Assembly (NCBI GenBank): GCA_944391625.1 | Contig: CALXUG010000016.1 | Coordinates: forward strand, 1-52,018 | Length of the DNA: 52,018 nucleotides | From: an uncultured Clostridia bacterium | GTDB lineage: Bacteria; Bacillota; Peptococcia; Peptococcales; Peptococcaceae | Reading direction: 5' to 3' | Shown: piece after piece, positions 1 through 52,018 of the stretch | Layout: every line of letters starts with the position of its first letter | Numbering within the stretch: position 1 is the first letter of the stretch | The notes under the pieces: model-generated | The model's input: only the letters and a program-made list of their open reading frames with translations | Told to the model about the DNA's origin: nothing | The model's database searches: none | Made by a program: the position numbers and the translations under genes

Positions 1-30
1 CGCCAAGGGATAACTGCGCCCTTTTTTAAC
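1..30 (+). terminator. possible partial terminator cut by the window edge
   Basis: A short GGG...CCC pairing (9-21) is followed by a six-T run. It could be the 3' end of a terminator for a gene lying to the left, but the stem is weak and cut by the window edge. Confidence 0.25.
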
Positions 31-105
31 AGAATTTATTTTTTTATTTCGCTATTGACATTTATTAGCTGGACTTTGTGTGAATCCGATTTCTCGGAAA
101 AGAAA

Positions 106-132
106 AATAACCACCGCCGGGCGGTGGTTATT
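106..132 (-). terminator. terminator behind scfA
   Basis: Perfect 13-bp inverted repeat (arms 106-118 and 120-132, GC-rich centre) followed on the minus strand by a T-rich tract (101-106 and beyond). It lies 7 bp after the scfA stop codon, so the peptide mRNA probably ends largely here, with read-through to anything further left. Confidence 0.8.
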
Positions 133-139
133 ATAATGC

Positions 140-280
140 TTAGTTGTTTTTGCAAACCTGGTTGCCAACTGTGCAGGATGTTTTGCAAGCAGACTGACAG
201 GATGTCTGGCATTCACCGCATCCGCCTTTTTTTACAGTAGCCTGTAAATTCTGGGAGCTGATTGTTTTAATGTGTGTCAT
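140..280 (-). CDS. scfA: SCIFF ranthipeptide precursor (six cysteines in forty-five residues)
   Basis: This 46-residue peptide starts MTHIKTI and has exactly six cysteines in its C-terminal half (residues 21, 24, 28, 32, 36, 43). That spacing and length are the signature of SCIFF, a ribosomally made peptide nearly universal in Clostridia. In known cases a radical SAM/SPASM maturase installs thioether bonds on it. The maturase gene is normally next door and would lie left of the window. A strong AGGAGG-type ribosome site sits at 287-294, about 7 bp before the ATG. A sigma-A promoter and a terminator bracket the gene. The role of mature SCIFF in the cell is not settled. Confidence 0.93.
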   Translation of the reverse strand: MTHIKTISSQNLQATVKKGGCGECQTSCQSACKTSCTVGNQVCKNN

Positions 281-322
281 ACTAATATCCCTCCTTCGTA
301 CAATTACGTAGAATATTTAATT

Positions 323-351
323 ATTATAGCATGCTGACAGAAACAGGACAA
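323..351 (-). promoter_or_regulatory. scfA promoter
   Basis: On the minus strand, -35 TTGTCC (346-351) and -10 TATAAT (323-328) are separated by 17 bp. The -10 lies 42 bp before the scfA start codon. The MITE target duplication begins only 10 bp beyond the -35. Confidence 0.7.
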
Positions 352-369
352 TAGTTTTTTCAACGGAGA

Positions 370-563
370 CAGGGCAATCGCTTACGAAATTTTAAAAGTA
401 AAAATTTAGCATGATTTGCAATTAAAATCGAAAAACAGTGTTTACAACGCTATTTTTTGTACCTATTTTATGGAAAATAAAAGGATATTATTTCGTAATT
501 GTTTCATCATGATGAAATTTAATGATAAAAGAACCGTTATATTTTTCGTAAGCGATTGCCCTG
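370..563. mobile_element. MITE-like insertion, 194 bp, with 20-bp terminal inverted repeats
   Basis: The left end CAGGGCAATCGCTTACGAAA (370-389) is the exact reverse complement of the right end (544-563). The element is flanked by a perfect 9-bp direct repeat CAACGGAGA (361-369 and 564-572), as expected of a target-site duplication. The interior is AT-rich, holds no credible gene, and includes the palindrome TTTCATCATGATGAAA. It is too short to encode a transposase, so any movement would need one supplied by a related insertion sequence. It lies in the scfA-nfo divergent intergenic region. I do not assign it to an IS family. Confidence 0.85.
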
Positions 564-743
564 CAACGGAGATTATCAGAATTGGAAAGAGAAAAATAGC
601 TTTGCCGGTGATATAAATAGGATTTTTCTTTGTTAAAAATGGCGGAAAATCTGGCAAGGCGGGCTATTTCATGGTAAACTAGTAGCATTCATCTACAAGG
701 TGATTTTTTGTGTGAGTTTATAAATTATGGGAGCGTGTAATAT

Positions 744-1583
744 ATGTTACATATTGGGTGTCATTTGTCGGCCTCTAAGGGGTATTTGGCTATGGGAAAG
801 GATGCGTTGAAGATTCATGCTGACACGCTGCAGTTTTTTACCCGTAATCCTCGGGGTGGTAAAGCGAAGGAAATTAAAGAGCAGGATGTTGAAGCATTTT
901 TGCAGTTGGCGCAGCAGAATCAATTTACTACAATTCTGGCTCATGCGCCCTATACGATGAATGCTTGCTCTGGCGATGCATCGGTGCGTCAGTTTAGCAG
1001 AGAGATGATGGCTGATGATTTAAAACGAATGGAATATCTGCCGGGTAATTATTATAACTTTCATCCGGGCAGTCATGTAGGACAGGGGATGGATGTTGGC
1101 ATTGCTCAGATTGCAGAGCAGCTCAATGCGGTTCTATGGCCGGAGCAGCGCACCACTGTGCTTTTGGAAACTATGGCTGGAAAAGGCAGTGAGGTAGGAA
1201 GTCGTTTTGAAGAACTGCGCCGCATTATAGATGGTGTAGAATTGCAGGACAAAATGGGCGTTTGTCTGGATACCTGCCATGTGTATGATGCTGGCTATGA
1301 TATTGTGGAACATTTGGGTGATGTGCTGGACGAATTTGATCAAATCATTGGATTACAAAGGTTGAAAGCCATTCATCTGAATGACAGTCTGAACCCAATG
1401 GGCAGCCACAAAGACCGACATGCTAGAATCGGGGAAGGACATTTAGGGCTGGAGGCAATTTGCCGTGTAATTAATCATCCAAAGCTGCAAAGTCTCTTTT
1501 TTATTTTGGAAACACCCCATGAAAAACTAGAAGGTTATGGTGAAGAAATCGCTTTGTTGCGCGGTTGCTATCAGGAGGGTTAA
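744..1583 (+). CDS. nfo: deoxyribonuclease IV (AP endonuclease IV)
   Basis: This is the zinc-dependent endonuclease that cuts DNA at abasic sites in base excision repair. It has 279 residues, the usual family length, and an AP endonuclease 2 TIM-barrel fold. The zinc ligands are recognisable: His67 (AHAPY), His107 (FHPGS), Glu142 (LLETM), Asp176 and His179 (CLDTCH), His211 (HLND), Asp224/His226 (KDRH) and Glu256 (ILETP). The ATG at 744 has a modest GGGAG ribosome site. The next gene begins on the base after the stop codon and also encodes a DNA-repair protein, so the two are probably one transcript. Confidence 0.96.
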
Positions 1584-2288
1584 ATGGATATTTTTTTAGA
1601 TGTGCGGCAGGAACTGGAAAAGTTAGCAGAACAGGATTATAAACAATTTTCAGCAGGACTGCTGCCCGGTGTGGAGCATATATTGGGCATACGGCTGCCG
1701 ATGCTGCGAAAAATAGCAGCCCGTATTGCTGCTGATGATTGGCAGCAATATCTGGCAGCAGAGCCGTATTATTTTGAAGAAATTATGCTGCAGGGTATGG
1801 TGATTGGTGCAATAAAAGTGCCGGTGGAAGAAAGATTGACGTATATAGCTGCTTTTGTGCCTGCGATTAATAGTTGGTCGGTTTGCGACAGTTTTTGCAG
1901 CGGATTGAAATTTGCCGCTAAAAATCAGGAACTGGTGTGGCAGTTTATTCAACCTTATTTGCATAGTGGCCAAGAGTATCAGATTCGTTTTGCAGTTATT
2001 ATGATGATGAATTATTTTTTGACAAAGGAGTATATTGATGCAGTGCTGCCTTTGCTGGAACAGGTAGAGCATGAGGGGTATTATGTTAAAATGGCAGTGG
2101 CCTGGACGCTTGCTACTGCTTTAGCAAAACAACCTGAACCAGTTTGGACATACTTTCAGCGGCAGCAGTTGGATTCTGATACATGGAAGAAAACTATTCA
2201 AAAATGCCTGGAATCGCGGCGTATTCCTGAAGCGCAAAAAATAATTCTGCGGGAAATGCGGCAGCAGTTGCGCGCGGCGGATAAGTAA
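1584..2288 (+). CDS. DNA alkylation repair protein (AlkD-like)
   Basis: A 234-residue all-helical HEAT-like protein of the DNA alkylation repair family (AlkC/AlkD type). Family members remove N3- and N7-alkylated bases without flipping them out. The INSWSVCD segment (about 95-102) holds a Trp-x3-Asp pair (W98, D102) matching the catalytic Trp/Asp region of AlkD. The ATG abuts the nfo stop codon, which supports translational coupling and a joint DNA-repair role. Whether it is an active glycosylase cannot be judged from sequence alone. Confidence 0.85.
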   Translation: MDIFLDVRQELEKLAEQDYKQFSAGLLPGVEHILGIRLPMLRKIAARIAADDWQQYLAAEPYYFEEIMLQGMVIGAIKVPVEERLTYIAAFVPAINSWSVCDSFCSGLKFAAKNQELVWQFIQPYLHSGQEYQIRFAVIMMMNYFLTKEYIDAVLPLLEQVEHEGYYVKMAVAWTLATALAKQPEPVWTYFQRQQLDSDTWKKTIQKCLESRRIPEAQKIILREMRQQLRAADK

Positions 2289-2315
2289 ACAACAATAAAG
2301 AAACGGAGCGATATC

Positions 2316-2999
2316 ATGCTGGATTGGATTTTAGCGGCAATTTTTATTTTTGCAGCTTTTACAGGTTTTCGCAAAGGGTTTTTGAAAAGTCTGATAGGCT
2401 TATTCGGTAATCTGATTGCTTTGGCTGGCAGTTATGTGTTGGCTGCGCCGGTGACAGTTTGGTTAAATGAGCAGTTTGGCATAGCAGGCTTTCTGGCAGG
2501 ATACATTCGTGATTTGCTGCCTATGCCTGACAATTTTTCGGTGCTGTTAGCCAGTTTTGAAGGACTCGGACAATTGTATACCTATTTGGATCAGTCCTTT
2601 TTGCCGGATTCGTTAAAACAGAGCATTCTTGCAGCTGTGCAGGAACAGGTGAATGCAGTAGGCGCTGGTGTTTATGCAACCATGGCAGATATTGTGGCAA
2701 CTACAGTCACTTCTTCTATTTTGCAGGGTATTGTGTTTATCGGGCTGTGGGCGTTGCTTTGTGTTGTTTTGTTTTTGGTCAGCCATGTGTTGGCAGGTGT
2801 GGTGCATTTGGTGCCGGTGGTGGGATTGGTAGATCGAGTGGGTGGTATGATTGTATCATTGCTGCTGGCTAGTCTGACTCTGTTGATTTTGTATAAAGGA
2901 ATCAGTGTGTTGGGGTTGATGGAAGGTTCTTTATTTGCTGAATCACAGATATTGCATTTTTGCAGCCAGTTTTTGAACCCAGATGTACATGCAGTGTGA
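2316..2999 (+). CDS. CvpA family membrane protein
   Basis: A 227-residue membrane protein starting MLDWILAAIF, with the early glycine/lysine motif (FRKGFLKS, residues 19-26) typical of the CvpA / colicin V production family. Hydrophobic segments lie near residues 3-20, 25-45, 118-150 and 165-200. CvpA relatives take part in envelope homeostasis, but the biochemical role is unclear. The ribosome site is ACGGAGC (2304-2310). It follows the alkylation-repair gene by 27 bp and may share its transcript. Confidence 0.85.
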   Translation: MLDWILAAIFIFAAFTGFRKGFLKSLIGLFGNLIALAGSYVLAAPVTVWLNEQFGIAGFLAGYIRDLLPMPDNFSVLLASFEGLGQLYTYLDQSFLPDSLKQSILAAVQEQVNAVGAGVYATMADIVATTVTSSILQGIVFIGLWALLCVVLFLVSHVLAGVVHLVPVVGLVDRVGGMIVSLLLASLTLLILYKGISVLGLMEGSLFAESQILHFCSQFLNPDVHAV

Positions 3000-3070
3000 T
3001 AATTGTAAAAATAAGAATTACAACATATAGAAGTGTAATTATGCAAAAAAATAAATAGGAGGAACGAGTC

Positions 3071-4024
3071 ATGCCTGACTATCGTGATTATGCTCCATGG
3101 CTGGAAGCCCGTTATGGGCAGCGAGTATATAAAGTACCATTGAATATTCCAGGGGGTACTTGCCCCAATCGAGATGGTACAGTGGGAACAGGGGGGTGTA
3201 TTTTTTGCGAATCCTCTGGTTCTGGATTTCAGTGCCTGCCAGACAGTATGAGTATTCGAGAACAATGGCTTGAAAATAAAGCATTTTATGAACGCCGTTT
3301 TCATGCGCACAAATTTATCAGTTATTTGCAGACCTATACCAATACGTATATGTCGTTGGAACAGTTTCAAGAAGTGGTGCTGGCTGCCGCTGATGATCCT
3401 GATCTTGTGGGGATTGCCATATCTACCCGTCCTGATTGTGTCAATGACGCTTATCTGGAATTTCTGGCCCAGTTAAAACAAAGCAGGAATTTAGATATTG
3501 ATATTGAATTAGGATTACAGACGGTGAATTACCATAATCTGGTTGAAATTAACAGGGGGCATACGCTGGCAGAGTACATTGATGCTGTGCTGCGGATTAA
3601 ACGCTACGGATTAAGTACTACTGCCCATGTCATTCTCAATTTGCCCGGTGATACAGAGCTGGATGTGATTGAAACAGCCAAAATTATTTCGGTGCTGGGC
3701 GTTGATTTTGTCAAACTGCATTCTTTATATGTGGTGGGCGGTACGGAACTGGGGCGCAGATACGAAGCAGGAACGTTTACCATGATTTCATTGCAGGAAT
3801 ATGTGGAGCGGGTGGTCACATTTTTGGAGTATCTTGACCCTGAAATTGTCATCCAGAGATTGGTTGGAAAAGGTCCTCAGGATAATCTGTTGTTCTGTAA
3901 CTGGGACACAAGTTGGTGGAAAATTAAAGACGCAATTGATGCAGAGTTTATTGCACGGAATTCAAAACAGGGGAGTAAATTTGATTATCTGAATGGAAAA
4001 GCACTCAGACTAAAAAACAGCTGA
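3071..4024 (+). CDS. TIGR01212-type radical SAM protein (YhcC-like)
   Basis: A 317-residue radical SAM enzyme. The cluster cysteines sit in TCPNRDGTVGTGGCIFC, giving Cys31, Cys43 and Cys46, a wide spacing characteristic of the YhcC / TIGR01212 group. A further family feature is IELGLQT (about 145-151) in the TIM-barrel core. The N-terminal PLNIPGGTCPNRDG block matches the family opening. The substrate is not established for the family. It starts at ATG 3071 behind AGGAGGAAC (3057-3065). Confidence 0.92.
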   Translation: MPDYRDYAPWLEARYGQRVYKVPLNIPGGTCPNRDGTVGTGGCIFCESSGSGFQCLPDSMSIREQWLENKAFYERRFHAHKFISYLQTYTNTYMSLEQFQEVVLAAADDPDLVGIAISTRPDCVNDAYLEFLAQLKQSRNLDIDIELGLQTVNYHNLVEINRGHTLAEYIDAVLRIKRYGLSTTAHVILNLPGDTELDVIETAKIISVLGVDFVKLHSLYVVGGTELGRRYEAGTFTMISLQEYVERVVTFLEYLDPEIVIQRLVGKGPQDNLLFCNWDTSWWKIKDAIDAEFIARNSKQGSKFDYLNGKALRLKNS

Positions 4025-4081
4025 AGTAAAGGCTGAAAGTTGTCTGAAATGCCGCCGTTAGTATAATTACGAGGTGGTTTT

Positions 4082-5053
4082 ATGATTCCATTTAGAAGCA
4101 GAAAGTATCAAAGACAGCAGCGGCTGCAAAGTCAGACCGATATTGCACAGATTGCCAGTCAGTGGATATTGCGCAGAGATCAGCTGCCTGAATATCGGTT
4201 TGCCATTGAATTAATGAGTCAGGCCGACAGAGAAGAAATTTTTTGGCAGTATTGGGACGAGCTAGACAGTTTTGCACAGCGGGATTTGGCACGGGCAACC
4301 TTTCAAGAATATTGGTTTCGGCTGATTGCCGATTACAGTGAACTGCCGCTGCGTAAAAAAGGACAGGCACTGGAGGCGCTAGGGTATATTCACAATCCCA
4401 ATGTGGTAAATTTTTTAGTGCAGGAAATGCGGCGGGATGACGAAAGTTTGCGTTTGGCTGCTGCCGGTGCTTTAAAAAAGCAGGATCCGGTTTTAATTAT
4501 TGAGCCTATGTTGGATGCATTGAGTCGGCCGGAAAATTTTCTGGCTTCACGGATTCATGATGTGTTACAATCATTGGGACCGAAGTTGATTCCGGTTATT
4601 CTGCAAAAGATAGAACAGGCAGATATCAATGGGAAAATTGTGATGGTGCAGTTGTTGGGCGCTTTTGGTGACAGCAGCGTGATACCGGCTTTGACAGAAC
4701 TTTTGGATACGCAGAATTATTTGCTGAAAAAAATGACAGTAGAAGCCATTGGACAAATTGAAGGGCAGGAGGTTTGTCCAATTCTGATTGATTTGTTGAA
4801 GGATGAAAATTGGCAGATTCGGCTGCTGGCGGCAGAGGCTATCGGACGAGGACGGTATTATCAGGCATGTCCGGCATTGAGAGAAGCATTTTATCAAGAG
4901 AATGACGGCTTGGTAAAAGAAATTATGGAAGAAATTTTATGCACTTTAGATGACAGCAATGAAACAATCACTTATTTATGGAGCAGACGAAGGAGCAAAC
5001 AAGACGATGGACGAAGTAGAACAAGTTGTGGAGAGTATGGATTTACAACCTGA
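4082..5053 (+). CDS. HEAT-repeat protein
   Basis: A 323-residue soluble protein. From about residue 95 it consists of helical HEAT / PBS-lyase-like repeats (for example ALGYIHNPNVVNFLVQ, LLGAFGDSSVIPALTELL, EAIGQIEGQEVCPILIDLL), which usually act as protein-binding scaffolds. It has no signal peptide or membrane segment. Its last 47 bases overlap the start of the mscS-like gene in another frame, so the Arg/Ser-rich C-terminus (after about residue 300) is shaped by that overlap. A link to the channel next door is suggested by this coupling but is not proven. Confidence 0.8.
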   Translation: MIPFRSRKYQRQQRLQSQTDIAQIASQWILRRDQLPEYRFAIELMSQADREEIFWQYWDELDSFAQRDLARATFQEYWFRLIADYSELPLRKKGQALEALGYIHNPNVVNFLVQEMRRDDESLRLAAAGALKKQDPVLIIEPMLDALSRPENFLASRIHDVLQSLGPKLIPVILQKIEQADINGKIVMVQLLGAFGDSSVIPALTELLDTQNYLLKKMTVEAIGQIEGQEVCPILIDLLKDENWQIRLLAAEAIGRGRYYQACPALREAFYQENDGLVKEIMEEILCTLDDSNETITYLWSRRRSKQDDGRSRTSCGEYGFTT

Positions 5054-5912
5054 CCCTGAAATAACCAGATATATTTTTGGGCTTTTTTCCAAAGAAGCGC
5101 TGCTGGCCTATGCTGGCATTTTAATTAAAGTATTGATTGTCGTTATGTTGGCATTGTTGATACGGCAGGTTGTTTGTCATTTTATTGACAAATTGTTTCG
5201 CAACCGAATTACGTTAGGCTTGAGTAAAAGCGATGCAGTTGCTTTGGAGGAAAAACGGCTACAGACATTATCCAAATTATTTAAAAGCATTGCCAGTTAT
5301 ATTTTGTATTTTGTTGCCATTATCACTTGTCTGGATATGGTGGGATTCTCGGTCACTACGATTATTGCCGGCGCAGGGGTAGTCAGTCTGGCTGTTGCTT
5401 TTGGCGCGCAGAGTATTGTGCAGGATTTGATGAGCGGTATCTTTATTGTGTTGGAAAACCAATATGCTGTAGGTGAAGTTGTGCAGATTGATACCGTACA
5501 AGGCACTGTACGGGAAATTGGCATGAAAACCACCAAGGTAGAAACGGTGGATGGCCATTTGATGATTATCGCCAACGGAAGTATCGGTAAAGTAGTGAAT
5601 TACAGCAGAGCTGCTCAGCGCGGTTATGTGGATGTGGGCATTGCCTATGAGGAAGATTTGGAGCATGCCATTGCAGTGATGGAGCAAGCTTGCGCCAAAA
5701 TTGCACAGAAGTATGCAGAGGATTTGGAAGAACTGCCCAATGTGGTAGGCGCTATTGCGTTGGCCGATTCTTCGGTAACTGTGCGGGCGACATTTACAGC
5801 ATGGCATTGGAAGCAACTGCCGATTGAGCGGGATTTACGCAAAGAAATCAAAGCAGCATTGGATGAACAGCATGTAGAAATTTCCTATCCAAAAATTCAA
5901 TTGATGCAGTGA
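5007..5912 (+). CDS. MscS family mechanosensitive ion channel
   Basis: A 301-residue small-conductance mechanosensitive channel. Membrane segments lie near residues 33-55, 93-112 and 115-140. The third holds the Gly/Ala-rich pore helix (IIAGAGVVSLAVAFGAQS) followed by QDLMSGIFIVLEN, the family hallmark, then the beta domain (VGEVVQID) and the alpha/beta C-terminal domain. I chose the start at 5007 because AAGGAG (4990-4995) sits correctly before it. An in-frame ATG at 4950 lacks a ribosome site. The gene overlaps the HEAT-repeat gene by 47 bp. Family role: releases solutes during hypo-osmotic shock. Confidence 0.93.
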   Translation: MDEVEQVVESMDLQPDPEITRYIFGLFSKEALLAYAGILIKVLIVVMLALLIRQVVCHFIDKLFRNRITLGLSKSDAVALEEKRLQTLSKLFKSIASYILYFVAIITCLDMVGFSVTTIIAGAGVVSLAVAFGAQSIVQDLMSGIFIVLENQYAVGEVVQIDTVQGTVREIGMKTTKVETVDGHLMIIANGSIGKVVNYSRAAQRGYVDVGIAYEEDLEHAIAVMEQACAKIAQKYAEDLEELPNVVGAIALADSSVTVRATFTAWHWKQLPIERDLRKEIKAALDEQHVEISYPKIQLMQ

Positions 5913-5978
5913 AATACGTGGATACGATATAAATTACAATACAAATAAGATGTTGTTGCAGTAAAGGGGGACATACAC

Positions 5979-6212
5979 ATGCCTATGAAATTGTATGTAG
6001 GGGATATTGTGCAGACAAAAAAGAATCATCCCTGCGGTGGGAATCAATGGGAGATTATGCGGGTTGGTATGGATTTTAGAATTCGTTGTACCACTTGCGA
6101 TCATCAGGTATGGATTCCACGGGTGAAATTGGAAAAATCAATCAAAAAGGTGATTTTGTCCAATAAGCCGGAAGAGGAGAATCTGGAATCATTGGCAGCA
6201 GAACAGGAGTAA
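5979..6212 (+). CDS. DUF951 domain-containing protein
   Basis: A 77-residue protein with the DUF951 pattern: an N-terminal VGDIVQTKKNHPCGG, then WEIMRVGMDFRIRC and CTTCDHQVWIPR. The three cysteines near residues 19, 36 and 39 could bind metal. In Firmicutes such genes are often beside mscS-type channels, as here. A GGGGGAC ribosome site lies 7 bp before the ATG. Function unknown. Confidence 0.9.
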   Translation: MPMKLYVGDIVQTKKNHPCGGNQWEIMRVGMDFRIRCTTCDHQVWIPRVKLEKSIKKVILSNKPEEENLESLAAEQE

Positions 6213-6248
6213 TTGGGTGGTTATTTGATGTTGGCTGGCGGCTGGTCA

Positions 6249-6277
6249 TTGACAGAAAAAAGGTTTCAGTGTAAAAT
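6249..6277 (+). promoter_or_regulatory. tadA promoter
   Basis: Consensus -35 TTGACA (6249-6254), 17-bp spacer, -10 TAAAAT (6272-6277), 31 bp before the tadA start. It starts a new unit carrying tadA and the following tRNA-Ser. Confidence 0.75.
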
Positions 6278-6307
6278 AAGTGGGCAATGATAGCAGAGGA
6301 GAGCATT

Positions 6308-6772
6308 ATGTTGGCAGAGGAACATCTTTTTTTTATGGAAGAAGCAATCAAAGAGGCAGAAAAGGCAGCAGCCTTAGGCGAAGTGCCCATTGGCGCTGTA
6401 GTAGTCTGTGATGGACAGATTGTAGGACGCGGGCATAATCTGCGAGAGCGCGACCATGATCCTACCGCCCATGCTGAAATCTGCGCTCTGCGTCAGGCAG
6501 GACAAACGCTGGGAAGCTGGCGTTTGGCTAACTGCACACTATATGTGACTATGGAGCCCTGCCCCATGTGCTGCGGTGCTTTGATTAACAGCCGCATTGA
6601 CACTGTTGTTTATGGAGCCAGTGAGCCCAAATTTGGTTCAGCAGGCAGCCAGCTCAATTTGCTGCAGTTTCCGGGATTTAACCATAATGTACACATTGTG
6701 GGTCCGATTGACCAGCAGCGTTGCAGTCAGCTGATGAAAGATTTCTTTTCCCAGCTGCGCCGCAAAAAATAA
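6308..6772 (+). CDS. tadA: tRNA adenosine(34) deaminase TadA
   Basis: A 154-residue zinc deaminase that converts A34 of tRNA-Arg(ACG) to inosine. A tRNA-Arg with an ACG anticodon is present in this window at 48835-48908. Zinc-site motifs are HAE (His55-Glu57) and PCPMC (Cys85, Cys88), and the C-terminal half carries the FGSAGS and LNLL features of TadA. The ATG at 6308 is preceded by AGAGGAGAG (6294-6302). An upstream in-frame ATG at 6287 has no ribosome site. The tRNA-Ser gene follows 11 bp later, a common arrangement in Firmicutes. Confidence 0.96.
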   Translation: MLAEEHLFFMEEAIKEAEKAAALGEVPIGAVVVCDGQIVGRGHNLRERDHDPTAHAEICALRQAGQTLGSWRLANCTLYVTMEPCPMCCGALINSRIDTVVYGASEPKFGSAGSQLNLLQFPGFNHNVHIVGPIDQQRCSQLMKDFFSQLRRKK

Positions 6773-6783
6773 CCCCATGATAT

Positions 6784-6876
6784 GGAGATGTACCCAAGTG
6801 GCTGAAGGGTCCGCACTCGAAATGCGGTAGGCCGGTTTATGCTGGCGCGAGAGTTCAAATCTCTCCATCTCCGCCA
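6784..6876 (+). tRNA. tRNA-Ser (anticodon CGA)
   Basis: A 93-nt type II tRNA. Acceptor arms GGAGATG and CATCTCC pair, the discriminator is G and the CCA is encoded (6874-6876). The anticodon stem CCGCA/TGCGG encloses CTCGAAA with anticodon CGA at 6818-6820. A long variable arm and GTTCAAAT T-loop are present. It decodes UCG. Confidence 0.95.
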
Positions 6877-6881
6877 AAAAG

Positions 6882-6926
6882 AACGCTGACAAGGATGCGA
6901 ATGTATCCCTGTCAGCGTTTTTATTT
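6882..6926 (+). terminator. terminator of the tadA-tRNA-Ser unit
   Basis: AACGCTGACA pairs with TGTCAGCGTT (with inner AGGATg/tATCC pairing), followed by a T-rich tract. It lies 6 bp after the tRNA CCA end. Confidence 0.85.
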
Positions 6927-7184
6927 GTTGTTTGGCAGTACAAAACAAAATTGCAATTGTTATATCTTCTGTTTCCTAAAGCGATTCTATGGTACGCTCT
7001 TGGCACAGTATAACGAAGATGATAAAATCATAATGGACACTGCTTTGCAGTTTGATTTGCGTAGAGACTGTAGTAAAGTCGTGAACAATTCAATAACTGC
7101 AAGACTTTCTTTGGTATACTAGATACCGATAATGTTGTTGACGCAGGAAGTATGTCTGAATGATATGTTAGAAAGGAATAGAAT
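6927..7184. other. intergenic region before the alcohol dehydrogenase gene
   Basis: No convincing gene. A TATACT at 7116-7121 could be the -10 element for the downstream gene, but I see no good -35. The open frame covering 6895-7122 starts inside the terminator and has no ribosome site, so I do not call it. Confidence 0.4.
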
Positions 7185-8219
7185 ATGCTTACCTATACGT
7201 ATATTGAAAACGGAAAATTTGAACTTGTGGAAAAACCAAAGCCCGTAATTCTTGACCAGCAGGATGCCATTGTCAGAGTGACTCTTGCCAGTATCTGTTC
7301 CAGTGATATCCATATCAAACACGGCGCTGTGCCGCAAGCCGTCTCGGGTGTTACTGTGGGGCACGAGATGGTGGGTGTTGTAGAAGAAATTGGTTCCGCA
7401 GTTAGCACTGTAAAGCCTGGTGATCGAGTGACTGTCAATGTGGAAACTTTTTGCGGGGCGTGTTTTTTCTGCAAGAAGGGTTATGTCAATAATTGCACTG
7501 ACAAAAACGGCGGCTGGGCGTTGGGCTGCCGTATCGACGGCGGTCAAGCGGAGTATGTCCGCGTGCCTTTGGCCAATACGGGCCTGAACAAAATACCTGA
7601 TACCGTGACCAATGAACAGGCTCTGCTTGTGGGAGATGTTCTTGCCACAGGCTATTGGGCTGCCCGCATCTCCGAAATTACAGAGGATGATACCGTACTC
7701 ATCATTGGTGCAGGGCCTACGGGAATTTGTACACTGATTTGTACACTTTTGAAAAATCCCAAGAAGGTTATCGTCTGTGAAGCCGACGATAATCGGATTG
7801 CATTTGTCCAAAAACATTATCCTGGAGTTCTGACCGTTAAGCCGGAAAACTGTCTGGACTATGTATTGACAGAGAGCGAACATGGTGGAGCGGATGTGGT
7901 GCTGGAAGTGGCTGGTACAGACACTACTTTTGAACTTGCCTGGAAATGTGCCAGACCGAATGCGATTGTCACCGTAGTTGCTCTTTATGAAAAAGCGCAG
8001 ACGCTGCCTTTGCCGGATATGTATGGTAAAAATCTGACTTTTAAAACAGGTGGAGTTGATGGCTGCGATTGCGAGGAAACCCTTGCTTTGATTGAACAGG
8101 GCAAAATTGACACCACGCCGCTTATTACACATACTTATCCGCTTTCGCGAATTGGCGAAGCCTACGAAGTATTTGAAAACAAAAAGGACGGCGTTATCAA
8201 AGTGGCAATTACTATATAA
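7185..8219 (+). CDS. zinc-dependent alcohol dehydrogenase (medium-chain family)
   Basis: A 344-residue NAD(P)-dependent zinc dehydrogenase. Catalytic zinc residues are Cys38 and His60-Glu61 (GHE). The structural zinc cysteines are 90, 93, 96 and 104 (CGACFFCKKGYVNNC). The Rossmann GAGPTG motif lies near residues 174-179. The ICSSDIH-KHG block and short C-terminus resemble secondary-alcohol dehydrogenases such as isopropanol or butanediol types; the substrate is not determinable. The ribosome site is GAAAGGAAT (7170-7178). It forms a single-gene unit ending at the 17-bp-stem terminator shared with ilvA. Confidence 0.92.
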   Translation: MLTYTYIENGKFELVEKPKPVILDQQDAIVRVTLASICSSDIHIKHGAVPQAVSGVTVGHEMVGVVEEIGSAVSTVKPGDRVTVNVETFCGACFFCKKGYVNNCTDKNGGWALGCRIDGGQAEYVRVPLANTGLNKIPDTVTNEQALLVGDVLATGYWAARISEITEDDTVLIIGAGPTGICTLICTLLKNPKKVIVCEADDNRIAFVQKHYPGVLTVKPENCLDYVLTESEHGGADVVLEVAGTDTTFELAWKCARPNAIVTVVALYEKAQTLPLPDMYGKNLTFKTGGVDGCDCEETLALIEQGKIDTTPLITHTYPLSRIGEAYEVFENKKDGVIKVAITI

Positions 8220-8282
8220 ATGCTGCATAAACATAAATGATTCGCTTGTATCAGATAAACTGCATAGCTGAAAATTATCCAT

Positions 8283-8329
8283 ATAAAATGACGCATTCTT
8301 AGTCATCAGACCAGAATGCGTCATTTTAT
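8283..8329. terminator. bidirectional terminator between adh and ilvA
   Basis: A perfect 17-bp inverted repeat (8283-8299 and 8313-8329) with a 13-nt loop and A/T-rich outer ends, placed between two convergent genes. It can work in both directions. Confidence 0.85.
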
Positions 8330-8405
8330 ATGTGTGATAAAGTGATGGTTGTATGCACATGTTATACTGTTTGTCTCAGAAAAATTGAAACTATATGCCG
8401 ACTGT

Positions 8406-9623
8406 TTAGTAGATTCTGTTTACTTTAAAGCCGCGCGCCTCCAAAGCTTCAATTACAGTTTGAATATGTTCGTGGCCGTTGGTTTCAGCAGTAACCTCCA
8501 ACTGCACGTGCTGGACACGATCCAGCGCTTTAAACTGATTGTGTTCCAGTTTGATAACATTGGCCCGATGGTCGGATAAAATCTGTGCAATGCTTAATAA
8601 TTGTCCTGGTGTATCCGGCAGATCAACGGTAAAGCACAGCACTCGACCGCGGGTGACCAAACCGGAATTGATGGCTGAAGAAATGGTTACCATGTCAATA
8701 TTCCCACCGCTGACAACGCAGGCGATATTTTTGTTGCGGGTGTTCAGCTTTTTGATGGCTGCCAGAGGCAGAGCACCTGCCGCTTCTGCAATAATTTTGT
8801 GCCGTTCCAGCAGCATCAGCAGTGCTTCCATGATTTCTTCTTCTGTTACCTGAATAATGCCATCTACATATTGACTGCATACATCAAGGCAATTATTTCC
8901 CACTGTGCGCACAGCAACCCCTTCTGCAGCAGTGTGGATATCCTGCAGCGTTACTACTTTTCCGGCATCCAGAGAAGCAGTCATACTAGCTGCCCCCACC
9001 GGTTCCACCCCAATTACCTGAATGGTAGGTTTAATGGCTTTGGCTGCCAGCGCAATGCCGCTGATTAATCCACCGCCGCCGACAGGAACCAAAATCTGAT
9101 CGATATCGGCCATTTCTTCTAAAATTTCTAAAGCGATAGTGCCTTGTCCGCACATAACGTCGTAATCGTTATAAGGATGCACAAAGGTGTAGCCATGTTC
9201 TTCGGCTAATTCTACTGCTTTGGCATAAGCTTCGTCATAAACATTGCCGTGCAGCACCACATCAGCGCCATAGGATTTGGTAGAATCTACTTTAATCAAT
9301 GGTGTTACCAGCGGCATGACAATAGTGGATTTAATACCCATTTTGGAAGCAGCCAATGCCACACCCTGGGCATGGTTTCCGGCGGAAGAAGCAATAATGC
9401 CCTTGGCACGTTCTTCTTCAGTCAGATTTGCGACTTTATTATATGCGCCGCGAATTTTGAAGGAACCTGTTCTTTGCAGGTTTTCCGGTTTAATATAAAT
9501 TCGGTTGCCGGTCTCCTTGCTGAAAAAATCACTGTAAATCAGTTCTGTTTTCCGCAGCACGCCGTCCAGATTTTTTGCGGCTTGGCGGATATTGTCCAGA
9601 TGATTTGTTGTCTCCAAGTTCAT
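8406..9623 (-). CDS. ilvA: threonine ammonia-lyase with C-terminal ACT domain
   Basis: A 405-residue PLP enzyme that deaminates threonine to 2-oxobutyrate, the entry to isoleucine synthesis or to threonine fermentation. PLP lysine is Lys56 in TGSFKIRGA; the phosphate-binding GGGGLIS loop is at 182-188. A single ACT domain (about residues 328-405, starting CFTVDLPDTPGQLL) places it in the TIGR01127 type rather than the longer two-domain biosynthetic IlvA. The ribosome site is GAAGGGAAGA just before the ATG. No ilv genes are nearby, so a catabolic role is equally possible. Confidence 0.93.
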   Translation of the reverse strand: MNLETTNHLDNIRQAAKNLDGVLRKTELIYSDFFSKETGNRIYIKPENLQRTGSFKIRGAYNKVANLTEEERAKGIIASSAGNHAQGVALAASKMGIKSTIVMPLVTPLIKVDSTKSYGADVVLHGNVYDEAYAKAVELAEEHGYTFVHPYNDYDVMCGQGTIALEILEEMADIDQILVPVGGGGLISGIALAAKAIKPTIQVIGVEPVGAASMTASLDAGKVVTLQDIHTAAEGVAVRTVGNNCLDVCSQYVDGIIQVTEEEIMEALLMLLERHKIIAEAAGALPLAAIKKLNTRNKNIACVVSGGNIDMVTISSAINSGLVTRGRVLCFTVDLPDTPGQLLSIAQILSDHRANVIKLEHNQFKALDRVQHVQLEVTAETNGHEHIQTVIEALEARGFKVNRIY

Positions 9624-9690
9624 TTCACAATCTTCCCTTCGTTGAAAGTAATAGAATCATATAGCAGTATGGAATTTTTCCATGTTGTTA

Positions 9691-9721
9691 TATTATAGCA
9701 TCTGTATAAGGCAAGATACAA
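9691..9721 (-). promoter_or_regulatory. candidate ilvA promoter
   Basis: On the minus strand TTGTAT and TATAAT are 18 bp apart, about 70 bp upstream of the ilvA start codon. Confidence 0.5.
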
Positions 9722-9901
9722 GCATTGCAGAAAAAAACTTGCCGGGAAGTATTTCGGTTGTTGGGCGCAATAGGGCGATAGTTGGAAAAAATTTTTTACC
9801 CAATTGAAAATAACGGGAACTTTTTTGGAACGGTTTCGTCTGAAGAGTATGCAAAGCACAAATAAAAAAATTTAAAATCACTCATAAAGGAGCGCATTTT
9901 T

Positions 9902-10879
9902 ATGAACAACAAAAAATTAATCACAATCGCACTGACAACCGCATTTGCTGTAGGTATTACAGCCCCAGTATTTGCAGACACCACCGCAGCAGTTGCAATA
10001 CAAAATACAGCGGCTGTTGTAGCAGAAGCGCAGCAGACTATGGCATTGGCAACAACGGTGGGTGTTGTACAGGAAATCAATGAAGACAGTAAGTCCCCAA
10101 GTATTTTAGTAAAAAATGATCAAACAGAAATTGATTTTTATATCAATATGGATAAAGCCAGCGGCAATGCTACCTGGGTGATTGACGAAAACGGACTGCC
10201 TATTGCGCTGAAAGATTTAAAAGGGAAAGAAGTAGTGGTATCCCATAGTCAGGCCATGACCATGAGTCTGCCGGCAAGATGCAATGCCACAGCAGTGATG
10301 GTAAAAGGTGATGTAACTCCTAACTATGCTGTAGTAGAAGCAGTCAGCAAAAATGCAGATGGCAGTGTTACCTTAACAACCGATAGCGGCAGCCGTTTGG
10401 TAACAGTGAATAAAGATGCAAGTATCAGCCCTTATCTGACCAAAAACAGAGTGTTCATTGATAGCTTAAAAGTTGGCGATGAAGTGGTACTGTATTATGA
10501 TATCATGGCGTTAAGCTATCCGGGTCAGGCTGGTACTGATCGTGTATTGCTGCTGCATCCTGCTGATGCTGCAGTTGACAGTGAGAAAGAAACAGATACA
10601 GCTATAGATGCTGTTCCGCTGTCTGATGCAATGGTAAATCTGCGTGACGCCGTTAGCGAATTGGGACTTTCCATTCAGTGGAACCAGGAAGGCAACACTG
10701 TTATTTTAACTAAAGATAATAATGCATTCAGTGCGACTGTTACCATTGGCAGCAGTGACTATGGTATTAATAAAATGCGGGTAAAAGCTGAAAATGCTGC
10801 TGAAATTCGTGATGGCCGCACCTATGTGCCGCAGTCATTCATCACAGAATTGAAAACTGCATTGAATGAAAACGCATAA
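9902..10879 (+). CDS. secreted protein with copper amine oxidase N-terminal-like domain
   Basis: A 325-residue exported protein. The signal peptide (KKLITIALTTAFAVGITAP) ends near Ala25 (VFA-DT). Residues 45-225 form a beta-rich region of unknown family. The C-terminal 85 residues (MVNLRDAVSELGL ... IRDGRTYVPQSFI) match the copper amine oxidase N-terminal domain, a module often used by Firmicutes for cell-surface or extracellular proteins rather than oxidases. AAAGGAGCG sits before the ATG, and a terminator follows. Function unknown. Confidence 0.85.
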   Translation: MNNKKLITIALTTAFAVGITAPVFADTTAAVAIQNTAAVVAEAQQTMALATTVGVVQEINEDSKSPSILVKNDQTEIDFYINMDKASGNATWVIDENGLPIALKDLKGKEVVVSHSQAMTMSLPARCNATAVMVKGDVTPNYAVVEAVSKNADGSVTLTTDSGSRLVTVNKDASISPYLTKNRVFIDSLKVGDEVVLYYDIMALSYPGQAGTDRVLLLHPADAAVDSEKETDTAIDAVPLSDAMVNLRDAVSELGLSIQWNQEGNTVILTKDNNAFSATVTIGSSDYGINKMRVKAENAAEIRDGRTYVPQSFITELKTALNENA

Positions 10880-10903
10880 TGAATGATATTTGTATATGAT
10901 TAT

Positions 10904-10938
10904 AAAAGCTATTCTAACTTTGTTGGAGTAGCTTTTTT
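10904..10938 (+). terminator. terminator of the secreted-protein gene
   Basis: AAAAGCTATTCTAAC pairs with GTTGGAGTAGCTTTT (two G-T pairs) around a three-T loop, then a T run. Confidence 0.85.
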
Positions 10939-10970
10939 ATTTTCACGGGGGGAAACTTTAAGAAAACTTA

Positions 10971-10999
10971 TTGTGCTGTTCTGGTGAATCTTATATAAT
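10971..10999 (+). promoter_or_regulatory. promoter of the yaiI/yqxD-like gene
   Basis: -35 TTGTGC (10971-10976), 17-bp spacer, -10 TATAAT (10994-10999), 66 bp before the GTG start. Confidence 0.65.
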
Positions 11000-11064
11000 A
11001 AAACTGAAGACAATGCCGCTTTGCTTAAATCGGCAGGCGGCAGAGGATTGAAAGGAGCTTAAAC

Positions 11065-11514
11065 GTGCGGATACTGATTGATGCAGACGGATGTCCTGTG
11101 GTGGATGAAACCATTCTGCTGGCGCAGGAGTATGGGGTGGAATGTTTTATTCTTTGCGATACTGCCCATTATTTTAACAAGGAAGGCGCTCATACAATGG
11201 TGTTTTCTCAGGGAGCCGACAGTGTGGATTTTGCTCTGGTAAATATGGTGCAGTCCGGTGATATTGTGGTAACGCAGGATTATGGCTTAGCAGCCATGTG
11301 CCTGGCGCGCAAGGGAAATCCAATCAATCAGAATGGCATGATTTATACCGAACATAATATTGACGGATTATTGGCCAGTCGGCATACTGCACAGAAAATT
11401 CGCAGAAGCGGCGGCAGAACAAAAGGGCCGTCAAAGCGTATGGCGGCGCAAAATGAAGCATTTATTTGCCAGCTGCGTAAACTGATTTTGGCAGGGCTGG
11501 AACAAAATAAATAA
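11065..11514 (+). CDS. YaiI/YqxD family protein (DUF188)
   Basis: A 149-residue protein beginning MRILIDADGCPVVDET, the acidic N-terminal motif of the UPF0178 / DUF188 family. VVTQDYGLA (about 73-81) and the basic RRSGGRTKGPSKR stretch are also family features. The fold resembles PIN-type nucleases, but function is unproven. It starts with GTG at 11065 behind AAAGGAG. It probably shares a transcript with the aldehyde dehydrogenase 43 bp downstream. Confidence 0.9.
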   Translation: MRILIDADGCPVVDETILLAQEYGVECFILCDTAHYFNKEGAHTMVFSQGADSVDFALVNMVQSGDIVVTQDYGLAAMCLARKGNPINQNGMIYTEHNIDGLLASRHTAQKIRRSGGRTKGPSKRMAAQNEAFICQLRKLILAGLEQNK

Positions 11515-11557
11515 ACGACATAGCAAACAAGGGAGCAGAAAGAGGGGAGAGGCAGCA

Positions 11558-12934
11558 ATGACAATCAAGGAAACCTTAAGAAGACAGCGTGAATTCTTTT
11601 TATGCGGGCCAACATTAGATATCGACTGGCGTCTAAAACAACTGAGAGCGCTGCGGAAAACAATAAAAAAATATGAAGAAAATCTAATTTGGGCTTTGGA
11701 AGAAGATTTGGGTAAATCTGAGTTTGAAGCATATTCTACAGAAATTGCCATGGTATATGATGAAATCAATACTGCAATTAAACATCTGCCTAAATGGGCA
11801 GAAATTCGTCCGGTAGATCGCGGCGGGTTAAATCAGTATCCGGGCAGACTGATGTCCTACACAGAACCTTTGGGTTTGGTGCTGATTATCGTGCCATGGA
11901 ATTATCCTGTGCAGCTGGTATTTTCTCCATTGACAGCGGCAATTGCAGCGGGTAACTGTGTAGCCATTAAGCCATCAGAATTGGCGCCAAAAACGCAGGA
12001 AGTTGTGAAAACCATCATCGAAGAAACTTTTGAAAGTCTTTATGTCAGCATTTTTACCGGCGGTGCAGAGGTAGGCCGCGAGCTGCTGGAGGAAGACTTT
12101 GATCATATCTTCTTCATTGGCAGTCCCCGTGTCGGCAAAATGATTATGCGGGCAGCAGCAGAGCATTTAACATCAGTAACATTGGAGTTGGGCGGTAAAA
12201 GCCCTTGTATTGTAGAGGATACCGCCGATTTAAAAGTGGCAGCCAGACGGATTATCTGGGGCAAATGTCTGAACTGCGGACAAACCTGTATTGCGCCGGA
12301 CTATGTGTTGGTAGACCGCAAACATAAAGATAAGTTGATGCAGTACATGATTCAAAATCTGGAAGAATTTTATCCGGGCGATATTTTTGAAAATCCTGAT
12401 TATCCGCGGATTGTCAATGAAGAACACTTGGATCGTTTGGTTGGCTATTTGGATGAAGGGCACATTGTACACGGCGGGCGGAGCAACCGTGAAAAACTAA
12501 AATTGGAGCCTACTATTTTGGATATGGTAGATCCGGAAAACAGCATCGTCATGAACGAGGAAATTTTTGGTCCCGTACTGCCCATTATTCCGTATGATTC
12601 CCTGGAAAAAGCAATCTGTTATATTCAGAATCGTCCAAAACCATTGGCGTTGTATCTCTTTACCCGAGATCCCAATGTAGAAAAAATGGTGATGAATCAG
12701 GTTTCTTTCGGCGGTGGCTGTGTGAATGACACCGTTCTGCATGTTTCCGGCGCCGAAATCCTATTCCGTGGAGTAGGGCAAAGCGGTATGGGCGGCGCTT
12801 ATCATGGCAAAGCCGGTTTTGATACCTTCTCCCATCAAAAAGTGGTGCTGAAACAGTCCAATGAGATTGAGCTGCCGCTGCGTTATGCGCCATATAAGAA
12901 GAAACTGAAATGGGTGCGGACATTAATTCGGTAA
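11558..12934 (+). CDS. aldehyde dehydrogenase (class 3-like)
   Basis: A 458-residue NAD(P)-dependent aldehyde dehydrogenase of the short class-3 / fatty-aldehyde type. Active-site residues are Asn115 (PWNYP), Lys138 (AIKPSE), Glu210 (LELGGKSP) and catalytic Cys244 (NCGQTCIAPDY). The C-terminus is slightly hydrophobic and basic. It oxidises medium- or long-chain aldehydes in relatives; the substrate here is open. A GAGAGGCAGCA ribosome site precedes the ATG. The DnaA-box cluster starts 5 bp after its stop codon. Confidence 0.93.
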   Translation: MTIKETLRRQREFFLCGPTLDIDWRLKQLRALRKTIKKYEENLIWALEEDLGKSEFEAYSTEIAMVYDEINTAIKHLPKWAEIRPVDRGGLNQYPGRLMSYTEPLGLVLIIVPWNYPVQLVFSPLTAAIAAGNCVAIKPSELAPKTQEVVKTIIEETFESLYVSIFTGGAEVGRELLEEDFDHIFFIGSPRVGKMIMRAAAEHLTSVTLELGGKSPCIVEDTADLKVAARRIIWGKCLNCGQTCIAPDYVLVDRKHKDKLMQYMIQNLEEFYPGDIFENPDYPRIVNEEHLDRLVGYLDEGHIVHGGRSNREKLKLEPTILDMVDPENSIVMNEEIFGPVLPIIPYDSLEKAICYIQNRPKPLALYLFTRDPNVEKMVMNQVSFGGGCVNDTVLHVSGAEILFRGVGQSGMGGAYHGKAGFDTFSHQKVVLKQSNEIELPLRYAPYKKKLKWVRTLIR

Positions 12935-12938
12935 CAGC

Positions 12939-13044
12939 TTATCCACAAACTTATCCACATTTTCAGCGAGTTATACACAGATAAAAGTGGATAACTACGG
13001 CCATTGACTGAAACTGTGTATAAATGACAAAATTTTTATTCACA
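12939..13044. promoter_or_regulatory. cluster of six DnaA boxes
   Basis: Six matches to TTATNCACA in 106 bp: TTATCCACA at 12939-12947 and 12951-12959, TTATACACA at 12971-12979, TTATCCACT on the minus strand at 12986-12994 (one mismatch), TTATACACA on the minus strand at 13015-13023, and TTATTCACA at 13036-13044. The cluster ends in AT-rich DNA. No dnaA, dnaN, rpmH or parAB is nearby in the window. It could be part of an origin region or a separate DnaA-binding locus that controls initiation. Confidence 0.85.
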
Positions 13045-13110
13045 ATATGCACAGGCTCTGTTCATTGGTGTTAGCGTAAGCCTGATAAATGCTTTATAAG
13101 GAATTATCAG

Positions 13111-13146
13111 AGAGACAGTTGGATTATTTCAGCTGTCTCTTTTTGT
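13111..13146 (+). terminator. terminator downstream of the DnaA-box cluster
   Basis: AGAGACAG pairs with CTGTCTCT around a 14-nt centre, followed by TTTTTG. It is the first plausible terminator after the aldehyde dehydrogenase gene. Confidence 0.75.
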
Positions 13147-13275
13147 ATTTTTCCAAGAGTTAATCATTAGTCAGATAAACAGCAGCAAAGAAATCAGAAT
13201 CATCAGCAAGTTTTTATAAGCAATTTGCGGTGCAGTGAAGTTATTTGATTGTGCTGCAGAATAGGGGGAGTAGAT

Positions 13276-13707
13276 ATGGAGCGATATAACTTTTTTGGAT
13301 TTGAAGTAGAATTAGATAAAACTGCTACACAAAACTGGTATGCCCAAGCAAATGAGTGGGGCTGCACGTGCGGTCACTGCCGCAATTTTTTGGCTTTGGC
13401 GCAAAAGAAAAACTTGCCTGATGCTGCGCTGGCGCCGCTGCAGATGCTTGGCATACCGCCGGAGAAAGCCACATATGTATGCCAGCTGTATCCTGACGAC
13501 GATGGGCAGTGCTATCAGTTCAGCTATCGAATTGCTGGGCGCATTTTAAATGACCGCAGGGCGGAAGAATTGCCCTGCAGCTGGGGTGAAGGGCGATGCG
13601 GCCACGAATCCTATCCTTATGGAGCGCCCGGTTTTCCGGATCCTCATTTTGATTTGGAGTTTTATCTGGTCTTGCCATGGGTGCTGGAGGAATCGGCAGA
13701 AGGATAA
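13276..13707 (+). CDS. conserved hypothetical protein with a CxCxxC motif
   Basis: A 143-residue soluble protein I cannot assign. Near residue 28 it carries WGCTCGHCRNFLAL, a compact CxCxxC cysteine set that could bind metal. Further cysteines occur at LPCSWGEGRC. The C-terminal PHFDLEFYLVLPWVLEE is acidic and aromatic. The start at 13276 is chosen for the GGGGGAG ribosome site (13263-13269). It has its own space between two non-coding regions and no evident operon partner. Confidence 0.65.
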   Translation: MERYNFFGFEVELDKTATQNWYAQANEWGCTCGHCRNFLALAQKKNLPDAALAPLQMLGIPPEKATYVCQLYPDDDGQCYQFSYRIAGRILNDRRAEELPCSWGEGRCGHESYPYGAPGFPDPHFDLEFYLVLPWVLEESAEG

Positions 13708-13989
13708 ACAGCAGGTGATGTTTGCTATTTATCCAACAAATTGCGGATAGCATATTTTTATACATGACAGGAAACAATGCTTTAAAAATACAGCAGAAAA
13801 AAGCGAAGATTTGCGGCGTTTTGTAAAAAAACAAGAGATAGTTTACCAATATGCTGACGATATCACAGTGAACACCCCATTGGAATCTTTTTAACAGAAA
13901 TTAGTCGAAACAATATGATTTCCTTTTCCTGTAAAAAATGATAGGCTGAACTAGCAGTAAAATTTTTTATGGTGAAGGAGAGCATGCGT

Positions 13990-14382
13990 ATGAAACAAAA
14001 CAAATTGCAGGCAGTATTGACAGCCAAGCGTCAGAGCGGGCCTGAAAGCCAGGGATTTACACTGGTAGAACTGATTGTGGTGTTGGTGATTATGGGAATT
14101 TTGACGGCGGCGATACTACCCATGGTGACCGGTTATGTAGCCACAGCAAAAGAACAAGTGGAGGAATCCAACCTGCACATGGTAGAACAAGCGGCGCGGC
14201 TGTATCTGACCCGTTGGGAAATGGAAAACGGCAATGCGGACAGCACCACGATCACAGCCTCCGAACTGGTGCAGCAAGGATATTTGTCGCCACTGGCAGA
14301 AGGGGAAGATTATAATATCACCATTACCAAAACGGAGAACAGCTATGATGTAACAGTTACAGCAAGTACAGTAAAAAATTGA
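13990..14382 (+). CDS. type IV pilin-like prepilin (orphan)
   Basis: A 130-residue protein with a classical prepilin leader: a basic segment, then G22/F23 cleavage in QGFTLVELIV, with Glu27 at position 5 of the mature form and a hydrophobic helix to about residue 50. The remaining domain is short and Thr/Glu-rich. AAGGAG (13975-13980) favours the ATG at 13990; in-frame ATGs at 13969 and 13984 are less likely. No pilus assembly ATPase, platform protein or prepilin peptidase is in the window, so its machinery must be encoded elsewhere. Confidence 0.85.
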   Translation: MKQNKLQAVLTAKRQSGPESQGFTLVELIVVLVIMGILTAAILPMVTGYVATAKEQVEESNLHMVEQAARLYLTRWEMENGNADSTTITASELVQQGYLSPLAEGEDYNITITKTENSYDVTVTASTVKN

Positions 14383-14442
14383 TTTTTGCAGTAATCACCA
14401 TATTGTAATTGTTGGCAGAAACATGGTATACAAAGCGGCTCA

Positions 14443-14487
14443 GAGCAGTCTTTTGGTGTAAAAACCAGAGGGCTGTTCTTTTTTTCT
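14443..14487 (+). terminator. terminator behind the prepilin gene
   Basis: GAGCAGTC pairs with GGCTGTTC, with an inner TTTTGGT/ACCAGA pairing, followed by seven Ts. Confidence 0.75.
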
Positions 14488-14500
14488 TACAATTTTCCTG

Positions 14501-14541
14501 TTGACATATTGTGCATATTGTATATAATGAATATATACAAT
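14501..14541 (+). promoter_or_regulatory. promoter and palindromic operator of the GntR-ABC operon
   Basis: -35 TTGACA (14501-14506) and -10 TATAAT (14523-14528) are 16 bp apart. A perfect 10-bp inverted repeat, ATTGTATATA (14517-14526) and TATATACAAT (14532-14541), overlaps the -10. This is a typical autoregulatory site for the YtrA-type GntR regulator encoded 20 bp downstream. Confidence 0.8.
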
Positions 14542-14560
14542 ATAACATGAGGTGCACATC

Positions 14561-14941
14561 ATGAACATTATTATCAGTAATACTGGCGGTCAGCCTATTT
14601 ATGAGCAAATTGCCAGTCAAATCAAAGCATTGATTATCAGCGGCGCTTTGAAGGAAGGGGATATGCTGCCTTCCATGCGTTTGCTGGCCAAGGAATTACG
14701 AATCAGCGTGATTACCACCAAGCGCGCCTATGAAGAACTGGAACGGGACGGTTTTATTATTTCTCAGACAGGAAAGGGCAGCTTTGTGGCGGGTACAAAT
14801 GTAGAGCTGGTTCGGGAAGCGCAGCTGCAAAAAATTGAGCAGCAACTGATGCAGGCAGTAGAAACCGCGCACATCAGCAACATATCTTTAACAGAATTAC
14901 AGGAAATGTTAACTCTGCTTTACGGAGGCGAAGAATCATGA
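14561..14941 (+). CDS. GntR family regulator, YtrA subfamily
   Basis: A 126-residue repressor with an N-terminal winged helix (QPIYEQIASQIKALI, then the LAKELRISVITTKRAY recognition region, about 40-56) and the very short C-terminal helical tail that marks the YtrA subfamily. Members regulate adjacent ABC exporters, often in response to cell-wall antibiotics. I start it at ATG 14561 with GAGGTG upstream; a GTG at 14552 overlaps that ribosome site. The stop codon overlaps the next start (ATGA), so the three genes form one operon. Confidence 0.9.
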   Translation: MNIIISNTGGQPIYEQIASQIKALIISGALKEGDMLPSMRLLAKELRISVITTKRAYEELERDGFIISQTGKGSFVAGTNVELVREAQLQKIEQQLMQAVETAHISNISLTELQEMLTLLYGGEES

Positions 14942-15786
14942 CATATGCGTTAGAATTAAAAAATGTGACAAAAAATTATACCAATTTTACACTGCAAAAT
15001 GTATCTTTGGTGCTGCCAAAAGGCTGCATTATGGGGCTGATTGGTGAAAACGGGGCAGGTAAAAGCACACTGATTAAGCTGATGCTGAACCTGATTCAGC
15101 GGGACGGCGGCGAGATTGATGTGCTGGATGTACCGGCAGAGGCATTTTCTGCAGAGCGAAATGCGCATATTGGCGTGGTTATGGATGAATGTCACATTCC
15201 GGATATGCTCAATGTACGGCAGGTCAATCAGATTATGCAGGATATTTATCCCAACTGGCAGTCTGATGTGTTCAAACAGCTGACAGCGCGGTTTGGTTTA
15301 CCGGAAAAAAGCAAAATTAAAACCTATTCCCGCGGTATGAAAATGAAACTATCCATCGCTGTGGCATTGAGCCACCATGCGCAGCTGTTGATTTTGGACG
15401 AAGCCACCAGCGGGCTGGATCCAGTGGTGCGGGATGAAATTTTGGACATTTTTCTGGAGTTTATGCAGGATGAAAATCACGCCATTTTGATGGCTTCTCA
15501 TATCACCAGCGATTTAGAAAAAGTTTGCGATTATATTACCTACATTCACAAAGGTCATATTGAGCTGAGCATGGAAAAAGACAGATTGCTGGAGGAATAC
15601 GCCATTTTCAAAGGGAGTGAAGAACAGTTGCGGGATATTGCGCCGGAGGCCATTTTGCGTGTGCGGCGGCAGCAGTTCGGTGTAGAAGCTTTGGTAAAAC
15701 GGGAGCAGGTAAACGAAGCCTTCGTTTTGGAACGGCCTACGCTGGAAAGTATTATGCTGTTTTTCAACAAAGGGACAAAACAGTAA
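14938..15786 (+). CDS. ABC transporter ATP-binding protein
   Basis: A 282-residue ATPase subunit. Walker A is GENGAGKST (36-44), the signature is YSRGMKMKLS, and Walker B is LLILDEATSGLD followed by the His-loop region (MASHITSDLEK). It overlaps the GntR gene by 4 bp and precedes the permease gene by 16 bp. Together they form a two-component exporter of the YtrB/EcsA type, with unknown substrate (possibly peptides or antimicrobials). Confidence 0.93.
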   Translation: MTYALELKNVTKNYTNFTLQNVSLVLPKGCIMGLIGENGAGKSTLIKLMLNLIQRDGGEIDVLDVPAEAFSAERNAHIGVVMDECHIPDMLNVRQVNQIMQDIYPNWQSDVFKQLTARFGLPEKSKIKTYSRGMKMKLSIAVALSHHAQLLILDEATSGLDPVVRDEILDIFLEFMQDENHAILMASHITSDLEKVCDYITYIHKGHIELSMEKDRLLEEYAIFKGSEEQLRDIAPEAILRVRRQQFGVEALVKREQVNEAFVLERPTLESIMLFFNKGTKQ

Positions 15787-15802
15787 GGAGTGAAGAGAAC
15801 CA

Positions 15803-16450
15803 ATGAAAGGGTTATTACGAAAAGAACTATTAGCTTTAAAAAGTACGTTTAGCATATTGGTGATATTTGTGCTGGTATATGCGATTATCGGCGTGGTAGG
15901 CGATAATTCCAGCATGGTGTCCGGTGTGCTGGCTGTGATTTTGATGATGCTGCCGGCCAATTCTATCTCCTATGATGAATTTTATCATTGGGATAAATAT
16001 GCACTGACCATGCCTATATCCCGCCAAAAAATAGTGCAGAGTAAATATCTGCTTTGCTTTTTGCTGTTTGGTCTGTTTTTGGTGGTTGGCGTCACATTCT
16101 CAGGGCTGTTGGATGGCAACTGGGCTGACGCGTTGTTCACCAATCTGCTGGTAGCTGCCATGTCCCTGCTGATGTCGGTGATCGCGCTGCCCTGCATGTT
16201 CAAGTGGGGTGCGCAGCGCGGACGTTTGGTTATTGTGATGTTGTGCGGTGTGGCAGGCTCATGGATGGCTATAGTGATCATTTCTCTGAAGGCCAGAGGT
16301 TTTGGCGGCGATATGAGAGTTGGAGAAATGATGCAGGGAATTTTGCTGAGCGACGGCATCTTATTGGGTGTTGCATTGATTGTGACAGCCATTGCAACAA
16401 TCATATCCTATCGCATTTCCTGCAACATTTACAGCAAAAAACAATTTTAG
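15803..16450 (+). CDS. ABC-2 type transporter permease
   Basis: A 215-residue membrane protein with about six hydrophobic segments, of the ABC-2 permease type found in YtrA-linked loci. The conserved cytoplasmic stretch NSISYDEFYHWDKYALTMPISRQ between the second and third segments is characteristic (residues about 53-75). A GGAGTGAAGAG ribosome site lies before the ATG. It is the membrane partner of the preceding ATPase. Confidence 0.9.
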   Translation: MKGLLRKELLALKSTFSILVIFVLVYAIIGVVGDNSSMVSGVLAVILMMLPANSISYDEFYHWDKYALTMPISRQKIVQSKYLLCFLLFGLFLVVGVTFSGLLDGNWADALFTNLLVAAMSLLMSVIALPCMFKWGAQRGRLVIVMLCGVAGSWMAIVIISLKARGFGGDMRVGEMMQGILLSDGILLGVALIVTAIATIISYRISCNIYSKKQF

Positions 16451-16742
16451 AACTGTGGTTTGTGCTGTTGTTGAGCGCGCAGCAAATATGGCGGCAAAGC
16501 ATTTGCCTGAATGAAACAGTCTATTATTGTCGGCAATATTTGTTCCGATGGTCACAAACTGATGATTTGCTGTATTTTATCGGCCATGGAACCCGATGAT
16601 AGTAGGTACACAAATTGTTGCACTTTGTCATATGAAACAAAATTTATAGGATAAAAAGTGCTGACAATAAGAGACAGAAGGTCCCAAAATGGCTCTAATA
16701 CCGATAATTTATAACCATAAGAAAAGTTTTTACTAAAAATTG
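16451..16742. other. intergenic region without a recognised feature
   Basis: I see no gene, no clear terminator and no repeat here. Open frames in this stretch lack ribosome sites. The leader-RNA promoter begins directly after it. Confidence 0.5.
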
Positions 16743-16771
16743 TTGTCAAAAAAAAGAGAATAGCGTACAAT
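16743..16771 (+). promoter_or_regulatory. promoter of the pyridoxal kinase leader RNA
   Basis: -35 TTGTCA (16743-16748), 17-bp spacer, -10 TACAAT (16766-16771). Confidence 0.7.
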
Positions 16772-16778
16772 AGAGAAA

Positions 16779-16890
16779 GCAGAGTTGTGAAGCGATTCGC
16801 ATAAGTCGACTAACCAATCAAACACACACAAGACTGGCTTTGCTAATAGATGCTTTGAGGGATATTTCCCCTAAGGCATCTTTTTTTTTT
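16779..16890 (+). ncRNA. candidate leader RNA / attenuator before pyridoxal kinase
   Basis: A transcript of about 110 nt is expected between a good promoter and a strong terminator hairpin. The 5' part can fold by pairing AGCAGAG (16779-16785 region) with CTTTGCT (16838-16844) around a GCG/CGC mini-hairpin. It does not match a riboswitch class I recognise. It may be an attenuator for the kinase gene or an independent small RNA. Covariation analysis would decide. Confidence 0.45.
16848..16890 (+). terminator. terminator within the pyridoxal kinase leader
   Basis: A stem of AGATGCTTTGAGGG with CCCCTAAGGCATCT, loop about 5 nt, followed by ten Ts. It lies 50 bp before the kinase start codon. Confidence 0.85.
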
Positions 16891-16942
16891 GCGTGTTTTC
16901 GTGTACAATATGTGCATAGTGTACAGGAAATGGGGCTACAGA

Positions 16943-17785
16943 ATGAAACGAGAATTTAAACGGGTGATGGCTGTTCATGATTTGTCCGGGTTGGGTCGGT
17001 CATCTTTGATGGCAATAACGCCGGTGCTGTCGGTTATGGGTGTGCAGGTTTGCCCTGTGCCCACTGCAGTGCTGTCTACCCAAACCAGCGGATTTACTGA
17101 TTATACGTTTATAGATTTAACAGATACCATGCCGGCCTATTTAAAACACTGGCAGCAGCTGCATATGGATTTTGACTGCATTTACAGCGGCTTTTTAGGT
17201 TCCGCTCAACAAATTGCAATTATGGAAAACACATTGGACACGTTTGTTGGTGCAGATACTTTGGTGGTGATCGACCCTGTGCTGGGTGATGACAATGCGC
17301 TGTATGATACCATGGACGATGTTATGGTGCAGCGAATGGTTCACCTGATTAGCCGAGCCCATATCATTACACCCAATGTGACAGAAGTAAAACTGCTGCT
17401 GGGATTGCCGCTGGATACAGCCATACTGGCAGAAGATTTGGAGCCGCTGACTGCGCAGTTAAGCGCCATGGGTCCGGAAACCGTTATTGTTACCGGCGTG
17501 CATGATCAGAACGACGGCCGCTGCGTATGCTGTTATCAACGGCCAACCCAATCCTTTGAACAGATTGCCTATCGAGAACTGCCGGTCAGCTATCCCGGCA
17601 CAGGTGATATCTTTACCGCCGTTCTAATTGGCGGGCTGCTGCAAAGCCGCACGTTACAGGAGAGCGTCAAGCTGTCCGCTGATTTTATTTGTCATGCGGT
17701 GGAAGATGCCATCAAAGCGGCAGAACCGGTGCGGGACGGTGTGCAGTTAGAAAAAAATTTATATCGGCTGTGTGCGGTGAAATAG
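16943..17785 (+). CDS. pyridoxamine / pyridoxal kinase (PfkB-like)
   Basis: A 280-residue kinase that phosphorylates pyridoxal, pyridoxine or pyridoxamine to supply PLP by salvage. It opens with VMAVHDLSGLGRSSL, has TQTSGFTDY near residue 46, the ribokinase-fold DPVLGD, and the anion-hole GTGDIFTAVLIGG with the catalytic Asp. This matches the PdxY/PdxK-like group. The start at 16943 is chosen for GGAAATGGGG upstream; the in-frame ATG at 16889 lies inside the T-run of the leader terminator. Confidence 0.92.
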   Translation: MKREFKRVMAVHDLSGLGRSSLMAITPVLSVMGVQVCPVPTAVLSTQTSGFTDYTFIDLTDTMPAYLKHWQQLHMDFDCIYSGFLGSAQQIAIMENTLDTFVGADTLVVIDPVLGDDNALYDTMDDVMVQRMVHLISRAHIITPNVTEVKLLLGLPLDTAILAEDLEPLTAQLSAMGPETVIVTGVHDQNDGRCVCCYQRPTQSFEQIAYRELPVSYPGTGDIFTAVLIGGLLQSRTLQESVKLSADFICHAVEDAIKAAEPVRDGVQLEKNLYRLCAVK

Positions 17786-17819
17786 AAGTATTGCACATAA
17801 AAACAATCGCCATTGGGCA

Positions 17820-17852
17820 CCCTATCCAGAAACATTGGATAGGGGTTTTTAT
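17820..17852 (+). terminator. terminator behind pyridoxal kinase, overlapping the next ribosome site
   Basis: CCCTATCCA (17820-17828) pairs with TGGATAGGG (17836-17844), followed by five Ts. The AGGGG that should serve the next gene's ATG (17855) is inside the 3' arm of the stem. Confidence 0.8.
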
Positions 17853-17854
17853 TT

Positions 17855-18694
17855 ATGAAACGATTAAAAGATGAACAATTGCGGGCTGTTGCCCTGGCCT
17901 GCGGCTTATTGCTGATGATGGGCTGGTTTACCCTGACTGCCGCTCAGCTGCACCAGGAGCAGACACCGGCGGGCAGCGACTTTACCCAAGCGGCGGTGCC
18001 GGTGCTGATGTACCATCATTTATTGCCGGAAGCCGATATGACAGGACTGTTTCAAGATAACAATGTAGCAATCAGCGTAGAACAGTTTGCGCAGGATATG
18101 CAGACACTGAAAGAACGAGGCTATCAAACCATCAGCCTGCGGCAGCTGGAAGCCTTTGTGCGGGAAGAACAGCCGCTGCCGCCCAAAAGTGTGCTGATTA
18201 CCTTCGATGACGGCTATCTGAGCAACAAGCAGTACGCCATGCCCATCTTACAGGAGCATGGCTATACCGCTGTCATTTTTGCGCTGACCGGTTGGATGGA
18301 GCAGCAGCCGCAGACCTTTAACGTAAAAGGGCTGCAATATCTCAGCTGGCCGGAGATAAAAGAAATGCGCCAAACCTTTCAGTTTGCCAGTCATACCGAT
18401 GATCTGCATAATTTATCCTGGAATGGAAAAGGCCGACTCACCACCGTATCTAATCAGGAACTGCAGGAGGATATTCAGCGGTCGGTGCGAAAACTACAAG
18501 GGACAACCTATTTTTCTTATCCCTATGGTCACTATACCGAGGCCGCCCGCGCTATCTTGCAGCAGCAGGGCATCACATTGGCTTTTACAGTAGAGCCAAG
18601 GCATGTGCAGGCTGGTGATGATCCGCTTACTCTGGGCCGCTGGGATATGTATCAGTACAGCATAGAAGATGTACTGCAGCAAAAACGAAAATAA
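17855..18694 (+). CDS. polysaccharide deacetylase family protein
   Basis: A 279-residue NodB-homology protein anchored or exported by an N-terminal hydrophobic segment (residues about 11-30). Motif 1 is ITFDDGY (Asp118-Asp119), motif 2 is SHTDDLHN (His180, His185), and YPYGHY provides motif 3. PVLMYHHLLPE is the usual lead-in of extracellular peptidoglycan or exopolysaccharide deacetylases. The ribosome site overlaps the preceding terminator stem, so translation may depend on its folding. Confidence 0.92.
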   Translation: MKRLKDEQLRAVALACGLLLMMGWFTLTAAQLHQEQTPAGSDFTQAAVPVLMYHHLLPEADMTGLFQDNNVAISVEQFAQDMQTLKERGYQTISLRQLEAFVREEQPLPPKSVLITFDDGYLSNKQYAMPILQEHGYTAVIFALTGWMEQQPQTFNVKGLQYLSWPEIKEMRQTFQFASHTDDLHNLSWNGKGRLTTVSNQELQEDIQRSVRKLQGTTYFSYPYGHYTEAARAILQQQGITLAFTVEPRHVQAGDDPLTLGRWDMYQYSIEDVLQQKRK

Positions 18695-18813
18695 CAGGTT
18701 GACAGCGGTGCAGAATTTCTTTCTTTGCCGCAGACATTGTGATACAATAAAATATATTACGGTCGGCTATCCTACCTTTGCCTATCCCTCAGTGGTACTG
18801 GACAATCGCTGAA

Positions 18814-19016
18814 ATGTCTGCCTCAGTTTGGACTTCGTCCACTTCGGTTCAGACATTTGGCGCGATAATCCATCCCAATTCGGAATTTTGGCAAAGGATA
18901 GGCCAGCCTTATGCACACAAACTAGGGAGATGTTTTGTTGCCGTTGTCGAGATTGAAACGGACAGATGCGCAGTCTGTCTAGCCGAACTGGACACAGTCC
19001 ATAGTGAGGCAGACAT
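18814..19016. repeat. inverted pair of ~43-bp hairpin sequences
   Basis: Copy A (18814-18856) runs from ATGTCTG to CAGACAT with inner TGGAC/GTCCA pairing. Copy B (about 18974-19016) is its imperfect reverse complement, ending CAGACAT at 19010-19016. Each copy folds by itself and the two can pair with each other. Confidence 0.7.
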
Positions 19017-19108
19017 ACAAGCAAATGTCCGGTGCCCGACGCTTTTCTAGTCGGGTACGAGGGCAGGCAACAAACAGTCTCCCGACGATGGAGCATCACA
19101 AACAAAAT

Positions 19109-19124
19109 TGTTTCACGTGAAACA
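19109..19124. promoter_or_regulatory. parS: parS site 1
   Basis: TGTTTCACGTGAAACA is a perfect 16-bp palindrome identical to the consensus centromere site bound by chromosomal ParB/Spo0J. Confidence 0.9.
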
Positions 19125-19225
19125 TAGTTATTAACCAAATAAAATCGCAAAGGGCAAGAGTTTATCCATGGCAGGAGGGCAGACAACAAACAGTCTCCCG
19201 ACGATGGAGCATTACAAAACAAAAT

Positions 19226-19241
19226 TGTTTCACGTGAAACA
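19226..19241. promoter_or_regulatory. parS: parS site 2
   Basis: A second TGTTTCACGTGAAACA, extended to a 22-bp perfect palindrome (19223-19244) by flanking AAT/ATT. ParB loading here would mark this region for chromosome segregation. Confidence 0.9.
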
Positions 19242-19326
19242 ATTGCAAAATTAATAGGTCAGTAGTTTGCCGGCAGGATAATAATTGTGCCAATACTTTG
19301 ACAATAAACAAGGTGGTGATGGAAGA

Positions 19327-20292
19327 ATGCGGTTAAGAACTCTGCGAATCTGGAAACGGTTGAAGCCATTATGGTTGCTGCTAATCGGCTGGGCTGCAGC
19401 CAGCGTAGTGATGATGATCCTGTTGGGATACAGTTTATTCGACTTGCGCGGCGGCCTGCCCAAAATAGATGCAGCCAGCAGCCAGACCATCTCTGCCGAC
19501 GGTGTGCAGGCAGTTGATATCCATGCGGAAGGGGTTGCAGTAGAAGTCGGCTCCAGCTATGATATTGGTCAAATTCAGGTGCAGCTGTATGGGACAGGCT
19601 ATGTCAATCAAAAGGCGGTGTGGCAGCTGAACGATAACGGCGCGCTGTCTATTCGGCTGGATACCTATCCGGTGATAGCCAATGCCCATGGAGATCGCTA
19701 TGCCGCCAATTTAACCATGCGCATTCTTCTGCCTAAAAAAAGTTATGATGAAATAAAAATTTCCGGCAAGCGATTGGATGCAGCCTTTTATCAGTGCAAG
19801 AGCAAACAGCTAACAGCCGATGTAGCTTACGGCTCCATTCTGCTGCACAAGGCCGATTTGCAAAAGGCAGACCTGATTAGCAACACATCAGACATTACCA
19901 TCAATCGCAGCCGCATTCATTATCTGAATATTGCCAATCAGGCGGGCAATACCAATCTGTTGGATAATCAGCTGCGCTACTGGAATTATGACAGCCAGGC
20001 CGGTGACTTAACAGCCTTAACCAGCCAGATTAAAGGCATTTGGGAGCTAAACAGTGAGCGGGGCGACATGTATATCGGCACTAAAAAATGGCGCCAAAAC
20101 CTATGGCTGAAACTGCACAGCGACACAGGGACAGTGACTGCCTCCAGCAAAAAGAAACCGTGGAAAAAAACAATTCCTGCTGCGCTTACCGAGCATGACC
20201 TGCAGCTGATAGAAGGCCGCGGTGAAAATATGCTGCTGGTTTACAGCGAAGAAGGAAACATCACTTTGGATACGGTGAAATTTGCGGAGTAG
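19327..20292 (+). CDS. membrane-anchored DUF4097-like beta-solenoid protein
   Basis: A 321-residue protein with one N-terminal membrane segment (about residues 16-36) and a long outside domain of repeating beta strands (for example AAFYQCKSKQLTADVAYGS, KADLQKADLISNTSDITI). This pattern resembles the DUF4097 / putative adhesin family. I start at ATG 19327, with AAGGTGGTG upstream; a GTG at 19285 is in frame but has no ribosome site. A small exported protein follows in the same direction. Confidence 0.65.
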   Translation: MRLRTLRIWKRLKPLWLLLIGWAAASVVMMILLGYSLFDLRGGLPKIDAASSQTISADGVQAVDIHAEGVAVEVGSSYDIGQIQVQLYGTGYVNQKAVWQLNDNGALSIRLDTYPVIANAHGDRYAANLTMRILLPKKSYDEIKISGKRLDAAFYQCKSKQLTADVAYGSILLHKADLQKADLISNTSDITINRSRIHYLNIANQAGNTNLLDNQLRYWNYDSQAGDLTALTSQIKGIWELNSERGDMYIGTKKWRQNLWLKLHSDTGTVTASSKKKPWKKTIPAALTEHDLQLIEGRGENMLLVYSEEGNITLDTVKFAE

Positions 20293-20310
20293 CAGAAAGC
20301 AGGTGGGCAT

Positions 20311-20586
20311 ATGACAGAAAGGACAAAGCGGATATTATCCATTTTATTTGTCTTATTGCTGGCTTGGGGTGCGCTGGTAACGGTGGATTTTTTCCGTTTG
20401 AACGGTCATGAAAAGACCAAACAGCCGCTGATTTATGTGAGCGGCACAGATTATGCTTACGATTATGCCACTTATGGCGGCTTGGGCTATTCGGTGCGCT
20501 ACATCTTTGACGGCACACCGCAGCGCAATATTCAAGCTGTGGAGTTTTACGTGCTGGGCCTGGAAGTGTATGAGTGGGCGCGGTAA
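20311..20586 (+). CDS. small membrane-anchored or secreted protein
   Basis: A 91-residue protein with an N-terminal hydrophobic segment (ILSILFVLLLAWGALVTVDF, residues 8-27) and a Tyr/Gly-rich C-terminal domain (YAYDYATYGGLGYSVRYIF). I do not recognise the family. GCAGGTGGG precedes the ATG; it lies 18 bp after the DUF4097-like gene and ends at a terminator, so the two form one operon. Confidence 0.7.
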   Translation: MTERTKRILSILFVLLLAWGALVTVDFFRLNGHEKTKQPLIYVSGTDYAYDYATYGGLGYSVRYIFDGTPQRNIQAVEFYVLGLEVYEWAR

Positions 20587-20602
20587 CAGATGAAAAAAAG
20601 CG

Positions 20603-20642
20603 AACAGGACTGTTCCGATAAAGGAGCAGCCCTGTTTTTTTG
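20603..20642 (+). terminator. terminator behind the small exported protein gene
   Basis: AACAGG/CCTGTT and CTGTTCC/GGAGCAG pairing with seven or more Ts on the plus strand. Confidence 0.85.
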
Positions 20643-20709
20643 TTGTGGTCTATATTTTGGCAGATGCCGTTCATCTATTCCTAAATTTACCAAATCGTAA
20701 AGATGTTGA

Positions 20710-21579
20710 TTACACAGTCATCTTGCCAAAACCGTAGCCTTCTGCCCGGGCAGCGTCAATAAAATCGCCCATGATCTGCGCATTGGTGGACGATACTGCG
20801 TGCAGCAGATAGATAGCGCCAGGATGCAGTTTATCTGTCACAGTTTGCAAAGCTTTCTGCGGCTGCGGCTGGTCATCCGTTACCCAGTCCCGATAAGCAA
20901 AGCTCCAGAACACACTGCGATAGCCCAGCTGCTGTACCAGCGCCAGCGACTGTTGGCTGAAAACACCGGCAGGATAGCGGAACAGATACATATCATAATC
21001 AAAATTTTCTTTTACATAGCGGTGCAGCGCCATTAATTCCTCGGCCTGCACATCCAGCGTCTGCGACGGCAATCCCTTAGCCGGATGGGTAACGCTGTGA
21101 TTGCCCACCACATGCCCTTCGTCAATCATACGGCGAATCAAATCGGGATTCTCCTGCACATAATCCATAGTGACAAAAAACACAGCAGGGCATTGTTTTT
21201 CTTTCAGCACATCTAATATTTTGGCAGTATAGCCGTTTTCGTAGCCTTCATCAATAGTCAGATAAATCAGCGGCGATGCTTCAGCAATAAACTGGGCGTT
21301 ATACTGACCATAGGTTTCCTGCGCTTTGACTGCGCCCAGAGGACGGTTCTGTTCGTCCAGACGCACGCCCTGCCCCCAGCCGCGGCTGGTGTTGTCCAGT
21401 GATGTCAGCGAGGCCGCATCATAAACACCGGTAACAGGCGACGGACTTTCCTGGTTCAATACATATTGATACACCGACTGTATTGCATTCTGATAGACAA
21501 ACGAGTCTACAGGCAGCAGTGCCGGCTGAACGCTCAAGGTGAAAGCAAGTAAAACGCTAGTGACGGCAAATGGATACAT
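20710..21579 (-). CDS. PdaA-like polysaccharide deacetylase
   Basis: A 289-residue exported deacetylase. Signal or anchor residues are about 1-20. The NodB motif is LTIDEGYENGYT (Asp110, with Glu111 instead of the second Asp), as in PdaA, the N-acetylmuramate deacetylase that forms muramic delta-lactam in spore cortex. Other motifs are GNHSVTHP (His161, His165) and FRYPAG. I start at 21579 because CGAGGAGTG lies just before that ATG. The sporulation link fits cotJABC nearby, but the exact substrate is inferred. Confidence 0.88.
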   Translation of the reverse strand: MYPFAVTSVLLAFTLSVQPALLPVDSFVYQNAIQSVYQYVLNQESPSPVTGVYDAASLTSLDNTSRGWGQGVRLDEQNRPLGAVKAQETYGQYNAQFIAEASPLIYLTIDEGYENGYTAKILDVLKEKQCPAVFFVTMDYVQENPDLIRRMIDEGHVVGNHSVTHPAKGLPSQTLDVQAEELMALHRYVKENFDYDMYLFRYPAGVFSQQSLALVQQLGYRSVFWSFAYRDWVTDDQPQPQKALQTVTDKLHPGAIYLLHAVSSTNAQIMGDFIDAARAEGYGFGKMTV

Positions 21580-22057
21580 AAAATCACTCCTCGGATCATA
21601 TTTTTCAGATATTTTTTGTAGAACCGCTGCGCCACAAAGCACAACTGCGCAGGATGAAAGCAAATTGATGGATGCAGCTGCAAAAGCAACGCTGCAAAGC
21701 TTTCTGTGAACAGCATACTATTTTTATTATTATCTTGCAATAAGCGAATGAAAATTGATAATGTAAAGTTACTGTAGGAAAAAGATAACGCAATCTAAAT
21801 GCAATATGTTTACTCTACGTGTAACAACTTTTCCCAACCCCTTAAGAGGGCAATCTCTTTGCAGAAATACCCGGAGCAGCGTGGGAACACTGCAACAGAT
21901 ATTGTCCGGCATATCCCCCTATATGAAAAAATGTATGTGAAAATTGCGCCTCATAATAGAAATGCCACTGGTCTTTGCTGATAGACAGGTGTATAATCAA
22001 GTTTGTTGACTGTAATAATTTTTACATGGGCGAATATAAAAGTAAAGGGAGAGAACA
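21580..22057. other. 478-bp divergent intergenic region
   Basis: It lies between pdaA-like (-) and the SulP gene (+). A TATAAT at 21992-21997 may belong to a SulP promoter. I see no gene, strong terminator or conserved RNA. The 21799-21981 frame has no ribosome site. Confidence 0.45.
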
Positions 22058-23686
22058 TTGTTGGAGAAAGTAAAATCGTTCATTCAGAATGAGATCCTGT
22101 CTACGTTGAAAGGAGATATCATCGGCGGGATCTCTGTTGCCTTTGTGGCACTGCCGCTGGCATTGAGCTTTGGCGTGCTGTCCGGCGCAGGCGCTGCCGC
22201 CGGGGTATACGGCGCAATCTGCACAGGTATTTTGGCTTCCATGTTTGGCGGCACAAAAGCGCAGATTTCGGGGCCAACGGGAGCCATGACCGTTGTGTTG
22301 GTAACCATGGCCGAGAAATATGGCCTGGAAGGTTTGGTTGCCTCCATGATTATGGCTGGTATTTTTGAAATCATTATGGGCTTGTTAAAACTGGGCAAAT
22401 ATATCCGGCTGATTCCAAAACCGGTTATGGTTGGGTTTACCAATGGTATCGGCATGCTGATTTTTATCAATCAGTTTAAATATTTTGAAATGAGTCCGCT
22501 GCTGTGCAGCATCGCTATTGCTATGATGCTGGTACTGCCGTTGATTAACAAAAAAATGCCCTATGCTATCATCACAGTTATTGTCGGTACTGTGATTTCG
22601 GCGCTGTGGGTGCCAATGCCGCAGGAATATGTGGTAGGTCAGATTCCTCTGATGCTGCCTACCTTGCAGATTCCTAATTTCCTGTCCATGAATATGGTAG
22701 ATATCTGTCAGGCTGGTTTGACCTTGGCCTTGTTGGGTGCTATTGAATCGCTGTTGTCAGCTTTGGTAGTAGATGACATGACCGGCACCAAACATGACAG
22801 TGACCGCGAAATTCTGGGCCAGGGGATTGCCAATACAGTGGCAGCCTGCTTTGGCTTTTTGATTGGGACAGGGGCCATTGCCCGTTCTGTTGTAAACGTC
22901 AATGCTGGCGGCAGAGGACGCATGTCCGGCATTATTCATGCGCTGGTACTGATTTTGCTCATTGCTGTCTTTGGCGATTTGGCTGCCGGTATTCCGCTGG
23001 CAGTGCTGGGTGGCGTGTTGATGGGTACTGCGCTGCGTATGATTGAATACAAAGAAAGCTATCGACTGGCGCGGGCTTCCAAAGAAGCCTTTGTAGTAAT
23101 CGCCATTACCACTGTTTTGACAGTGACTGTAGATTTAACCTTTGCCGTTGCCATCGGCACCATGGTATCTGCGCTGGCTATGCTGTTCAGCGTTGCCAAC
23201 GGATACCTGGAAGAATATCCGATTCCTTGCAGCCGTCTGCAAAAACGGATCAAATCCTTCAGCATTCAAGGGCAGATGTTCTTTTTGGTTTCGGAAAGTA
23301 TCATCAGCTCTTTAGAAGTAAAATGTAAAGATGCTGACATTGTAGTGATCAACCTGAGCCATGCGCAGGTAGTGGATATCACCGGGGTTATTACATTAGG
23401 CAAAATTAAAGATTCTCTGGCGCAGCAGGGTGTGCGCACCATCTTTACCGGTCTGCCGGAACCTGCCTATAAAAAAATGCTGGCTCTGGGTATTCTGGAT
23501 GGCAGCGAAGAAGCCATCAACCGCGGCGATAAGCTGGAAGCAGTAGAATATGCCCAGGCTTTGGCGCATGGTGATGAAATCTGCGCTTGTCAGATTATCC
23601 ATGATCATATTGAAATGGAAAATGCTCATAGAATTGCAGAAATTACAGAGGAGGGGTTTTTAAAAGATGAAAGTGTTACTAATTAA
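22058..23686 (+). CDS. SulP family anion transporter with STAS domain
   Basis: A 542-residue SLC26/SulP carrier for sulfate, bicarbonate or similar anions. It has 10 or more membrane segments, from GDIIGGISVAFVALPLALSFG (about 19-39) through about residue 385, with the QISGPTGAM motif. A C-terminal STAS domain (about 410-500, IVVINLSHAQVVDITGV) follows. It starts with TTG at 22058 behind AAAGGGAGAG. The 3' end overlaps the following flavoprotein gene by 20 bp. Confidence 0.93.
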   Translation: MLEKVKSFIQNEILSTLKGDIIGGISVAFVALPLALSFGVLSGAGAAAGVYGAICTGILASMFGGTKAQISGPTGAMTVVLVTMAEKYGLEGLVASMIMAGIFEIIMGLLKLGKYIRLIPKPVMVGFTNGIGMLIFINQFKYFEMSPLLCSIAIAMMLVLPLINKKMPYAIITVIVGTVISALWVPMPQEYVVGQIPLMLPTLQIPNFLSMNMVDICQAGLTLALLGAIESLLSALVVDDMTGTKHDSDREILGQGIANTVAACFGFLIGTGAIARSVVNVNAGGRGRMSGIIHALVLILLIAVFGDLAAGIPLAVLGGVLMGTALRMIEYKESYRLARASKEAFVVIAITTVLTVTVDLTFAVAIGTMVSALAMLFSVANGYLEEYPIPCSRLQKRIKSFSIQGQMFFLVSESIISSLEVKCKDADIVVINLSHAQVVDITGVITLGKIKDSLAQQGVRTIFTGLPEPAYKKMLALGILDGSEEAINRGDKLEAVEYAQALAHGDEICACQIIHDHIEMENAHRIAEITEEGFLKDESVTN

Positions 23687-24287
23687 CGGCAGTCCTCATG
23701 CTAAGGGCTGCACCTATACCGCGCTGTGCCAAGTAGCAGAAGCGCTGAACAAAGAAGGCATTGAAACTGAAATTTTTCAGGTGGGTACCAAACCAATCTC
23801 CGGTTGCTTGGGCTGCGGCGCCTGTATGAAAACAGGCCGCTGTGTGATTTCTGACACCGTGAATGAATTTTTGGATCTGGCAGAACAGGCCGATGGTTTT
23901 GTATTTGGCTCACCGGTGCATTTTGCATCAGCCTCCGGTATGCTGACTTCCTTTATGGACAGAGCGTTTTACGGCAGAGGCAATCTGTTTGCCTATAAAC
24001 CGGCTGCTGCCATTATGAGCTGTCGCCGCGGCGGCGCTACCGCAGCATTTGAACAGATTAATAAATATTTTACTATCAGCAATATGCCTATTGTCGGTTC
24101 CCAATACTGGAACATGGTGCATGGCAACACACCGGACGAAGTAAAACAGGATCTGGAAGGTTTGCAGACCATGCGCACACTGGGCATGAATATGGCCTGG
24201 CTGCTGAAATCCATTCAGGCAGGCAAAGAGGCAGGCTTGCAGCTGCCGCAAAGAGAACCTGCGGTAAAAACCAACTTTATTCGGTAA
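23667..24287 (+). CDS. iron-sulfur flavoprotein / NAD(P)H-dependent FMN reductase
   Basis: A 206-residue flavodoxin-fold protein. The N-terminal VLLINGSPHAKGCT binds FMN phosphate. SGCLGCGACMKTGRC supplies Cys47, Cys50, Cys53 and Cys59 (CX2CX2CX5C), fitting the compact [4Fe-4S] motif of archaeal/clostridial Isf proteins. Later GSPVHFASASGMLTSFMDR is the family's FMN contact. Likely an electron-transfer or reductase protein in anaerobic metabolism. AGAGGAGGGG ribosome site; it overlaps and is coupled to the SulP gene. Confidence 0.88.
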   Translation: MKVLLINGSPHAKGCTYTALCQVAEALNKEGIETEIFQVGTKPISGCLGCGACMKTGRCVISDTVNEFLDLAEQADGFVFGSPVHFASASGMLTSFMDRAFYGRGNLFAYKPAAAIMSCRRGGATAAFEQINKYFTISNMPIVGSQYWNMVHGNTPDEVKQDLEGLQTMRTLGMNMAWLLKSIQAGKEAGLQLPQREPAVKTNFIR

Positions 24288-24407
24288 AAAAGAGTTGCCC
24301 CTTATGCAGCGCAGATAAATGTTGTGCCTTGCCGGATGAAACAATATATAAATATGAAAGATATGTCTGCGGCGTAAACCGCGGCCATGTTACAACAAAA
24401 CAGGATG

Positions 24408-24457
24408 AAAAAAGCTCGCTGGCTTTGCAATCGTGCAAAGATCAACGAGCTTTTTTG
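24408..24457 (+). terminator. terminator of the SulP-flavoprotein operon
   Basis: AAAAGCTCG pairs with CGAGCTTTT and an inner CTTTGCA pairs with TGCAAAG, followed by six Ts. Confidence 0.85.
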
Positions 24458-24538
24458 TGTGAACATTTTGATAGTCGCCAAAGAATCCATCAATTTTATT
24501 GAATTTTTTTTGAATTTTTATTAAACTTTGATTGAATT

Positions 24539-25042
24539 TTATTGGACAGCCGGTGTCGGAATACCAAAGGAGGCCGCCATGGCAAAGGCCATTACCAGTG
24601 TCACAAACAGCATACTCAATAAAATTTTGATGCCGTCGCCGCCGTTTTCTTTATAATATTTTTTCTTCTTTTCGCCATCCAGATTTAAGCAGTGCGCAAT
24701 CGAATTTTCTACATACCGCATATAAAGATAGTTGCCGAAAAATCCAAAAAATAATGCGCAGATGGTGGTGATTACCGTTGTGGGCCAAGTGAGTCCATAG
24801 GCAAAATTGAGATACATAGCGCCCACATTTAAAATTAACGCCATAGCCCCCCAGCCCAGCATCTTGCGATAAAAGCACCAGTAAACGCTGAACAAAAGCC
24901 CCCAGATATTGAAACTGATTTTGGTGTTCTTGTGTTTCATTTTTTCAAATTTGTCTGTGTAGTAGGCAACTTTCTTGGGCTCCTGAATAAAATCTTTATA
25001 TTCCCGACGCAGCTCCTTTTCTTTCAACATGGTCAAATCCAT
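24539..25042 (-). CDS. DUF2628-like membrane protein
   Basis: A 167-residue membrane protein. After a charged cytoplasmic N-terminus (residues 1-45) come FNIWGLLFSVYWCFYRKML and hydrophobic segments around 45-60, 65-80, 83-105 and 140-160. The FNW/W-x-L-FS-xWxFYRKM pattern is that of DUF2628 proteins. CAGGAG lies 8 bp before the ATG. It stands alone between two plus-strand units. Function unknown. Confidence 0.7.
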   Translation of the reverse strand: MDLTMLKEKELRREYKDFIQEPKKVAYYTDKFEKMKHKNTKISFNIWGLLFSVYWCFYRKMLGWGAMALILNVGAMYLNFAYGLTWPTTVITTICALFFGFFGNYLYMRYVENSIAHCLNLDGEKKKKYYKENGGDGIKILLSMLFVTLVMAFAMAASFGIPTPAVQ

Positions 25043-25274
25043 AAAGCCAACTCCTGTCTTAAAGTAATTTATTATATACTATATCCTTTCCCGGCCAGAT
25101 TGACAAGGGGCAGAACCAATGCCGGCGGCGTGTCTGCTTTCTATTTTACACGCTGCGCTGGTTGTAAAGCGCTGAAAAAGAAAAGCTGGAACACTGCTGC
25201 AAGTTTCTGTTATAATGAAAAAAGTGAAAAAGAATTTGTGATAAAAAATCAAAACTACATTTAAGGAGGATAAA

Positions 25275-27140
25275 ATGATAAAAACAAAGCAACAAAAACG
25301 GACTATGCTGTTGTGCGTGTTATTATTGACGATGTTAGTTTTTGCAGCAGCCATACCAACCGCTGCATTGGCAGCTGATGAGGACATTGTTGTGCTGTAC
25401 ACCAACGATGTACATTGCGGTGTAGATGACAACATCGGCTACGCAGGACTGGCACTGTACAAGCAGCAGATGGAAACCCAAACCCCTTATGTAACACTGG
25501 TGGATGCCGGTGATTCCATTCAGGGTACGCCCATTGGCACCATCTCCGACGGACAGTATCTGATTGATATTATGAATCAGGTTGGCTATGATTTTGCAGT
25601 GCCGGGCAACCACGAATTTGACTATGGGATGTCTCGCTTTTTAGAGCTGGCAGAACAGCTGCAGTGCGGCTACTATGCAGCCAACTTTATGGACTTAACT
25701 ACCGGACAGCCTGTGTTTGCGCCATACAAGATGATGACCTATGGCGATACCAAAGTGGCTTTTGTGGGCGCAGTTACACCGGAAAGCTTTACCAAATCCA
25801 CACCGGCTTATTTTCAGAATGAACAGGGCGCGTATATTTATGGCTTCTGTGAAGATGAAAGTGGACAAACGTTGTATGATCAGATTCAAAAAAGTGTAGA
25901 CGCAGCCAGAGCCGAAGGTGCTGATTTTGTCATTCTGGTTGCCCATCTGGGTCAGAACGGCGTTACCGACCGTTGGTCCTCCACCAGCGTATTGCAGCAT
26001 ACCAGCGGTATTGATGCTTGCATTGACGGCCATTCCCATGAAGCAGTGCCGGCAGCCACTGTAACCAATCAGGACGGAAAAGCAGTGCCGCTGACGCAAA
26101 CCGGCACCAAACTGGCGGCTATCGGTAAACTGACTATTCAGCCGGATGGTGCTATTACCACCGAGCTGGTTGAAGCCGTATCCGATTCCGTTCAAGCTGC
26201 AGCGCAGGCAGACAGCTACATTGTGCAGCCGGGCGATTCATTAAGCAAAATTGCCAAAGCTAAACTGGGCGATGCACAGCGTTGGACGGAATTGTATCAG
26301 GCCAATCAGAACCATATCAAAAATCCTAACATGATTTTCATTGGCATGGAATTAACCATTCCGGGCCGGAGCGCAGAAACTGCGGCAGATGCCGATAATG
26401 CAGACCAAAAAGCGGTGGATGCTCATACCGATGCCTTTATCAAAGCCATTCAGGCAAAATACAGTGAAACCTTAAAGCTGGTACTGGGACACAGCGACGT
26501 TAATCTGACAGTCAACAATCCGCAGACAGGGGAACGGGCTGTGCGCAATGCTGAAACCAACTTGGGCGATTTGACCGCCGATGCCTATCGGTATGTGCTG
26601 GGCGCTGATATTGGATTTTCCAACGGCGGCGGCATCCGCGCCGACATTGCGGCTGGCGATATCACCTACAATGACACCTTAGCGGTGTTCCCTTATGGCA
26701 ACATGGGCTGCGTTATTGAGGCTACCGGTCAGCAGATTAAAGATGCCTTAGAACTGGCCTCCGGCAATTATCCTGAAGAAAGCGGCGGATTTTTGCAGGT
26801 GTCCGGCATTACCTACACCATTGATTCTGCTGTGCCATCTTCCGTAAAAACGGATGAAAAAGGCAACTTTGTAAAAGTAGATGGGGCGTATCGGGTAACG
26901 GATATTCAAATCAACGGTCAGCCATTGCAGGAAGATAACATTTACACCGTTGCCTCCCATAACTATATGTTAAAATCGGGCGGAGACGGTATGACCATGT
27001 TCCAGGGCTGCAATATCATTCGTGATGAAGTGATGACAGACGTGGATATTTTGTCCCAATATATCAATGAAAATCTGGGCGGTACTGTGGGCGAACAATA
27101 TGCTAATCCCGCTGGTCAGGGCCGCATTCAGATAAAATAG
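25275..27140 (+). CDS. secreted 5'-nucleotidase / UDP-sugar hydrolase with an internal LysM domain
   Basis: A 621-residue exported metallophosphoesterase. Signal peptide to about Ala34. The calcineurin-like domain has YTNDVHCG (Asp45, His47), VDAGDSIQGTP, GNHEFDYG (111-118) and GHSHE (252-256). A LysM peptidoglycan-binding module (SYIVQPGDSLSKIAKAKLGD ... LTIPG, about 313-364) is inserted between the catalytic and the 5'-nucleotidase C-terminal domain (about 380-600, NGGGIRADIAAGDIT). It likely hydrolyses extracellular nucleotides while held on the wall. AAGGAGGATAAA precedes the ATG; an extended -10 (TGTTATAAT) is at 25208-25216. Confidence 0.93.
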   Translation: MIKTKQQKRTMLLCVLLLTMLVFAAAIPTAALAADEDIVVLYTNDVHCGVDDNIGYAGLALYKQQMETQTPYVTLVDAGDSIQGTPIGTISDGQYLIDIMNQVGYDFAVPGNHEFDYGMSRFLELAEQLQCGYYAANFMDLTTGQPVFAPYKMMTYGDTKVAFVGAVTPESFTKSTPAYFQNEQGAYIYGFCEDESGQTLYDQIQKSVDAARAEGADFVILVAHLGQNGVTDRWSSTSVLQHTSGIDACIDGHSHEAVPAATVTNQDGKAVPLTQTGTKLAAIGKLTIQPDGAITTELVEAVSDSVQAAAQADSYIVQPGDSLSKIAKAKLGDAQRWTELYQANQNHIKNPNMIFIGMELTIPGRSAETAADADNADQKAVDAHTDAFIKAIQAKYSETLKLVLGHSDVNLTVNNPQTGERAVRNAETNLGDLTADAYRYVLGADIGFSNGGGIRADIAAGDITYNDTLAVFPYGNMGCVIEATGQQIKDALELASGNYPEESGGFLQVSGITYTIDSAVPSSVKTDEKGNFVKVDGAYRVTDIQINGQPLQEDNIYTVASHNYMLKSGGDGMTMFQGCNIIRDEVMTDVDILSQYINENLGGTVGEQYANPAGQGRIQIK

Positions 27141-27219
27141 AAAATTCTGTTTCCATCTTTCGATACGCAATAACAGACGATTCTGTTGATAAACGCAGCA
27201 GCCAACAGCAAAGCCATTG

Positions 27220-27247
27220 TTGTTGGCTGCAAACATATAGATACAAT
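27220..27247 (+). promoter_or_regulatory. promoter of the M20 amidohydrolase gene with overlapping palindrome
   Basis: -35 TTGTTG (27220-27225), 16-bp spacer, -10 TACAAT (27242-27247). A perfect inverted repeat GCAGCCAACA (27198-27207) / TGTTGGCTGC (27221-27230) covers the -35 and is a candidate operator. Confidence 0.6.
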
Positions 27248-27285
27248 AGCTGTGTTATCATAAAACAAAAACAGGAGGAATGGAT

Positions 27286-28641
27286 ATGCATCAAGCAATT
27301 GCAACATGGTTTGCTGACTATGGAGAACAGGTGCGGCAGTTTGCCCATCGTTTGTGGCAGCAGCCGGAAACTGCTTGGCAGGAACAATACGCCTGTCGGC
27401 AGACAGCAGAATTTTTACAGCAGCAAGGATTTACAGTAGAAACCTTTGCCATCGGTGACGATCCGGTTGCCGACAATACAGTGAGGGCGGTATATGGCAG
27501 CGGACATCCCATTATCGGAATTTTGGGCGAATATGATGCGCTGGATGGACTGGGGCAGGAAGCAGTGCCTTATCAAAAGCCCATTGCCGGGCCGGGGCAT
27601 GGCTGCGGTCACAATTTAATGGCAGCCTTCGGTATTGCCGCTGCCGCTTCGTTAAAAGCGGCCATGGAAGCGGAACAACTGTCGGGCACACTGGTTTATA
27701 TGGCTACACCGGCAGAGGAAACTCTGCATGGCAAGGTGCTGCTGGCAAGCATGGGCTATTTTGATGATTGGGATTTAGCCTTTGCCTGGCATCCTGTTGG
27801 CTGTCCCGCCAGCTTTGACCCGGTGGTGTTTAACGCTACCACCAATATTGTATTTGAATTTTTCGGCAGAAGCGCCCACGCCGGCACTCCCTGGGAAGGC
27901 CGCAGCGCTTTGGATGCTGCCGAGCTGATGACCACCGGCATTCAGTATCTGCGGGAACATATGACTCCCGATTGCCGCGTGCATTATACCTTCTTAGATG
28001 GCGGCGTTGCGCCCAATATTGTACCCGATCATGCATCGGTGTATTGCTTTATCCGTTCTTTAGATGCCAACAACGACGAGCTGGTGCAGCGGGTACTGCG
28101 CATTGCCCAGGGTGCTGCCCTGATGACCGACACCACCACCAGTCATACTGTAAAAACCCATTGCCGCGGAAGCCTGCCCAACCGTACATTGATGGAACAC
28201 AGCTATCAGGCTGCACAAAAAATTCCGGCTATTACTTATAGCCAGGAAGAAGTGCAGTTTGCCCGCAGCCTTTATGAAAACTGTACCGGAAAGACCGCGC
28301 CGGATGAACAGGAAAAGCTGCTGCCTGTGCAACTGCATGCGCCGCTGTCAAAAGAAATTGTGATGGGCGGATCCAGCGATGTGGGCGATGTGAGCTATAT
28401 CGCGCCAACCTTGCAAATGATTGGACCGGGCTGTGTGGCCGGCGGATTACCCACCCATCATTGGACAGTTACAGCCGCAGCAGGCACCGGCATTGGCGAA
28501 AAAGCCGCGCTCTATGGTGCACAGGTCATTGCCCAGAGCGCATTAGAGGCGTTCCAGAATCCTGACATTGTTGCCCAGTGTCAGGAAGAATTTGCGCAAA
28601 CCATCAAAACTGTCGGCGCATACCAGAAATTTCAGGGATAA
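27286..28641 (+). CDS. M20 family amidohydrolase (AbgB-like)
   Basis: A 451-residue zinc peptidase/amidohydrolase. GEYDALDGLGQ and GPGHGCGHNLM carry the first metal ligands, TPAEET the catalytic glutamates, and GRSAHAGTPWEGRSALDA the dimerisation lid. The layout resembles p-aminobenzoyl-glutamate hydrolase subunit B and related N-acyl amino-acid hydrolases. The start at 27286 is chosen because AGGAGG (27273-27278) is 7 bp before it; an ATG at 27280 is too close. It forms a single-gene unit ending at the 28702-28746 terminator. Confidence 0.92.
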   Translation: MHQAIATWFADYGEQVRQFAHRLWQQPETAWQEQYACRQTAEFLQQQGFTVETFAIGDDPVADNTVRAVYGSGHPIIGILGEYDALDGLGQEAVPYQKPIAGPGHGCGHNLMAAFGIAAAASLKAAMEAEQLSGTLVYMATPAEETLHGKVLLASMGYFDDWDLAFAWHPVGCPASFDPVVFNATTNIVFEFFGRSAHAGTPWEGRSALDAAELMTTGIQYLREHMTPDCRVHYTFLDGGVAPNIVPDHASVYCFIRSLDANNDELVQRVLRIAQGAALMTDTTTSHTVKTHCRGSLPNRTLMEHSYQAAQKIPAITYSQEEVQFARSLYENCTGKTAPDEQEKLLPVQLHAPLSKEIVMGGSSDVGDVSYIAPTLQMIGPGCVAGGLPTHHWTVTAAAGTGIGEKAALYGAQVIAQSALEAFQNPDIVAQCQEEFAQTIKTVGAYQKFQG

Positions 28642-28701
28642 GCGGGCAAATTAAAACCATAGTAAAAAATATCAATCTGCTTCGTTTACGCAGAAGCAAA
28701 G

Positions 28702-28747
28702 AAAACACCCAACAGTATCACAAATCTGATATCTGCTGGGTGTTTTA
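28702..28747 (+). terminator. terminator of the M20 amidohydrolase gene
   Basis: AAAACACCCAACAG (28702-28715) pairs with CTGCTGGGTGTTTT (28733-28746). No long T tract follows on the plus strand. Confidence 0.75.
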
Positions 28748-28850
28748 GGATATGCTGTGGAAATTATGGCTAATAACGTTTTAACAGATGAATTATTAAA
28801 GAAAAAATAATGAAAACAGTGGCAGACAGTACTCAAAAAAACAGGAGAGG

Positions 28851-28879
28851 TTGCGTTTTTTTTAGAAGTTGTTTATACT
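28851..28879 (+). promoter_or_regulatory. promoter of the MNT-HEPN operon
   Basis: -35 TTGCGT (28851-28856), 17-bp spacer, -10 TATACT (28874-28879), 48 bp before the first start codon. Confidence 0.7.
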
Positions 28880-28926
28880 GAAGAAAAGTAGGAAAGAATC
28901 TATAAAAGAGTTAGGAGTGTGTTGTG

Positions 28927-29268
28927 ATGGAAAAACCGATGCAGCAAATGATAGATAACTATATATCTGCATTGCAGAAAATTTACGGCTCACATTTAAA
29001 ACAGATTATTCTTTATGGTTCTTACGCCAGAGGAGATTATACGGAACAGTCAGATGTGGATATCATGATATTAGTAGATCTTCCGGAAACACAGTTGGAA
29101 ATTGGCGCAGATGCATTGTCTGAATTAGGGTTCCATTATAATATTGTATATGATATTTGGGTAATGCCCATTGTCAAAAATATTAATCATTTTCGTTATT
29201 GGAAGCAAGCCTATCCCTTTTATGCCAATGTAATGAAAGAAGGTGTCGTACTATATGATGCCGCTTAA
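28927..29268 (+). CDS. MNT-type nucleotidyltransferase (antitoxin of a HEPN/MNT pair)
   Basis: A 113-residue minimal nucleotidyltransferase. GSYARGDYTEQSDVD gives the GSX10DXD motif (Gly31-Ser32, Asp43, Asp45). In characterised MntA/HepT systems this enzyme AMPylates and neutralises the HEPN RNase. I take ATG 28927 (AGGAG at 28913-28917); the preceding GTG at 28924 is also possible. It overlaps the HEPN gene by 14 bp, so both are made together. The AT-rich composition suggests an accessory origin. Confidence 0.85.
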   Translation: MEKPMQQMIDNYISALQKIYGSHLKQIILYGSYARGDYTEQSDVDIMILVDLPETQLEIGADALSELGFHYNIVYDIWVMPIVKNINHFRYWKQAYPFYANVMKEGVVLYDAA

Positions 29269-29683
29269 TGAAACTGATCATGGTAGTTGTGTGGATTTGG
29301 CACTGCATCGGTTCCGTGTTTCGCAGGAAGATTTAGAAACAGCATGGTTATTGCTAAATGCGGAGCAATATCGAGCCGCCAATAATCGTGCTTATTATGC
29401 AATCTATCATGCGATAGATACTGTTTTGGCCATGGAAGGGAAGGCATTTAAACGGCATAAAGATACATTAGGGTATTTTAACAAAAATTATGTAGCAACC
29501 AATATTTTCCCGCGAGAATTAGGCAGGAAAATTATAAAGGCAGAAGAAATTCGACATGCAAGTGATTATGATACGTTTTATATTGCATCAAAAGAAGTGA
29601 CGCTGCAGCAAATTGAAACGGCAGAACAACTAGTAACGTTAGTAGCAGACTATTATGAAGCGCACAAAGATAATAGCGAATAA
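29255..29683 (+). CDS. HEPN domain protein (candidate RNase toxin)
   Basis: A 142-residue HEPN protein. RAANNRAYYAIYHAID carries the Rx4-6H motif (Arg45 ... His52) of HEPN ribonucleases. A second acidic/aromatic helix (IRHASDYDTFYIASKEV) is typical of this subgroup. In MNT/HEPN pairs the HEPN protein is the toxin that cuts RNA. Start at ATG 29255 with AAGAAGGTG 9 bp upstream, inside the MNT gene. The order here is antitoxin then toxin. Confidence 0.85.
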   Translation: MMPLNETDHGSCVDLALHRFRVSQEDLETAWLLLNAEQYRAANNRAYYAIYHAIDTVLAMEGKAFKRHKDTLGYFNKNYVATNIFPRELGRKIIKAEEIRHASDYDTFYIASKEVTLQQIETAEQLVTLVADYYEAHKDNSE

Positions 29684-29690
29684 AAATACA

Positions 29691-29730
29691 AGAGCATATC
29701 AGATTTCAAAGAACCTGATATGCTCTGTTT
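29691..29730. terminator. terminator of the MNT-HEPN operon
   Basis: AGAGCATATCAG (29691-29702) pairs perfectly with CTGATATGCTCT (29715-29726), then GTTT. On the other strand it could also stop cotJ read-through. Confidence 0.75.
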
Positions 29731-29848
29731 AAATTTTGAGGATATCTTTATTGTCAGTGTATGTTAAATATTTTAAGGCAGAAGATTACTCCCCACCTCT
29801 TTCACAACGATTGACAAACAAATTGCTTATATACAACGCAAACAAATC

Positions 29849-30427
29849 TTAACAGAAATATTTTTTCTGATTATAGTATTCTTTCACCGTTTCCAAAGCT
29901 TCGCCAAAACGCTGATAGTGTACAATTTCTCTGGCGCGCAAGAATCGCAGCGGCGCCAGCACATCTTCGTTGCCACAGGATAAATCCATCAAGTACTCGT
30001 AGGTCTGTTTGGCACGCTGTTCAGCGGCGATGTTGGATGTCAGGTCGGTGATAGGATCGCCCATACCGCTGATATAGTCGGATGTCCAGTTGTAGCCGTT
30101 AGGATCACTATAGAACAAGCCTTTACCGTGCAGTGTATAGTAGCCGTCCAAACCTGCTTCTTTCAGTTCGCACAAAGATGCATTTTCCATGATTTGATAT
30201 ACCATGGTGCCAATCATTTCTAAATGACCTATTTCTTCTGTGCCAATATCCGTCAATAATGCTTTGGTTTGACCGGTGGGCATGGTGAATCGTTGATTCA
30301 AATACTGCAGGCAAGCAGACAATTCGCCTGCTGGGCCGCCATACTGGGCGATCAGTGCTTTCGCCAGCCGCAGGTCTTTGCAGCGAATATCAACGGGGAA
30401 TTGTAATTTTTTTTCATAAATCCACAT
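29849..30427 (-). CDS. cotJC: spore coat protein CotJC (manganese catalase-like)
   Basis: A 192-residue ferritin-like protein of the CotJC / Mn-catalase family, a spore coat component. Metal-site glutamates and histidines occur in TEEIGHLEMIGTMVYQ, AAEQRAKQTYEYL and RAREIVHYQRFGEAL. The start MWIYEKKLQFPVDIRC at 30427 is preceded by GAGGAGG and overlaps the cotJB stop codon (TAATG). It is expressed in the mother cell in known sporulators. Confidence 0.95.
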   Translation of the reverse strand: MWIYEKKLQFPVDIRCKDLRLAKALIAQYGGPAGELSACLQYLNQRFTMPTGQTKALLTDIGTEEIGHLEMIGTMVYQIMENASLCELKEAGLDGYYTLHGKGLFYSDPNGYNWTSDYISGMGDPITDLTSNIAAEQRAKQTYEYLMDLSCGNEDVLAPLRFLRAREIVHYQRFGEALETVKEYYNQKKYFC

Positions 30428-30720
30428 TAGACAGAACCTCCTCTTTCCCATGGCCATGGATCATTGATCCAGCTCCATGGATAAGAAGCTGGGCAGTGGC
30501 CGAAATTGTTCATTGGACCATACTGTAATTCGTAGGCTGCCTTGGCATCCCAATATTGCTGGAACAACTGGTTGTAGTCGGCAACGGCCTGCTGATTGTC
30601 CGGGTGGGTATCCAAAAATAAATTCAGATCCACCAGAGAAAAGCTAAGCTGCTGCAGTTCCAGGAGCATGGCCTGCTTGCTGTTTTCATTAGAAGCCGGG
30701 CAGGCATTCATTTTTTTCAT
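30427..30720 (-). CDS. cotJB: spore coat protein CotJB
   Basis: A 97-residue coat protein with the CotJB pattern: LLELQQLSFSLVDLNLFLDTHP, then ADYNQLFQQYWDAKAAYELQYGPMNNFG and a Trp/Pro-rich C-terminal end (YPWSWINDPWPWE). The start at 30720 has AAAGGAGTG upstream; upstream in-frame ATGs lack sites. It overlaps cotJC by one base and overlaps nothing in cotJA after this start choice. Confidence 0.93.
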   Translation of the reverse strand: MKKMNACPASNENSKQAMLLELQQLSFSLVDLNLFLDTHPDNQQAVADYNQLFQQYWDAKAAYELQYGPMNNFGHCPASYPWSWINDPWPWERGGSV

Positions 30721-30745
30721 GCGAGACACTCCTTTATTAAAAGTT

Positions 30746-30970
30746 TTATGAACGTTTTTTCTGTGCATACTGCATCTGCTGCATTTGCTGCATCTGCATA
30801 TTCTGTGCGCCTGGTGCTGACTGCTGCATATTGATTGGAATATAAGGCTGATTCAGCCCGCTGAATACGGTGCCGTACATCAGTGCCTCAGCTGGCGCAT
30901 AAGGTGTGGTGTATTCCTGCCAGGGAACAGAGATCATCCCCAACTGCTGTCTTGGCTGCTGTACCGTCAT
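30746..30970 (-). CDS. cotJA: spore coat associated protein CotJA
   Basis: A 74-residue protein with the CotJA core (PWQEYTTPYAPAEALMYGTVF, roughly residues 16-36) and a Gln/Met-rich tail of QMQQ repeats. AAAGGAGGTTTT sits before the ATG. First gene of the cotJABC operon, which loads coat proteins onto the spore in known species. Confidence 0.93.
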   Translation of the reverse strand: MTVQQPRQQLGMISVPWQEYTTPYAPAEALMYGTVFSGLNQPYIPINMQQSAPGAQNMQMQQMQQMQYAQKKRS

Positions 30971-30999
30971 GTCAAAACCTCCTTTCCCATAACCTGTTA

Positions 31000-31027
31000 T
31001 ATACTATGAAAGGGACATGCCGTTGGT
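31000..31027 (-). promoter_or_regulatory. candidate mother-cell sigma promoter of cotJABC
   Basis: On the minus strand CATAGTATA (31000-31008) fits the CATANNNTA -10 of sigma-K (and the CATA of sigma-E). An AC lies 17 bp upstream (31026-31027). This fits mother-cell expression; no sigma-A promoter is evident. Confidence 0.5.
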
Positions 31028-31043
31028 GAGATGCCGCCCATAG

Positions 31044-31090
31044 TTTTTACAAGATATGGACTTGTAAAAATTCCTTTTCATGCATATAAT
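31044..31090 (+). promoter_or_regulatory. promoter and palindrome of the DMT transporter gene
   Basis: -35 TTGTAA (31062-31067), 17-bp spacer, -10 TATAAT (31085-31090). The perfect inverted repeat TTTTTACAAG (31044-31053) / CTTGTAAAAA (31061-31070) overlaps the -35 and is a candidate operator. Confidence 0.65.
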
Positions 31091-31184
31091 ATAAATTGCT
31101 GCCGTAGGACAATGACTTTTTGCTGCATGTACCTATGAAGCGATGACAGAAAAATCAGAACAAACAGAAGTTGGAGGGATTATT

Positions 31185-32114
31185 TTGCAAAGGACAAGTA
31201 TGATCGCCAAGTTGGCGTTACTGTTGGCGACAATTATATGGGGAAGTTCTTTTATTGTGATGAAGGACGCGTTGGATAATCTGGGCACCTTTTATTTGCT
31301 GGGCGTGCGGTTTATGGGCGCGTGCATATTATTGGCAGCGATCTTTTGGTACAAATTCAAATCGTTTAACATTTATTATGTCAAAGCAGGATTTGTCATG
31401 GGCACAGCGCTGCTTGCCGCCTATGCGGTGCAAACCTTTGGGCTGGCCGAAACCACACCGGGCAAAAATGCTTTCTTAACTGCCGGATATTGTGTCATGG
31501 TGCCGTTTTTGTATTGGCTGATTGCCGGTAAAAAACCGGACCGCTACAATATTTCTGCTGCCATTCTTTGTGTGGCAGGTATTGGCATGGTATCATTGGA
31601 CAGTAATCTCACCATGGGCAGAGGTGATTTGCTCACCATCATCTGCGGTGTATTTTATGCGCTGCACATTATAGTGTCTGCTCGTTATACACAAGATTCC
31701 GATGTGATTTTGCTGACCATCAGTCAGTTTTTCTTTGCCGGTGTGTGGAGTTGGGGATTTAGCTTTGCGTTTGAAACCATGCCGGCTGCTGCAAGCATTC
31801 CGGTAGATACCTGGCTCAGTCTGGCTTATCTGTGCGTATTTGCTACTGCCGGCGCTTTGGGCCTGCAAATGTATGGATTAAAATATACAACACCATCTGC
31901 CGGTGCGCTGATTCTCAGCCTGGAAGCCGTATTCGGCGTGCTGTTTAGTGTACTGCTGGGAGCAGAGGCCGTTACCTTGCGTTTATTGCTGGGCTTTGCC
32001 GTTATCTTCGTTGCCATTGTGGTATCCGAAACAAAACTGGAATTTTTGCACAAACCAAAAAAGCAGGTTTGTGATGAAACCAACACAGGAGAATGCTGCT
32101 CTGGGGAGTGTTAG
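31185..32114 (+). CDS. DMT superfamily (EamA) transporter
   Basis: A 309-residue inner-membrane carrier with ten predicted segments arranged as two EamA repeats (first opening LALLLATIIWGSSFIVMKD, second around LLTIICGVFYALHIIVSARYT). EamA proteins export small metabolites or amino acids. GGAGGG (31173-31178) fits the TTG at 31185; ATG 31200 with AAAGGA is an alternative. The tail ends in cysteines (ECCSGEC). Substrate unknown. Confidence 0.9.
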   Translation: MQRTSMIAKLALLLATIIWGSSFIVMKDALDNLGTFYLLGVRFMGACILLAAIFWYKFKSFNIYYVKAGFVMGTALLAAYAVQTFGLAETTPGKNAFLTAGYCVMVPFLYWLIAGKKPDRYNISAAILCVAGIGMVSLDSNLTMGRGDLLTIICGVFYALHIIVSARYTQDSDVILLTISQFFFAGVWSWGFSFAFETMPAAASIPVDTWLSLAYLCVFATAGALGLQMYGLKYTTPSAGALILSLEAVFGVLFSVLLGAEAVTLRLLLGFAVIFVAIVVSETKLEFLHKPKKQVCDETNTGECCSGEC

Positions 32115-32144
32115 ATGGGGAATGCTAGAATAGAAAATAAAAAT

Positions 32145-32180
32145 GGAGGCGTCAGCTATGGCTGATACCTCCGTTTTTTA
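32145..32180 (+). terminator. terminator of the DMT transporter gene
   Basis: GGAGGCGTCAGC pairs with GCTGATACCTCC around TATG, followed by six Ts. Confidence 0.85.
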
Positions 32181-32244
32181 TACAAGCAAACTATTTTATC
32201 TGCACATACTACATGTTTCCGCCGCTTCTCTATACAGCGTCGCT

Positions 32245-32919
32245 TTATTTTTCAGCAGCCCATTGGAATTGTTCTTTCCCTGCACCGAGTTCAAAATGAT
32301 ATTTGGCGATACCCAAGTCGATGGTGCTGTAAAATCCCAGCCCCGGTTTGGCTGAAACAACAGTGCCATGGAGGGAAAATTTAAACTTTTGCTGATTCAT
32401 GGCAGTGGGAGCCAGCAAGGCTGCTTCAATTCCCCGAACAAACCAGTCCGGCGGTGTTGCAGCGGCATCCATGACCCGTTCTTTTGGCTTGGATTTGTGC
32501 GGTGTTCCTTGGGTAACGCCATATCCCAGGGCGATGACAAGGTGAAGCTTTTCACCGGTTCCCACTTGAAACGCCGTTTTTATTTTGCTGTAAGTCATAG
32601 CCACCCAACAGGTGTTTAAACCCAGAGTTTGGGCATAAAGCGCAATCCGCTCTCCATAGTAGCCGCATGCTTCTTCCGTATCCTTTCCCTTTTTGCCGAT
32701 GATAGCCAGATAATTTTTAACGCCGGAAAACTTGCCATAATGGGCCATCAATCCGTCAAAGGCGTTGGGTTCATTAACAACCAGCTGCATATGCAGACCG
32801 CTCTCCCGATTGCAAGCGTCGATTTCCTGCTTTAGTTTGTCTATCATTTCTGCCGACAGAGGCGTATCCTGATAATTGCGCACCGAGTGGCGCGCCTTGA
32901 TTGCTTCTAACAGTTCCAT
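32245..32919 (-). CDS. nitroreductase family protein (TM1586-like)
   Basis: A 224-residue flavoprotein: RHSVRNYQDTPLS near the N-terminus binds FMN phosphate, and GERIALYAQTLGLNTCWVAM plus LLAPTAMNQQKF belong to the nitroreductase core. It looks like the two-halved TM1586-type nitroreductases. I start at 32919, preceded by TGGAGGAATTG. It lies downstream of the acetyltransferase gene on the same strand, about 60 bp away. Confidence 0.88.
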   Translation of the reverse strand: MELLEAIKARHSVRNYQDTPLSAEMIDKLKQEIDACNRESGLHMQLVVNEPNAFDGLMAHYGKFSGVKNYLAIIGKKGKDTEEACGYYGERIALYAQTLGLNTCWVAMTYSKIKTAFQVGTGEKLHLVIALGYGVTQGTPHKSKPKERVMDAAATPPDWFVRGIEAALLAPTAMNQQKFKFSLHGTVVSAKPGLGFYSTIDLGIAKYHFELGAGKEQFQWAAEK

Positions 32920-32981
32920 TTCACAATTCCTCCATGTATGATGTATGATAGAAATGCTTTTAGTCCGCATAAAATTATATT

Positions 32982-33416
32982 CTATAGATCCTGCGTAAAG
33001 CATATAATCCGATTTGCTTCTATAAAGCCGACTGCTTTATGAAAATGAAAACTGCTTTCGTTGGTTATCTCGCAATCACTGGCAAACTCCGAGCAGCCAT
33101 TTGCTTTTGCCCATTTCTTGCATTCTTCCAAAAGCGCTTTGGCGTATCCTCTGTGGCGATATTCCTCTTTGACAAAAATCCCTTCCAGATATCCAACCGG
33201 GCTTGTCTGTGTTCCTTCTACATAATCATGTCTTAATTGACATTGTGCAAAACCCACCGGAACATCTCCATCATACTTTAAGAAAAACTGGGCATCGCCT
33301 TGTAATAAACTCTGCCTGAACTCTTCTTCCAAACCGGCAGCAGAATGATGTCCCCATAATAGGGCCGCCAGAGATGCTGCCGCATTGATATCCTTCTCTG
33401 TTACCTGAACAATCAT
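32982..33416 (-). CDS. GNAT acetyltransferase, aminoglycoside AAC(6')-I type
   Basis: A 144-residue GNAT enzyme. The central block LRHDYVEGTQTSPVGYLEGI, the acetyl-CoA motif EYRHRGYAKALL and GCSEFASDCEITN match my memory of AAC(6')-Ic/Iz-type aminoglycoside 6'-N-acetyltransferases, which inactivate kanamycin-like drugs. Start at 33416 with CAGGAGGTTT upstream. Chromosomal copies in soil or gut Clostridia may have another natural substrate, so drug resistance is not assured. Confidence 0.85.
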   Translation of the reverse strand: MIVQVTEKDINAAASLAALLWGHHSAAGLEEEFRQSLLQGDAQFFLKYDGDVPVGFAQCQLRHDYVEGTQTSPVGYLEGIFVKEEYRHRGYAKALLEECKKWAKANGCSEFASDCEITNESSFHFHKAVGFIEANRIICFTQDL

Positions 33417-33548
33417 CGCAAACCTCCTGTGTATGGTACAAAACTGACGATTATCTGTTGATGAGAATTCTATTATATCGTATCGCTCGGCTTCTTTCAA
33501 GAAATCGCTATAACCAGGCAGCACCTGTGCAATGGGGAAGAGCTATCG

Positions 33549-34022
33549 TTAAAACTGTTCCGCCCACGCTTTCAGTTCTGCCGCTGCGGTGTTGCTGCCA
33601 AAGCGTTTGCCTTCTGCAAGATCAGCGCCTTTGCAGGAACTTTTCAGTTCGGCATTGGTATTTCCCATACCGCTGCTGCCCGATGTAGCAAAGGGAATCA
33701 CTTTCTTTCCGGTTACATCATACTGCTCCAAAAAGGTATTGATGATAGTGGGGGCTACATACCACCAGATGGGAAAGCCCACAAATATCCGGTCGTATTG
33801 CTCCATGTGTTCTACCTTGCCGGTGATAGCAGGCCGAAATGCTTTGTTATTCATTTCCACGCTGCTGCGGCTGTTTTTATTGGTCCAGTCCAAATCAGCG
33901 CTGGTGTAAGGCACTTCCGGTCGAATTTCAAATAAATCTGCACCGATGGCCTCTGCCAGCGTATGGGCCAGTTTGGCAGTTACGCCGCTGGCGCTGAAAT
34001 ATGCAACTAATGTTTTGCTCAT
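33549..34022 (-). CDS. flavodoxin
   Basis: A 157-residue flavodoxin-like protein. [16 protein letters not shown] (about 4-19) is the FMN-binding loop; [19 protein letters not shown] and [12 protein letters not shown] are the second and third contacts. This set marks the NAD(P)H-linked flavodoxin family (PF12682 type). GGGAGGAACC precedes the ATG. It is divergent from the XRE gene with a 265-bp gap. Confidence 0.92.
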
Positions 34023-34287
34023 AATTGGTTCCTCCCTTGGAATATAACAATTGGTTTATAACAGAACAGGTTTCACTTGACTGAAAAAGAATTTGTATTT
34101 CTTGGTATAAATATAGTATAGTCTTGTCGATACAAAATGTAAAATGCTTATATTGAGTAGCTTGCTATACAATTTTGGCATAGCAGGTTAAAAAATTTGT
34201 CCGAATATCCCAATGCAACCGATAGTTGCCGGATAGTTGGTAGAAAAAAGGCCGATTTTTGTTACAATAAAGACAGGAGGTGGCGAT

Positions 34288-34899
34288 ATGACACTTGGAG
34301 AAAAACTAAAAGCATACAGAAGCAGCAAAGGAATATCGCAGGAGAAGGTGGCAGAGCTTGTGGGTGTGAGCCGACAGGCCGTAACAAAATGGGAGAATGA
34401 TCAGACCACACCCAGCTCGGATAATTTGATGGCTTTGGCATCTGTCTATGGCGTATCCTTAGATGAATTGGTTTCGGAAAAACAAAATACCCAAAAGCAA
34501 GATAAAAAGATATTGCACACAAATTTAACACTGATTGCAATTATTGCGCAGGTTTCTTTTTTGAATGCAGCCATGCAGCCATTTCAGTTTACCGACAATC
34601 CCACAATGAGGATACCGGAGCTGATTATCAAATTTGTACCGTTGCTGGCGGCCTCTGTTTGGATGGCGTTTAATCTGCGCTATGAGAAAAATCATATCCA
34701 GTATAGAAAAAATGTCAAAATTGAGCTATTGTATTGCTTAACACTGGCTGCAGCGGCAATGCTGGGATATTATACTGAATTGTATTTTCTGGGCACACTG
34801 ATGCTTATGGCAATAGCGCTGTGCTATATATTTGTGATGAATCCCAAATATATGAATCGGCAGTTGGTCGGAAAAAAGAAAGATAACTCTGCCGAATAG
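34288..34899 (+). CDS. XRE family regulator with membrane segments
   Basis: A 203-residue protein: an N-terminal HTH (LGEKLKAYRSSKGISQEKVA ... QAVTKWENDQT, about 3-40), then four hydrophobic segments (around 75-95, 105-125, 147-163, 166-188). Membrane-tethered XRE regulators usually sense envelope signals. GACAGGAGG is at the ideal distance from the ATG at 34288. It probably controls itself or the divergent flavodoxin gene. Confidence 0.88.
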   Translation: MTLGEKLKAYRSSKGISQEKVAELVGVSRQAVTKWENDQTTPSSDNLMALASVYGVSLDELVSEKQNTQKQDKKILHTNLTLIAIIAQVSFLNAAMQPFQFTDNPTMRIPELIIKFVPLLAASVWMAFNLRYEKNHIQYRKNVKIELLYCLTLAAAAMLGYYTELYFLGTLMLMAIALCYIFVMNPKYMNRQLVGKKKDNSAE

Positions 34900-35111
34900 A
34901 ATATGTAAACCTGCGCTACAATATCTTGGCATCTCGTGCAGTTATTTTTGCATAGCATAAGCAGGCTGAGGCATGTGACGGTATCATTTTAGATAGTCTG
35001 TATGCTGCCAATATTTTTCTGTGCAGCGCTCTTGCAGGGGCGTCTGTTAGATGATACAATTTAGTATCAATTAGTATCAGTTTGGAGGGAATGGGATGGA
35101 CGCACAAATAA
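34900..35111. other. intergenic region at the left edge of the accessory island
   Basis: No gene. Two direct copies of TAGTATCA (35061-35068 and 35072-35079 region), preceded by a GATACAAT, and a following TTTGGAGGGAATGGG ribosome-like site suggest the operator and start of the gene that is decayed at 35112. Confidence 0.4.
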
Positions 35112-35282
35112 AAGCTGTCCCACTATGGCGCAGAGGAGTTTTCCACCAAGCAGCTGGAACGGGACTTTGCCAACTGCGCTTACGCTACAATCCGCACCTT
35201 TGTGTTAAAACTATCCGACGCAGGGATATTGGAAGAACACATCTACGGCAATCGTAAGAAATATTGCTTAACAGTAACATAG
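35112..35282 (+). pseudogene. remnant of a winged-helix/HTH protein
   Basis: An open 56-codon tail without a start (a stop codon TAA sits at 35109-35111) reads KLSHYGAEEFSTKQLER, then a helix-turn-helix-like TIRTFVLKLSDAGILEE and a charged end (GNRKKYCLTVT). The upstream ribosome site and ATG at 35096 are in another frame, so the gene appears to be shortened by a frameshift or deletion. Confidence 0.5.
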
Positions 35283-35423
35283 ATGTGATTTAGTTAAGAT
35301 GGAGATATTTGTAGTTCTAACCAAAGTTTTAATTGACAGGCAAGCAAAATATATCTGAAAGCAGTAGTTATGAAGAAATGCATAGTATGTAAAAAAGCAG
35401 AGAGGATGTCAATCCGGTGGATA

Positions 35424-35452
35424 TTGCAAATTGTTTTTGCATATGCTATACT
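35424..35452 (+). promoter_or_regulatory. promoter of antitoxin RNA 1
   Basis: -35 TTGCAA (35424-35429), 17-bp spacer, -10 TATACT (35447-35452). The spacer region includes the palindrome TGCAAA-N5-TTTGCA, which is also present in units 2 and 3. Confidence 0.8.
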
Positions 35453-35458
35453 GTGGTT

Positions 35459-35531
35459 GTAAAAATAATTAGGGAAATAATTATTTCATGGCAACACAAA
35501 AACCCCAGTAGCGGCTACTACTGGGGTTTTA
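35459..35531 (+). ncRNA. type I antitoxin RNA 1
   Basis: A small RNA of about 73 nt from its own promoter to the 35499-35530 terminator. Its segment 35464-35497 is nearly the same sequence as the plus strand across toxin 1 (35607-35642), so it is complementary to the toxin 1 start region. It also shares the bidirectional terminator with the toxin mRNA, giving a second pairing site. Start site inferred. Confidence 0.75.
35499..35531. terminator. bidirectional terminator of TA unit 1
   Basis: AAAACCCCAGTAG (35499-35511) pairs with CTACTGGGGTTTT (35518-35530). A/T ends on both sides allow use by the antitoxin RNA (+) and toxin 1 mRNA (-). Confidence 0.85.
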
Positions 35532-35549
35532 TCTGTGCTGATTGCTGCA

Positions 35550-35633
35550 TTAAATTTTATCCAGCCACTTGCAAATGTAATATGCTATTACGCTTGCTAT
35601 GATAGAAATAATTAGGGAAATAACCAAATTCAA
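35550..35633 (-). CDS. type I toxin peptide 1 (Fst-like)
   Basis: A 27-residue hydrophobic peptide: MNLVISLIISIIASV, then IAYYICKWLDKI. A membrane helix followed by K-W-L-D and a basic residue matches the Fst/Ldr type I toxin pattern, which damages membranes. It starts with TTG at 35633, 8 bp behind AAGGGGG. A TATAAT on the minus strand at 35682-35687 may be its -10. Antitoxin RNA 1 covers the start region. Confidence 0.75.
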   Translation of the reverse strand: MNLVISLIISIIASVIAYYICKWLDKI

Positions 35634-35734
35634 TGACAACACCCCCTTTCCGTTGCCGGATTGGGTGCAGCAACGCTGCTTATTATAATATAATTGTATC
35701 AAAAATAGTACATAGAATATGCTGACTGGGGATA

Positions 35735-35763
35735 TTGCAAATCCTATTTGCATATGCTATACT
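35735..35763 (+). promoter_or_regulatory. promoter of antitoxin RNA 2
   Basis: -35 TTGCAA (35735-35740), 17 bp, -10 TATACT (35758-35763), with TGCAAA-N5-TTTGCA in place. Confidence 0.8.
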
Positions 35764-35769
35764 ATGCCT

Positions 35770-35850
35770 AGGCAAAAGAATTGCTATGAGCGCGATTCCA
35801 ATTTTTAGTAAGCGAAAATCCCCAGTACTGGCATACTGGGGATTTTCTTT
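35770..35850 (+). ncRNA. type I antitoxin RNA 2
   Basis: A small RNA of about 80 nt, from the unit 2 promoter to the 35815-35846 hairpin. Segment 35786-35808 (ATGAGCGCGATTCC...) corresponds to 35960-35980 across the toxin 2 start codon, so it can mask the toxin 2 initiation site. Confidence 0.75.
35815..35850. terminator. bidirectional terminator of TA unit 2
   Basis: AAAATCCCCAGTA (35815-35827) pairs with TACTGGGGATTTT (35834-35846), followed by T-rich sequence. Confidence 0.85.
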
Positions 35851-35883
35851 TTGCTTTTTTATAGTCTATGCAGACTAGGCTAG

Positions 35884-35973
35884 TTACCACTTTCTTCCGT
35901 TTAGCCATTTGCAGACATAATCACTAACTATGTTTGCCGCAACGGTAAGGAAAAATAATATGAGCGCATCCAA
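35884..35973 (-). CDS. type I toxin peptide 2 (Fst-like)
   Basis: A 29-residue peptide, MDALILFFLTVAANIV then SDYVCKWLNGRKW. TTG start at 35973, 7 bp behind GGAAGGGGGG (35981-35990). It has the same hydrophobic helix and CKWL ending as toxins 1 and 3. An extended -10 (TGATATAAT, 36023-36031) lies upstream on the minus strand, in the sequence duplicated before toxin 3. Confidence 0.75.
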   Translation of the reverse strand: MDALILFFLTVAANIVSDYVCKWLNGRKW

Positions 35974-36076
35974 TTTTTAGCCCCCCTTCCTGTCACCAGT
36001 ATCGGAGGCGGTAACGTTATAGATTATATCATACTTATCAAAATAATGGCAGAATAAAATGTATTTAACTGGGATA

Positions 36077-36105
36077 TTGCAAATTGTTTTTGCATATGCT
36101 ATACT
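36077..36105 (+). promoter_or_regulatory. promoter of antitoxin RNA 3
   Basis: -35 TTGCAA (36077-36082), 17 bp, -10 TATACT (36100-36105), with the conserved TGCAAA-N5-TTTGCA palindrome. Confidence 0.8.
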
Positions 36106-36111
36106 ATGCCT

Positions 36112-36187
36112 AGGCAATAAGAATTAGTGAGTGGTTCCTATTCTTAAGCAAAATACCCAGTAGTGGCCTCTACTGGGTATTTTTTTG
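36112..36187 (+). ncRNA. type I antitoxin RNA 3
   Basis: An RNA of about 75 nt ending at the 36151-36182 hairpin. Segment 36126-36149 corresponds to 36293-36315, across the toxin 3 start codon and up to its ribosome site. Confidence 0.75.
36151..36187. terminator. bidirectional terminator of TA unit 3
   Basis: AAATACCCAGTAG (36151-36163) pairs with CTACTGGGTATTT (36170-36182), followed by Ts. Confidence 0.85.
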
Positions 36188-36214
36188 TTCGTATGACCGA
36201 ACAAGTCAGGCTAA

Positions 36215-36307
36215 TTACCGTTTTTTATTACTGTCTAGCCATTTGCAGGTGATGTGACATACAATGCCTGCCGCAACAGTAACAATAAATGTGATAAGTG
36301 GTTCCAT
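36215..36307 (-). CDS. type I toxin peptide 3 (Fst-like)
   Basis: A 30-residue peptide, MEPLITFIVTVAAGIV then CHITCKWLDSNKKR: an N-terminal acidic residue and proline, a membrane helix, WLD and a basic tail, all typical of the Fst family. ATG start at 36307 behind GGAAGGGGGG. Promoter elements lie in the duplicated sequence upstream. This is the best-preserved toxin of the array. Confidence 0.8.
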   Translation of the reverse strand: MEPLITFIVTVAAGIVCHITCKWLDSNKKR

Positions 36308-36410
36308 TCCTAAGCCCCCCTTCCTGTCACCAGTATCGGAGGCGGTAACGCTATTGATTATATCATACTTATCAAAATAATGGCAGAATAAAATGTATTT
36401 AACTGGGATA

Positions 36411-36439
36411 TTGCAAATCCTGTTTGTATATGCGATACT
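36411..36439 (+). promoter_or_regulatory. promoter of orphan antitoxin RNA 4
   Basis: -35 TTGCAA (36411-36416), 17 bp, -10 GATACT (36434-36439). The -10 and the palindrome each carry one change compared with units 1-3, so activity may be lower. Confidence 0.6.
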
Positions 36440-36445
36440 ATACTT

Positions 36446-36522
36446 AGGCAAAAGAATTGTTTCGAGTGCAATTCGTGTTAAGACAAAAACCCCAGTAGCG
36501 GCTACTACTGGGGTTTTCTTTT
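36446..36522 (+). ncRNA. orphan type I antitoxin RNA 4
   Basis: An RNA of about 75 nt ending at the AAAACCCCAGTAG/CTACTGGGGTTTT hairpin (36486-36517), nearly the unit 1 terminator. Its specificity segment (about 36460-36483) matches none of the three toxins. Only a decayed toxin tail remains downstream. Confidence 0.6.
36486..36520. terminator. terminator of antitoxin RNA 4
   Basis: A 13-bp stem, 36486-36498 with 36505-36517, followed by TTTTCTTTTTG. Confidence 0.85.
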
Positions 36523-36534
36523 TGCTTTTTTATA

Positions 36535-36590
36535 GTTTTTGCAGACCAGTTACCGTTTGCTCTGTCATTTCATCATTTACAGATATCATG
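36535..36590 (-). pseudogene. decayed fourth toxin gene
   Basis: On the minus strand the sequence AAATGACAGAGCAAACGGTAA (split for reading: AAATGACAGAG and CAAACGGTAA) lines up with the end of toxins 2 and 3 (AAATGGCTAGACAG...). No ribosome site or hydrophobic helix remains, so the toxin is lost. Confidence 0.4.
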
Positions 36591-36595
36591 AAAAA

Positions 36596-36665
36596 ACTAA
36601 CAAAAAGCTAACGGTATAGCTAACGGAGAAACCCTATTGGTTGAGCGAAAGCTAACATAGCTAAC
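36596..36665. repeat. GCTAAC repeat cluster A
   Basis: ACTAAC at 36596 and GCTAAC at 36607, 36619, 36651 and 36660, spaced 9-12 bp inside pairs. The motif CCTATTGGTTGAGC (36633-36646) lies between the pairs. They look like iterons for a replication initiator or regulator. Confidence 0.65.
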
Positions 36666-36707
36666 GTTTTTCCGGAGGGATATGCACTTATAAAAAAATA
36701 AAAAATA

Positions 36708-36783
36708 AATAGTAGATTAGTAATAGATAGTGTATATAGTAGTATGTAATAGTATGTAGTAACGTATAGTAGTATATAGTAGG
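36708..36783. repeat. AT-rich TAGTA low-complexity repeat
   Basis: About a dozen near-copies of TAGTA/TAGTATGTA follow one another in AT-rich DNA. With flanking GCTAAC clusters this could be an unwinding element, but no function can be shown. Confidence 0.55.
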
Positions 36784-36841
36784 AGAAAGTGTTAATATTA
36801 CTTTTCTATCAAACTATAAATGAAATAATAATAAAATAAAT

Positions 36842-36907
36842 AAAAACAGAGATAAATAAGAGTTAAGTTTATTTCAACTTTATTCTTTATTACATCTCTG
36901 TTTTTTA
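36842..36907. terminator. hairpin with terminator features between the GCTAAC clusters
   Basis: AAAAACAGAGAT (36842-36853) pairs with ATCTCTGTTTTT (36894-36905) around a 40-nt AT-rich loop that can fold further. It may stop read-through from either direction. Confidence 0.6.
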
Positions 36908-36936
36908 TTTTTTTCTATAAGAAGCATGTAAAGTTT

Positions 36937-37036
36937 GTTAGCTGTGTTAGTTTGTTAGTTTTTCATGGTGTAAGCCTATTGGTTAAGCCATTGTTGGATA
37001 GCTAACAAATAGCTAACGTACAGAAAAAGTGTTAGC
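36937..37036. repeat. GCTAAC repeat cluster B
   Basis: GTTAGC at 36937 and 37031, GTTAGT at 36946 and 36954, and GCTAAC at 37001 and 37012. CCTATTGGTTAAGC (36975-36988) repeats the 36633-36646 motif with one change. The cluster ends 3 bp from the DUF927 gene's stop codon. Confidence 0.65.
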
Positions 37037-37038
37037 TA

Positions 37039-38979
37039 TTAAGAGATTTTTTGGAGTTCTGATGTTGTATCATAGTCTTCAACGGATTCTACGGAAAGAT
37101 ACAATTTAATAAAATTAGCTTTTACGCCAAAAATATTGCGCGAATGGGTCAGTCTTCCCTGACTGTTGCGCTCTACCAATTCCAGCTCTGCCCAGCGATG
37201 GACGATGGCGGTGTAGTTGTAGCCGTGCCGCTCCAGTTGGTCGGATAGTACTGATTTGTTAATCATCACATGGCTGCCGTCTTCGGCAATTTTGCCCCAG
37301 ATTTCGCCGTTTTGATCGCGGCGGAATCGATTGCTGCTGCGGGCGATTAAGTCACAGCAGAACTGATATGCCTGCCGGGCGCTGTCGATTTCTTCGTTGC
37401 GGCGCAGATAGGGCTGCACTTCGGCTATGGTGAGCGGTGCCTGGCCGGAAAAAATGCAGCCGCAGGCCAGTTGGTCAGCCAAAAGCAGGGCGGCCATGCT
37501 GGCAGCTTGTTTGTCGCTGGTGTCGCAGGCTGCTGACAGCTGCTGCTGCAATTGTGCAAACCGTTGCTGCAGCTGGGGCAGAGGCTGGGTTTGCACATAG
37601 GCTACAAACTCCGGCCCTGCCCAGCCGTAATTATGCCGCAGGATGTTGGCTGCGGCAAGACCATCGGCAAACAGCTTGCCGGTAGCTTCTACTTCCAGCA
37701 CCCGATTGCGAACGCCGTCACCGGAACGCTGATTGGTGATGGGCTGTTCACCGGTAAACAAAAAAGTATTGCGCCAGGTGGTCAGCGCTTCAATGCCGCC
37801 CTGGGCTTTGGCGCGGCTGCGGTCCATACCTTCGGTGAGCTGCATAATGAGGGCGTTGGTGTCGGTCCATTGCTGTTCTACTTGCTGCAGTTCATCGGCG
37901 GCAAAGGGCAGATGGTTCAAAAAAGCGGCGGTGCGGGCCATGGCATTGTTGGTCATATTTAATGTGCGCACCAGAGCGCCGTTTTCCGGATTGCCCCAGA
38001 TGCTCTGCGCCAGCATCAGGCTCAGGGTTTTGCCAAAGCCGGAGCGTCCCCACAGATGATATACATAGGGCAGTGCGCCCAGTGGTTCCAGCAGCACGCT
38101 GGACAAGGACGCCGCCATAGTCATGCGCAGAATAACATGGTGTTCGCTTTGCCGCAATTGTTCCACCAAATCAAACCATTGGTGCCAGTGGCCCTTGGTA
38201 TGAAATTGCTGGTATAACTGCTGAAATTCCGGTTCGGTGTCGCATTGCAAGGCGGTTGTATAGGGAAAAAATCTGTTGTCATGCCAACCCAGCTGGCAAG
38301 TGGTATGCACCCAGGGCAGCGCCTGGCTGTCCGGCCAGTCCTGCTGGCTGAGACTGACAGTTTGATGCAGATAGGCCACCAGATGGCGGGCGTTTTCGCT
38401 GCTGATGAGAATGCCGTGCCGCGCCAGCTGCACAATCTGTTTGCTGTCATAGCAGAGGGTGCAGGGCACTGTGATGGTGCGCCAGGCGGCATCGCGGTAA
38501 AAGGCCAGCTGCAGTTTTTCCTCGCCGGTTTGTTTGTTGATCAGCCGTTTGACGGGCAAAATGGGATGGGCGCAGGCGGTTTGCCGATGCAGCGTGCCAT
38601 CCTTTTGCAGCTGCTGCCGATAGACGCCGCTGTCGTTGGCAGTCCAGTCGCCGCAGCGCAGCACCAGCGGCCCGTCGGTAAATGCGGTGGTGTTGCTGTC
38701 GGCAATACCAGTGATATGTTGGTTTTGCTGCCGAATCCACTGGTCAAAGGTTTGATTAAACTGGGTCAGCCGTTTTTGCTGCCGAAAAATATCGCGCAGC
38801 TGGGTTAATAGCTGCTGTCGCGCCAGATTATCGGCAATGCTGCCGATGGTAGTAAATTGGGTGTCGCCAAATGAACCGCCTTTGCGGGCATAATCCAGCA
38901 AAATGGTGTCAGACTGGCGCTGACAGTCGGTTGGCGAAGGGTTGCTCTGCTTGCTGCAGAGATCTGTGTTTGTTTGCAT
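37039..38979 (-). CDS. DUF927 domain ATPase (plasmid/phage replication-type protein)
   Basis: A 646-residue protein with the DUF927 pattern: a Gln-rich N-terminal half, then LGALPYVYHLWGRSGFGKT with Walker A GRSGFGKT (311-318), a DE-containing stretch (LPFAADELQQVEQ), TEGMDRSRAKAQGG and TWRNTFLFTGEQPI. The C-terminal 150 residues look like a DNA-binding winged helix. DUF927 proteins occur in plasmids, prophages and integrative elements and are thought to act in DNA replication as helicase-like ATPases. GAAAGGAGCC precedes the ATG at 38979. Glutamine is very abundant and the GC content is higher than in the flanking AT-rich DNA. Confidence 0.85.
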   Translation of the reverse strand: MQTNTDLCSKQSNPSPTDCQRQSDTILLDYARKGGSFGDTQFTTIGSIADNLARQQLLTQLRDIFRQQKRLTQFNQTFDQWIRQQNQHITGIADSNTTAFTDGPLVLRCGDWTANDSGVYRQQLQKDGTLHRQTACAHPILPVKRLINKQTGEEKLQLAFYRDAAWRTITVPCTLCYDSKQIVQLARHGILISSENARHLVAYLHQTVSLSQQDWPDSQALPWVHTTCQLGWHDNRFFPYTTALQCDTEPEFQQLYQQFHTKGHWHQWFDLVEQLRQSEHHVILRMTMAASLSSVLLEPLGALPYVYHLWGRSGFGKTLSLMLAQSIWGNPENGALVRTLNMTNNAMARTAAFLNHLPFAADELQQVEQQWTDTNALIMQLTEGMDRSRAKAQGGIEALTTWRNTFLFTGEQPITNQRSGDGVRNRVLEVEATGKLFADGLAAANILRHNYGWAGPEFVAYVQTQPLPQLQQRFAQLQQQLSAACDTSDKQAASMAALLLADQLACGCIFSGQAPLTIAEVQPYLRRNEEIDSARQAYQFCCDLIARSSNRFRRDQNGEIWGKIAEDGSHVMINKSVLSDQLERHGYNYTAIVHRWAELELVERNSQGRLTHSRNIFGVKANFIKLYLSVESVEDYDTTSELQKIS

Positions 38980-39042
38980 AAGAGGCTCCTTTCTATGGCT
39001 CGTTTGCATTAGTTGCATGAATTTTGTCAATTTGTTATTAAG

Positions 39043-39142
39043 TTGCGCAATTTTTCTTGTGGCTACAGCATAACACATCTGTAATTACTTGGCAAGCAAT
39101 TTTGCGCAAACAGTTGACAAATGGTATGCAACAAGGTATGCT
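39043..39142. promoter_or_regulatory. divergent promoters and TTGCGCAA operators of the DUF927/XRE pair
   Basis: Rightward: TTGACA (39114-39119), 17 bp, TATGCT (39137-39142). Leftward: TTGCCA (39090-39095), 17 bp, TATGCT (39067-39072). The palindrome TTTGCGCAAA (39101-39110) lies between the two -35 elements, and TTGCGCAA recurs at 39043-39050 just after the leftward start point. The XRE protein is the obvious candidate to bind both. Confidence 0.75.
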
Positions 39143-39186
39143 GAAGATACCAAAACAGCGATTGCCAAAGGAAGGATGATGTTGTA

Positions 39187-39936
39187 ATGGCAAATGAGAA
39201 CGAGCAGCAGGGCGATTGGCAGGAAGATGAAGTAGCGCAGTGGACATCGACTGAGGGCCGTCATATGATAAGTAAGGGCCGCAATATTGGCTATTGGAAG
39301 AACGGCCGTTCATTGGAAGGAACGCTGGTGCCCATGCCGGTGTTTATGCGGTCGGCGCTGATGCAGGGCCGGCGGGAGGCGCTGGGGTTGACGCTGGAGG
39401 ATGTGGCGGAGAAGGTTGGCGTTAATAAATCCACCATTCAGCGGTATGAAAGCGGCAAAATTAAACGGATTCCCAACGATGTGCTGGATAAGCTGGAGGA
39501 ATTGTACGGCGCCAGTCTGCGGGAGGCCTGGGTGGATAATACCAAACAGCCGGAGCGCACCGAGCAGACCACGCCGGTATCTATTGTGCAGGAATATCCT
39601 GCCACGCTGGAGCAGCAGCTGCGGGAGAATCAGGATACAGTGCAGCATTTTCATTATGATATCACGGTGCAGCATGATGTATTGGAGCGCAATCCCGATC
39701 TGATGCATAGTGTGGAGGAGCTGGTGATGATTCTGGGGGATCTGGACCCTATCCAGAGAAATCTTGTGTATCGTTTAACCAATCAGTTCTCAATGCAAAA
39801 TCAATACCACCAGCATGTAATGGAGTCCTCGCGGTTTCACGGCGCAAGATTGATGTATGAGAAAGTGCGGGATATGGTGGACGAGCAGCAGCGGGAGGAA
39901 CTGGAGCAGTATCTGAATAGCGAGAATTTTACTTAA
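39187..39936 (+). CDS. XRE family regulator
   Basis: A 249-residue phage-repressor-like protein. HTH at about 58-108 (RREALGLTLEDVAEKVGVNK, then STIQRYESGKI). The N-terminal 50 residues are acidic and polar; the C-terminal half is helical and Gln/Glu-rich, probably for multimerisation. AAGGAAGGATGA lies 8 or more bp before the ATG. It is divergent from the DUF927 gene, and its terminator is now separated from it by the 3.5-kb cassette. Confidence 0.88.
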   Translation: MANENEQQGDWQEDEVAQWTSTEGRHMISKGRNIGYWKNGRSLEGTLVPMPVFMRSALMQGRREALGLTLEDVAEKVGVNKSTIQRYESGKIKRIPNDVLDKLEELYGASLREAWVDNTKQPERTEQTTPVSIVQEYPATLEQQLRENQDTVQHFHYDITVQHDVLERNPDLMHSVEELVMILGDLDPIQRNLVYRLTNQFSMQNQYHQHVMESSRFHGARLMYEKVRDMVDEQQREELEQYLNSENFT

Positions 39937-39940
39937 TTGG

Positions 39941-39966
39941 TGAAGTATCCATAAAAAGAATAAGCC
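39941..39966. repeat. left 26-bp direct repeat of the 3.5-kb cassette
   Basis: Starts TGAAGTATCCATAAAAAG and ends AATAAGCC; identical to 43482-43507. Here it is followed by cassette DNA, not by the terminator stem found after the right copy. Confidence 0.9.
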
Positions 39967-40041
39967 GTAAATTGAATATAGGATGGTTTTATTCTGATAA
40001 CCAAAAAATTCTAGTTTTTTCATTTGTGTAAGGTTACTATT

Positions 40042-40069
40042 TTGTCGGTAGAAAAGAGAATAGTAAAAT
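40042..40069 (+). promoter_or_regulatory. promoter of the ECF sigma operon
   Basis: -35 TTGTCG (40042-40047), 16-bp spacer, -10 TAAAAT (40064-40069), 83 bp before the TTG start. Confidence 0.55.
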
Positions 40070-40151
40070 TTTTGATTTTTTTGTCAGAAAACAATGTTTT
40101 GTAAAGAAATAGAGTAATGAGAAAAAATGAAAAAACTAGAGGTGACACATA

Positions 40152-40676
40152 TTGAATATTCTTAGTGTATGTCTTGCGTTAATTGAGGATAAAGCAGAAC
40201 AAGATAAATTTGAAGCGCTTTATTATCAATATCGAGGGTTGATGTATTATTGTGCTCAAAAGTTACTACATGATGAACATTTGGCTGAGGATGCGGTAAG
40301 CATTGCGTTTCTACAAGTTGCACAGAATATGGATAAAGTTGACGAAGTTATGTCGGCTAGTACGAAACGGTTAATGGTTACGATTGTAGAACGAAAGGCG
40401 ATGACATTATATCAGCGTCAACAGCGAGAATATAACCGTACAGTGGATATGGATGAAGTTATCTGTGAAGCCACTTCATTAGGTACAGAAGAAAATGCAT
40501 TGATGGATGCAATTCTTCAATTACCGTTAATATATCAACAGGTAATTTTATTGAAATATTCTAGAGGTTATAGTAGTAAAGAGATTGCCGCCATTTTAGA
40601 TTATACGGTGGCGCAAGTAGATCAGTTGTTAAGCAGAGGGCGTCGTCGGCTCAAAAAATTATTAGAGGCGGTGTAG
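40152..40676 (+). CDS. ECF-type RNA polymerase sigma factor
   Basis: A 174-residue sigma-70-family protein. Region 2 is FEALYYQYRGLMYYCAQKLL ... AEDAVSIAFLQVAQ (about 20-60). Region 4 is LPLIYQQVILLKYSRGYSSK followed by EIAAILDYTVAQVDQLLSRG (about 125-165), ending in a basic RRRLKKLL. It starts with TTG at 40152 behind AGAGGTGA. The next gene encodes its probable membrane anti-sigma partner. Targets may include the secreted-protein operon just downstream. Confidence 0.9.
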   Translation: MNILSVCLALIEDKAEQDKFEALYYQYRGLMYYCAQKLLHDEHLAEDAVSIAFLQVAQNMDKVDEVMSASTKRLMVTIVERKAMTLYQRQQREYNRTVDMDEVICEATSLGTEENALMDAILQLPLIYQQVILLKYSRGYSSKEIAAILDYTVAQVDQLLSRGRRRLKKLLEAV

Positions 40677-40679
40677 AGC

Positions 40680-41378
40680 TTGAGATTTACTGAAAAACAG
40701 TTATGTCAGGCGGCAAGAAGAGCTGACGAAAAATTGCTATCACAATTGTCTGACGAAACTTCCTACCAAGAATACGTGTTTTCTGAAACTTTTGAACAAA
40801 AGATGAAGTGGCTTATTCAGCAAATGCGTGTCAAGAATATAAAACAGAAGAAAGTTTTTCTTGGGTGGCAGTATTATATACGTAACGGTGTTGCGGTTAT
40901 ATTACTCTGTTTCTTTTTAACTTGTATTACTATACCAAATGTTGTACAGGCAGGATATTATAAATTGATTGAGGTAATAGAAACAGTGTTAACAGAATAT
41001 ACCAGATATCAGTACCACTCTACGGAACAGACGGATGAACTATTCATTCCAGTAACATTCGGTTATTTGCCGGAAGGCATGAAAGAAATTACTTATCGTG
41101 AAACGGAAACAAGTGTACATACTATATACAGAAATCAATATCAGTACTTTAGATTAGAACAGCGAATATTTAGGCATATTGATGGTATGACGTATATTAT
41201 TGATACAGAGGATACGACTATTGAGACAGTTTGTATAGGGACAGAAAAAATACAGTTAATTAAAAAAAATGGTGTGTATAGTTATGTGTGGTTACATGAA
41301 AAATATCATATAAAAGGACAGAGTAACTTGTCCATTGAAGAGATTATAAAAATTTTAGAAACAATCACAATAGAATAA
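40680..41378 (+). CDS. DUF4367-like membrane protein (probable anti-sigma factor)
   Basis: A 232-residue protein with a cytoplasmic N-terminal region (1-65), one membrane helix (about 69-86) and an outside DUF4367-like domain (FIPVTFGYLPEGMKEITYRE ... KIQLIKKNGVYSYVWL). Such proteins are commonly encoded after ECF sigma genes in Clostridia and are thought to hold the sigma factor at the membrane. TTG start at 40680 behind GAGGCGGTG, 3 bp after the sigma stop. Confidence 0.8.
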   Translation: MRFTEKQLCQAARRADEKLLSQLSDETSYQEYVFSETFEQKMKWLIQQMRVKNIKQKKVFLGWQYYIRNGVAVILLCFFLTCITIPNVVQAGYYKLIEVIETVLTEYTRYQYHSTEQTDELFIPVTFGYLPEGMKEITYRETETSVHTIYRNQYQYFRLEQRIFRHIDGMTYIIDTEDTTIETVCIGTEKIQLIKKNGVYSYVWLHEKYHIKGQSNLSIEEIIKILETITIE

Positions 41379-41379
41379 G

Positions 41380-41484
41380 AAATACCGTTACTAGTTATTT
41401 GTGGAATTCTTTTGAGAGTTAGAGAGTAAACCTAATACTTGAGAGATTAATTCAGTGGAAAAGAACTGGTAGCGGTATTTTTGT
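41380..41484 (+). terminator. terminator of the sigma/anti-sigma operon
   Basis: AAATACCGTTACTAGTT (41380-41396) pairs with AACTGGTAGCGGTATTT (41464-41480), two G-T pairs, with a 67-nt loop, then a short T run. Confidence 0.6.
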
Positions 41485-41732
41485 TTATGTTTCATAAAAA
41501 ATTAGAAAAAGCTGTCAGATTTTTATGATTTAGATAGATATAGAAGATAGGAAATTGTAAAAGTTGAAGCAATAAAACGCCATTTTTAGGGAGACTAGCG
41601 CTAATTGTGTATTATGCTGAAAATAGTGAAAGAAACGTATAAATATACGTACTTAAAAAGGGTTTTATTAAACCGGCTTTTAGACTTATACAATTACCTA
41701 AGATACGGAAGGTAAAAGGAGGTGAAGATGGG
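41485..41732. promoter_or_regulatory. control region of the secreted-protein operon
   Basis: A short inverted repeat ACGTATA-AA-TATACGT (41635-41650) and an A/T-rich segment with TACAAT near 41688 lie before a strong AAAGGAGGTG site. It could be an ECF or sigma-A promoter; I cannot decide. Confidence 0.35.
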
Positions 41733-42185
41733 ATGAAACAGAAGATAAAAAAAGCGGTTGCGATAATTTGCATGGGATCTGTAGTTTTAACAGCAGCGCC
41801 AACAGCTTCTATGGCAGGGAATATGTCTTTTTCGGTTGAAAGTCAGCAGGAAAATGATATCTCTCCATATATGATGTATATTCGAGATGCAATAAGTGCT
41901 TTATGGATTTCAGGCACAACAGCTACAGTAGATTGTAGTGTTTTAGGCACAGATGGTGTTGCAACAAAGGCAAAGGTAATTGCCGAATTACAGTTAAAGA
42001 GCGGTGACAACTGGTTACCAGTAAAAATTTGGACAGCAACAGAAAATGATTGCGAAGCTTATGTGTATGACACATATAAAGTGAAATCGGGAAACATTTA
42101 CCGAGTAAAAGCAACTGTAACTGTATGGGAAGGAAATTTATCAGAAACACAATATGTATATAGCGGAGAACAAAAATGCAATTAA
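41733..42185 (+). CDS. secreted protein of unknown function (cassette)
   Basis: A 150-residue exported protein. The signal peptide (KKAVAIICMGSVVLTAAPTA, cleavage near SMA-GN at residue 28) is followed by a Thr/Val/Tyr-rich beta domain (DNWLPVKIWTATENDCEAYV). Two cysteines near residues 69 and 110, plus one near the C-terminus, could form disulfides. I do not recognise the family. AAAGGAGGTGAAGATGGG precedes the ATG. Co-transcribed with the hydrolase gene behind it. Confidence 0.7.
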   Translation: MKQKIKKAVAIICMGSVVLTAAPTASMAGNMSFSVESQQENDISPYMMYIRDAISALWISGTTATVDCSVLGTDGVATKAKVIAELQLKSGDNWLPVKIWTATENDCEAYVYDTYKVKSGNIYRVKATVTVWEGNLSETQYVYSGEQKCN

Positions 42186-42186
42186 T

Positions 42187-42246
42187 TTATAAAGGACAGT
42201 GATAAATTATGAAAAATTATAAAGGACAGTGATAAATTATGAAAAA
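42187..42246 (+). repeat. 30-bp tandem duplication of a ribosome site and start codon
   Basis: The unit containing AAAGGACAGTGATAAATTATG occurs twice (AAAGGACAGT at 42191 and 42221, period 30). The first copy's ATG (42209) opens a seven-codon frame MKNYKGQ that stops at the second copy's ribosome site; the second ATG (42239) starts the hydrolase gene. Confidence 0.85.
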
Positions 42247-42988
42247 ACAACTAAAAAAAATGATGGCAGTTGTATTAACGACTGTGATGGCATTATCAGT
42301 TCCGACATTTACAGCATTTGCAGCAGATGAACACAGTTACGAAACATTGTTTCCGTACGAAAAATATTTGGAAAAGGTTGAACAGGGGTATATTGCTCCA
42401 GATGTTTCCTATGAGACATTGGCGAGAGCAAATCAGAAAACTTTTGAAGATTTATGTTCTTCTATGGACAACAATCCTAATTTTACTTTAATTTACGAGA
42501 GTGATAGTTATATAGATCCGTTAACAGTAGTAGAAACATTATATCCAGGAGATGTTTTTATTATGGAGGATACGTTAACCTCTAGTGCTATTTTAGGGCA
42601 TGCAGCAATGGCGGTTTCAAATACTGAAATTGCGAATATTGTAGGGGAAGAAACTGTAGCTGACATTGTGCCTAGAAGTACATTTGATGACTACTATAAA
42701 AATCAAGAAAGAGCTGTTAAAATTTATAGGTCTAATAATTATAACTGGGGTGTAGATGCTGCACTCTGGGCAGACAAAACTTTCAGAGGAACCAAGATCC
42801 CTTACAAGATTACGATGAATTTAACAAGTACTAGTTCAGTATATTGTTCTAAATTGGTATACCAAGCGTATCGTTATGGTGCAGGATTTACCTCTCTATG
42901 GCGAGAAGAAAACTATGATATAATTACACCATATGGATTACCGGACTATATTAAAATTGGTAAGCATGGTGAATATGATACGGAATGA
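42239..42988 (+). CDS. secreted permuted NlpC/P60-type hydrolase
   Basis: A 249-residue exported protein; signal peptide to about Ala28 (TAFA-ADE). The order GDVFIMEDTLTSSAILGHAAM (His121) before SVYCSKLVYQAYRYG (Cys203) is the circularly permuted papain/NlpC-P60 layout (YiiX/YycO-like), where His precedes Cys. Relatives are amidases or peptidases acting on wall peptides or lipids. The stop codon overlaps the start of the next gene (ATGA), so they are translationally coupled. The substrate is unknown. Confidence 0.8.
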   Translation: MKKQLKKMMAVVLTTVMALSVPTFTAFAADEHSYETLFPYEKYLEKVEQGYIAPDVSYETLARANQKTFEDLCSSMDNNPNFTLIYESDSYIDPLTVVETLYPGDVFIMEDTLTSSAILGHAAMAVSNTEIANIVGEETVADIVPRSTFDDYYKNQERAVKIYRSNNYNWGVDAALWADKTFRGTKIPYKITMNLTSTSSVYCSKLVYQAYRYGAGFTSLWREENYDIITPYGLPDYIKIGKHGEYDTE

Positions 42989-43455
42989 TGAAAAATAAGT
43001 TTTTGTCTCGTATAGTGACTTGTGTGCTGATTTTTGTACTTGGTGTAGTAAGCTATTCTGCTGTGATGTTTGTGTACAAGGATACCAAATACACTTTGAT
43101 GAAAGATATTGCTGTATGTGCAGTGACGGCGTATTTAGAAGCGCAGGGATATGATGATGAGGTGGAGAAGCTTACTTGCGGCGTGGATAAAGTGGAAAAC
43201 TATTGGGTGAATGTTGAATTTTATCAGGATCAATGGCGATATATGTATGTATATTGGCCAAAGGAACCGGGGATTTTTGTAATAGTACCTAACCGACGAG
43301 TTGGGGAAGCGCCGCCGCAGCACTGTCCAGACTATGATGACAGGGAAGCGGGTTATATTGTATTTTACTATGGGTTAGATGACTACTTGCAGGAACATGA
43401 TTTTTCAGAATGGGAAACCTATGTAAAAAGAACACTTTTTGAACAGCATCTGTGA
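42985..43455 (+). CDS. small membrane protein (DUF3139-like)
   Basis: A 156-residue protein with one N-terminal membrane helix (about 9-30) and an outside domain with AYLEAQGYDDEVEKLTCGV, then NYWVNVEFYQDQWRYMYVYW. The spacing resembles DUF3139 proteins, though the match is weak. It overlaps the hydrolase gene by 4 bp. This tight coupling of a secreted hydrolase and a membrane protein could mean immunity or anchoring, but that is inference. Confidence 0.6.
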   Translation: MMKNKFLSRIVTCVLIFVLGVVSYSAVMFVYKDTKYTLMKDIAVCAVTAYLEAQGYDDEVEKLTCGVDKVENYWVNVEFYQDQWRYMYVYWPKEPGIFVIVPNRRVGEAPPQHCPDYDDREAGYIVFYYGLDDYLQEHDFSEWETYVKRTLFEQHL

Positions 43456-43481
43456 TGAACGGCTATCAATTGGTGCTGACT

Positions 43482-43507
43482 TGAAGTATCCATAAAAAGA
43501 ATAAGCC
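43482..43507. repeat. right 26-bp direct repeat of the 3.5-kb cassette
   Basis: Identical to 39941-39966. An additional AATTGGTG lies shortly before both copies (39935 and 43468). Here the repeat leads directly into a complete terminator stem. Confidence 0.9.
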
Positions 43508-43546
43508 ATTGCACAAGCAAATTTGTGCAGTGGCTTATTGCTTTTT
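43500..43546. terminator. terminator split from the XRE gene by the cassette
   Basis: AATAAGCCATTGCACAA pairs with TTTGTGCAGTGGCTTATT around GCAAA, then CTTTTT. Its first eight bases are also at the end of the left direct repeat, so this was probably the original terminator of the XRE gene at 39936. Confidence 0.75.
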
Positions 43547-43583
43547 GGACGGAAAAAATATAACCTATAATTGTAATTTATGA

Positions 43584-43796
43584 TTATTTCAGTTTGGTTT
43601 TGATAAACTGTGTAAACGTGGAGGCGTAGTAATCAGCCAGTGTGCTGCCGCTTTTTACGTCATAAAACGGGATGCTGTTGCCCAGCTCCTGCTCAAAGGT
43701 CAGGAATTCCTGGTCGACATCTAGTTTTTCAATACCAGGCAGTTTGGTTACCATGTTTTTCAGGCGATGCTCGAAAATTTCCAAATGTCCTTTCAT
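43584..43796 (-). CDS. small hypothetical protein
   Basis: A 70-residue soluble protein, MKGHLEIFEHRLKNM ... FEQELGNSIPFYDVKSGSTL, rich in charged residues. I do not recognise it. AAAGGAG fits the ATG at 43796 better than the ATG at 43802. It lies alone at the right edge of the island, convergent to the cassette. Confidence 0.65.
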   Translation of the reverse strand: MKGHLEIFEHRLKNMVTKLPGIEKLDVDQEFLTFEQELGNSIPFYDVKSGSTLADYYASTFTQFIKTKLK

Positions 43797-43878
43797 GATC
43801 ATTCTCCTTTCTGTAATTTGCGCTGATACTTATTCTAGCGTAAATGGAAAAATAAATAAAGAGTTTTAAAAAAAATGG

Positions 43879-43908
43879 TTGTATTTTAACTGCAATTAGA
43901 TATATAAT
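43879..43908 (+). promoter_or_regulatory. candidate trmB promoter
   Basis: -35 TTGTAT (43879-43884), 18-bp spacer, -10 TATAAT (43903-43908). An inverted repeat AGAGAAT/ATTCTCT (43917-43950 region) follows. Confidence 0.55.
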
Positions 43909-44013
43909 TTAGCTGTAGAGAATACAGAATACAAAATAAAAGAATTCTCTAATGGCAATTAGAATAGACTAATTTCTGAAAAAATTCTACTTTTTTAAGA
44001 CAGGGGAAGAAGC

Positions 44014-44664
44014 ATGGCAAGAGTACGCAAGCAGCCCGGCACCAGAGAAGCGTTGCTGCAATATGCGCCTGTTGTGGTGTTGGAACCGCAGCAATATCGC
44101 GGAGGCTGGCAGGCATGTTTTGGCAATACCAATCCTGTGCAGATGGAAATTGGTATGGGGAAAGGTCGTTTTATCAGCACGATGGCCCGGCAGCATCCGG
44201 ATATCAACTTTATCGGGGTGGAAGTCATTGAAGAAGTTCTGCTGGACGCTGTGAAACGGATGAACCGCAGCGGCGGTATTCCGGAAAATCTGCGTTTGGT
44301 ATGGGTGAATGCGGCATTGCTGCAGGAATTGTTTGCCGATGGAGAGATTGACCGGATTTACTTGAATTTTTCTGACCCATGGCCAAAGAGCAGACATAAA
44401 AAACGGCGGTTGACCCATGAATCTTTTTTGCAGCAGTATGCGGCAATCCTCAAACCGGAGGGACAGGTTCATTTTAAGACGGACAACCAGGAACTGTTTG
44501 AATTTTCGTTAAATGAATTCAGCGCCTGTCGTTGGATGCTCCATCATATTCAGTTGGATTTGTACCGGAAACTGCCGGAGGATAATGTAGCCACCGAGTA
44601 TGAAACCAAGTTTCATGAAAAAGGCATGCCCATCTATCGGTTGGAAGCGACCAAGCCGGAATAA
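44014..44664 (+). CDS. trmB: tRNA (guanosine(46)-N7)-methyltransferase
   Basis: A 216-residue SAM-dependent enzyme that makes m7G46 in tRNA. The SAM-binding motif is MEIGMGKGRF; NFIGVEV, and LNFSDPWPKSRHKKRR (the catalytic Asp-Pro-Trp-Pro-Lys motif) and YETKFHEKGMPIYRL are all present. Start ATG 44014 behind AGGGGAAGAAG. First core gene right of the accessory island. Confidence 0.96.
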   Translation: MARVRKQPGTREALLQYAPVVVLEPQQYRGGWQACFGNTNPVQMEIGMGKGRFISTMARQHPDINFIGVEVIEEVLLDAVKRMNRSGGIPENLRLVWVNAALLQELFADGEIDRIYLNFSDPWPKSRHKKRRLTHESFLQQYAAILKPEGQVHFKTDNQELFEFSLNEFSACRWMLHHIQLDLYRKLPEDNVATEYETKFHEKGMPIYRLEATKPE

Positions 44665-44789
44665 CGGCTGAAAGATGTGCGGCAAGACAGTTTTATTTCG
44701 CCGATCAAAATCGGGGCCGAAAGGCCACATAAGATTTTAAGCATAAAGATAACATTTTTATTATTATTTTTTTAAGGAGGCTTATTTTA

Positions 44790-46142
44790 ATGAGCGCTTA
44801 TATTGAAAGTGTAATTGAAAACGTTAAAAAAAGAAACCAGGGTGAACCAGAATTTATCCAGACTGTAGAAGAAGTTCTGCGTTCTCTGGAACCAGCTATG
44901 GCACAGCATCCAGAATACGAAGCAACTGATATTCTGGGCCGTCTGGTTGAACCAGAAAGACAGATTATCTTCCGTGTAGCATGGGTTGACGATGCTGGTA
45001 AAACACAGGTAAACCGTGGTTTCCGTGTACAGTTCAACAGTGCAATCGGGCCTTACAAAGGCGGTCTGCGTTTCCAGGCTAACGTTTACAGCGGTATCAT
45101 TAAATTCTTAGGTTTCGAACAGATCTTCAAAAACTCCCTGACCGGCCTGCCAATCGGCGGTGGTAAAGGTGGTTCCGACTTCGATCCAGCTGGTAAATCT
45201 GATGGAGAAATCATGCGTTTCTGCCAGGCTTTCATGACCGAACTGTATCGTCACATTGGTCCAGACGTTGACGTTCCAGCAGGCGACATGGGCGTAGGCG
45301 CAAAAGAAATCGGCTACATGTTTGGTCAGTACAAACGTATCAAAGGCAACTTTGAAAACGGCGTATTAACTGGTAAAGACCTGTCCTATGGCGGTTCTCT
45401 GATTCGTCCGGAAGCTACCGGTTTCGGTGCTGCTTACTTTGCACAGCACTTACTGAACCATGAAGGCACCTCCTTTGAAGGTAAAAAAGTTTCCATCACA
45501 GGTTTCGGTAACGTTGCTTGGGGTGTAGCTACAAAAGTTACAGAAATGGGCGGTACCATCGTTACAATTTCTGGTCCAGATGGATACATCTATGACCCAG
45601 AAGGCGTTAAAGGTGAAAAAATTGATTATCTGTTAGACATGAGAGCATCCGGCGCTAACAAAGTATCCGTATATGCTGACAAATTCCCATCTGCTACCTT
45701 CTATCCAGGTGAAAAACCATGGGGTAAAATTGAAGGCGTTGATGTTTACATGCCATGCGCTACTCAGAACGAAATCAGAATCGAAGATGCTGAAGCAATC
45801 GTTAAACAGGGCGTTAAATATGTTGTTGAAGTATCCAACATGCCTTGCACCAACGATGCAATCGCTTGCATGCAGAAAGCTGGCATCGTAATGGCTCCAT
45901 CTAAAGCTGTTAATGCCGGTGGTGTAGCAGTATCCGCTCTGGAAATGAGCCAGAACTCCCAGAGACTGTCCTGGACTGCTGAAGAAGTAGATAAGAGATT
46001 GTTCGATATCATGAAAGACATTCATGATAACGCAGCTTCCGCAGCTGAAGAATATGGTCTGGGCTACAACCTGATGGCTGGTGCTAACCTGGCTGGCTTC
46101 AGAAAGGTTGCGAGAGCTATGTATTTGGAAGGTGTACTGTAA
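44790..46142 (+). CDS. gdhA: NADP-specific glutamate dehydrogenase
   Basis: A 450-residue hexameric glutamate dehydrogenase (family I) catalysing 2-oxoglutarate + NH3 + NADPH to glutamate. Catalytic region: GPYKGGLRF and PIGGGKGGSDFDP, and the nucleotide-binding VSITGFGNVAWGVATK. The codon usage is clearly more biased (CTG, AAA, GAA, CCA) than in neighbours, a sign of high expression. AAGGAGGC ribosome site (44774-44781). NADP preference is inferred from overall similarity. Confidence 0.96.
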   Translation: MSAYIESVIENVKKRNQGEPEFIQTVEEVLRSLEPAMAQHPEYEATDILGRLVEPERQIIFRVAWVDDAGKTQVNRGFRVQFNSAIGPYKGGLRFQANVYSGIIKFLGFEQIFKNSLTGLPIGGGKGGSDFDPAGKSDGEIMRFCQAFMTELYRHIGPDVDVPAGDMGVGAKEIGYMFGQYKRIKGNFENGVLTGKDLSYGGSLIRPEATGFGAAYFAQHLLNHEGTSFEGKKVSITGFGNVAWGVATKVTEMGGTIVTISGPDGYIYDPEGVKGEKIDYLLDMRASGANKVSVYADKFPSATFYPGEKPWGKIEGVDVYMPCATQNEIRIEDAEAIVKQGVKYVVEVSNMPCTNDAIACMQKAGIVMAPSKAVNAGGVAVSALEMSQNSQRLSWTAEEVDKRLFDIMKDIHDNAASAAEEYGLGYNLMAGANLAGFRKVARAMYLEGVL

Positions 46143-46482
46143 GATAAAAGACGGACTTGTTAATTTTCCGTATTGCGTCGTTGTTTTTCAATTTGCTTGC
46201 TTGCGTACCATTTGTACGCGGCGCTGCGCAAATTGAAAAGCCGCCTAGCACTACAAAAAATTACCATCGTCCTTGGATTGGATGTATTTGACGGTGTCGC
46301 ATTTTTCCAAAAGCCGCCCTGTCAGCTGCAAAAAATCCTGCGTCTTTCGGTTGGATGAAAATCCGGCGTTTTGATACAGTCCCGTTTGATAAAAAGTAGT
46401 ATATTAGGTAAAACTGTGAGGTTCTGCGTTCTTGGCATAGTGAGCGTATGAATACAAAACATTAGCCTTCCTATATTATTTT
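46143..46482. other. gdhA downstream region with a cruciform
   Basis: No gene. It contains a hairpin with outer arms TTTTCAATTTGC (46185-46196) and GCAAATTGAAAA (46228-46239) and an inner GCGTAC/GTACGC stem (46203-46219). It lacks a T run, so it is not a normal terminator. Confidence 0.55.
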
Positions 46483-46524
46483 GAGAGGATTTCTTTCTTA
46501 TAAAAGAGAGAAGTCCTCTCTTTG
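46483..46524 (+). terminator. probable gdhA terminator
   Basis: GAGAGGATTTCTTTCT pairs with AGAGAGAAGTCCTCTC, then TTTG. It is 340 bp after the gdhA stop. Confidence 0.6.
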
Positions 46525-46607
46525 CGTTTGCGGCAGAATATATAGGCGCAGGAATGAGATTGTGTGGAATTGTATAGATAACGAAGTTGTGTAAAGAAGT
46601 AAGCAAG

Positions 46608-46656
46608 ATGGGGCTGCGGTATTGGTTTAAGGGTTTGCCAATACTACAGCCCCATT
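46608..46656. terminator. terminator of the ABC-F gene
   Basis: ATGGGGCTGCGGTATTGG pairs with CCAATACTACAGCCCCAT around a 12-nt loop. It ends about 15 bp after the ABC-F stop on the minus strand and can act in both directions. Confidence 0.8.
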
Positions 46657-46669
46657 TGGAGTTGTGTGT

Positions 46670-48568
46670 TTATTTTTGCTGAGCGATTTGTTCTGCTTTT
46701 TCCATCAAGTATTCCCAGCGTTCCATTTTGGCCATGAGCTGTGCTTCCAGTTCTTCTTTGATTTTGCTGATATCGTTCAGTTTGACAAAGTTGGTGCTGT
46801 TGGCAGCCATGTCATTGTCGCACTGCTGGATTTTTTGCTCCAGGTTTTCAATGTCGGCTTCGATGGTTTCGTATTCTTTGGCTTCTTGATAGGTAAATTT
46901 TAATTTTTGGCTGCGCTGTCTGGTGTCGGCCTTTTTTTCTTTGGGCGCAGACGGCGCTGCAACAGGCTGCTGCAATTGTTTCTTTTCGGCATAGTCGCTG
47001 TAGTTGCCGGTGTAGATGGTTACCTGACCGTTGCCTTCAAAGGCAAAAATGCGCTGGGCGATGCGGTCCAAAAAGTAACGGTCATGGCTGACGGCAATCA
47101 CTGGGCCGGAGAAGTGGTCAATAAAGTCTTCTAAAATTTGCAGGGTTTGAATATCCAGGTCGTTAGTGGGTTCGTCCAGCAGCAATACGTTGACATCATC
47201 CATCAGTACGCCCAGCAGGTAAAGGCGGCGTTTTTCACCGCCGGACAGCTGGCTGATGCGGGAGTGCTGCTGGGCGCCGCTGAACAGAAACCGATCCAGC
47301 ATACGGGCGGCAGAAATGAGGGTGCCGTCGCCGCTGTGAATATATTCGCCTTTTTCCCGCACATAGTCGATAACTTTCATATCTTCCGGTAAATTGCTGT
47401 TATCCTGGGTGTAGTAGCCGATGCGCACAGTGTCGCCCAGCGTGACGGAACCGCTGTCGTAAGGCATTTGCTTGCCGATGATATTGAGCAGTGTGGATTT
47501 TCCCAGTCCGTTGTTGCCTACAATACCGATTCGATCATCACGGATAACGGCATAGGTGAGATCGGCAATGCAGACTTTGTCACCAAAGGTTTTGCGCAGA
47601 TGCTCCAGTTCGATAATTTTTTTGCCCAAGCGGGAATGCTGCAGGGAAATATCCAGTTTTTCGTCCTGCTGGCTGGTCAGTGAATCTTCCAGCTGATAAA
47701 AGCGTTCGATGCGGGCTTTTTGTTTGGTGCGCCGGGCTTCTACGCCTTTGCGCATCCAGGCCAGTTCTTGTTTGTAAAGGGCATGGGCTTTTTCCTGCAT
47801 GCGCTGTTCGGCCTCTTCCCGCTGGGTTTTCAATTCCAGGAAGGTTTGGTAATTGCCTTCGTAAGAATAAAGTTTGGCGTTGTTGAGCTCTAAAATCCGA
47901 TTGGTAACCCGGTCTAAAAAGTAACGGTCGTGGGTTACCATCAGCAGAGCGCAGTTTTTGCCTTTTAAATGCTGCTCTAAAAATTCAATGGCTTCGTTGT
48001 CCAGATGGTTGGTGGGTTCGTCCAGAATCAGCAGGTTGCAGGGACGGATCAAAGCGCCGGCCAGAGCGATTCGTTTACGCTGCCCGCCGGATAAAGCGCC
48101 GACTTTGGCAGAAAAGTCGTGAATGCCCAGCTTGTTTAAAATGGCTTTGGCTTCGCTTTCTAATTGCCAGGCGTTTTGTTCATCCATTTGGGCGCTGAGT
48201 TCTAACAGCTGTTGGGTGAGCGCCTGATTGCCGGGATCATGATCCAAGGCGTCCAGTGTCTGTTCGTAGCTGCGCAGCACTTTCATAAAGGCAGATTCAC
48301 CGCGGAAAATCTGCTGCAGAACGGTGGCGTTTTCGTCAAAGTCGGGATGCTGGGGCAGATATTCCATTACCAGCTGGTTGGAAGTTTGTATTTCGCCGTT
48401 GTCGGCCTGAGCCAGCCCGGCCAGAATGCGCAGCAGGGTGGATTTGCCGGTGCCGTTTACACCCAGCAGACCAATTTTGTCATTGCTGTCAATGTTGAGA
48501 GAGATATGGTCAAAGATGGTTTTTAATCCATAGGTTTTGTATAAATCGGTGGCGGATAATAAAAGCAT
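46670..48568 (-). CDS. ABC-F family ATP-binding protein
   Basis: A 632-residue tandem ATPase without membrane segments. Domain 1 Walker A GVNGTGKST, signature LSGGQRKRIAL, Walker B LLILDEPTNHLD; domain 2 GNNGLGKST, LSGGEKRRL, VLLLDEPTNDLD. A coiled-coil linker (QREEAEQRMQEKAHALYKQE) and a C-terminal coiled coil (QEAKEYETIEADIENLEQKI) follow, as in Uup / YfmR-type ABC-F proteins that act on ribosomes. A housekeeping role is more likely than antibiotic resistance. AAAGGAACAA precedes the ATG. Confidence 0.93.
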   Translation of the reverse strand: MLLLSATDLYKTYGLKTIFDHISLNIDSNDKIGLLGVNGTGKSTLLRILAGLAQADNGEIQTSNQLVMEYLPQHPDFDENATVLQQIFRGESAFMKVLRSYEQTLDALDHDPGNQALTQQLLELSAQMDEQNAWQLESEAKAILNKLGIHDFSAKVGALSGGQRKRIALAGALIRPCNLLILDEPTNHLDNEAIEFLEQHLKGKNCALLMVTHDRYFLDRVTNRILELNNAKLYSYEGNYQTFLELKTQREEAEQRMQEKAHALYKQELAWMRKGVEARRTKQKARIERFYQLEDSLTSQQDEKLDISLQHSRLGKKIIELEHLRKTFGDKVCIADLTYAVIRDDRIGIVGNNGLGKSTLLNIIGKQMPYDSGSVTLGDTVRIGYYTQDNSNLPEDMKVIDYVREKGEYIHSGDGTLISAARMLDRFLFSGAQQHSRISQLSGGEKRRLYLLGVLMDDVNVLLLDEPTNDLDIQTLQILEDFIDHFSGPVIAVSHDRYFLDRIAQRIFAFEGNGQVTIYTGNYSDYAEKKQLQQPVAAPSAPKEKKADTRQRSQKLKFTYQEAKEYETIEADIENLEQKIQQCDNDMAANSTNFVKLNDISKIKEELEAQLMAKMERWEYLMEKAEQIAQQK

Positions 48569-48796
48569 AGGATTGTTCCTTTCTGAGCAGTATTTAGGTA
48601 AAACTGGAAATAATCAATAAACTGTATATAAGATGTTACTGGTCGAAATAGTATAATAAATGTAAATGGAACCAACGGATACTTTCTGTAAAAAGCAAAC
48701 AGAAAACAGACAGATGGTGCCATTGTATTTTGATTGCTGACAGCAATGGTATTTATGCTACCGGCTTGGTGTTTTTAGTATACCTGATTTCAGACA

Positions 48797-48831
48797 ATAA
48801 AAAAAGCTGTATTTCATCTGAAATACAGCTT
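48797..48831 (-). terminator. terminator of the tRNA-Arg/tRNA-Ser unit
   Basis: AAGCTGTATTTCA (48804-48816) pairs perfectly with TGAAATACAGCTT (48819-48831), followed on the minus strand by TTTTTT. Confidence 0.9.
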
Positions 48832-48834
48832 GAG

Positions 48835-48908
48835 TGCGCCGGGAGGGATTCGAACCCCCGACCCCATGGTTCGTAGCCATGTACTCTATCCAACTGAGCT
48901 ACCGGCGC
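48835..48908 (-). tRNA. tRNA-Arg (anticodon ACG)
   Basis: A 74-nt tRNA. Acceptor arms GCGCCGG/CCGGCGC, discriminator A, anticodon stem CATGG/CCATG with loop CTACGAA. TTCGAAT T-loop. CCA is not encoded. The ACG anticodon is the TadA substrate. Confidence 0.95.
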
Positions 48909-48915
48909 ATATGAA

Positions 48916-49004
48916 CGGAGAGAGTGGGATTTGAACCCACGATGCAGTTTGACCCGCATACTCCCTTAGCAGGGGAGCGCCTTCGGCCTCTCGGCCATCT
49001 CTCC
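48916..49004 (-). tRNA. tRNA-Ser (anticodon GCT)
   Basis: An 89-nt type II tRNA. Acceptor GGAGAGA/TCTCTCC, anticodon loop CTGCTAA with anticodon GCT, long variable arm and GTTCAAAT T-loop. No encoded CCA. It lies 7 bp before tRNA-Arg and shares its transcript. Confidence 0.95.
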
Positions 49005-49152
49005 TTACCAACTCTGACAGTATAACACGTTGTTTCAGAAATGTCCAGAACTTTTTTGAAAAAATTTAAAAAAGATGAAAAAATAATTATTTATCAGATG
49101 AAAAGTATTGGTTGGTTTGTAAAATTGATTTAAGGTGGTGTGCGACCGATTG

Positions 49153-50376
49153 TTAAATCATCCAAATAGGGACGATATAGTTATCTGCATTGATGGCGGA
49201 CAGCTCTGGACGCATACAAAGTATAGCCCCTTTTCCCCTTGGCACAGAACCTTTGTCCAGCACGGTAAATGCGCCAATTAATTCACTGCCGGGGTTAATG
49301 GAACGTTTTATTTCCAATGGATGAAGCTGGCCGTCGCTTTCCATTATCAAATCAATCTCATGGTTATCTTTGTCTCGGTAATACCACAGCAAACAATCCT
49401 GTGCAGCATTTTGGTAACTTTTCATCAGCTCCGAAACAACGTAATTTTCTAAAATGGAACCATTTATCGCACCGTTTTGTAATATTTCCGGAGAGGTATA
49501 TTTGGTCAAATAAGCTACCAGGCCGGTATCAAAAAAATAAAGTTTTGGTGTTTTAATGGTACGTTTTAGCAGGTTGTTGGAGTATGGTCTGAGATAAAAA
49601 ATAATATCCGATTTTTCTAATACTTGCAGCCAACGCTTAGCCGTGTCATCTGAAATGCCGACATCCTGTGCGATTGTATGGACGTTTAGCATTTGCCCTG
49701 CACGACAGGCAGCTGCGCGGATAAAGTCCTGAAATTGCAATTTATCTGTTAATGCCACTGATTCGCTGACATCGCGTTCAATATATGTTTGCAGGTAGCT
49801 GGAATAAAATACATTTCGATCTGTAAATTTTCCGCTGATGAGCCCTGGCATGGAACCGTTCCAAATACGTATATAAAGTTCTTCCATATTAGCAGGTGTT
49901 CTCGTAAGTTTTCGCGCCTTTAATGAGGCAAGTTCAATTGTAAATGGAACATTTTCACCGGAACCATAAATTTCATGCTGCGATAAGCTTGACATATGAA
50001 GTATGGCAACACGTCCTGCCAGCGATTCTTGAGCTAGTTCCATCATTTTAAATGCCTGAGAGCCGGTTAGCCAAAAAGAGCCCGGTGCAGCGCCGTTGTC
50101 GATTGCTATTTTTATGTAAGAAAATAATTCCGGCGCATACTGTACTTCATCAATTAAAATGGGCAGTTCGTGTAATTCCAGAAAGAGTGCGGGGTCATTT
50201 TGGGCAAGTCGGCGTTCTTCCAAATCATCCAGGGTGACATAATTGCGGTTATCTGTCATCAGGTTGCGCAAAAGGGTAGTTTTACCAACCTGACGGGGTC
50301 CGGTAACTAGCACACATGCATATTCATTAGACAGTGATACGATTTTATTTTCCAAATCACGTTTGATGTAGTTCAT
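49153..50376 (-). CDS. AAA_14 / DUF4143 ATPase
   Basis: A 407-residue protein. The N-terminal AAA domain has Walker A TGPRQVGKTT (about 25-34), Walker B PILIDEVQYAPE (about 72-83) and sensor WLTGSQ. A winged-helix stretch (NVHTIAQDVGISDDTAKRWL) and the DUF4143 C-terminal domain with PLEIKRS follow; the latter resembles nuclease folds. Family members are very common in anaerobes, and their role is unknown. AAGGAGGATC before ATG 50376. The twin palindromes lie 16 bp upstream. Confidence 0.93.
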   Translation of the reverse strand: MNYIKRDLENKIVSLSNEYACVLVTGPRQVGKTTLLRNLMTDNRNYVTLDDLEERRLAQNDPALFLELHELPILIDEVQYAPELFSYIKIAIDNGAAPGSFWLTGSQAFKMMELAQESLAGRVAILHMSSLSQHEIYGSGENVPFTIELASLKARKLTRTPANMEELYIRIWNGSMPGLISGKFTDRNVFYSSYLQTYIERDVSESVALTDKLQFQDFIRAAACRAGQMLNVHTIAQDVGISDDTAKRWLQVLEKSDIIFYLRPYSNNLLKRTIKTPKLYFFDTGLVAYLTKYTSPEILQNGAINGSILENYVVSELMKSYQNAAQDCLLWYYRDKDNHEIDLIMESDGQLHPLEIKRSINPGSELIGAFTVLDKGSVPRGKGAILCMRPELSAINADNYIVPIWMI

Positions 50377-50391
50377 AACAGATCCTCCTTA

Positions 50392-50472
50392 GGCTAAAAT
50401 ACGATGTAATCTTATTTTAGCCTAAACTGTAAAAAAATCAAGGCTAAAATACGATGCAATCTTATTTTGGCC
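50392..50472. promoter_or_regulatory. two 31-bp palindromic repeats before the AAA_14 gene
   Basis: GGCTAAAATA ... TATTTTAGCC at 50392-50422 and the near-identical GGCTAAAATA ... TATTTTGGCC at 50442-50472, in direct orientation, 50 bp apart centre to centre. Centre CGATGTAAT / CGATGCAAT. They are likely operator sites or RNA hairpins that control the ATPase gene. Confidence 0.75.
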
Positions 50473-50486
50473 GATATAGCACCGGA

Positions 50487-51038
50487 TTATTCTGCATTAT
50501 GTTTTTTGCAATATTCTCCTTCAACAAAGATAAAGTACATGAATGGAAGATACATGTAGTCCTCCAAAGAATCTACCAGAAATAATATCAAGCCTGTATC
50601 AATGTCTGTTGGGTTTACTCTGATGAAGACATAATACCAGGTGCAAAGTATGACACAAACAGATACTGCAAGCCAGAGTGTATGCCGCAGCGGTTGGGAC
50701 AGTTTGATTTTTTTATAATCTATCAATATAGAAAAGACGGAAAAAACTCCCATACATAAAAAACCAAGAAACAGACTTCCGTTCTGCTGTAAAATGAAGG
50801 CTGCATCAATAGGGATATTTTTAGCAGAAAAAGAGAAAATCAGGTCGTAGATGTGAAACAGGCTTGCGTATGTCATGGAACAAATGAAGAATATGGTTCC
50901 GCCTATATGGCACAACCGCTTTTTGGGCGAGGAAGATTTTACAAAAAAAGCAACGATATAAGCAACAATGAAAGCGATGATGAGTAGAATATAAGAAATA
51001 TTCACCAAATGATAGTTTGGATTGTCTGGCAGATACAT
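50487..51038 (-). CDS. membrane protein of unknown function
   Basis: A 183-residue protein with about five hydrophobic segments (around 14-33, 44-65, 85-106, 118-138, 148-170). I see no conserved motif I can name. CAAGGAGGGATTC precedes the ATG. It is upstream of the AAA_14 gene on the same strand; the twin palindromes separate them. Confidence 0.75.
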   Translation of the reverse strand: MYLPDNPNYHLVNISYILLIIAFIVAYIVAFFVKSSSPKKRLCHIGGTIFFICSMTYASLFHIYDLIFSFSAKNIPIDAAFILQQNGSLFLGFLCMGVFSVFSILIDYKKIKLSQPLRHTLWLAVSVCVILCTWYYVFIRVNPTDIDTGLILFLVDSLEDYMYLPFMYFIFVEGEYCKKHNAE

Positions 51039-51158
51039 GCGAATCCCTCCTTGTGTAAATATAGAATGAATGATATAGCTATCATATCATGGGAGCGTAT
51101 GATTCTGCAATTGCTATTTTGAGTGATAGGTTCAAGGGGTAAAGGGAGTTTTGAATAC

Positions 51159-51193
51159 AAAAAAGCCACTGACATCTGGGCCAGTGGCTTTTG
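51159..51193 (-). terminator. terminator of the tRNA-Ser (TGA) gene
   Basis: AAAAGCCACTG (51161-51171) pairs with CAGTGGCTTTT (51182-51192); a T run follows on the minus strand. Confidence 0.85.
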
Positions 51194-51199
51194 CTGATA

Positions 51200-51287
51200 C
51201 GGAGAGGGTGGGATTCGAACCCACGGAACCCGGCAAGAGTTCAACGGTTTTCAAGACCGCCTCCTTAAACCGCTCGGACACCCCTCC
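51200..51287 (-). tRNA. tRNA-Ser (anticodon TGA)
   Basis: An 88-nt type II tRNA with acceptor GGAGGGG/CCTCTCC (one G-T pair), anticodon loop CTTGAAA (TGA), long variable arm and GTTCGAAT T-loop. No encoded CCA. It is the third tRNA-Ser in this window. Confidence 0.95.
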
Positions 51288-51505
51288 ATTACGAACGAAT
51301 TTAATTTTAACAGTAAATAGAATGCTTGTCAAGGATGAAGAAGCTTGATTTCGCCGAATAGAATCAATTCATATGATAAATTTATTTGCATGAAAAAAGA
51401 TTTATCAGGATTTTTTTTGAAAATACTGTACTTTTAGTGGAAATTTGATATGATATACTTATTATATATAAAAAGAAGAGTTTGCACTTTAATGGGGGGA
51501 ATAGC

Positions 51506-51952
51506 ATGGAAAGTCAATTACAAATCAACATGTTGGGTGGATTTTCTCTGCAATACAATGGAAAAGTGATTGATTATCAAAAAAGCCGATCCCATAAGCT
51601 TTGGTTAATTTTAGAATATTTGATAACTTTTCGCGACAAGGAAATTACGCAAAGTGAACTGATAGAATTGTTGTGGGGCGATGATTTTACGGAAAATCCA
51701 GCTAATACGTTAAAGACTTTGCTGCATCGTTTGCGCAATATGCTGGATGAGTTGAAGTTTGCGCCCAGTAAGGAAATGATTATTTACAACAGAGGCGTTT
51801 ATGCGTGGAATAATAAATTGAATTTTGTTGTGGATACCGATCAGTTTACGTCTTTGTGCATATTGGGTGATGAGGAAGAAGATGTAAATCGAAAGATTGC
51901 TTATTATCTGGATGCGTTGGAATATTATAAAGGTGATTTTCTGGTTCTATAA
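51506..51952 (+). CDS. short BTAD/SARP-like transcriptional regulator
   Basis: A 148-residue protein. Residues 5-100 form the OmpR-like winged helix of the SARP/BTAD family (QLQINMLGGFSLQYNGKVID ... NTLKTLLHRLRNMLDEL). Only the first helices of a BTAD domain follow (EDVNRKIAYYLDALEYYKGD), where family members normally continue for 100 or more residues. The stop codon is joined to a terminator stem. It is either a natural short form or truncated. GGGGGGAATAGC before the ATG at 51506; an extended -10 (TGATATACT, 51452-51460) lies upstream. Confidence 0.8.
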   Translation: MESQLQINMLGGFSLQYNGKVIDYQKSRSHKLWLILEYLITFRDKEITQSELIELLWGDDFTENPANTLKTLLHRLRNMLDELKFAPSKEMIIYNRGVYAWNNKLNFVVDTDQFTSLCILGDEEEDVNRKIAYYLDALEYYKGDFLVL

Positions 51953-51992
51953 TAAATGTTGGGGTAGCGATTTCCCGACATTTATTATTTTA
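51951..51992 (+). terminator. terminator joined to the BTAD-like gene's stop codon
   Basis: AATAAATGT (51951-51959) pairs with ACATTTATT (51978-51986), with an inner GGG/CCC, followed by ATTTT. It begins inside the TAA stop. Confidence 0.8.
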
Positions 51993-52018
51993 GAAAAAAT
52001 AATAAAAAAAGAGAGCAA

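What the first reader, a model, noticed from the sequence alone, without database searches (positions are those of the whole stretch)
39941..43507. 3.5-kb cassette between 26-bp direct repeats, carrying a sigma factor and secreted proteins
A 26-bp sequence occurs at 39941-39966 and 43482-43507. Only after the right copy does the terminator continue, so the DNA between (ECF sigma, DUF4367 membrane protein, two secreted proteins, small membrane protein) appears inserted behind the XRE gene. It encodes no recombinase. It looks like a self-regulated secretion/effector cassette moved by another element.
Basis: partly seen in the sequence, partly recalled or inferred. Interest (0 to 1): 0.75.

Follow-up and report, generated by a model that had tools for sequence, protein, structure and literature searches.

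The report
Relocating sigma-factor-controlled secreted-protein cassette
A small AT-rich gene block in a gut Peptococcaceae bacterium carries its own on/off switch (a sigma factor and a membrane anti-sigma-like sensor) driving secreted proteins, and it is one of a previously undescribed family of such blocks that sit at different chromosome sites in sister species with interchangeable cargo, some of it resembling bacterial toxins.

Summary
The 26-bp exact direct repeat is real: only two copies in the 2.97-Mb genome, and chance gives at most about 15 nt. The DNA between is AT-rich and separates the XRE gene from a strong terminator. Sister species have the EamA gene directly followed by that terminator, so cassette, XRE gene and about 8 kb to their left are all absent there. 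An empty site with one 26-mer was not obtainable.

The cassette belongs to a genus-restricted, multi-copy family (about 12-15 loci in 5-6 of 8 genomes). Its head is constant: ECF sigma, a DUF4367 membrane protein whose outer domain models like the sigma-E sensor RseB, then usually a secreted Ig-like protein. Its tail is variable: secreted proteins sharing a signal-peptide-like leader on unrelated bodies, often with a small membrane protein. Sigma and secreted-protein promoters co-vary within loci, supporting self-regulation. Related modules lie at different sites in sisters, with empty orthologous sites, but no other testable copy has flanking repeats. The 26-mer is therefore a local scar, not the family's mobility signature.

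Here the tail is a YiiX/LnsA-like cysteine enzyme plus a distant DUF3139-like membrane protein, a pairing recurrent on Bacillota plasmids. An effector-immunity pair is plausible, not shown.

The parts
39941..39966 (+). Left copy of the 26-bp direct repeat; carries only the start of the 5' arm (AATAAGCC) of the terminator
   Evidence: no terminator fold
40010..40140 (+). Perfect 16-bp inverted repeat (40010-40025 / 40125-40140) whose right arm abuts the sigma ribosome-binding site; read-through RNA would fold over it
   Evidence: I3; fold z -3.6. Role inferred
40081..40111 (+). Putative ECF promoter of the sigma gene, TTGTCAG-N18-GAAATA
40152..40676 (+). ECF sigma factor (sigma-70 regions 2 and 4)
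   Evidence: Pfam and NCBIfam
40680..41378 (+). DUF4367 membrane protein: N-terminal helices, one membrane helix (about residues 71-89), outer domain modelled RseB-like; putative anti-sigma/sensor
   Evidence: E 2.8e-14
41512..41542 (+). Putative second ECF promoter (CTGTCAG-N18-GATATA), in front of the secreted genes
41733..42185 (+). sec1: secreted small protein, seven-strand Ig/FnIII-like beta-sandwich; near-constant member of the module
42184..42243 (+). Tandem 30-nt duplication of ribosome-binding site plus start codon before the next gene
   Evidence: D1, 97%
42239..42988 (+). Secreted permuted papain-like (Peptidase C92 / YiiX, LnsA-like) protein; His121, Tyr202 and Cys203 conserved in homologues
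42985..43455 (+). One-TM protein (156 aa), distant DUF3139-like; overlaps the C92 gene by 4 bp; candidate partner/immunity protein
43482..43507 (+). Right copy of the 26-bp direct repeat, leading into the terminator
43494..43545 (+). Terminator conserved in sister species, there directly after EamA
   Evidence: (I2)

Best explanation
The cassette is one copy of a genus-restricted family of relocatable exoprotein modules. Constant head: an ECF sigma factor, a DUF4367 membrane protein acting as its anti-sigma (RseB-like outer domain as sensor), and usually a secreted Ig-like protein. Variable tail: secreted protein(s) with a shared leader, often with a small membrane protein. An outside signal is read by the DUF4367 domain and frees sigma, which fires two own-type promoters, one for sigma/anti-sigma (feedback) and one for the secreted genes. 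The tail here is a YiiX/LnsA-like cysteine enzyme with a DUF3139-like partner, most simply an exported enzyme and its inhibitor/immunity protein. The unit came to lie at a terminator in a species-specific 11.4-kb insertion; the 26-bp repeat is the duplicated junction of that event. Shown from sequence: gene content, co-varying promoters, absence at this site in sisters, different sites and empty sites for relatives, domain matches. Inferred: anti-sigma activity, the signal, effector/immunity roles, how it moved.
For: Family and sites: 13 DUF4367 and 12 good sec1 matches lie in the same genus at different places; a genome-collection scan found ten loci, all titled Peptococcaceae bacterium. Empty sites: EamA and terminator directly joined in G003, G004, G005; adh-ABC gap 138-199 bp in G003, G005, G007 but about 4 kb with a module in G004. 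The closest pair, L075/L076 (82-84% protein identity, 100/100 support), sit at different sites in two species. Self-regulation: TGTC[AC]G-N18-GATATA-like sites before both sigma and sec1; the observed pairing is the best of 5040 permutations on the core elements. Sensor: eight of the nine best fold matches of the DUF4367 model are RseB. Tails: shared leader, unrelated bodies, with Ntox44 and Amidase_6. C92 next to annotated DUF3139 on eight Bacillota plasmids.
Against: No expression or biochemical data. The RseB match is weak (best E 9e-4, TM about 0.3; model mean pLDDT 71.6, membrane part poor). The window's DUF3139 resemblance is below Pfam's cut-off (10.9 v 27.3 bits) and its LnsA match far below NCBIfam's (72 v 225). 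No secretion or killing assay; most tail bodies match no family. Modules at the pgk locus and at C27 have sec1 but no leader-bearing effector. The permutation result rests on seven loci and hand-chosen promoter alignments. Genomes are drafts, mostly MAGs; differential loss cannot be fully excluded.
Confidence: 0.62

Rival explanations
1. The 26-bp repeats are attL/attR left by a tyrosine or serine recombinase acting in trans: the cassette is a non-autonomous integrative element that can excise as a circle, targeting the 5' arm of a terminator.
For: An exact 26-bp repeat, probably about 40 nt with an 8-nt indel, exactly bounds an AT-rich block; 8 nt of it are ancestral terminator sequence.
Against: No flanking repeats at the other module copies that could be tested; no recombinase in the cassette; the 26-mer has no further copy in the genome and none in viral contigs.
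Confidence: 0.28
2. Not mobile: old paralogues that arose by duplication and were differentially lost or rearranged; the 26-bp repeat is an unrelated local duplication.
For: Three species carry a module or its sec1 part at the same pgk locus, so some copies are vertically inherited; the window module is only 44-66% identical to its relatives in sigma and DUF4367 while trmB is 85%.
Against: Close pair L075/L076 at different sites, the L075 site empty in the other's species; the window copy has GC3 0.26-0.39 against a native 0.48.
Confidence: 0.22
3. Envelope maintenance rather than antagonism: sigma answers envelope stress and switches on lipoprotein or cell-wall modification by the LnsA-like enzyme, with the DUF3139-like protein as its cofactor. 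(A different reading of the function, compatible with the module family.)
For: The RseB-like domain recalls envelope-stress sensing; LnsA is a lipoprotein N-acylation enzyme (PMC7387801); the C92 active-site residues are intact.
Against: Tails differ between loci and include a polymorphic-toxin domain and an amidase; C92 genes lie on plasmids as small as 3-5 kb, typical of accessory cargo.
Confidence: 0.35
4. Assembly artefact: two unrelated stretches were joined at a shared 26-mer.
For: Draft genome (74 contigs); the two sides differ strongly in GC.
Against: The left copy lacks the terminator and the right copy has it, coherent with insertion; relatives of the module are found in independent assemblies; 26 bp is shorter than usual assembly overlaps (general knowledge).
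Confidence: 0.04

Closest known systems
Polymorphic toxin systems (PMC3482391)
   Same: Conserved N-terminal export part with interchangeable bodies, small downstream genes, an Ntox44 body in one locus, strain-variable tails.
   Different: The constant part is only a signal-peptide-like leader of about 27 residues; no large trafficking domains or orphan cassettes seen; each locus has its own sigma/anti-sigma.
VARTIG modules of Thermococcales (PMC8416519)
   Same: Ig-fold secreted protein upstream of variable combinations of genes; lineage-restricted.
   Different: The VARTIG Ig protein is large and hypervariable; here the Ig-like protein is small and conserved, with variable neighbours and an ECF switch. 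Compared from the abstract only.
ECF sigma / membrane anti-sigma pairs such as sigma-E-RseA-RseB
   Same: ECF sigma next to a one-TM membrane protein, apparently autoregulated; outer domain models like RseB.
   Different: The sensor domain appears fused to the membrane protein instead of separate; no sequence kinship to RseA/RseB tested; the target set seems limited to the locus.
LnsA, lipoprotein N-acylation enzyme (PMC7387801)
   Same: Secreted permuted NlpC/P60 (YiiX-like) protein with conserved His/Tyr/Cys.
   Different: 72 bits against a curated cut-off of 225; paired with a DUF3139-like protein; no LnsB in the cassette.

Membership tests
ECF sigma factor | Sigma-70 regions 2 and 4 only | tested here: met
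   Pfam r2 30.4 and r4_2 45.5 bits, above cut-offs; TIGR02937 65.6 v 42.9
Anti-sigma factor of an ECF pair | Adjacent membrane protein with cytoplasmic sigma-binding domain and outer sensor | tested here: inconclusive
   Adjacent in 12 loci; one TM and an RseB-like outer domain; sigma binding not tested
Autoregulated ECF operon | Same promoter type before sigma and target, co-varying between loci | tested here: met
   Seven loci; best of 5040 permutations; promoter activity not tested
Peptidase C92 (YiiX) | Above Pfam cut-off, His/Cys dyad | tested here: met
   28.6 v 27 bits; H121, C203 conserved
LnsA | Above curated NCBIfam cut-off | tested here: not met
   72.2 v 225 bits
DUF3139 | Above Pfam cut-off | tested here: not met
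   10.9 v 27.3 bits; a profile of C92-linked DUF3139 proteins scores 19.8 bits v 10.0 for the best of 20 shuffles, so a distant relative at most
Polymorphic toxin system | Shared N-terminal part with variable C-terminal toxin bodies | tested here: inconclusive
   Shared leader, several unrelated bodies, one Ntox44; toxicity unknown
Polymorphic toxin system | Cognate immunity gene downstream | tested here: inconclusive
   Small membrane proteins follow several effectors; function not tested
Integrative element / transposon | Own recombinase, or end repeats shared by independent copies | tested here: not met
   None in the cassette; no flanking repeats at the other copies with enough flank
Integrative element / transposon | Empty site with one repeat copy in the same species | not testable with these tools
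   No second genome of the species; sister sites lack the XRE part too

The most novel reading that the evidence does not exclude
A polymorphic exoprotein/toxin system in which each relocatable locus carries its own ECF sigma/RseB-fold anti-sigma switch with promoter specificity matched to that locus, plus interchangeable effector and partner genes.
Probability: 0.35. Interest if true: 0.8.

Novelty: new variant of a known kind. Interest (0 to 1): 0.62.

Why it matters
It would be a new way to package secreted bacterial weapons or envelope-active enzymes: a portable unit bringing its own transcriptional switch, so it could work wherever it lands without host regulators. The co-varying sigma/promoter pairs are a natural set of parallel switches that can be tested directly, and the C92-DUF3139 pair gives a concrete, testable function for two poorly understood families found on Bacillota plasmids. 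No paper in the held library mentions DUF4367.

Tried and rejected
The 26-mer as family-wide mobility signature: no flanking repeats at the other copies with enough flank. Viral origin: no hit for the 26-mer, XRE or C92 in viral contigs, and no DNA match of the cassette in phages or plasmids. Rfam: nothing at 39.0-44.5 kb. PDB by sequence for C92: none. A genome-wide regulon: sites for the promoter pattern are not clearly more frequent than its control (17 v 12). Insertion just behind terminators as a rule: only 5 of 12 loci by an automatic test, background 13%, so not claimed. Fold of sec1: generic Ig/FnIII-like matches only.

Full report
Observation. The 26-mer is exact at 39941-39966 and 43482-43507 and has no other copy in the genome. 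Simulated sequence gives at most 15 nt. Similarity probably runs about 14 nt further left with an 8-nt indel (AATTGGTG / AATTGGTGCTGACTTG), so the original duplication may have been about 40 nt; this extension is read by eye. The right copy is followed by a strong hairpin terminator, the left is not. The five genes between are AT-rich.

Locus history. In sister species G003, G004 and G005 the EamA gene is followed directly by the same terminator and then small-trmB-gdh; other genus members keep the same gene order without the insert. The window species carries about 11.4 kb between these landmarks: nitroreductase, GNAT and flavodoxin genes (named from their sequences, not scanned), an HTH gene, a DUF927 phage-type helicase and XRE, then the cassette. 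The last 8 nt of the 26-mer (AATAAGCC) are ancestral terminator sequence. The window EamA protein has a different C-terminus from its sisters. I infer that the cassette arrived at the XRE-terminator junction, duplicating it; the order of events and the enzyme are not known.

Family. The DUF4367 protein has a 45% relative elsewhere in the same genome (C27), next to relatives of sigma and sec1. Across the genus, 13 DUF4367 and 12 good sec1 matches were found, in G000, G001, G004, G005 and G007, with a partial sec1 in G006. Sites differ. For L075 (adh-ABC) and the C27 copy, sister genomes have the flanking genes close together, and at the L076 site the interval is much shorter in G004 and G000. 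L075 and L076 are the closest pair, 84% and 82% identical in sigma and DUF4367, at different sites. In contrast, G004, G005 and G007 share a module or sec1 at the pgk locus, so both relocation and vertical descent seem to occur.

Regulation. TGTCAG- or TGTCC-type -35 and GATATA-, GTTGTTA- or CGTT-type -10 elements, about 18 nt apart, lie before sigma and before sec1 in most loci. Within seven loci the two promoters resemble each other more than expected: the true pairing is the best of 5040 permutations on the core elements and within the top 2 over all 34 positions; alignments were chosen by hand. In the own genome the pattern has no clear excess beyond the cassette itself, suggesting a small regulon. 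The DUF4367 protein has N-terminal helices, one TM, and an outer beta domain whose best PDB matches are RseB, the periplasmic sensor of sigma-E; the match is weak in score but consistent. A 16-bp stem over the sigma ribosome-binding site would form in RNA reading through from the XRE gene, a plausible insulator, since that gene has lost its terminator. This is inference.

Cargo. sec1 is an Ig/FnIII-like sandwich (pLDDT above 90 in its domain). Tail proteins of several loci share a leader of about 27 residues on unrelated bodies, including Ntox44 (L082) and Amidase_6 (L083); small membrane proteins follow several of them. The window tail is a C92/YiiX protein with conserved His121, Tyr202 and Cys203, LnsA-like but below the LnsA cut-off. 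On Bacillota plasmids such proteins sit next to an annotated DUF3139 protein in eight of the records read: Exiguobacterium, Macrococcus, Lysinibacillus, Macrococcoides, Brochothrix, Listeria innocua and two S. epidermidis plasmids. Other records have small unannotated neighbours; those of Priestia, B. subtilis and one S. epidermidis plasmid match the DUF3139 profile, those of Halobacillus, Peribacillus and SAP107 do not. The window's 156-aa protein scores 19.8 bits against that profile, the best of 20 TM-preserving shuffles 10.0. A DUF3139 gene also follows a lactococcin-972-family bacteriocin on an S. epidermidis plasmid (PMC8765612). Effector plus immunity is therefore the simplest reading of the pair; a lipoprotein-modification role remains open.

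Verdict. Observation confirmed; interpretation partly supported. The repeat is best read as a local insertion scar; the more interesting result is the module family.

Noticed in passing
window 37039-39936: High-GC (0.52-0.54) pair: DUF927 phage-type primase/helicase (distant SCC Cch match, PHROG 8841) and an XRE protein with no full-length match in the genus; probably a phage or satellite remnant. DUF927 relatives occur in G004 and G007.
   Followed up: partly
window 31143-32114: EamA transporter has a replaced C-terminus relative to sister species, at the left edge of the 11.4-kb insertion.
   Followed up: partly
window 42184-42243: Tandem 30-nt duplication carrying a second ribosome-binding site and ATG before the C92 gene.
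   Followed up: no
L074:6840-7451: TIR protein (ThsB-like) near a head-only module in G004, possibly a defence neighbourhood.
   Followed up: no
L082:2596-3492: Secreted protein with an Ntox44 domain behind a sister module; a second leader-bearing ORF starts at 4356.
   Followed up: partly
L079:1-147: IS30-like transposase N-terminus (recognised by eye) at the contig end next to a module tail.
   Followed up: no
L076:10235-10423 and the end of the L083 tail: Similar 62-67 aa two-TM proteins lie behind unrelated effectors in two species, suggesting tail parts are shuffled.
   Followed up: no
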